IMG/VR virus record: IMGVR_UViG_3300030419_000158
Location: 1-30,065 of that record
Source of the DNA: a virus
Strand: one strand, 5' to 3'
Length of the DNA: 30,065 bases
Below are positions 1-30,065 of the stretch, in pieces; the first letter of the stretch is position 1; every line of letters begins with the position of its first letter. The translations under genes and the position numbers were made by a program. The notes beneath the pieces were generated by a model. The model was not told the origin of the DNA, searched no databases, and worked only from the letters and a program-made list of their open reading frames with translations.

Positions 1-1
1 A

Positions 2-307
2 GAAACAACAGCAGATGAGCTAGAAGATTATGTTCACGCACTTAATCATGTATTTGTGCCACAGGATGTATACCTTATGTCTTCACATCCTGGAGGATAT
101 GAAGAACCAGTTGAATTTTTAGAAAATACAGACTGGTTACCAGACAACGAGTTTCTAATGGTTCTAATACAACCATTTGAAGAGTTAGAAAGGGCAAGTT
201 CTAACTTAAAAAAAATAGGATTCTATGATACTTGGCCAGAAGACTACTATGAATCCACAGTGAATAAACGTAAAACATATAGGAGATTAAGATTATGCCA
301 GGCATGA
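2..307 (+). CDS. Hypothetical protein, 3' part only (5' end outside the window)
   Basis: The reading frame is already open at base 2 (E-T-T-A-D-E-L-E-D-Y-V-H...) and runs without a stop through the GTG at 56 to TGA at 305-307. I therefore read this as the end of a longer gene rather than a gene starting at 56. The visible 101 residues are acidic and aromatic in the middle (SSHPGGYEEPVEFLENTDWL) and end in a short Arg/Lys-rich tail. I do not recognise the family and see no catalytic motif. It overlaps the next mini-gene by 13 nt, and its 3' end carries that gene's SD sequence (AGGAG at 281-285), so the two are probably translated in series. Confidence 0.7.
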   Translation, partial: ETTADELEDYVHALNHVFVPQDVYLMSSHPGGYEEPVEFLENTDWLPDNEFLMVLIQPFEELERASSNLKKIGFYDTWPEDYYESTVNKRKTYRRLRLCQA

Positions 308-381
308 GAGGTATGAAACCAATGAAGAAAACTTCAAAGAATAAAAACAAAAAAAAGAAAAAAAACGGAAAAAAAAAGTAA
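295..381 (+). CDS. Lysine-rich mini-protein (28 aa; possibly extended to 43 aa by a -1 frameshift)
   Basis: ATG at 295 follows AGGAG at 281-285 at workable spacing. The product is extremely basic, with 13 Lys in 28 residues and the N-terminus MPGMRGMKPMKK. The zero frame ends at TAA 379-381, directly after a classic slippery heptamer. Reading -1 from there continues with VKKSTKKKGLLILIT to a TGA at 423-425, and that TGA overlaps the ATG of the next ORF as ATGA. The same join would result if the nine-A run at 369-377 were really ten A, so this may be an assembly or base-calling slip instead. The role is unknown; a nucleic-acid-binding virion or assembly peptide is a guess from composition and neighbours. 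Confidence 0.55.
   Translation: MPGMRGMKPMKKTSKNKNKKKKKNGKKK
372..381 (+). other. Candidate -1 ribosomal frameshift site, or a homopolymer indel
   Basis: In the frame of the mini-gene starting at 295 the heptamer A AAA AAG occupies 372-378 and is followed at once by the stop TAA (379-381). A AAA AAG is the best known bacterial -1 slippery sequence. After slippage the next codon is GTA at 378, and the new frame stays lysine-rich and ends at 423-425, overlapping the next ATG by four bases. I see no convincing downstream hairpin, since the region is nearly all A and T. A missing A in the run at 369-377 is the main alternative. Confidence 0.4.
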
Positions 382-421
382 AAAAATCAACTAAGAAAAA
401 AGGTTTACTAATATTAATAAC

Positions 422-553
422 ATGACGACATTTGCAGAACTAGCAGAAATACTAAATAAAAAATCTAAGGAGCAAGCCCATGCAACTAGATCTAAGACTA
501 GGACTACCCGACAAGCAAAGAGAATCAAAAAAGAAAATAGACCTAATGTGTAA
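422..553 (+). CDS. Small basic hypothetical protein (43 aa)
   Basis: ATG 422 to TAA 551-553. The N-terminal half (MTTFAELAEILNKKSKEQ) has the look of an amphipathic helix; the C-terminal half is rich in Arg, Lys and Thr. There is no good SD at normal distance (AAAGG lies about 19 nt upstream). If the -1 frame of the preceding ORF is used, its TGA forms an ATGA junction with this start, which would give translational coupling. It overlaps the Cys-rich gene at 480 by 74 nt in another frame, so one of the two could be spurious. The function is not recognised. Confidence 0.45.
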   Translation: MTTFAELAEILNKKSKEQAHATRSKTRTTRQAKRIKKENRPNV

Positions 554-689
554 ACATTGTGATCATAGTTGTCATTGCAGTAACGGAGGACAATGTTCCG
601 TATGTGCATGTATGAACTGTGAACATAATGCATTAGATGATTTTTATAATAACTTAAATAACTATGCTAACAACCAAAAAACAGAATAA
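480..689 (+). CDS. Cysteine-rich putative zinc-binding small protein (69 aa)
   Basis: ATG 480 is preceded by AAGGAG (466-471). Residues 24-47 hold eight Cys in CxxC, CxC and similar spacings (C24, 27, 31, 33, 39, 42, 44, 47) with interspersed His (26, 29, 32), which suggests one or two metal sites. The N-terminus is basic and the C-terminus is acidic and Asn-rich (LDDFYNNLNNYANN). Small Cys/His-rich proteins of this kind are common in marine phage structural regions, but I know of no assigned function. It overlaps the 43-aa ORF upstream (74 nt) and the small-terminase candidate downstream (26 nt). Confidence 0.65.
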   Translation: MQLDLRLGLPDKQRESKKKIDLMCKHCDHSCHCSNGGQCSVCACMNCEHNALDDFYNNLNNYANNQKTE

Positions 690-1047
690 GGAACTAAGTG
701 ATAAACAAAAACAATTTCTTAGTGCACTGTTTGGAGAAGCTGAAGGAAACCCAAGAGAAGCTGCGAAAGTGGCTGGGTACTCTCCTACATCGTATCCAAA
801 AGTTGTACAAGGACTAAAAGATGAGATTATTGAAAGAGCTGAATCAGTTTTGGCAGCTCATTCTCCACAAGCTGCACTCGGTATTAGTCGTGCTCTTACT
901 GACGATGGATCTATTCCTGGGGCTAATATTAGAATGGAAGCAGCAAAGCAAATCTTGGATCGAGTCGGTCTGGTTAAAAAAGAAAAAATAGATGTTAATG
1001 CAAAAGTTGCTCATGGCATATTTATTCTACCACCCAAGGAATTATAA
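664..1047 (+). CDS. Terminase small subunit-like DNA-packaging protein (127 aa)
   Basis: Small terminase subunits bind the packaging start site and hand viral DNA to the large subunit. Residues about 11-50 (LSDKQKQFLSALFGEAEGNP, then REAAKVAGYSP) have the look of the N-terminal DNA-binding helix-turn-helix of phage TerS proteins, in which a 'QKxF...G' helix is followed by 'AAxxAGYS'. The rest is helical (IERAESVLAAHSPQAALGIS, then MEAAKQILDRVGL), as expected for the oligomerisation core, and ends with an extended tail (GIFILPPKEL). Length fits the family. The start overlaps the previous gene by 26 nt and the end overlaps the next by one base. The large subunit follows 1.4 kb downstream. A second HTH protein (2232-2465) lies immediately before terL, so which one serves as TerS is not settled by sequence alone. 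Confidence 0.75.
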   Translation: MLTTKKQNKELSDKQKQFLSALFGEAEGNPREAAKVAGYSPTSYPKVVQGLKDEIIERAESVLAAHSPQAALGISRALTDDGSIPGANIRMEAAKQILDRVGLVKKEKIDVNAKVAHGIFILPPKEL

Positions 1048-1226
1048 TGGCAAAGAAAAAAAAATCAAAAAGTAAAAAAGGAAAAGCTATACCTACTAAC
1101 CCTGCACTCTATGCAAGAGTAAAGGCAGAGGCAAAGAAAAAGTTTAAAGTATACCCATCTGCTTATGCTAATGGCTGGTTAGTCAGAACGTATAAAAAAA
1201 GAGGTGGCGGATATAGGAGTGGATAA
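1047..1226 (+). CDS. Small basic protein of a marine-phage family (59 aa)
   Basis: It starts in a TAATG overlap with the small-terminase candidate and ends in another with the next gene. The N-terminus is a Lys/Ser run (MAKKKKSKSKKGK). The C-terminal part (ALYARVKAEAKKKFKVYPSA, then YANGWLVRTYKKRGGGYRSG) is a pattern I recall as recurring in small proteins of phage and metagenomic marine viruses, with the KFKVYPSAYAN core followed by a KKRGGGY end. No enzymatic motif is visible. Position and charge suggest DNA binding or a virion/packaging role, but this is inference. Confidence 0.7.
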   Translation: MAKKKKSKSKKGKAIPTNPALYARVKAEAKKKFKVYPSAYANGWLVRTYKKRGGGYRSG

Positions 1227-1537
1227 TGGCCAAACCAAAAGGAGGATTAACAGCCTGGTTTGGTAAAGGACCCAAAGGAGATTGGGTTGATATAGGTGCT
1301 CCTAAAAAAGGTGGAAAGTTTCAAGCATGTGGACGTAAGTCTGCTAAAGGATCAAAAAGAAAGTATCCTAAATGTGTGCCAAGATCTAAAGCTAAAAGTA
1401 TGTCAGCATCTCAAATTAAAAGTGCTGTTTCTAGAAAAAGATCTAAAGCACAAGGTGTAGGAGGTAAACCTACAAATGTTAAAACGATATTGAAAAAGAA
1501 ATCAAATGGCAAAAGATCCAAAAAAAGGAACAGGTAA
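1226..1537 (+). CDS. Lys/Arg-rich conserved small protein (103 aa)
   Basis: The start is fixed by a TAATG overlap with the preceding gene. Residues 7-52 (GLTAWFGKGPKGDWVDIGAP, KKGGKF, then ACGRKSAKGSKRKYPKCVPR) form a recognisable motif with paired Cys (CGRKS...KYPKC) and an AWFG...GDWVDI head that I recall from other marine phages and some large eukaryotic viruses. It may bind a metal or nucleic acid. The tail is almost entirely Lys, Ser and Arg (KKKSNGKRSKKRNR). It overlaps the next gene by 32 nt in another frame. No function is established to my knowledge. Confidence 0.75.
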   Translation: MAKPKGGLTAWFGKGPKGDWVDIGAPKKGGKFQACGRKSAKGSKRKYPKCVPRSKAKSMSASQIKSAVSRKRSKAQGVGGKPTNVKTILKKKSNGKRSKKRNR

Positions 1538-1802
1538 AAAACCAAAAGGATCTGGCCGTAGGTTATACACGGATGAAAATCCAAAAGATACAGTAAGTAT
1601 AAAATTTGCTACCCCAGCTGATGCAAGAGCAACAGTTGCAAAAGTAAAAAAAATAAAAAAACCATACGCCCGTAAAATACAGATACTTACAGTTATGGAA
1701 CAGCGTGCAAAAGTTATGGGTAAGACTAAAGTTGTAAGTATCGCAAAGAAAGCTAAACAATCATTAAAAAGGAAACACGATGCGAAACAAACCAAAAGGT
1801 AA
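1506..1802 (+). CDS. Basic hypothetical protein (98 aa)
   Basis: ATG 1506 lies inside the 3' end of the preceding gene. The product begins with a Lys/Gly-rich stretch (MAKDPKKGTGKKPKGSGRR) followed by a more ordered region, LYTDENPKDTVSIKFATPAD and then ARATVAKVKKIKKPYARKIQ, which looks like a conserved alpha/beta fold. It ends in a basic tail (KQSLKRKHDAKQTKR). The patterned middle makes it a real gene rather than chance. The 3' end overlaps the next mini-gene by 23 nt and supplies its SD (AAAAAGG near 1766-1772). Its role is unknown; it belongs to the same cassette of basic proteins between the terminase genes. Confidence 0.7.
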   Translation: MAKDPKKGTGKKPKGSGRRLYTDENPKDTVSIKFATPADARATVAKVKKIKKPYARKIQILTVMEQRAKVMGKTKVVSIAKKAKQSLKRKHDAKQTKR

Positions 1803-1935
1803 AAACGGAAACGGTAAAAGAAGATTGACAGACGGTCAAATGAAAATTGCCCGTGCTGCACCACCTAGAGATCAAATTACTGGTGCTGATTTTAATATAT
1901 TAAGAAGAAATAAAAATAGATCCGTTGTATCATAA
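1780..1935 (+). CDS. Conserved 51-aa basic protein
   Basis: ATG 1780 follows an AAAAAGGA SD and runs to TAA 1933-1935. The translation starts MRNKPKGKNGNGKRRLTDGQ and continues with the motif KIARAAPPRDQITGADFNIL followed by RRNKNRSVVS. The 'AAPP-D-ITGADF--LR' motif is one I recall from small proteins near terminase genes of marine phages. It is too short for a known enzyme and lies in a different frame from the upstream gene, with 23 nt of overlap. The function is not known. Confidence 0.7.
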   Translation: MRNKPKGKNGNGKRRLTDGQMKIARAAPPRDQITGADFNILRRNKNRSVVS

Positions 1936-1937
1936 TC

Positions 1938-2231
1938 ATGGCAGCAAAGCGAAAGAAGACTCCTGCCTGGCAAAGGAAAGAAGGTAAAGATCCAAAAGGT
2001 GGATTGAATAAAAAAGGAGTTGCATCTTATCGTAGAGCTAATCCAGGTAGTAAATTACAAACAGCTGTTACTACTAAACCAAGTAAATTAAAAAAAGGAT
2101 CAAAGGCTGCTAAGAGACGTAAATCATTTTGCAAACGAATGGAAGGTATGAAGAAAAAATTAACTTCTAAAAAAACTGCAAGAGATCCTAACTCAAGAAT
2201 TAATAAAGCATTACGAAAATGGAATTGCTAA
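1938..2231 (+). CDS. Lys-rich conserved protein, probable DUF6321-type (97 aa)
   Basis: The sequence opens with AWQRKEGKDPKGGLNKKGV and SYRRANPGSKLQTAVTTKP, then KAAKRRKSFCKRMEGMKKKL, and closes with KTARDPNSRINKALRKWNC. These blocks match my memory of a widely distributed viral and bacterial small family (I believe DUF6321; the accession should be checked). Two conserved Cys (about residues 65 and 97) and heavy positive charge stand out. No biochemical role is known to me. It starts two bases after the previous stop and abuts the next gene directly. Its placement among packaging genes suggests DNA binding or virion association. Confidence 0.8.
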   Translation: MAAKRKKTPAWQRKEGKDPKGGLNKKGVASYRRANPGSKLQTAVTTKPSKLKKGSKAAKRRKSFCKRMEGMKKKLTSKKTARDPNSRINKALRKWNC

Positions 2232-2465
2232 ATGTCTTTAGGTCTTAAAAAAAGAGTTTCAAGAACTATACCTTATGGCTATAAAGTAAATGAAGAGGAT
2301 GATAAGATGCTAGATCCTATTCCAGAAGAACTAGAAGCAATAGAACAAGCAAAGCAATATATTAAAAGTTGTTCCTATCGAGAAGTTGCTGGATGGATGC
2401 AAAGAAAAACTGGCAGATATATATCAGCTCCAGGTTTAAGAAAGGTGCTAGCAAGAAGTGAATGA
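2232..2465 (+). CDS. Recombinase-like helix-turn-helix protein next to terL (77 aa)
   Basis: The start directly follows the previous stop (TAA ATG). Residues 8-18 (RVSRTIPYGYK) and 30-75 (ELEAIEQAKQYIKSCSYREV, then AGWMQRKTGRYISAPGLRKV) resemble the DNA-binding tail of serine recombinases, where a 'PYGY' segment leads to a helix-turn-helix with 'S-REVA-WL...GR-IS--GLRKVL'. The catalytic domain is absent, so it cannot act as a recombinase. Its 3' end overlaps the large terminase by 8 nt, which couples their translation. It may recognise the packaging site, as a TerS or TerS helper, or act as a regulator; position favours packaging. Confidence 0.7.
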   Translation: MSLGLKKRVSRTIPYGYKVNEEDDKMLDPIPEELEAIEQAKQYIKSCSYREVAGWMQRKTGRYISAPGLRKVLARSE

Positions 2466-4074
2466 TGTTGCACCACCTAAACCTAAAAGAAAAAAAGTAG
2501 CCAAAGCAAAAAAGTCAGCCAAAGCTAGCATTAGTGATATAACTAAACAAGTACAAAAAGCAAAAGATAACTATCACAATGCACAAAAAAAATTAAAAAA
2601 TAAAAAAGAAGCTATTAAAAAAGCTGACAATATATTAGAGAATAAAGAAAATATATTTATTGAAGAAGAGTTTGACAACGTTCCACCAAATGTAAAGGAA
2701 GCTGTTAAAGAACAAGAAGTAATCTTTCAACCTAATGAAGGACCGCAAACACAGTTTTTAGCAGCAGCAGAACGTGAAGTATTTTATGGTGGAGCAAGAG
2801 GTGGTGGTAAATCATATGCAATGCTTATTGACCCACTACGATATTGTGATAAACAAAAACATAGAGGTTTATTACTAAGACGTTCAATGCCTGAGTTGAG
2901 AGATTTAATTAATCACTCACAACAATTATATCCAAAAGCTTTTCCTGGTGCAAGATGGAGAGAGCAAGAAAAAGAGTGGCGGTTCCCATCTGGTGCTAAA
3001 ATAGAATTTGGATATGCAGAAAATACAACAGATGCTCTTAGATATCAAGGACAGTCTTATACTTGGATAGGAATAGATGAGTTACCACAATATCCAACAC
3101 CTGATATTTATAACTTTCTAAGGTCATCTCTTAGATCAGTAGATCCAGAGATACCAGTATTTATGAGGGCAACTGGTAACCCAGGCAACGTAGGATCAAC
3201 TTGGGTAAAAGAAATGTTTGTTGACCCAGCAGTTCCTAATACAAAGTTTGATGTAGAAATACAAACGCCAGTTGGTGTAAAAAAAATAACAAGAAGATTT
3301 ATACCAGCTAAGTTACAAGATAATCCATATCTAATGCAGACAGAGGATTATTATATTATGCTAGCCTCTTTGCCCGAAGTGCAAAGAAAACAGTTCTTAG
3401 ATGGAGACTGGGGTGCTTATGAAGATGCAGCATTTCCAGAATTTAGTTTAACAACGCATGTTGTAGAACCATTTGAGATACCTAGAAACTGGCATAGGTT
3501 TAGAGCTTGTGACTGGGGATATTCTTCACCAGCTTGTGTTCTTTGGTTTGCTATAGATTTTGATAATAACCTTTGGATATATAGAGAACTATATACAAAA
3601 AAAGTTACAGCAGATTTATTTGCACAACAGGTTTTAGATTTAGAACATAAAGAGTATATTCGCTATGGAGTCTTAGACTCAAGCACTTGGGCAAGAAGAG
3701 GTGATGTCGGTCCAAGTATTGCAGAAACAATGATTACTGCAGGATGTAGATGGAGACCATCTGATAGATCACCAAGAAGTCGTATCAACGGTAAGCTGGA
3801 AATACACAAACGACTATCTGTTAGAGAAAAAGATAATGAAAAAAAACCATCATTATTTATTTTTAACAACTGTGTAAATTTAATACGAACACTACCACTT
3901 TTACCATGTGATAAAAATAATCCAGAAGATGTTGATACGCACGCAGAGGATCATGCATACGATGCATTAAGATATGGATGTATGTCTCGCCCCATTAATC
4001 CACATGGAATAGGAATAGATGGCTTTGGAAAACAACAAAACTTTCAACCAGCAGATAGAATATTTGGATACTAA
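2458..4074 (+). CDS. terL: Terminase large subunit (ATPase and nuclease)
   Basis: This is the motor that cuts concatemeric DNA and pumps it through the portal. The 538-aa protein has Walker A GGARGGGKS at 111-119, a hydrophobic Walker B ending in IDE (about 205-208), and a coupling motif ATGNPG at 239-244. The C-terminal RNase H-like nuclease shows its acidic residues in CDWGY (D352), VLDSS (D408) and AEDHAYDALRY (D498, D502). An unusual 90-residue N-terminal extension is Lys/Ala-rich with a predicted coiled coil, continuing the basic character of the upstream genes. The start is GTG 2458 (no in-frame ATG nearby), overlapping the HTH gene by 8 nt. The end overlaps the next gene as TAATG. Confidence 0.97.
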   Translation: MNDVAPPKPKRKKVAKAKKSAKASISDITKQVQKAKDNYHNAQKKLKNKKEAIKKADNILENKENIFIEEEFDNVPPNVKEAVKEQEVIFQPNEGPQTQFLAAAEREVFYGGARGGGKSYAMLIDPLRYCDKQKHRGLLLRRSMPELRDLINHSQQLYPKAFPGARWREQEKEWRFPSGAKIEFGYAENTTDALRYQGQSYTWIGIDELPQYPTPDIYNFLRSSLRSVDPEIPVFMRATGNPGNVGSTWVKEMFVDPAVPNTKFDVEIQTPVGVKKITRRFIPAKLQDNPYLMQTEDYYIMLASLPEVQRKQFLDGDWGAYEDAAFPEFSLTTHVVEPFEIPRNWHRFRACDWGYSSPACVLWFAIDFDNNLWIYRELYTKKVTADLFAQQVLDLEHKEYIRYGVLDSSTWARRGDVGPSIAETMITAGCRWRPSDRSPRSRINGKLEIHKRLSVREKDNEKKPSLFIFNNCVNLIRTLPLLPCDKNNPEDVDTHAEDHAYDALRYGCMSRPINPHGIGIDGFGKQQNFQPADRIFGY

Positions 4075-4442
4075 TGGATATAGATGGAAAAAAATTAAGA
4101 GTTGGATTTCAAGATCTAACTATTGAAATAAAAGATGCAGATTTTAGAACAGACAATCTTACAGATTGTTATGGTCATTATCTACAAAGAGAAAATAAAA
4201 TACAAATAAATACAAATTTAGAACCGCATGATTTGTTAAACACAGTTATTCACGAATGTTTACATGCATGTGCATACGTTGGTGGGCTTACAACTAAATC
4301 TAATCCATTATCAGATGAAGACAAAGAAGAAGTTGTTACTAATACATTAGCTAACCAAATACATATTGTCTTACGAGATAATCCATGGCTCTTAAAATTT
4401 ATACAAGAGTCACTATCAAAAACTAAAAATAAGGAGAAATAA
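4074..4442 (+). CDS. Putative zinc metallopeptidase-like protein (122 aa)
   Basis: The protein contains HECLHA at residues 60-65, an HExxH zinc-binding motif in a helix, followed about 20 residues later by a Glu-rich helix (DEDKEEVVTNTLANQI, 81-96) that could give the third ligand (E85 or E86). Length and layout resemble the short SprT/ImmA-like peptidase-fold proteins found in phages. It overlaps terL by one base and precedes the portal, where some phages carry a prohead protease, although those are usually serine proteases. It may instead be an inactive or regulatory fold. Activity is inferred from the motif only. Confidence 0.7.
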   Translation: MDIDGKKLRVGFQDLTIEIKDADFRTDNLTDCYGHYLQRENKIQINTNLEPHDLLNTVIHECLHACAYVGGLTTKSNPLSDEDKEEVVTNTLANQIHIVLRDNPWLLKFIQESLSKTKNKEK

Positions 4443-4443
4443 C

Positions 4444-4626
4444 ATGGACATCATGAAAAAATATAAGCAAGGTGATTTAGATGAAGTGCCTAGTGCAAAG
4501 ACTGCTAATGACCCTATGAACCTTCCTGCTGATGAAGTAGGTGGAGAAAATGTTGATGCACCTAAAATAAAAAAGAATGAGGTGGACGGCAAAATTTTTT
4601 CAATGGCTGACGAAAGAGATTACTAA
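4444..4626 (+). CDS. Hypothetical protein (60 aa)
   Basis: ATG 4444 is preceded by a strong AAGGAGAAATAAC, so the start is well supported; a second ATG at 4453 is less well spaced. The product is acidic to neutral, Asp/Glu/Pro-rich in the middle (DEVPSAKTANDPMNLPADEV) and ends KIFSMADERDY. No motif or membrane segment is visible and I do not recognise the family. It sits between the metallopeptidase-like gene and the portal, 9 nt before the portal start, and is likely a minor assembly or head component. Confidence 0.65.
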   Translation: MDIMKKYKQGDLDEVPSAKTANDPMNLPADEVGGENVDAPKIKKNEVDGKIFSMADERDY

Positions 4627-4635
4627 GGTATTTAA

Positions 4636-6780
4636 ATGGCTGATGTAAACAACCCAGATGATACAGTACTGGGACTAGACGAGCCAAAAGAAAAAGAAGG
4701 AAGCTATGAAGATTTTTCTAATCTTCAAGGTTTAGTTAAAGAAAGATTTTTTAGATCAGAAGATGCTAGACTTTTTGATGAAAGTCGTTGGCTAAGATCA
4801 TACAGAAACTATAGAGGTATCTATGGTTCTGATATGTCTTTTACTGAAAAAGAAAAATCTAGAGTATTTGTTAAAATAACAAAAACTAAAGTTCTAGCTG
4901 CTTTTGGTCAATTAATAGAGGTTTTATTTTCAACAGGAAAATTTCCTATTGGAGTAGAGCCTACACCTATACCTGAAGGTATATCAGAGTATGCTAGAGT
5001 TAAACAACCTAATGAACCAGATAAAGAAGAAGATAACGTTGTAGATCTATATGGATTTCCAGGTGATGGAAAAGAAATGTTACCTGGAACTACAACAAGT
5101 GATTTACTTAGAGGATTAGAAAAAGAGTATGAAGGTGTGGATTTTGCAGATGGACCATCTCCAGTATCACCACAGATACCTCAAATAGAACCTGCAAGAG
5201 AAGCTGCAGAAAATTTACAGAAGTTAATTCATGATCAATTAGAAGAAACTTCTGCTATAACAATGTTAAGGCATGTTTTATTTGAAATGGTTTTACTTGG
5301 AACTGGAGTATTAAAAGGTCCATTTACACATGATAAAACTATTCATAGATGGGAAACAAATGAAGAAACTGGCGAAAGCATGTATAACCCATCGACTAAA
5401 TCTGTTCCAAAATTAGAGGCTGTTAGCCTTTGGGATTTTTATCCAGATCCTGATGCAACAAGCATAGAAGATTGTGACTATGTAATACAAAGACATTCTT
5501 TAAATAGATCACAGTTAAGAGATTTAAAAAATAGACCATACTTTAGAAAAGAAGCTATTAAAGAATGTTTAAGAATGGGTGCTAATTATGAAGTTAGAGG
5601 TTTTGAAACAGCACTGTTAGATAGAGAAAATGTTGATGATCTTAAAAAACAAAGATTTGAAATATATGAATACTGGGGATCAATGGATAAACAACTTGCG
5701 GAAGAAGCAGGTTTAGAACTTGGTGATGATTTTGAAGAACTAGATGAAGTTCAAATAAATGCTTGGATATGTAATGGTCATGTATTAAGATTAGTATTAA
5801 ATCCATTTACTCCTGAACGAATACCTTTTCATGTATGCCCATATGAAATAAATCCATATCAATTTTTTGGCGTAGGTATACCAGAAAATATGGAAGATGC
5901 ACAAATGGTAATGAATGGTCATGCAAGAATGGCCATAGATAATTTAGCATTAGCAGGTAACTTAGTATTTGATATTGATGAAACACAATTAGTTCCAGGA
6001 CAAGACATGAATATATATCCTGGTAAGATATTTAGAAGACAATCTGGTGTAACAGGAACAGCAATAAATGGATTAAAGTTTCCTAATACTGCACCAGAAA
6101 ACTTAATGATGTTTGATAAATTTAGACAGCTTGCAGATGAAGCAACTGGTATACCATCATACTCTCATGGTGCAACAGGTGTACAATCAACAACAAGAAC
6201 TGCAGCAGGTATGTCTATGCTTATGGGAGCAGCCGCATTAAGTATTAAAACTGTTGTTAAAAATATAGATGATTATTTATTAAAACCCCTTGGTGATACT
6301 TTATTTGCATGGAACATGCAGTTTAACTATGATATAGAACCAGTTAAGGGTGATCTAGAAATAAAAGCAAGAGGAACATCTTCTCTAATGCAAAAAGAAG
6401 TTAGGTCACAAAGATTAATGACATTTATGCAAACAGCTAATAATCCAAATATAGCACCGTTTGTAAGATGGCATTCTATATTAAGAGAAATTGCAAAGTC
6501 ATTAGATATTGATCCAGATCAACTAATTAATGATCCAGAAAGTGCACAACTATTCGCAAAAATAATGGGGATGACAAATGGAAATCAACAAACTCAAAAC
6601 ACTAATCAGCAACAAGCTAACATGGCAGATTCTCAAAGAGTACCTCCAGGAGCAAATCCAGCTGACCCAACAGGAGTTGGAGGTGGCAACATCGGAGCAG
6701 GAGCTGTTCCGCAACCAGGGGAAACTGCATTCTCTCAGGAGACTACTCTCCCTAGAGCAGCAACTAGACAAGAAGGATAA
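4636..6780 (+). CDS. Portal protein (head-tail connector), 714 aa
   Basis: The portal ring forms the capsid vertex through which DNA enters and leaves and on which the terminase docks. The N-terminal third (RWLRSYRNYRGIYGSDMSF, then SRVFVKITKTKVLAAFGQLI) and the block WDFYPDPDATSIEDCDYVIQ (266-285) are the pattern I know from podovirus-type portals of marine phages, and the length of about 700 aa fits P22-like rather than siphovirus portals. The start has TAAGG 7-11 nt upstream. From about residue 640 the protein becomes low-complexity (Gln/Asn, then Pro/Gly/Ala), and this tail overlaps a second reading frame (6578-6802). It follows terL, as usual for packaging clusters. Confidence 0.92.
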   Translation: MADVNNPDDTVLGLDEPKEKEGSYEDFSNLQGLVKERFFRSEDARLFDESRWLRSYRNYRGIYGSDMSFTEKEKSRVFVKITKTKVLAAFGQLIEVLFSTGKFPIGVEPTPIPEGISEYARVKQPNEPDKEEDNVVDLYGFPGDGKEMLPGTTTSDLLRGLEKEYEGVDFADGPSPVSPQIPQIEPAREAAENLQKLIHDQLEETSAITMLRHVLFEMVLLGTGVLKGPFTHDKTIHRWETNEETGESMYNPSTKSVPKLEAVSLWDFYPDPDATSIEDCDYVIQRHSLNRSQLRDLKNRPYFRKEAIKECLRMGANYEVRGFETALLDRENVDDLKKQRFEIYEYWGSMDKQLAEEAGLELGDDFEELDEVQINAWICNGHVLRLVLNPFTPERIPFHVCPYEINPYQFFGVGIPENMEDAQMVMNGHARMAIDNLALAGNLVFDIDETQLVPGQDMNIYPGKIFRRQSGVTGTAINGLKFPNTAPENLMMFDKFRQLADEATGIPSYSHGATGVQSTTRTAAGMSMLMGAAALSIKTVVKNIDDYLLKPLGDTLFAWNMQFNYDIEPVKGDLEIKARGTSSLMQKEVRSQRLMTFMQTANNPNIAPFVRWHSILREIAKSLDIDPDQLINDPESAQLFAKIMGMTNGNQQTQNTNQQQANMADSQRVPPGANPADPTGVGGGNIGAGAVPQPGETAFSQETTLPRAATRQEG

Positions 6781-6802
6781 TAAAAGTAGAAGGTTTTTTT
6801 AA
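6578..6802 (+). CDS. Overprinted coiled-coil protein within the portal 3' end (74 aa)
   Basis: ATG 6578 lies in the +1 frame relative to the portal and 203 nt of the gene overlap it. GGGGA at 6567-6571 makes a plausible SD. Unlike the low-complexity portal tail on the same bases, this frame gives a sensible amphipathic helix: KEYLQEQIQLTQQELEVATS then EQELFRNQGKLHSLRRLLSL, ending in a basic tail. A small helical protein with a similar 'ELExATSExELxRxQGxLxxLRRLL' layout follows the portal in other podoviruses, as I recall. It ends with TAA directly abutting the next ATG and contains that gene's SD (AGAAGG, 6787-6792), which fits a real, coupled gene. Confidence 0.7.
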   Translation: MEINKLKTLISNKLTWQILKEYLQEQIQLTQQELEVATSEQELFRNQGKLHSLRRLLSLEQQLDKKDNKSRRFF

Positions 6803-8509
6803 ATGGCATTATATGATAGTCCACCACAAGTAGACCCAGCAACTGGTAGATTACCAAGTTACAAACAAGTGCTACAACAAGACCCAACAACTGGAATGTA
6901 TAAAATTAAATATGAATATACTCCAATAGCAAGTTCTAGCACACAAGGTCAAACTTTACAGACCATGTTAACAACGCCTATTACTACTTTACCAGGCAGT
7001 ACGAATATGGGCGTTGGCTCTCAAGATGGTGATGCTGAAGGTGGAGATACAGGAGATACTGGTGTAGGTGGTGCTACAAGTGCAGCTACAGGTGGTGGAG
7101 GTAGAGATCAAGGTGGAGTTTATGATTTTCAAAGAGCACAACGAGATGGTGGAGGCACGCCTTTTGCTTCAGATGATAGAAGTGAATTACAAAAACAATT
7201 AGATACTGCATATCCTACGGTATTAGAAAGAGGACTTGGTATTGCAGGAGGTATTTTTTTAAGCGGAGTAAATCCAGTTGTAGGTAAACTTGGCACTGCA
7301 TTTATGACAAATCAAAGAAAAAATGCAATAGAAGATATTAATCAAGCAATGGAAGATGGAACTTTTCTTTCAGGATATAAGACTAGTGAGATAGCAAAAG
7401 CATTAGAAGATAATAGTAATCTTCCAGATAACGTAGCAGATTATATGCGTAATGTAATATCTATGGCTAGTACACCAGTTAAAAGGTCAACAGTATTAGA
7501 AGATGCATCTACCACACCAGTTATTCAAGCTCAACCTGGTTTTGATCCTAGTCTTATGGATGTAAGTCCAGAATTAGCTACTACACCATTAAAACAAACA
7601 AATATTGGTGATACTATTGCTGCAGCAGATGAAGCTGCAGGTGTTCAAACAGGAGATGCTGCTGTTGCTGAAGCTGAAGCTCCAGGAAAAGATTATGGAT
7701 GGAACTCTACAGATGGATCTACAATGACCTCAAACTCCACAACTACTAACGCAGATGGTACTACTACTACTAATCCATCAGGTTTACAGACAGCTAATCA
7801 AATAGTTAATGAGGGTGCTGGTGGATCAAATAATTATAGTCAAAATCAAGTTAATAATGCCCAAGCTCAAGTTAATGGGGCTGTAAAAACAGGCGGAGCA
7901 GGTTATGGATTACCTGATGGAGTAAAAGCTGTTGGAACTGGATATAATTCTGAAACAGGAAATTATTCAGGAACAGTAAGTTATTCTGGAGGCACAGTTA
8001 CAAATGACCCATCAAAAAATAAAAAATTACAAGATATGAAAGAGAGACAAAACAGAGGTAAAGATAGTGATGGGCCATGTTTCTTAGCAGGAACTCTTAT
8101 TATCATGGCAGACGAAACTAAAAAACCAATTGAAGAAGTAGAGTTAATGGATAAGGTTGCAATTGGAGGATATGTTGGTGGTGTTGGTAAATTTTTAACA
8201 GATGAGTTATATGATTATAATGGAATTAAAGTATCAGGTAGTCATTTAGTTAATGAAGATAATAAATGGATGCATGTTAAAGATAGTAAAAATGGAAAAC
8301 CATTAGGTAACGATACTCATGTTGTATACGTTCTTGGAACTGAACATAGAAGATTATTAATTGAAAATATTTTATTTACAGATTACTTAGAAACAAAAGA
8401 ACAAGAAATGTTTATTGCAAAAGGAAGTGATTATTTTTTTAATAATCATGGAAGTATAGGCAATCAAATTGCAAAAGAAAATTTAAAAACACTTAATGCA
8501 GAAAATTAA
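6803..8509 (+). CDS. Virion-associated protein with a C-terminal Hint (hedgehog/intein) domain
   Basis: The 568-aa product has a Pro/Thr/Gly-rich N-terminus, a Gly/Asp-rich linker (about 70-110), a hydrophobic segment near 145-165 (GLGIAGGIFLSGVNPVVGK), a Ser/Thr/Asn/Gly-rich region (about 290-410), then a Hint-like domain from Cys426. The domain opens CFLAGTLIIMADETKKPIEE, continues with a 'DKVAIGGYVGG' strand and the GSHLV box (His481), and ends ENILFTDYLET. In Hint domains the first Cys performs an N-S acyl shift and the His assists. No C-terminal His-Asn plus Cys/Ser junction is visible, so self-cleavage or linkage to a nucleophile, not splicing, would be expected. It overlaps the GNAT-like gene by 14 nt. 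Confidence 0.85.
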   Translation: MALYDSPPQVDPATGRLPSYKQVLQQDPTTGMYKIKYEYTPIASSSTQGQTLQTMLTTPITTLPGSTNMGVGSQDGDAEGGDTGDTGVGGATSAATGGGGRDQGGVYDFQRAQRDGGGTPFASDDRSELQKQLDTAYPTVLERGLGIAGGIFLSGVNPVVGKLGTAFMTNQRKNAIEDINQAMEDGTFLSGYKTSEIAKALEDNSNLPDNVADYMRNVISMASTPVKRSTVLEDASTTPVIQAQPGFDPSLMDVSPELATTPLKQTNIGDTIAAADEAAGVQTGDAAVAEAEAPGKDYGWNSTDGSTMTSNSTTTNADGTTTTNPSGLQTANQIVNEGAGGSNNYSQNQVNNAQAQVNGAVKTGGAGYGLPDGVKAVGTGYNSETGNYSGTVSYSGGTVTNDPSKNKKLQDMKERQNRGKDSDGPCFLAGTLIIMADETKKPIEEVELMDKVAIGGYVGGVGKFLTDELYDYNGIKVSGSHLVNEDNKWMHVKDSKNGKPLGNDTHVVYVLGTEHRRLLIENILFTDYLETKEQEMFIAKGSDYFFNNHGSIGNQIAKENLKTLNAEN

Positions 8510-8990
8510 AACTAGATTATGGAATCTAGATAACGATTATTCTACTATAAAAAATTGGTGGAAAGAATATGATTGGACAAGTCCTCCAAAAGATTGTTTA
8601 CCTCCAGATGGCATTATAGTTGAATATGAAAATAAACCAGTTTGTTGCACAGGAATTTATTTTGCTATTGGATGTAAGTTTGCATATATGGAATGGGTTT
8701 TAGTAGATAAAAATCAAAATTCAGAAGTTAGATACAGTTGCTTAAAAGAATGCATAAATTCTGTATTTAAATTAGCAAAGTTAAAAAATTATAAACTTAT
8801 TGGGCACACAACATCTGAAAGTAAGTTGTATGATCGTTATCAAAAAGATCATGGCATGATAAAAGTAGATCCTAATTTAACAGGATTTTTAAAAATAATA
8901 ACTAATAATAATGAGTTTAAAACTATAGACGATATTGATTTTGTAGTTGGAGACGAATATTATAAACAAATAAATAATAGGAGAATATAA
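8496..8990 (+). CDS. GNAT-fold acetyltransferase-like protein (164 aa)
   Basis: The pattern is that of short GNAT-like proteins in phages: an N-terminal helix (YSTIKNWWKEYDW, 15-27), the PPDGIIVEYENKPVCCTGIY strand pair (37-55), the YMEWVLVDK strand (64-72), a long helix (RYSCLKECINSVFKLAKLKN, 79-98), the KLIGHTTSESKLYDRYQKDH segment (100-119) and a final strand. In GNAT enzymes this core binds acetyl-CoA, but the usual R/QxxGxG/A loop is not clear here, so catalysis is uncertain. Its start lies inside the Hint gene (14-nt overlap), so the pair is probably made together. The substrate is unknown. Confidence 0.6.
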   Translation: MQKIKTRLWNLDNDYSTIKNWWKEYDWTSPPKDCLPPDGIIVEYENKPVCCTGIYFAIGCKFAYMEWVLVDKNQNSEVRYSCLKECINSVFKLAKLKNYKLIGHTTSESKLYDRYQKDHGMIKVDPNLTGFLKIITNNNEFKTIDDIDFVVGDEYYKQINNRRI

Positions 8991-9452
8991 ATGGCAAACG
9001 GTGGTATGCAAGGCATGGGAATGATGGTTTCACCAAATACTCAAACAACTAAAATGCCTATGCAAGAAAAAATTAACACTGCAATTGTTGACGGTAGTCA
9101 ATTTAGAGAAGCAGTAGCTAATTTATCTGCAGAGTCTAGTGATGTTCTTGAACAGCATTTAACACCAAGAGTAAAAGAAGCTATGGCAGAGTTATTTGGA
9201 CCTGAAGTTATTGAAGTTTTAAAAGATTTTGGTCCAACAGAACCTACAGTAAATATTCCAGTTTCAGTTGTTTCTCAAGCATATCCTGCAAAAACTATAG
9301 AAGAGTCTATAGAAATGATGGGACAAGATTTTGCATCAAAAGGACAACAAAATATTCCTACTTCACCACAAGGTGGAATGGGCGGAGGGCCAATGATGGA
9401 CTCTCCACAAACTAACGTGCCACCTGGACCTATGCCAACAGGCATGGTCTAG
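8991..9452 (+). CDS. Met/Gly-rich head-region protein (153 aa)
   Basis: ATG 8991 is preceded by AGGAGAATATAA, directly after the previous stop. The termini are Met/Gly/Pro-rich (MANGGMQGMGMM; GGMGGGPMMDSP), bracketing a helical core, FREAVANLSAESSDVLEQHL then PRVKEAMAELFGPEVIEVLK. Its position just before the scaffold gene suggests a minor capsid or assembly factor, but I recognise no named family. Confidence 0.65.
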   Translation: MANGGMQGMGMMVSPNTQTTKMPMQEKINTAIVDGSQFREAVANLSAESSDVLEQHLTPRVKEAMAELFGPEVIEVLKDFGPTEPTVNIPVSVVSQAYPAKTIEESIEMMGQDFASKGQQNIPTSPQGGMGGGPMMDSPQTNVPPGPMPTGMV

Positions 9453-9504
9453 CACACGAGGGCTACCCTTCCCATAAGGCACCCAACTCAACTAGGAGGA
9501 CAAT

Positions 9505-10398
9505 ATGGTTGACGAAACACAAGAAGCTTTAGAAGAAACTACAGAAGAACAAGTAGAAGAAACTCAAGCTGAACAGGAACAAGTAGAAGAAATACTTGAT
9601 CCAACACCTTATCAAAATAAGTATAGAAGAGATCTCGATGATAAGGATACTGATACAGCTACCGAACAACAGGACACCCAAGAAGAAAAAGAGGCTACTC
9701 CTGAAGAACGCCCTGTAACAGCCGAGGAAAAGGCTTTTAAGAAACGTTATGACGATCTTAAACGCCATTACGATAAGACTTTGAGCAATCATAAAAATGA
9801 AGTTACAAAACTAAAAACTCAAATTGAACAAAGCACAAACAAACTGCTACCACCTAAAGATCCAAATGAACTTGAGGCGTGGCGATCAAAGTATCCTGAA
9901 GTATACGATGTTATACAATCAGTTGCTTTAAATCAAGCAGATGAACGTGCTAAAAAACTTGAAGAAAAGTTTCAGTTTTTGCAAGGTCAGCAATCTCAAA
10001 TTGCTAAAGAAAAAGCAGAAGTTGAACTTTTAAAACGACATCCTGATTTTGCAGAGATTCGTGCTACTGATGCATTTCATGAGTGGGCACAAAAACAAGA
10101 TGCAACTATTCAGGGGTGGTTATATGATAACCCAGATAATGCTGAGTTAGCTGCCAGAGCGATAGATCTTTATAAAATGGATTCTGGCATTACAACTAAG
10201 AGTAATGCTAAAGCAGAAACTAAAAAGAAAGACGCAGCAAAAGCAGTAACTACAACTAAAAAGGGAAATCAAATTAGTGTAACTGAAAAGAAAATTTGGA
10301 CTGTTGATGAAATATCTAAGTTAAAACCTCATGAATTTGATAAACATGAAAAAGAAATTATGCAAGCTCGAAGAGAAGGTCGTATAAAGCGAAACTAA
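9505..10398 (+). CDS. Capsid assembly scaffolding protein
   Basis: Scaffolds guide coat-protein assembly and are then lost or degraded. The 297-aa product has a strongly acidic Glu/Gln-rich N-terminus (EEQVEETQAEQEQVEEILDP), a long predicted coiled coil (about 75-190; KRYDDLKRHYDKTLSNHKNE, KKLEEKFQFLQGQQSQIAKE) and a basic C-terminal tail (EIMQARREGRIKRN) suited to binding the coat protein. It lies immediately upstream of the major capsid gene, the standard place. The SD TAGGAGGACAAT precedes ATG 9505. Prohead-protease fusion motifs were not seen. Confidence 0.85.
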   Translation: MVDETQEALEETTEEQVEETQAEQEQVEEILDPTPYQNKYRRDLDDKDTDTATEQQDTQEEKEATPEERPVTAEEKAFKKRYDDLKRHYDKTLSNHKNEVTKLKTQIEQSTNKLLPPKDPNELEAWRSKYPEVYDVIQSVALNQADERAKKLEEKFQFLQGQQSQIAKEKAEVELLKRHPDFAEIRATDAFHEWAQKQDATIQGWLYDNPDNAELAARAIDLYKMDSGITTKSNAKAETKKKDAAKAVTTTKKGNQISVTEKKIWTVDEISKLKPHEFDKHEKEIMQARREGRIKRN

Positions 10399-10431
10399 AA
10401 ACTTAACTTAACGCTATAAAGGAGAATAATT

Positions 10432-11349
10432 ATGGCAGTATCAAGAGCTGCAGGTTATGCTAACCTGCCTAATGATAACTTCATACCTGAAATTTATAGC
10501 CAGAAGGTTCAAAAGTTTTTCAGAACTGCTTCGGTTGTTGAAGATATTACAAACACCGACTACGCTGGAGAAATTGAAAATTTTGGTGACACGGTAAGAA
10601 TTATCAAAGAACCCGTAGTTACTGTAGCTAGTTATACTCGTGGCTCAACTATCAATACACAAGAGCTTGCAGACGATCAAATTACTTTGGTTGTTGACCA
10701 AGCAAATGCTTTTGCATTTAAAGTGGATGATATTGAAGAAAGACATTCTCATATTAATTTTGAGTCTGTTGCATCATCATCTGGTGCATACGCTCTAAAA
10801 AATGAATATGATAAGAATATCATTGCTGCGATGTTTGCTGGTGCAGGCACTACAGTTGGATCAGACGGATCTGGACAAGACGTAGGTACTTACAGAGAAG
10901 GCCTATCTCTATCTGGAACACCTGAAGTTGATCCAATTAACGTAATCGCAAACCACGCTAAAAGACTGGACTCTGCTGATGTTCCAATGGAAGGAAGATG
11001 GTTTCTAGCAAGCCCTGACTTCTATGAAGAACTAGGTAAAGCCAACAGTAAATTAATGGCTGATACTACTGGAGCCGCTGGACCACTAAGAAATGGTCAA
11101 GTGTATAATGGAAAAATCCATAACTTCACTATGTATCAAACTAATAACTTTGCTGCATCAAGCACATCTAACTACTTCAAAGTGCTTTCTGGACACATGT
11201 CTTCTACTGCAACTGCTAACCATATTGCAAAAATGGAAGTTGTAAGAGACACAGAATCATTTGCTGACGTTGTTAGAGGCTTACATGTCTTTGGCAGAAA
11301 AGTTCTAAGATCAGACGCTCTGATTGCAGAACACATTTTAATTGACTAA
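10432..11349 (+). CDS. Major capsid protein (HK97-fold type)
   Basis: This is the shell subunit. The 305-aa sequence has the layout I know from major capsid proteins of marine podoviruses: FIPEIYSQKVQKFFRTASVV near the N-terminus, the strand-rich NFGDTVRIIKEPVVTVASYT, a DQITLVVDQANAFAFKVDDI spine segment, then WFLASPDFYEEL and VVRGLHVFGRKVLRSDALIA near the end. It follows the scaffold, has a strong SD (AAGGAGAATAATT, 10419-10431) and is followed by a gene with an identical SD. By eye it uses more C-ending codons (AAC, GAC, ATC) than the fibre genes, which fits high expression. Confidence 0.9.
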   Translation: MAVSRAAGYANLPNDNFIPEIYSQKVQKFFRTASVVEDITNTDYAGEIENFGDTVRIIKEPVVTVASYTRGSTINTQELADDQITLVVDQANAFAFKVDDIEERHSHINFESVASSSGAYALKNEYDKNIIAAMFAGAGTTVGSDGSGQDVGTYREGLSLSGTPEVDPINVIANHAKRLDSADVPMEGRWFLASPDFYEELGKANSKLMADTTGAAGPLRNGQVYNGKIHNFTMYQTNNFAASSTSNYFKVLSGHMSSTATANHIAKMEVVRDTESFADVVRGLHVFGRKVLRSDALIAEHILID

Positions 11350-11360
11350 GGAGAATAATT

Positions 11361-11864
11361 ATGGCTACATATAATGTGACAGGACCTGGCGGAACAGCTG
11401 GGCACCCATCAAAAATGAGTGCTGGAATTAGGACTCCTTATTTGGTGGAAAACACAATTGATATCTCTGCAATTAATGGAGATTCAGGTACAGCACAAAA
11501 CGATGTTATTAGATGCATCGATGTTCCTGCAGAAACAGTAATTCTGCATGCAGGAGTCGAAGTACTAACAGCATGCTCAAGTTCTGTAGTTATCGACATT
11601 GGTGTTACTGGAAGTTCAGCTGGATTTAGTGATCCAGATGCTTTCGTTGATGCTTACGATGCTACTGGTGCATCTTATGCACCAAGAGACGTTGCTGATG
11701 CAGCACCTGTATTAACCTGTAAAGTGGCAGATACAATTGATGCTTTAATGGCTGGAGCAGATTCAACTGCGGGTAAAATCCGTGTTTTTGCTATTCTATG
11801 TGATGTTTCAGGTGTCGATGAAACTGATAGAAATACAGCTACGCAACATGACACAGCAGTATAA
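11361..11864 (+). CDS. Probable capsid decoration (head-stabilising) protein
   Basis: The 167-aa product is Ala/Asp/Thr/Val-rich, with strand-forming stretches such as VIRCIDVPAETVILHAGVEV and VVIDIGVTGSSAGFSDPDAF, and carries no enzymatic motif. It looks like a small beta-rich surface protein. It directly follows the capsid gene, uses the same 18-nt SD and start sequence, and is followed by a terminator, so it is probably made in similarly high amount. A decoration or head-fibre role is inferred from position. Confidence 0.65.
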   Translation: MATYNVTGPGGTAGHPSKMSAGIRTPYLVENTIDISAINGDSGTAQNDVIRCIDVPAETVILHAGVEVLTACSSSVVIDIGVTGSSAGFSDPDAFVDAYDATGASYAPRDVADAAPVLTCKVADTIDALMAGADSTAGKIRVFAILCDVSGVDETDRNTATQHDTAV

Positions 11865-11878
11865 TACTGCATAACTTT

Positions 11879-11902
11879 AGGGGGGCTATATGCCCCCCTT
11901 TA
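11879..11902 (+). terminator. Intrinsic terminator after the capsid gene pair
   Basis: GGGGGGC (11880-11886), a five-base loop TATAT (11887-11891) and GCCCCCC (11892-11898) form a perfect 7-bp GC stem, extended by A11879-T11899. A short T run (TTTACT) follows. In a strongly AT-rich genome such a stem stands out. It lies between the decoration gene and the next ATG, and would lower transcription of tail genes relative to capsid genes. The short U tract suggests partial read-through. Confidence 0.8.
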
Positions 11903-11916
11903 CTATAAGGATAAAT

Positions 11917-12081
11917 ATGGCAACTTACGATTTAAGAGAAAAAACAAATGCATCAACAGGACAAACAAAAGTAAGCTTTGGTGGACAAGCAGCAAGTTTA
12001 GAGTCCTTTAGAGAATTAGAAAAAAAAGTATTAGAACAAGATAAAAAATTAGATAAGATATTAAAACTATTAAGAGACTAG
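11917..12081 (+). CDS. Small coiled-coil protein (54 aa)
   Basis: I place the start at ATG 11917 because it has AAGGA at 11907-11911. The in-frame ATG at 11890 would put the start inside the terminator stem and encode an unlikely MPPFTIRIN leader. The product begins MATYDLREKTNASTGQTKVS, has a short strand (FGGQAASL), then a charged heptad helix (FRELEKKVLEQDKKLDKILK) ending LLRD. It resembles the small proteins that sit between capsid and adaptor genes in other podoviruses, but I assign no role. Confidence 0.75.
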   Translation: MATYDLREKTNASTGQTKVSFGGQAASLESFRELEKKVLEQDKKLDKILKLLRD

Positions 12082-12082
12082 T

Positions 12083-13174
12083 ATGAATTATTTACAACTC
12101 ACAAATGCAGTATTGGCAGAACTTAATGAAGTGCAACTCACTTCATCTACATTTACTAATAGTAGTGGTATTCAGACAACAGTAAAAGATATTATTAATA
12201 AAGCATTAAGAGATGTATATTCATCAGAATTAGAGTGGCCTTGGTTACATAGTGATAAAACACAAGTTACATACGCTGGACAAAAAGAGTACTCATTACC
12301 AACTGATTTTAGGTCAGTTGATTTTGAGTCTTTTTATTTAGTGCCTACAGAATTAGTAACAAACTCTACTTTTGATAGTAACATAACAAACTGGTCAACA
12401 GTATCAGGATCACCAGCATATAACTCTGGTGGTAATGGAAGGTTAAGATTAAATGCAGCAGCAGCATCTGCAAGTTTATCAACAGTAAAGAATAGAGAGT
12501 ATAGAGTACAAGTAAGAGTTATGGATACATCATCCAGTGGCTCTAGTTTAAAAGTACAAGTAGGAACATCAGCTGCAGGAACACAAAATTTAAACACAAC
12601 AATAACTGTATCTGATTTTGGTGATGGTAAGATATTAGATACAACTTTTACAGCAACAGCTTCTACATCACATATTACATTAGATAATGATGACTCTAAT
12701 AATTTAGATGTAGATTTTGTAAAAGTATCAGAAAATTTACCACCTAAAAAATTAATATACATAACGTACGATGATTATAGAAGAAGATTTTTAGCAACAG
12801 CACAAACTAATAATAGTGATCATTATGGTACACCCGATTATGTATTTAAAACACAAGATGATAAGTTTGGATTGTATAGAGTTCCTGATTCGGATGGTTA
12901 TACTATAAATTATGAATATTGGAAAACACACTCTGATTTATCTGCATCAACAGATACACCAGACATACCTGCAAGATTTCATGATGTGGTTGTAGCAAGA
13001 GCAAAGTATTATATTTATAATCTTAGATCTGACCCACAGTTTACACAGTTTGCAGATAGAGATTATAGAGAAGGTGTTAAAAGAATGAGAATTGAATTAA
13101 TTAATGCACCAAGTGAAATGTTAGATACTAGGGTAAACTTAGGATATAATAGACGAGGTGCATTGAGTGGCTGA
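12083..13174 (+). CDS. Tail adaptor (head-tail connector, gp4/gp11-like) with an inserted jelly-roll-like domain
   Basis: Residues 1-88 (NYLQLTNAVLAELNEVQL, DIINKALRDVYSSELEWPWL, YSLPTDFRSVDFESFYLVP) and 218-363 (PPKKLIYITYDDYRRRF, DIPARFHDVVVARAKYYIYN, RMRIELINAPSEMLDTRVNL) together match the adaptor ring that connects portal and nozzle in podoviruses. Between them about 130 residues (89-217) form a separate beta-rich module. It starts ELVTNSTFDSNITNWSTVSG and ends ITLDNDDSNNLDVDFVKVSE, the profile of a CBM4/9-like jelly roll. The start overlaps nothing; the end overlaps the nozzle gene by 8 nt. Confidence 0.85.
   Translation: MNYLQLTNAVLAELNEVQLTSSTFTNSSGIQTTVKDIINKALRDVYSSELEWPWLHSDKTQVTYAGQKEYSLPTDFRSVDFESFYLVPTELVTNSTFDSNITNWSTVSGSPAYNSGGNGRLRLNAAAASASLSTVKNREYRVQVRVMDTSSSGSSLKVQVGTSAAGTQNLNTTITVSDFGDGKILDTTFTATASTSHITLDNDDSNNLDVDFVKVSENLPPKKLIYITYDDYRRRFLATAQTNNSDHYGTPDYVFKTQDDKFGLYRVPDSDGYTINYEYWKTHSDLSASTDTPDIPARFHDVVVARAKYYIYNLRSDPQFTQFADRDYREGVKRMRIELINAPSEMLDTRVNLGYNRRGALSG
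12347..12733 (+). other. Carbohydrate-binding-like (jelly-roll) insertion inside the tail adaptor
   Basis: The insertion begins with the 'LVTNSTFDSNITNWST' pattern that typifies CBM4/9-like domains (N-F-x-G/S-x(3-5)-W). It continues with alternating strand patterns (REYRVQVRVMDTSSSGSSLK, VQVGTSAAGTQNLNTTIT) and ends with a 'LDVDFVKV' strand. Removing it joins SFYLVP to PPKKLIYITYDDY, which matches the compact adaptor architecture. Sugar binding is inferred, not shown. Confidence 0.65.
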
Positions 13175-14705
13175 TACTTCACAGATATCACCTTTTGTAT
13201 TTGGTTGTGGTGGAGGACTTGTTTTAAACAAAGATTCTTTTTCTTATCAACCAGGTGAAACAAAAGTATTACAAAATTTTGAACCAGATGTTAAAGGTGG
13301 ATACAAAAAAATACTAGGTACAACTAAATGGAACTCTAATATAGTTCCACAAGTATCCTCATCTAGCGAACGAGTTGTAATGTCAGCTATATTTGGTAGT
13401 GTAGTACTAGCAGCTAGAGGTGGCAGTATACATAGAGGATCAACTGGATCAGGAAGTTGGACATCTACTATAACAGGTTTAGGTACACCAACAGCTAATT
13501 ATACATTTAGAAAATTTAATTTTGACGGCACTGATAGAATTATAATATGTACAGGCACATCTAGTCCACAATTGTTAACATCTGCATTCTCTGCATCTGT
13601 TGTAAATGCTAGTGGGACTGCTAATTTTAAATTTGTAGAAATATTTAAAAATCATATATTTTTTGCAGGTGATTCTAGTAATGCACAGCAACTTAGTTTT
13701 ATGGGTCCGTTTCAAACTAATGATTTTACATCAGGTAATGGTGGTGGCGTTATTAAAGTAGATACAGAAATAAAAGGCATAAAAGTATTTAGGGATGCAC
13801 TATTTATATTTGGACAAGATAAGATATTTAAGTTAGTAGGAAATACAGAATCTGATTTTGCAATAGCACCTGTTACAAGAAAAATAGGATGTGTTGATGG
13901 TGGATCTATACAGGAACTTGGTGGTGATATTATATACCTAGCACCAGATGGTTTAAGAACTATTGCAGGTACAGAAAGAATCGGTGACGTAGAACTTGGT
14001 ACTATATCTAAACAAATACAGCAACGTATTGATGATATAACTTTAGATAATATTACATCAGTAGTTATTAGAAATAAATCACAGTACAGATTATTTTATC
14101 CAGTTACAACTGGTGCAGAATCAGGAGCAAAAGGAATTATTGGAGTAATTAAAACTAATCCAAATACAGGACAGCTTGGATATGAGTATGCAGATATTAG
14201 TGGATTAAAAGTATCATCTACTGATTCTGATTTTATAAGTAATACGGAAACTATTGTTAGTGGTGGCTATGATGGTTTTGTATATCAACAAGAATCTGGC
14301 AATGAGTTTACTAGAGCAGCTGCAACTTTTGCTATACCAGGTAGATACAGATCTCCTGACTTAACTATGGGAGATCCAGGTATAAGAAAAAATATGCAAA
14401 GAGTTATCGTTAACTATACTAACGAAGGTCAAGTAGATGCTAACTTACAAGTTAGATATGACTTTGATGCAAGCACTACACCACAGCCTGCAGCAGTTCC
14501 AATAACAACAGGTAACGTACCTGCACTATATGGAACTGGAGTTTATAATACATCTGTTTATGGACAGTCAGGTATACCACTAGTAAGGCAACATGTTGTG
14601 GGATCAGGGTTTACAGTTGCCTTAAAAGTTACAGATGATAGCACAAACCCACCAATAAGTTTAAAAGGTTTTGAATTAGAATTTGTCCCAGGAGGAAGAA
14701 GATAA
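13167..14705 (+). CDS. Tail nozzle / tubular protein (gp10/gpB-like)
   Basis: The nozzle forms the distal tube of the short tail. The 512-aa product begins with the typical SQISPFVFGCGGGLVLNKDS and LQNFEPDVKGGYKKILGT, 'NFEPDxxGGYxxxxG' being a hallmark of this family in podoviruses. It continues with repeated beta-strand patterns suggesting the propeller (VVMSAIFGSVVLAARGGS, IFGQDKIFKLVGNTESDFAI, GGDIIYLAPDGLRTIAGTER) and ends with a beta-rich platform (PISLKGFELEFVPGGRR). The start is GTG 13167, with GAGGTG just upstream and an 8-nt overlap with the adaptor gene, the same arrangement as the terL start. Confidence 0.88.
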   Translation: MADTSQISPFVFGCGGGLVLNKDSFSYQPGETKVLQNFEPDVKGGYKKILGTTKWNSNIVPQVSSSSERVVMSAIFGSVVLAARGGSIHRGSTGSGSWTSTITGLGTPTANYTFRKFNFDGTDRIIICTGTSSPQLLTSAFSASVVNASGTANFKFVEIFKNHIFFAGDSSNAQQLSFMGPFQTNDFTSGNGGGVIKVDTEIKGIKVFRDALFIFGQDKIFKLVGNTESDFAIAPVTRKIGCVDGGSIQELGGDIIYLAPDGLRTIAGTERIGDVELGTISKQIQQRIDDITLDNITSVVIRNKSQYRLFYPVTTGAESGAKGIIGVIKTNPNTGQLGYEYADISGLKVSSTDSDFISNTETIVSGGYDGFVYQQESGNEFTRAAATFAIPGRYRSPDLTMGDPGIRKNMQRVIVNYTNEGQVDANLQVRYDFDASTTPQPAAVPITTGNVPALYGTGVYNTSVYGQSGIPLVRQHVVGSGFTVALKVTDDSTNPPISLKGFELEFVPGGRR

Positions 14706-17449
14706 TGGCAGTATATTCAGCTAGACAAAGCTCATACAGTGATGGCGATACTATTACCGCAGCTCACACTAATGATGAGTTTAATGCGATACTAGCAGCG
14801 TTTAACGTATCAACAGGTCACACCCATGACGGCAGTACTGCTGGAGATGGTGGGCCTATATCTAAATTATTTAGTAATACAATAACATTCGGTACAGGTG
14901 CTGATACAGATGTTGCTGTAACATTTGATGGTAATACATCTGATGGTGTATTGACATGGATGGAAGATGAAGACTATTTCCAGTTTTCTGATGATATACT
15001 ATTAACAACTACAGAAAAATTACAGTTTAGAGATACTGCAATATATATTAATTCATCTACAGATGGTCAATTAGATTTAGTAGCAGATACAGAAATACAG
15101 ATAGCAGCCACTACAATAGATATAAATGGTGCAGTAGATGTATCAGGTAATTTATCAGTTGGTGGTAATTTAGACGTTACTGGCACATTAGATTTATCAG
15201 ACTCTAACTTTACTAATGTAGGATCTATACAATTAGATTCTATAGCTGGTGATGGAGATACAGACACAAGTATTACATTTAGTGGATCTGATGTTATAAC
15301 TATAGCAGCTGGTGGAGCTAATCAAGTAACATTTACTGATGGTGCAATTGTTCCATCAACAAATAACGATATTGATTTAGGTACAAGTTCTGTAGAATTT
15401 AAAGATGCATTTTTTGATGGTACAGTAACTACTGATGCATTAGTTGCAGGTACTGCAGATATTAATGGTGGTACATTAGATGGTGTAACTATAGGTGGAT
15501 CTAGTGCTGCAGCTATAACAGGTACAACTATTACTGGTACTAGTTTTGTTATTGGTTCTGCAGATATAAATGAATCAGAACTAGAAACTATAGATGGAGT
15601 TACTGCAGGAACTGTTTCAGCTTCAAAAGCTATTGTTGCTGATTCTAACAAAGATATAACAGGTGGTCGTAATATTACTATCACTGGTGAGTTAGATACT
15701 GCTACTTTAGATGTTTCAGGAGATGCAGATATTGATGGAACAACTAATTTAGATAATACAGATATTGACGGAACACTAGTAGTTGATGGATCTAATATTT
15801 CACTTGATAGTACTTCAACTTTAAACATAGATAACTCTAATACATCTAATGGTATTACTATTGGAACGGCTACATCAGGTGTGCCTATTTCTATTGGGCA
15901 TACAACTTCTGAAGTAACAGTAAATGATAACTTAACTGTTACAGGAGATCTAACTGTTAGTGGCACAACAACTACAGTAAACTCAACTACTGTAAATTTA
16001 AATGATCACAATCTTGTTTTAGATTCTGGTAACAGCACATCTGCAGTTGTAAACGGTGCAGGTATAACTATTGAAGGTGGGTCTGGAGATGATGCTACAT
16101 TTAGCTATAATACTACAGGTCCTAAATTTGAATTAAAACTTGGATCATCACATGAAGATTTACAAGTAGATCAACTTATTGCTGCATCTCTTGATATATC
16201 AGGAGACGTAGACGTAGATGGTACTTTAGAAACAGATGCTTTATCTATAAACGGAACTACAGTAACATCAACAGCAGCTGAGTTAAATTTAGTAGATGGT
16301 ATTACCGCAGGAACTGTATCAGCTTCATTGGCTGTGATTGCAGATTCTAATAAAGACGTATCAGGATTTAGAAATGTAACACTAACTGGTGAACTAGATG
16401 CAGCAACATTAGATATATCTGGTGATGCTGACATAGATGGTACTCTAGAGGCAGATGCTATTACAGTAGATGGAACTGCTCTTGCTACATTAATTGCAGC
16501 AACCACAGTAACAAATGCTACAAATGCAGCACATGTAAGTGTTGCAGATAATGAAAGCACCAACGAAGAAAATTTAATTACATTTATTGAAGATACTTCA
16601 GCTACAGGTAATGTTGGTCTAGAATCAGATGGTGACTTTACATATAATCCAAGCACAGGAACAGTAACAGCTACTATATTTAAAGGTAATATTGATGCTG
16701 TAGATGGAGACTTTGATGGAACTCTTGAAACAGATGCACTATCAATAGCAGGAACAACAGTAACTGCCACTGCAGCAGAACTTAACTATAGTGATACAGG
16801 AGCATCTGTTGGTACAGTTGTTGCAAGTAAAGTTGTAACAGTAGATTCAAATAAAGATGTATCATCATTTAGAAACATCACATTAACAGGAGAACTTGAT
16901 GCAGGCTCTCTTGATGTTAGTGGAGATGCAGATATTGATGGCACATTAGAGGCAGATGCAATTACAGTAAATGGAACTGCACTAGCATCATCAGCAACAA
17001 CAGATACTACTGATGCATCAAATATTGGATCTGGTACTTTAGCAGCAGCAAGAATGGCAGCTGCACAAACAGGTATTACTTCTATCTTAGCTACAGATTT
17101 AAAAATTGGAGAAGACAATGAAACTAAGATAGATTTTGAAGATGCTAATAATATTAATTTCTATGCAAACAATGCAAAAGAAATGGTATTATCTGAAAAT
17201 GCATTAACACCAGGAACATCTGATGGAACTGCATTAGGTACAACATCTTTAATGTGGTCTGATTTATTCTTAGCATCAGGCAGTGTAATTAATTTTAATA
17301 ACGGTGATGTTACTTTAACACACAGCTCTAATACTTTAACAGTGGCTGGAGGCACATTAGAAGCATCAGCAATAACAATAGGTGGATCATCAGTAACTGC
17401 TGGTGGAGCATCAAAAGGATTCGCAGTCGCTATGGCGATTGCATTATAA
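14705..17449 (+). CDS. Tail fibre / spike protein with internal repeats (914 aa)
   Basis: The N-terminus (residues 10-53: SYSDGDTITAAHTNDEFNAI then STGHTHDGSTAGDGGPI) is the virion-anchoring pattern I know from marine phage fibres. The remainder is Thr/Asp/Gly/Ser-rich and beta-rich, consistent with a long beta-helix or triple-beta stalk. Three related segments at 15593, 16295 and 16793 repeat a 'GTVxASK..xDSNKD...RN(I/V)TxTGELD' block followed by SGDADIDGTLEADAITV, and two of them extend over about 270 nt each. The C-terminus ends hydrophobic (SKGFAVAMAIAL). No cleaving peptidase domain is visible, unlike the later fibres. It overlaps the nozzle gene by one base. Confidence 0.85.
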   Translation: MAVYSARQSSYSDGDTITAAHTNDEFNAILAAFNVSTGHTHDGSTAGDGGPISKLFSNTITFGTGADTDVAVTFDGNTSDGVLTWMEDEDYFQFSDDILLTTTEKLQFRDTAIYINSSTDGQLDLVADTEIQIAATTIDINGAVDVSGNLSVGGNLDVTGTLDLSDSNFTNVGSIQLDSIAGDGDTDTSITFSGSDVITIAAGGANQVTFTDGAIVPSTNNDIDLGTSSVEFKDAFFDGTVTTDALVAGTADINGGTLDGVTIGGSSAAAITGTTITGTSFVIGSADINESELETIDGVTAGTVSASKAIVADSNKDITGGRNITITGELDTATLDVSGDADIDGTTNLDNTDIDGTLVVDGSNISLDSTSTLNIDNSNTSNGITIGTATSGVPISIGHTTSEVTVNDNLTVTGDLTVSGTTTTVNSTTVNLNDHNLVLDSGNSTSAVVNGAGITIEGGSGDDATFSYNTTGPKFELKLGSSHEDLQVDQLIAASLDISGDVDVDGTLETDALSINGTTVTSTAAELNLVDGITAGTVSASLAVIADSNKDVSGFRNVTLTGELDAATLDISGDADIDGTLEADAITVDGTALATLIAATTVTNATNAAHVSVADNESTNEENLITFIEDTSATGNVGLESDGDFTYNPSTGTVTATIFKGNIDAVDGDFDGTLETDALSIAGTTVTATAAELNYSDTGASVGTVVASKVVTVDSNKDVSSFRNITLTGELDAGSLDVSGDADIDGTLEADAITVNGTALASSATTDTTDASNIGSGTLAAARMAAAQTGITSILATDLKIGEDNETKIDFEDANNINFYANNAKEMVLSENALTPGTSDGTALGTTSLMWSDLFLASGSVINFNNGDVTLTHSSNTLTVAGGTLEASAITIGGSSVTAGGASKGFAVAMAIAL
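15593..15742 (+). repeat. Fibre internal repeat, copy 1 (partial)
   Basis: A 150-nt block encoding DGVTAGTVSASKAIVADSNK then DITGGRNITITGELDTATLD and VSGDADIDGT. It is colinear with 16295-16444 in copy 2 and with the block from 16793 in copy 3. Upstream the similarity weakens (NESELETI instead of TAAELNLV). Confidence 0.75.
16217..16486 (+). repeat. Fibre internal repeat, copy 2
   Basis: A 270-nt block starting DGTLETDALSINGTTVTSTA, with AAELNLVDGITAGTVSASLA and a GELDAATLDISGDADIDGTL core, ending EADAITVDGTALA. It matches copy 3 (16715-16987) codon by codon, apart from one extra codon in copy 3. Confidence 0.8.
16715..16987 (+). repeat. Fibre internal repeat, copy 3
   Basis: A 273-nt block starting DGTLETDALSIAGTTVTATA, with AAELNYSDTGASVGTVVASK and GELDAGSLDVSGDADIDGTL, ending EADAITVNGTALA. 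It lies 498 nt downstream of copy 2, so unrelated sequence separates the copies. Third-position changes show the copies are old or under selection for protein sequence. Confidence 0.8.
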
Positions 17450-17458
17450 GGAGGATAT

Positions 17459-17791
17459 ATGGCACAAGACTTTGAATCAAATGGGGCAAGAATTACAAAC
17501 TCTGCTACCACTATAGTCACAGCTGATAGTGACGATGCTATAGTAGGTCTTCGCTTTGCTAATATTTTAACAACTACAGATACACTTGATGTATTTATTA
17601 CAGACGCTGGTGACAGTAATAACGCCAGATATCTAATAAAAGGTGTAAGCGTACCAGCTTCATCTTCAATAGAAGTAGTTCAAGGTGGTTCTAAAATTGT
17701 TATGCAAAATGGAGATGTGTTAAAAGCACAAAGTGGGACAGCAAATGGTTTTGATTGTTGGGTTAGTCGAGTAGACGCAATTAGTGAATAA
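17459..17791 (+). CDS. Small virion structural protein (110 aa)
   Basis: A strong AAGGAGGATAT precedes ATG 17459. The protein is beta-rich: NSATTIVTADSDDAIVGLRF then TTDTLDVFITDAGDSNNARY, LIKGVSVPASSSIEVVQGGS and KIVMQNGDVLKAQSGTANGF. The 'GVSVPA...S.(E/L)VV..G.K.VLQ.GD.LKA' pattern is one I recall from small structural proteins of marine and enteric phages, usually near tail fibres. It is probably a tail-associated beta-sandwich. No enzymatic residues are visible. Confidence 0.7.
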   Translation: MAQDFESNGARITNSATTIVTADSDDAIVGLRFANILTTTDTLDVFITDAGDSNNARYLIKGVSVPASSSIEVVQGGSKIVMQNGDVLKAQSGTANGFDCWVSRVDAISE

Positions 17792-17800
17792 GGAGATATT

Positions 17801-17977
17801 ATGGCACAAGAAGAAGTAGGAGGTCCATTATTTGTAGGATCAGGACCTGCATCAGAGCAGATACCTGAACATGATTCTACAGTGGATGAAAATCAAACAG
17901 TTGGTAGTGCAGTTGTTGCAGGACCAATAACAATTAACGCTGTGATAACAGTCACAGGAACTATGGTGGTAATATAA
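17801..17977 (+). CDS. Small fibre-associated protein (58 aa)
   Basis: ATG 17801 has the SD AAGGAGATATT, and the gene ends in a TAATG overlap with the next. The N-terminal half is acidic and Gly/Pro-rich (MAQEEVGGPLFVGSGPASEQ). The C-terminal half (VDENQTVGSAVVAGPITINA then VITVTGTMVVI) is the 'NQTxG...xxxGPITIxxxVxVTVxxGxxWVI' beta-repeat that often closes or accompanies phage fibre genes, here without a final Trp. I infer a short triple-stranded beta element that may cap or join a fibre. Confidence 0.65.
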   Translation: MAQEEVGGPLFVGSGPASEQIPEHDSTVDENQTVGSAVVAGPITINAVITVTGTMVVI

Positions 17978-19326
17978 TGGCAGGAATACAAATAGACGGA
18001 GTTAATAATAAGATTGACTTTGATGATGATGCAGATACCAGTATATCGTCAGCTACAGATGATACGCTAGTAGTAGAAGTAGGTGGTAATACCCTTGCAA
18101 CTGTAACAGCAACAGGAGTAACTATTAATGATGGCACTACAATTACAACTGCTGATAATACAGACACACTTACATTAACATCGACAGATGCTGATGCTAG
18201 TTCTGGGCCTAATATTGTTTTAAACAGAGACAGTGGCTCTCCAGCAGATAATGATATTGTTGGTCAATTTACATTTAGAGCTGATAATGATGCAGGTGAA
18301 GCAACTGATTATTGTAGATTCAGAACTCATTTAGTAGATGTTAGTGATGGTACTGAAGACGGTAACTTTAGATTATTTACTTTATCAGGTGGTGCTGAAT
18401 TATCTAGGATTGATGTAGATGCAACAGAAACAGCATTTAATGAAGACTCAGCAGACATAGACTTCCGAGTAGAAGGTAATGGTAACATAAATTTATTGTT
18501 TGTCGATGCTGGTGAAGATTCTGTTTATATTAATGCTTCTGGTCAACAAGCTGATGAAAAGTTTTTAGTTAATAATAATGATAATAGTAAAGGATTATTT
18601 TCTAGATGTACAAGTGGCTCACAAGCTAATGACACAGTTCATTTTGATGCTAACAGAGCAGCTACATCTTCTTATAATTTTATAAGAATAATGTCAGGTA
18701 ACAGCACAGACTCTGAATTTATTTTTACTGGTGAAGGTAATGCTCTTGCTGATGGTAGTTTTAGTGGAGGTGGTGCAGATTACGCAGAGTATTTTGAATG
18801 GAAAGATGGCAACAGTTCTGATGAAGATAGAGTTGGTTGCTCAGTAGTTCTCGATGGTAACAAAATCGTTAAAGCCACCGATAGTGATGATGCTTCTAAA
18901 ATTATAGGTGTCATATCTGCTTGTCCAGTGGTTGTTGGAGATTCTGATATAGAGCAATGGTTACAAAAATATGAGAAAGACGAATTAAATCGTTTTATTT
19001 GGGAGGATTACGAAAGTGTAATATGGTTTGATGAAAAAGGCAAAGATACTTTTTATCATGTAGACCGAGTGCCTAATGGTGTGACAATACCTGATGATGC
19101 AATCTACTATCGAACAGAAGATGATGGTGTTACTAAATTAAAACGTAAAAAATTAAATCCAGCTTATGACGAATCTAAAACTTATATTTCTAGAAAAGAT
19201 AGAAAAGAATGGGGTACTGTTGGTCTTGTAGGTAAACTAAGAATTAAAAAAGGACAACCAACAGGAACAAATTGGATTAAAATGAGAGACATCTCAGACA
19301 CAGTAGAGGAGTGGTTAGTTAGATGA
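17977..19326 (+). CDS. Tail fibre with C-terminal Peptidase_G2-like self-cleaving domain (449 aa)
   Basis: Residues 1-265 are a beta-rich stalk (ADNTDTLTLTSTDADASSGP, FRVEGNGNINLLFVDAGEDS). From residue 266 (GADYAEYFEWKDGN) through VGCSVVLDGNKIVKATDSDD and IIGVISACPVVVGDS to the end WIKMRDISDTVEEW, the sequence matches the intramolecular chaperone/auto-cleaving domain first described for the neck appendage of Bacillus phages phi29 and GA-1 (Peptidase_G2). This domain helps the fibre trimerise, then cuts itself off. It shares a near-identical 59-nt segment with the next gene. The start is set by TAATG; the stop forms ATGA with the next start. Confidence 0.85.
   Translation: MAGIQIDGVNNKIDFDDDADTSISSATDDTLVVEVGGNTLATVTATGVTINDGTTITTADNTDTLTLTSTDADASSGPNIVLNRDSGSPADNDIVGQFTFRADNDAGEATDYCRFRTHLVDVSDGTEDGNFRLFTLSGGAELSRIDVDATETAFNEDSADIDFRVEGNGNINLLFVDAGEDSVYINASGQQADEKFLVNNNDNSKGLFSRCTSGSQANDTVHFDANRAATSSYNFIRIMSGNSTDSEFIFTGEGNALADGSFSGGGADYAEYFEWKDGNSSDEDRVGCSVVLDGNKIVKATDSDDASKIIGVISACPVVVGDSDIEQWLQKYEKDELNRFIWEDYESVIWFDEKGKDTFYHVDRVPNGVTIPDDAIYYRTEDDGVTKLKRKKLNPAYDESKTYISRKDRKEWGTVGLVGKLRIKKGQPTGTNWIKMRDISDTVEEWLVR
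18139..18197 (+). repeat. Shared fibre segment, copy A
   Basis: This 59-nt stretch, encoding TITTADNTDTLTLTSTDADA, differs from 19434-19492 at only three positions by direct comparison. A more diverged third version lies at 21125-21183. The three occur in three consecutive fibre genes. Confidence 0.85.
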
Positions 19327-21020
19327 CAAGTACAATTAAAGTAGATACAATTAGTGAGAACACCAGTGCAAATGGCGTAGCTATAGATAGTGTAACATTG
19401 AAGGATGGTGGCATTACAGCTACTGCTGCAAGTACAATTACAACTGCTGATAACACGGACACACTTACATTAACATCAACAGATGCTGATGCAAACGTAG
19501 GTCCGAATTTAAGATTATATAGAAACTCAGGAAGCCCAGCAAATAGTGATGTATTAGGTGCTATAGAGTTTGAAGGTAGAAATAATAATTCTCAAGATGT
19601 TGTTTATGGCAGCATAGTATCATCTCTATCAGATGTTACTGATGGTGCTGAACATGGTCTTATGGAGTTTAAGTCAATGGTTGGTGGTACTAATCAATTA
19701 AGAATGTCATTTGATGATACCTCGGTAATATTTAACCAAGATTCAATAGACTCAGACTTCCGAGTAGAATCTAATGGTAATACACATATGTTATTTATTG
19801 AAGGGGGCACGGACAGAATTTTAATAAATAAAAGTTCTGCAACAACAAAATGGTTTAATGGCACAAGTATAGTTCCCAATTTTGAAATATTTGGAACAGA
19901 CAATACGTCAGGTAGAATGACCGCACTTACTTACGGTGCGGATGATGCAGGTGCTGCTATGTTTGTATTTGGTAAACAAAGAGATGGTACACCTGATAGT
20001 TACACTATTGCTCAAAATAATGATCAACTGGGTATTATTTCTTTTCAAGGTGCAGATGGTACACACTTCGTTGAAGCAGCTAGCATTAGAGTTGATGTAG
20101 ATAAGGCAACTGGTTCTGATGATATGCCAGGAAGAATAGAGTTTCATACAACAGCCGATGGTGCTAACGCTGGATCTGAAAGAATGCGTATTGGTTCTGG
20201 AGGTCACATTGGTATTGGAGTTGCCACAGAATCAAACAAAGTAAGAATACTTCAAGACCAATCAGATGAAAACTGTGTGCAAATAGAATACGACACAAGC
20301 TCTGCTGATGAAAGTGTTATGAGATGGTTTTGTGATAGATCTGCAAATGCAGCTTGGGATTTTTTACAAGCATATTCAAATAACGCATCCAGTGCTGACT
20401 TAGAATATCAAATGAGGTCAGCTGGTGATATGTCTATGGATGGCACTCTTACAGAAAATGGTGCGGATTATGCCGAGTATTTTGAAACAGTAGACGGCAA
20501 TGCAATAGCGATTGGAAAAACAGTTGTATTAGAAAACGGCAAGGTAAGAGCGTCTACTTCTAGTGATGACGCATCAGCTATTATTGGAGTGGTTAGACCA
20601 AAAGAAAACGGTAAAATTTCTGCGGTAATTGGTAATGCTGGTTGGAATAAATGGCATAATAAATATTTAACAGATGACTTTGGAGTTTATATTTGGGAAG
20701 ATTACACAGTCAAAGAATGGACTGAAACCATTAATAATGAAAACGGCACTGTTACAACAAAAAACCACTCATACCCCTCTGATTTTATCCCTGAAGGTGT
20801 AACTGCACCAGCGGATGCAAAAGAATTAACACAACAGAGAAGAAAACAAAATCCTGATTGGAATAAAGACATTGAATATAAACCAAGATCGGAAAGAGAC
20901 GAGTGGGTTGTTATTGGATTACTTGGTCAGATACCAATTAACAAAGATCAAAAAACTGGAGACCGATGGATTAAAATGAAAGACATTTCAGACACAATAG
21001 AGGAGTGGTATATAAGATGA
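19323..21020 (+). CDS. Tail fibre with C-terminal Peptidase_G2-like domain, second paralogue (565 aa)
   Basis: Start ATG 19323 overlaps the previous TGA (ATGA). The N-terminus, MTSTIKVDTISENTSANGVA then IDSVTLKDGGITATAASTIT, is shared with the third fibre gene. The middle (residues about 100-375) is unlike its neighbours. Residues 380-565 repeat the Peptidase_G2 layout: GADYAEYFETVDGN, GKTVVLENGKVRASTSSDDA, AIIGVVRPKENGKISAVIGN, ending WIKMKDISDTIEEWYIR. The enlarged domain is consistent with maturation by self-cleavage. Comparison with the first paralogue shows conserved ends and a variable body, the usual pattern for host-recognition proteins. Confidence 0.85.
   Translation: MTSTIKVDTISENTSANGVAIDSVTLKDGGITATAASTITTADNTDTLTLTSTDADANVGPNLRLYRNSGSPANSDVLGAIEFEGRNNNSQDVVYGSIVSSLSDVTDGAEHGLMEFKSMVGGTNQLRMSFDDTSVIFNQDSIDSDFRVESNGNTHMLFIEGGTDRILINKSSATTKWFNGTSIVPNFEIFGTDNTSGRMTALTYGADDAGAAMFVFGKQRDGTPDSYTIAQNNDQLGIISFQGADGTHFVEAASIRVDVDKATGSDDMPGRIEFHTTADGANAGSERMRIGSGGHIGIGVATESNKVRILQDQSDENCVQIEYDTSSADESVMRWFCDRSANAAWDFLQAYSNNASSADLEYQMRSAGDMSMDGTLTENGADYAEYFETVDGNAIAIGKTVVLENGKVRASTSSDDASAIIGVVRPKENGKISAVIGNAGWNKWHNKYLTDDFGVYIWEDYTVKEWTETINNENGTVTTKNHSYPSDFIPEGVTAPADAKELTQQRRKQNPDWNKDIEYKPRSERDEWVVIGLLGQIPINKDQKTGDRWIKMKDISDTIEEWYIR
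19434..19492 (+). repeat. Shared fibre segment, copy B
   Basis: It is 56 of 59 bases identical with copy A at 18139-18197 by manual alignment. It lies just after a second shared stretch (19371-19442) that matches 21062-21133 in the third fibre gene. Confidence 0.85.
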
Positions 21021-22456
21021 GTGAAATAAGAGTAGATACAGTATCAGAAAAAACATCAGCGAATGGCGTTGCTATTGATAGTGTAACATTAAAGGATGGT
21101 GGCATAACTGCAACTGCTGCAAGTACGATTACTGTAGCTGATAACTCAGATACACTTTCTTTAATATCAACAGATGCAGACGCTAACGCTGGACCAGTAT
21201 TAAGATTGTTTAGAAACTCTGCTTCTCCAGCAGACGATGATGTAGCTGGTAGCATTGTATTCTCAGGAGAAGATGATGGAAGTAATGAAACTGATTATGC
21301 CTCAATTAAAGTTATTACTGAAGATGTAACAGACGGCACGGAAGATGGAAGATTAAGTTTTAATATTATAGATGGTGGAAGTGCGGTAGAAGTAATGTCT
21401 ATTTTTGACAATTTTGTCGGTATTGGTACTACTGCACCTGAACAAGTTTTGCATGTTCATGGAGGTGATTCTGGTAGTTCTTATTCAGCAGATAATGCAG
21501 ACAGACTTATTATTGAAAATAACGACTCGTTAAGAATAGACATGAGAACAGGCACTTCAAACACAGTTGGTATAATGTTCTCTGATACAACAAGAAATAG
21601 AGCCTCAATAAATTATAGTCACAGCACAGACCACATGACACTTACACACGAAGGTGATAAGTCTTTTGTCATGGGTGGTGGTAGAACTCAAACAGGAGGA
21701 GAGACTTCTGGTGATGTTTCTGCTGGTGGACTTTGTTTAAATATGGGAGCTAATGATGCTCAAATTTTAAGTTTTAAATCTTCTGATATTGATCATGGAA
21801 TAACATCTGGAACAGGCAACAATGCTGAAACTGATACTTATGGATCAATTAAAAAAGTAGATTCTAATAATGGAGGATGTAAACTTTCAGGATATACTGA
21901 AGGTTCAAGCGTAATGGCAATAGAGTTGTTTGGTTACACTACAACTCCAGATAGTGCCTTCAGTGTTTCTTCTCAAGGCATTGTTCAAATTAGAGCTGTA
22001 GAAAAAAGTGGAAGTTCTTATACAGGAGTCGGTAATGATGATAATATGTTTGCTGTTAAAAATGATGGTAGCACAAAATTTATAGTTAGAGGTGATGGAG
22101 ATATTGGGCATGATGGAAGTGCAAGTGCGTTTGATGAATACGAAGATGCTCACCTTGCACGAGCTTTAGATTTGTCTCATGGTAATGGTGTTATTGACTC
22201 TAAGTTTGATCAGTTTGTAAAATATAATCATGAAGATTTAGCTAAGATAGGTTTAGTTGGCAGAGAAAAAGATGGCACACCTAATCATTTTATAAACATT
22301 ACAGGTTTTCAAAGACTTCATAATGGTGCCATCTGGCAACAGTACGAGAAACATCAAAGATTGGCGGAAGCCGTGTATGAGATGGCAAAAGAAGTATTAG
22401 GCGAAGACAAAGCAAATGCAATACTTGAAAAGCATGATATAAAGTTATTAAATTAA
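21017..22456 (+). CDS. Tail fibre paralogue with a different C-terminal domain (479 aa)
   Basis: I choose ATG 21017 because it gives an ATGA junction with the previous stop and aligns MSEIRVDTVSEKTSANGVAI with the preceding paralogue; the GTG at 21005 is four codons upstream. Residues 1-90 match the preceding fibre (DSVTLKDGGITATAASTI). The central part is beta-rich with VGIGTTAPEQVLHVHGGDSG and similar fibre patterns. The C-terminus lacks Peptidase_G2. Instead residues 377-479 read DAHLARALDLSHGNG, FVKYNHEDLAKIGLVGREKD, PNHFINITGFQRLHNGAIWQ and then a helix, a C-terminal unit I recall from other marine phage fibres, probably a trimerisation or folding cap. Confidence 0.82.
   Translation: MSEIRVDTVSEKTSANGVAIDSVTLKDGGITATAASTITVADNSDTLSLISTDADANAGPVLRLFRNSASPADDDVAGSIVFSGEDDGSNETDYASIKVITEDVTDGTEDGRLSFNIIDGGSAVEVMSIFDNFVGIGTTAPEQVLHVHGGDSGSSYSADNADRLIIENNDSLRIDMRTGTSNTVGIMFSDTTRNRASINYSHSTDHMTLTHEGDKSFVMGGGRTQTGGETSGDVSAGGLCLNMGANDAQILSFKSSDIDHGITSGTGNNAETDTYGSIKKVDSNNGGCKLSGYTEGSSVMAIELFGYTTTPDSAFSVSSQGIVQIRAVEKSGSSYTGVGNDDNMFAVKNDGSTKFIVRGDGDIGHDGSASAFDEYEDAHLARALDLSHGNGVIDSKFDQFVKYNHEDLAKIGLVGREKDGTPNHFINITGFQRLHNGAIWQQYEKHQRLAEAVYEMAKEVLGEDKANAILEKHDIKLLN
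21125..21183 (+). repeat. Shared fibre segment, copy C (diverged)
   Basis: It is colinear with copies A and B and encodes TITVADNSDTLSLISTDADA, with several base changes. It marks the N-terminal module shared by all three consecutive fibres. Confidence 0.75.
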
Positions 22457-22475
22457 GGAGAAAACGGAGAAAAAT

Positions 22476-22802
22476 ATGGCAATAACAGCAAACATGACAA
22501 CACCTGAAGGCATAGCACTTACGGATGTGTATATAAGAGTGACTCAAGCGTATGTCAAAAAAATGGTAGATAGTGAAGGTAATGATGCATGGAAGTTAAT
22601 TTATGATGTTTTAATTTACAAAGATAAAAATACTCGTGATGACCCAGATGGTAAAGGCACAGAAGAATCCATGCGTATATCTAATCGTAATGTAGATCAT
22701 TTTAAAATTGATTACAGTCTAGATGCAACAGACAATCCAATTAAACTTGCGTATGCAAATTTAAAAACAAATAGCGAACTATCTAACGTCAAAGACGCAT
22801 AA
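22476..22802 (+). CDS. Small structural protein (108 aa)
   Basis: Two purine-rich SD-like stretches (AAGGAGAAAACGGAGAAAAAT) precede ATG 22476. The sequence MAITANMTTPEGIALTDVYI, RVTQAYVKKMVDSEGNDAWK, LIYDVLIYKDKNTRDD and HFKIDYSLDATDNPIKLAYA looks like a compact beta-strand protein. Related short proteins with 'GI.L.DAY.R+' and 'V.IYKDK..R' patterns are familiar from marine phage tail regions. I assign no specific role; position suggests a tail or baseplate-like component. Confidence 0.65.
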   Translation: MAITANMTTPEGIALTDVYIRVTQAYVKKMVDSEGNDAWKLIYDVLIYKDKNTRDDPDGKGTEESMRISNRNVDHFKIDYSLDATDNPIKLAYANLKTNSELSNVKDA

Positions 22803-22803
22803 G

Positions 22804-23049
22804 ATGGACATGGAGCCAAAGACGGAGAGAGAACATATTATATCCCTACAGGGACACATTACAGGTGTTAAAAGAGAAATAGAGGTAATTAAAACAAATC
22901 ACCTTGCACACCTGGACGAAAAGATTTCACACGTTCATGAGGACGTAGAGAAGTTGGGTGGTAAGATAGATAAGATCTATTGGGTTGTTCTTTCTACAGT
23001 GGGGGCTGTAGGTCTAATGGTAATAGAAACATTACTAAGTATGTTATAA
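22804..23049 (+). CDS. Holin-like / XhlA-like membrane protein (81 aa)
   Basis: The first 58 residues are a charged coiled coil (EREHIISLQGHITGVKREIE, VIKTNHLAHLDEKISHVHED, VEKLGGKIDKIY). Residues 60-80 form one strongly hydrophobic helix (WVVLSTVGAVGLMVIETLLS). This coiled-coil plus C-terminal membrane anchor resembles XhlA-type haemolysin or holin accessory proteins of phages and short proteins of pelagiphage-like genomes. Holins time host lysis, but no endolysin is visible in the window, and a virion membrane-anchor role is possible. The start lies one base after the previous stop. Confidence 0.6.
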   Translation: MDMEPKTEREHIISLQGHITGVKREIEVIKTNHLAHLDEKISHVHEDVEKLGGKIDKIYWVVLSTVGAVGLMVIETLLSML

Positions 23050-23050
23050 T

Positions 23051-23194
23051 ATGGCTAAAAAATGGAAGTCATACACAGAACATGAAGCTGTACATAAGGG
23101 AACATCTATAGGACGCAACCCTATAACGAGTACAATGAATAAAAAAAAGAAAGCAAGTTTTAAGAAATATAGAGGACAAGGAAAGAGAAGATAA
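23051..23194 (+). CDS. Small basic protein (47 aa)
   Basis: ATG 23051 immediately follows the previous stop, and the gene ends in TAATG with the next one. The translation, MAKKWKSYTEHEAVHKGTSI then GRNPITSTMNKKKKASFKKY and RGQGKRR, contains the 'KGTSIG--P-TS-MNK-K-SFKKYRGQGK' string that I recall from short marine phage proteins. It resembles in composition the basic cassette between the terminase genes. The function is unknown; DNA or RNA binding is possible from charge. Confidence 0.7.
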   Translation: MAKKWKSYTEHEAVHKGTSIGRNPITSTMNKKKKASFKKYRGQGKRR

Positions 23195-24546
23195 TGGAAG
23201 AAGAAAACGAACAACAGCAAGTATCACCACAATCACAAGCCATACAACAAACTGTAGGTGGTTTAGTTAATCAACCTCAGTTACCATCTGGAGGGACAGT
23301 TAATGTTCAGCCAATGAATGTAGGTGTGGGAGAAACTTTGGGTACTCCAGGATTGTCTACTACTGCTCCACAACTAACACCACAAACAGCACAAGCCGTT
23401 CAGCAAGTTACTCCTACGGACGCACAAACTCAAACTGTTGGGACAGTCACTCCAACACAAGCACAAACATTTACAGCACAGACAGGAGCAGCTAATGTTC
23501 CACAAATTACTGCCGCACAGCTACAACAGCTTTCTCAACCTGCAGTTGGTGCTTCTGGGTCTATAACTCAAGAGGCAACTGTTCAAGGACAGCTTGCAAA
23601 CATAACACAAGATATTGAAGCTGCTTTAGCAGCAGGAACACCATTACCTGCATTTGCTAGAGGTGCACAAAAAATGGCTATGGCAGCTATGGCACAAAGA
23701 GGATTGTCTGCCAGCACTATAGCTGCTGATGCAGTAGCTGAAGGTGTTCTTAGAGCATCTACACAAATAGCAGCTGCAGATGCACAAACATATAAGGAAA
23801 TGATATTCCAAAATTTAAGTAATCGTCAACAGGCTATGATTACTAATGCTCAAAATTATTTTGCTTTAGATATGCAAAATTTATCTAATAAACAACAAGA
23901 ATTTTTAACAAACGCACAATTAAAGCAACAATTTTTATTATCAGATCAGTCAGCAGTAAATGCATCTAGACAATTTAATGCAACAAATCAACAGCAAACA
24001 GATCAGTTTTTTGCAAACTTAAATGCATCTATAGAAGAATCAAACGCTAAAAGATTTGATGCCACTCAAAAATTTAATCAGACAGAGATAAACAAAGCCA
24101 ATGCTTTAAATGCACAGAATGCTACAGCAGTAAATGAAGCTAACGCTGCTAGAGCACAAAACGCAGAGCAGTTTAATGCAACTGTAAAAGATGCTAGAGA
24201 AAAGTTTAATGTAGATAATCAAAGAATAATAGATCAAAGTAACGTTGAATGGAGGCGTGCTATTAATACTGCAAATACAGCAGCGATAAATGCGGCTAAT
24301 CAAACTAATGCACAAGCACTTTTAGATCTTTCAAACTACGCCATGAATGCTCTTTGGCAACAGTGGAGAGATGAGGCATCTTGGACAAATTCAACAGCAG
24401 AAAACGATCGTAACAGGGCACATAATTTAGCAGTTGCAGCTATGGAGAGGTCAACAACATTTGACATAATGGATCAAGAATCAGAAGATAGATTGTTAGA
24501 ATTCATAGGGGCATTTGCTTTAGGTATGTGGGAAGCGAGTACATAG
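23194..24546 (+). CDS. Asn/Gln/Ala-rich coiled-coil virion protein (450 aa)
   Basis: The first 115 residues are Gln/Thr/Pro-rich and probably flexible (TPTDAQTQTVGTVTPTQAQ). An Ala-rich part follows (FARGAQKMAMAAMAQRGLSA). Then a long helical region (about 200-400) is unusually rich in Asn and Gln with a recurring 'FNATNQQQTDQFFANLNAS' and 'NALNAQNATAVNEANAARAQ' pattern, ending in WRDEASW and a short hydrophobic tail. I know similar Asn-rich coils from internal or tail proteins of marine podoviruses. It sits upstream of the likely ejection proteins, so a capsid-internal or tail-needle-like role is inferred. Confidence 0.65.
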   Translation: MEEENEQQQVSPQSQAIQQTVGGLVNQPQLPSGGTVNVQPMNVGVGETLGTPGLSTTAPQLTPQTAQAVQQVTPTDAQTQTVGTVTPTQAQTFTAQTGAANVPQITAAQLQQLSQPAVGASGSITQEATVQGQLANITQDIEAALAAGTPLPAFARGAQKMAMAAMAQRGLSASTIAADAVAEGVLRASTQIAAADAQTYKEMIFQNLSNRQQAMITNAQNYFALDMQNLSNKQQEFLTNAQLKQQFLLSDQSAVNASRQFNATNQQQTDQFFANLNASIEESNAKRFDATQKFNQTEINKANALNAQNATAVNEANAARAQNAEQFNATVKDAREKFNVDNQRIIDQSNVEWRRAINTANTAAINAANQTNAQALLDLSNYAMNALWQQWRDEASWTNSTAENDRNRAHNLAVAAMERSTTFDIMDQESEDRLLEFIGAFALGMWEAST

Positions 24547-24555
24547 GAGGATAAT

Positions 24556-24879
24556 ATGTGGGAAGCAGCAGGAAATTTTTTAAGCACTGGATTTGATTAT
24601 GCAGCAAATTTATTTGGAGATGAGCTCATAGAAGAGGGTATCAGAACTGGCGTTGAATATCTTATGGATGATGATGATCAAAGTTCTGCAAGTACAAAAT
24701 TAAAAAGATTAAGAGGTAGAGTTGGAATAAAAACTGCAGCAATGGCTGCTCCAGGAGCAACTAAAGCACCTGCCTCAAGAGTTACTAGTACCTATGATGT
24801 AGTGTATAATAGATACAATTCAATATTTAGAAATGCTATCGCCTCAGCAAAAGCAACAACAGTAAGGAGAAGAGGATAA
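24556..24879 (+). CDS. Small virion-region protein (107 aa)
   Basis: The SD AGGAGGATAAT precedes ATG 24556. The N-terminus is aromatic and helical (MWEAAGNFLSTGFDYAANLF), then acidic (YLMDDDDQSS) and finally basic (KLKRLRGRVGIKTAAMAAPG; ATTVRRRG). The opening MWEA repeats the last residues of the preceding protein, matching a 12-nt direct repeat at 24525 and 24555. No known family is recognised. It is followed after one base by another small structural gene, in the block of internal virion protein candidates. Confidence 0.6.
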   Translation: MWEAAGNFLSTGFDYAANLFGDELIEEGIRTGVEYLMDDDDQSSASTKLKRLRGRVGIKTAAMAAPGATKAPASRVTSTYDVVYNRYNSIFRNAIASAKATTVRRRG

Positions 24880-24880
24880 C

Positions 24881-25399
24881 ATGGAACCAGAGTACGATAG
24901 ATTTAATACTCCAATTCCTGGAGAGTCTTTAACAGATGAACCTGGTAAATGGTCTTGGGAACAGCCACCACAATTTGCATCATTAGAAGATGCTGCAGAT
25001 GCAACCATGAAAAGATTATTTACAGATCAAAATACTAAAAATGTAATTATGATGTTAGAGGCAGGCGTAGCAGTTGAAAGTATCGCAAGGTCTGTTGTGT
25101 TTGCAGGATTTCAGGCTGGAGCATATACTGTTGACGTTGCCATCATGCTAACACCAATGGTTACAGAAGCTATTTTAACTATAGGTACAGTGGGTGATGT
25201 TAAAGATATAAAACTTAGTATGAAATCTAAAACTGAGGCACAAGATAATTTTGAAATTGGTATGGCTGATGCTAAGTTTGTAAAATTTTTATCTGAAAAA
25301 ACTCAAAAAGATTTAACTAAAATAAAAAAAGTACAAGAAAAAGAAGAGCAGCCTACAGTAAGTTTAATGGCACGACCAACAGAAGAAGAGGATGAATAA
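24881..25399 (+). CDS. Conserved structural protein with PIPGESLT motif (172 aa)
   Basis: Residues 10-30 (TPIPGESLTDEPGKWSWEQP) are a sequence I recognise from minor structural proteins of marine phages, including cyanophages. After it come helical hydrophobic stretches (52-107; VIMMLEAGVAVESIARSVVF, AIMLTPMVTEAILTIGTVGD) and a charged helical tail (LSEKTQKDLTKIKKVQEKEE). The hydrophobic helices and neighbourhood suggest an internal or membrane-contacting virion protein. It overlaps the next gene by one base (TAATG). Confidence 0.65.
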   Translation: MEPEYDRFNTPIPGESLTDEPGKWSWEQPPQFASLEDAADATMKRLFTDQNTKNVIMMLEAGVAVESIARSVVFAGFQAGAYTVDVAIMLTPMVTEAILTIGTVGDVKDIKLSMKSKTEAQDNFEIGMADAKFVKFLSEKTQKDLTKIKKVQEKEEQPTVSLMARPTEEEDE

Positions 25400-27321
25400 T
25401 GGTTGATTTAAAAAGATTATTAGTACCAGTAGCAACAGGAGCAATAGGTGCTAAACTTAGTCTTATGGCTAAAGAAAAAGAACAAGAAGATACAGCTATT
25501 CAAGAAGCTGAAGGCGTAACAGATGCTTTAGTTGAAGACACTATAGTTACAGCCAGAAGCGATATTAATAGTGAAAAAAATATACAAAATCAAACCTATG
25601 ACTTAATGGTTAATAACTATAATACTTTAAAAAATAGATTTGGAGCAGATAAAGAAGATGATCTAGCACTTTTATATTTTAAAAACCGTAGTTTATTTAA
25701 GGCACAAGATATTACTCAACTGTTTCCTCAAATTGATTCTTTAATAGCTGGCGGATTAACTGGAGATATAACTGGAGAAGGAACAGAAAGAACATTTGTT
25801 CCTGGTGGTGATATCACAGCACAGACTCCACAGATACAAAGTATTTATGAAGTTTATGGACAAGGGGCTACCACTGGAGATATTATAAGACAACAAAGAG
25901 ATGCATATAATAAACAAGTAAATGCTGGTCTAGCTAATTTGGCTGGAGAAAATAACACAAAATTATTTATAGATAAAACTGTTCAACCAGGTATGGTTAG
26001 AGAAAGAACTTTACAACAACCTCAGTTTCAAGAGGGTAGAGTTACTCAAGAACAATTTATGACTAGCATAAATGAGATCGTAGATAAAGCTACTATGCAA
26101 AATTTACCTGATGTAAACTTATCTACTATGGCACGAACTGTAAACTGGTCTCCAGTATTAAGTAAAGAAGACTTAGATATGGCAGCTCTAAATGCAGTAG
26201 GAGGCACTGGTAATGAAGCTGAACTATTAAGATCTAAATATAAATTTTCATACTTGGTAGATGCAGCAAGAACTATGCAGTTACAGAATCAAAATGTTGA
26301 AACAGTTGGAGAGGCAATTGATATAATGAGAGCCAATGGCACAATCTCTAGAGATAGTGTAATGAACTCTTTGACTGCATTAGAAAGAGCAACTATAGAC
26401 TACAGCAATAAAATGATGGATGAAGTAAGAAAAGATACACTAAATCCAGATGCACAAATTATTAATAGGTATTATACAGATCCAGAGGGAACTATAGAAA
26501 TACAAGGTGTTAAATTCACAAACAAATCTTTATATGATGATCTCACTAATAGATATCAAGAGCAAGCAAGAATAGAATACACTAATCAAGGATATTATGA
26601 TCTGTTTAATAGATTTGTTAATGTTGGTGATGACCCTCAGTTTAATGTAAAAGTAGTAGTTCCAGTTAGAGAAAATGAAGAGTCTCCTTTTGTTGATAGA
26701 CAAATGACTGGTGCTATAAACCCTCAGATATTATCTGATGGTGGACTACAAGTTGTAGATCCAAAAGATATATATCAAACTATAGATGTTGTAGATTCTA
26801 GAGATTTATTTGGTGTGTACAGTCCTGATGGTAGTAGGCAGCTAAAGCCAGGCGACTCTGGTGTATTTGCTAACATGACTCCAGATGCTAGAGAAACACT
26901 AAAAGAACAAATAAAATTAAACTCTGGTGGTATGGATGCTATCATGCCATTCTTAACTATGTCTCAAGAGGAGTTTAAAGCATATCAAGAAGCTCCAAAA
27001 GAAGATACTACAACTGACGTTATACCTACAACTATAAATAGAGATAACTATGAAGACTTCTTACCACCTTCTAAACTTAATTTAGGAAATACACAAGAAC
27101 CAAATCCAGACTTAACAAGTTGGGCATCAGAAAATATGTCAGCATGGGAGTCTTTTGTTAATTCATTACCAAATGAAAAACCAAAACAATCAGATTATCC
27201 AGAAGATGAACAAGGTTTAGATCAACAATATGGAGAAGATTTAAGATTCTATAATAGTGTTGTAAGAGATTTAAAAAGACAACTACCTAAGATACAAAAA
27301 TTAGTAAAAGATAAAGAGTAG
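25399..27321 (+). CDS. Large putative internal virion (ejection) protein (640 aa)
   Basis: The protein begins with a short hydrophobic, Ala/Gly-rich segment (LKRLLVPVATGAIGAKLSLM), followed by a mostly helical body with few cysteines and no obvious catalytic motif (VTARSDINSEKNIQNQTYDL, QEQFMTSINEIVDKATMQNL, MRANGTISRDSVMNSLTALE) and an acidic C-terminus. Size and place, next to a still larger protein at the end of the late block, resemble the internal core proteins of short-tailed phages, which leave the capsid with the DNA. The family is not named with certainty, and a tail role cannot be excluded. Confidence 0.55.
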   Translation: MVDLKRLLVPVATGAIGAKLSLMAKEKEQEDTAIQEAEGVTDALVEDTIVTARSDINSEKNIQNQTYDLMVNNYNTLKNRFGADKEDDLALLYFKNRSLFKAQDITQLFPQIDSLIAGGLTGDITGEGTERTFVPGGDITAQTPQIQSIYEVYGQGATTGDIIRQQRDAYNKQVNAGLANLAGENNTKLFIDKTVQPGMVRERTLQQPQFQEGRVTQEQFMTSINEIVDKATMQNLPDVNLSTMARTVNWSPVLSKEDLDMAALNAVGGTGNEAELLRSKYKFSYLVDAARTMQLQNQNVETVGEAIDIMRANGTISRDSVMNSLTALERATIDYSNKMMDEVRKDTLNPDAQIINRYYTDPEGTIEIQGVKFTNKSLYDDLTNRYQEQARIEYTNQGYYDLFNRFVNVGDDPQFNVKVVVPVRENEESPFVDRQMTGAINPQILSDGGLQVVDPKDIYQTIDVVDSRDLFGVYSPDGSRQLKPGDSGVFANMTPDARETLKEQIKLNSGGMDAIMPFLTMSQEEFKAYQEAPKEDTTTDVIPTTINRDNYEDFLPPSKLNLGNTQEPNPDLTSWASENMSAWESFVNSLPNEKPKQSDYPEDEQGLDQQYGEDLRFYNSVVRDLKRQLPKIQKLVKDKE

Positions 27322-27324
27322 TAT

Positions 27325-30065
27325 ATGGCCGAATATGGTAAGATCAAAAGTATCACAGAGGTACCTTTTGAAGAGCGTGACAATAATATATTATACAATG
27401 TTCCAGGATATCAGTTTGGTGTTCCAGAAAAAGTAAACTACTTTAGTGACGATGCAGGAACTATACAAGAGAAATTAAGTCTAGACTATACTCCATTTTT
27501 TGAAGAGCCTAAAACAACAGAACTAGGCAAGGCTGCAAAGTTTGGTTTCTCTAGTGCACTATCTGGTGCTGTATATAATATCAGTGGTATACCTGGATGG
27601 ACAGATAGCCTGGCAGATTACACATTAGAAAAATTAGGCTATAATCCTGATCAATGGAAGTTTGATTACATTAATGGTGAGAACATAGCCATAGATACTA
27701 ATCAAGGCACATACTTAGAAAGAGAAGCTCTAAAACAAAAGATACTTGAAAAAGAAAAGTTTAAAAAATCTTTAGATGAAAGTTCGCTAAAGAATTTTGC
27801 ATTCCATACACTAGCAGGAATAGATAGTGCAGAAGAATATTTAAGAGATACTGCAGAAACTCTTGGCCCTACACATATGTTTCACCTGGGTCAAGACTAT
27901 GCACCTGATACAATAGCAGAACAAGTTGTTGCAGGATTTGCTGGTGCACCTATAATGATAGCTGAATATGGTGCTTATACAGCGGCAGCCATAGGAGGAC
28001 TAGCTGCAGTTGGTATTCCTGGTGCAGTTGTTGGTGGATCTGCACTTGCATTTGGTACAGTGGGATTCTTAGGTTCGTACGAACAGCCTTGGGCAAAAGT
28101 ATTTAGTAACACTGCGATGGGTGCTGTAGAAGGTGCTGCATTTGGTAGTGTAGGTAAATTAAATGGTTGGGCAACAAGGTCTATAGCATTAGGTGCTATA
28201 GGTGCTGCATCTGCTAAAATGCATGGAGGAGGCACAACAGAGATTATATCTGGTGCTATCACACTTGCAGGATTAGGTTTTGCTGGCCCTATGATAGGTC
28301 TTAAAAGGCCAGGCGAAGGTGCATTCACTGCTCCTCCTAAACAAACTCTAACACTGACACCTGCATATTCTGTACTAAGACACGATAGCGGTAGACTAAC
28401 AGCACATGCAGAACCACTGAATAACTTTATTAAAAGTAATGGAAAAGGATATCATAGAGAGATAGAACCATTACCTTTTGAGTTTGGTGAATTATCTAGA
28501 AGAGAATTAACTAAACGAGATAAACGTGACAAAGTGATGAAAGACACTGGTAACGTTGAATCTTTAATAGCAACTAAAGCTACAAAACGTGCTATTGAAA
28601 ATGGCAGAGAAATGATTCCTTTTAAAAGGACTAAACCAGAGACCAAAAAAGAAGAACTGGATGTAACAAAAGGTGATAAGCCAATAACAGAAACTGTATC
28701 TGTGCCAAGAGATCAAGTTATACTTGATGGTAAGTTTTTAGATTTAACTGTTGCTATAAATGCTAGAACTAAAAATATAGTACCAACAACAAAGACTCCA
28801 ACTCCAAAAAAACCAAAGACATCTTTTGAAGATCTTAATTTATCACTAGAGGCTAGAACAACTAATACTAGAGCTGCTGCAGAAAATGTAAGTATAGGTA
28901 GAGATCTTGCACAAAGATATGGATTAAAGTTTTTAGGTGATGGTGCTAAAGTAGAAATTAGACTTAGTCAATTACAAACCATAGCAAAGTCTAGAAAAGT
29001 TGGAGACAGTTGGGCAAAAGAATTACTTACAAAAGTATTAGATCTTAAAACTAAAAAAGAAAATAATTTAAATAAAAGATTAACATCTTACAAAAAAACA
29101 ATAGATAAAACTCAAAAGTCTATAGCTAGACTTGCGGTTGCTAGTATTAATTTAAGACCAGATCCAGGTGAGTCACCTATAAAACATTATAAAGATTTAG
29201 AAAATACTTTACTTAATGCAGATAAAACTGGATTTAAATTAGATAAAAATGGTAACCCTGTTGAGGTAGATCTTACTGGTAAAATTAAAGGCACTAGTGG
29301 TGCGGTATTAAGTTTTATAGAAACATTTGGATTACCTGCTAAACTTGCAGGAGACCCATCAAAAAATGCATTCTTAAGATTTGTAACAACTGGTGTTAAA
29401 AATACACAACGTGCTATTGAAGCAGGTAAAGATGATATACTATACAAACGACTAATAGACCCAAGTTTTAAACCAGATAAAACTAAATTTATTGAAGAGA
29501 ACCCTGGTGTATTTCAAGGTGGCGTACTGTATAATCTTGGTAATATTGTTGGTAAGATACAGACATTTAAAAGTAAAGATGGTGCCTGGACTCAGTTTGA
29601 ACAATTACTAAAAGTTAAAGGTAAAAAAGAAGGTGTTGAGTCTGCCAACAGAATAATTAATGCCATGGTTCAACGTGAAGTTGTCATGCAAAAAAGAGCA
29701 CAATTAGCTGCAGGTGGTAAAAAAGCTAGTAAAGAAAAAGTAGAAAAACTATTACTATCCAAAAGAGATGATGGTTCTTTTAAATATCAAATGAGATATG
29801 AAGAGATGGCAGCGTTATTTAGATTATCTAAAGAAGAAGTTGGTATACTTAAAAATTTAGATAGAGGACTTGCTGAAGCTAGAATATATCACAATAGAGC
29901 TGTAAAAGAAAATCCAGAAGTTGGTGCAACTATTATACCAGAAAGACCTAACTATTTTCCTAGAGTTTGGATTGGTAGACACAGACTGTATATTAAAGAG
30001 CCTGGTAAAGAGGGTAAATTAGTACACGCTATAGCTGGTAGAAATGAAAAAGAAGTATATGGTGT
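27325..30065 (+). CDS. Very large putative internal virion / ejection protein, 5' part (at least 913 aa)
   Basis: ATG 27325 is three bases after the previous stop, and the frame is open to the end of the window, so the gene continues outside. Residues 193-332 form an unusual Gly/Ala-rich hydrophobic region (AAAIGGLAAVGIPGAVVGGS, ALAFGTVGFLGSYEQP, ALGAIGAASAKMHGGG) that could insert into or cross a membrane. Lys-rich helical segments follow. Near the visible end a block, NRAVKENPEVGATIIPERPN then YFPRVW, has a 'RxNYFPRVW' pattern resembling linkers of large polyvalent phage proteins. I infer a long ejected protein, like the gp16 class of short-tailed phages, but domain assignment is open. Confidence 0.6.
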   Translation, partial: MAEYGKIKSITEVPFEERDNNILYNVPGYQFGVPEKVNYFSDDAGTIQEKLSLDYTPFFEEPKTTELGKAAKFGFSSALSGAVYNISGIPGWTDSLADYTLEKLGYNPDQWKFDYINGENIAIDTNQGTYLEREALKQKILEKEKFKKSLDESSLKNFAFHTLAGIDSAEEYLRDTAETLGPTHMFHLGQDYAPDTIAEQVVAGFAGAPIMIAEYGAYTAAAIGGLAAVGIPGAVVGGSALAFGTVGFLGSYEQPWAKVFSNTAMGAVEGAAFGSVGKLNGWATRSIALGAIGAASAKMHGGGTTEIISGAITLAGLGFAGPMIGLKRPGEGAFTAPPKQTLTLTPAYSVLRHDSGRLTAHAEPLNNFIKSNGKGYHREIEPLPFEFGELSRRELTKRDKRDKVMKDTGNVESLIATKATKRAIENGREMIPFKRTKPETKKEELDVTKGDKPITETVSVPRDQVILDGKFLDLTVAINARTKNIVPTTKTPTPKKPKTSFEDLNLSLEARTTNTRAAAENVSIGRDLAQRYGLKFLGDGAKVEIRLSQLQTIAKSRKVGDSWAKELLTKVLDLKTKKENNLNKRLTSYKKTIDKTQKSIARLAVASINLRPDPGESPIKHYKDLENTLLNADKTGFKLDKNGNPVEVDLTGKIKGTSGAVLSFIETFGLPAKLAGDPSKNAFLRFVTTGVKNTQRAIEAGKDDILYKRLIDPSFKPDKTKFIEENPGVFQGGVLYNLGNIVGKIQTFKSKDGAWTQFEQLLKVKGKKEGVESANRIINAMVQREVVMQKRAQLAAGGKKASKEKVEKLLLSKRDDGSFKYQMRYEEMAALFRLSKEEVGILKNLDRGLAEARIYHNRAVKENPEVGATIIPERPNYFPRVWIGRHRLYIKEPGKEGKLVHAIAGRNEKEVYG

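Follow-up and report, generated by a model that had tools for sequence, protein, structure and literature searches.

The head-tail adaptor encoded in the window (the whole stretch of DNA analysed, a virus record of 30,065 bases) is an SU10/T7-type tail adaptor with a CBM4_9-like beta-sandwich inserted at residues about 88-218. This insert is considered to have a slightly better than even chance of being an accessory glycan-binding decoration of an HMO-2011-type podophage adaptor, formed by a CBM4/9-type sandwich acquired in the dock. Judged from its fold, the insert may bind sugar; a common fold alone is no proof of glycan binding. No description of a CBM in a podophage adaptor was found in the literature searched, a search that was incomplete.

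Siphophages of Gram-positive hosts are known to carry accessory CBMs on their virions. If the insert does bind glycan, it would provide a testable adsorption route for phages of SAR11-type cells, and receptor surveys confined to fibres and spikes would overlook part of the adhesive surface. A ready comparison is offered by nature, in relatives that carry the insert and others that lack it.

The adaptor gene and the fold of the inserted domain

The adaptor gene (12083..13174, plus strand, 363 amino acids) is assigned to the SU10_adaptor family (Pfam PF24175, 3.5e-21), whose gathering score it passes with 77 bits against a cut-off of 27. The profile alignment is interrupted around the inserted segment. 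The tail protein family phrog_10775 also matches, at 2.3e-41. Three parts can be distinguished on the plus strand. The N-terminal part (12083..12343, residues 1-87) comprises the bundle helices and the first dock strands, modelled as helices 3-13 and 30-47 and strands 56-62, 69-71 and 76-88, and aligns with the compact HMO-2011 adaptor at 40% identity. It is followed by the inserted CBM4_9-like domain (12344..12739, residues about 86/89-218/219) and by the C-terminal part (12740..13171, residues 220-363), which holds the remaining dock (strand region 253-281), helix 229-241, the long helices 297-314 and 318-340 and a disordered C-terminal tail, with pLDDT below 50 at residues 345-363.

The portal protein (4636..6780, plus strand; Pfam SU10_portal, 3e-30) is encoded upstream of the adaptor. 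Directly downstream lie a short-form nozzle (tail tubular B-like) protein without insertion (13167..14705, plus strand) and the primary tail fibre (14705..17449, plus strand), residues 1-170 of which are the presumed anchor. Identities to HTVC033P and HMO-2011, respectively, are 64% and 50% for the portal, 55% and 41% for the capsid, and 58% (gp67) and 48% (gp44) for the nozzle; on this sequence evidence, the structural module is that of an HMO-2011-type podophage. The virus belongs to a group of abundant marine viruses whose hosts are probably SAR11-type bacteria; for the window this host is suggested by the relatedness and a G+C content of 35.4%. The nozzle is also matched by the head closure family phrog_578 (1.8e-6). 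PHROG 5107 names the nozzle family "amidase", a label that looks wrong, since the place of the gene and its homologues HMO-2011 gp44 and HTVC033P gp67 indicate a nozzle. Further downstream, positions 17977-22456 encode three consecutive related proteins, 38-47% identical in parts; the first two (17977-19325 and 19323-21020) contain Peptidase_G2 auto-cleavage domains and resemble pre-neck appendage proteins. A minus-strand reading frame of 142 amino acids (12334-12762) covers the insert almost exactly and is probably a by-product of codon composition.

An AlphaFold2 model of the adaptor monomer, built from 54 sequences, reached a mean pLDDT of 88.8. The insert appears in it as a separate beta-sandwich (strands 105-217, mostly pLDDT 85-95) placed between dock strand 76-88 and helix 229-241. 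Structural alignment of model residues 86-219 with a porphyran CBM gave Z 16.4 and rmsd 1.9 over 125 residues, and CBM16 (Z 15.5), CBM61 (15.3) and CBM4-2 (15.1) aligned as well. The CBM4/16/22 beta-sandwich fold is present, with Z 14-16 to CBM4-2, CBM16, the 1gui CBM4 and the Xyn10B N-terminal CBM. Matches found with Foldseek and structural alignment are mostly carbohydrate-active or cell-binding, namely CBM16, CBM22, CBM4-2, CBM61, porphyran and alginate CBMs, GH101 sugar-binding modules and the K2-2 tailspike. The sandwiches of Cry and Vip3 proteins align as well as the CBMs do, at Z 14-16.6. Outside the insert, the core matches the solved adaptors of cyanophage A4 (9k09, Z 17.0), VP1 (8zkk, 15.4), Pa223 (15.3) and SU10 (7z47, 15.1), and 193-201 residues of the helical bundle and beta dock fold are aligned at Z 15-17.

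At the sequence level, the insert cut out of the protein (residues 88-218) matches Pfam CBM_4_9 (PF02018) at 1.3e-6, with 29.2 bits against a gathering score of 25.9; the full-length adaptor scores 24.6, just under this threshold. The same family matches 8 of 10 aligned relatives of the insert at E<=0.1, the best at 5.7e-11. The resemblance to CBM_4_9 is well above chance. A local sequence match to a xylanase-like bacterial protein was also obtained. Sequence searches of the insert against the PDB gave nothing meaningful, the match to PDB chain 7onh being judged a chance one, and searches of NCBIfam and of plasmids gave no match. N94 and W104 are present in all 120 unique relatives and F97 in 97% of them. 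The conserved aromatics F97, W104, Y140 and F189 look like core residues of the fold, by strand alternation.

The preliminary description had placed an inserted jelly-roll segment at 12347-12733 (residues 89-217) and had noted an N-F-D/S...W pattern of CBM4/9-like folds. Structural alignment moves these boundaries by about two residues, the conservation of N94, F97 and W104 bears out the pattern, and the CBM_4_9 profile, the model and the structural alignments agree on the fold. The idea that the segment is an integral part of the adaptor core is ruled out by the abundant compact homologues and by its folding as a unit in the model of the whole protein.

Distribution, gain and loss of the insert

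In scans of viral contigs, adaptor relatives were found in two sizes, of 361-377 and 237-240 residues. The 297 complete adaptors that were typed include 163 with the CBM-like insert, 108 compact forms, 24 with an unrelated module of about 70 residues and 2 intermediates; these counts reflect the queries used, cover some contigs more than once and should not be read as natural frequencies. Homologues with and without the insertion, for which the preliminary description had proposed a search, are therefore both at hand. Apart from the other module, complete adaptors hold the CBM-like insert whole or not at all.

Among isolates, one of 26 matching phage records, that of HTVC033P, aligns through the insert, and a search of phage genomes with the insert only likewise matches HTVC033P only. 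A HTVC033P-like phage contig in the Pelagibacteraceae single-cell assembly AG-422-J20 (L371) encodes an adaptor with the insert, 90% identical to that of HTVC033P; consequently, a SAR11 host is supported for the HTVC033P-like branch. A relative of the insert (37% identity over 91 residues) was also observed at residues about 107-194 of a nozzle-like phage protein of 910 amino acids (L372, reading frame from 4683), in a MAG contig binned as Cyclobacteriaceae.

Changes of state were examined on an adaptor tree of 70 representatives built from the core only, with the insert columns left out. The CBM state requires two changes on this tree, and the starred branches force two. The second change is a compact group (L272, L274, L278, L280, L286 and L287) nested inside the CBM clade. 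One member, L272, shares 68% core identity with the insert-bearing L288, and the difference between them is a clean in-frame domain. A single origin of the CBM clade was found in 0 of 200 bootstraps; when one CBM clade was enforced, the AU test gave a borderline p of 0.0504 and no formal rejection. The CBM state therefore probably changed at least twice, a strong case that stops short of formal proof. Gain plus loss and two gains cannot be told apart on the core tree. The gain or loss among close relatives that the preliminary description had proposed to look for is thus probable; only about two state changes are visible, too few to support a correlation with host.

The insert is under purifying selection and, given a median omega of 0.19 (core 0.13), is maintained and not decaying. 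Its identity follows that of the core, and it is no more variable than the core. A fast-diversifying receptor domain was consequently rejected, there being no sign of diversifying change. The same values bear on the possibility that the insert is near-neutral cargo, spread by recombination without strong function into an exposed dock loop that tolerates it. Dock and nozzle loops do accept unrelated modules, but an omega of 0.19 and the all-or-none presence of the insert, the other module aside, make this reading very improbable.

Position in the neck and candidate functions

The adaptors of T7 and SU10 consist of a helix bundle, a beta "fibre dock" and a C-terminal embracing element (PMC6702177, PMC9509320). 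The T7 dock is itself a small jelly-roll (PMC6702177), and the equivalent dock sheet of the KP32 adaptor (residues 57-99) has been proposed to be lectin-like (PMC5440376). The insert is situated inside this fibre dock region. By analogy with SU10, the adaptor would form a 12-subunit ring below the portal, with up to 12 insert copies per virion (PMC9509320), and the dock position in solved homologues suggests that the insert faces outward (PMC9509320, PMC6702177).

The following sequence of events is proposed. The adaptor of an HMO-2011-type marine podophage would have gained a beta-sandwich of the CBM4/9 type in its fibre dock. If 12 adaptor subunits lie under the portal, as they do in SU10 and T7, up to 12 sandwiches would stand out from the neck next to the fibre bases. 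As an accessory adhesin, they could make weak multivalent contact with polysaccharide of the host surface or of the host's surroundings, and this contact might aid reversible adsorption or align the particle ahead of commitment by the fibres. This reading is supported by the fold, the CBM_4_9 family and precedent: in lactococcal 936 phages the neck, the major tail protein and Dit are decorated with CBMs, and the neck CBM was measured to bind the host weakly (PMC6669499); Vibrio phage OWB binds a host receptor through its adaptor and nozzle (PMC7241545). The clean presence or absence at one site, as between L288 and L272, and the independence of fibre anchors from the insert also speak for it. 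Against it, the invariant aromatics seem to belong to the core, the variability of the insert looks unlike that of a typical receptor-specificity domain, and CBM-like sandwiches serve other roles too, as the equal scores of Cry and Vip3 illustrate.

A serious rival, although an unlikely one, is a structural brace: the insert would pack on the capsid at the portal vertex, on other adaptors or on the fibre bases, binding protein and not sugar, and would stabilise the neck or set the fibre angle. Such a role is compatible with the location of the insert in the dock domain, the SU10 counterpart of which has loops close to both capsid and fibre bases (PMC9509320), with its evolution at the rate of the core under purifying selection and with the occurrence of CBM-like folds in proteins other than glycan hydrolases (Cry, Vip3). 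A brace is harder to reconcile with the complete dispensability of the insert in close relatives with similar cores and with the predominance of carbohydrate modules among its relatives in other proteins.

The insert could also be dedicated to holding the primary fibre, as a larger counterpart of the small adaptor jelly-roll that docks the fibre in T7; T7 gp11, SU10 gp11 and P-SCSP1u gp22 hold their fibres by the same region (PMC6702177, PMC9509320, PMC10575957). Such a dock would be expected to co-occur with particular fibre anchors. The N-terminus of the window fibre shares 69% identity with that of HTVC115P, a phage with no CBM in its adaptor, but only 42% with that of HTVC033P, whose adaptor carries it. 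Across 196 non-redundant loci, with anchors clustered by 80% identity linkage, one cluster holds 56 CBM, 23 other-module, 19 compact and 1 intermediate adaptors. Some cross-type pairs have anchors 95-98% identical, with adaptor cores sharing only 36-54% (L259/L264 and L290/L272 are among them). Near-identical anchors thus occur with and without the insert, which consequently disfavours a dedicated dock, and the dock strands common to compact adaptors are still present in the insert-bearing model. This explanation is regarded as improbable, and the separateness from the main fibre claimed in the preliminary description is supported. The pattern also suggests that fibre genes are exchanged often between lineages.

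The chance is slim at best that the insert docks another appendage, for example the Peptidase_G2-type proteins, and has no part in host binding. Three related candidate appendage proteins are encoded downstream in the window, and SU10 has two fibre sets (PMC9509320); its second set docks on the nozzle, however, and HTVC033P has the insert while blastp found no homologue among its gp62, gp64 and gp66.

The accessory glycan-binding reading may be part of a wider pattern. An unrelated module of about 70 residues with a GCTRGAN motif occupies a different dock loop in 24 adaptors. Its sequence (IGNEQITYTGI..TFTGCTRGANSTTAA-like) was observed in HMO-2011-like adaptors at L226:1823-2758 and 23 other loci, and it matches no Pfam family. 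The model of an adaptor with this TRG-motif module has a mean pLDDT of 81.6, and its core matches the solved adaptors of A4, Pa223, VP1 and SU10. Related loci (L268, L115 and L288) also encode the module in their nozzle proteins, with up to three copies each, and it occurs in the nozzle of Skadi pelagiphages too. As a separate observation, the nozzles of several compact-adaptor phages (L209:6718-9138, which is CRP-345, and L203, L204 and L208) have about 80-300 extra residues after about residue 60-95, and the CRP-345 nozzle weakly matches the T5 pb9 B domain (6e-5). The adaptor-nozzle ring may be a general module-insertion site in marine podophages. More tentatively, the HMO-2011-type adaptor and nozzle could form a docking ring with exchangeable surface modules, a neck adhesive layer changed independently of the fibres. 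The possible basis for this idea is that at least two unrelated domains (CBM4_9-like and TRG-motif) occupy separate dock loops and that both kinds are also found in nozzles. If true, SAR11-linked phages would have a second adsorption system.

Comparison with known systems

The window adaptor shares its helical-bundle core and dock position with SU10 gp11, T7 gp11, KP32 TTPA and P-SCSP1u gp22, and the gene order portal-...-adaptor-nozzle-fibre is that of SU10/T7-type phages. In these phages the docks are small sheets or loops in a protein of 190-230 amino acids, whereas the window adaptor adds a complete CBM4_9-like domain of about 130 residues. The CBM4_9, CBM16 and CBM22 modules found in glycan hydrolases such as xylanases resemble the insert in fold (Z 14-16, rmsd about 2 A) and in their N-G-x-F...W motif at the start; their identity to it is 10-21%, and a ligand cleft in the insert is putative. 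Another close case is gp70 of Pelagibacter phage HTVC033P, a putative tail structure protein with the same adaptor and insert (49% identity over 338 residues), whose annotation omits the domain and whose fibre anchor is of another subtype than that of the window. Lactococcal 936 siphophages are alike in bearing accessory CBMs away from the receptor-binding protein and in some members only, on the neck passage structure, the TpeX of the major tail protein and the evolved Dit (PMC6669499). They differ in that their hosts are Gram-positive and that BppA-type and other CBMs are carried on separate collar fibres or tail proteins, whereas in the window podophage the domain lies in line within one adaptor ring.
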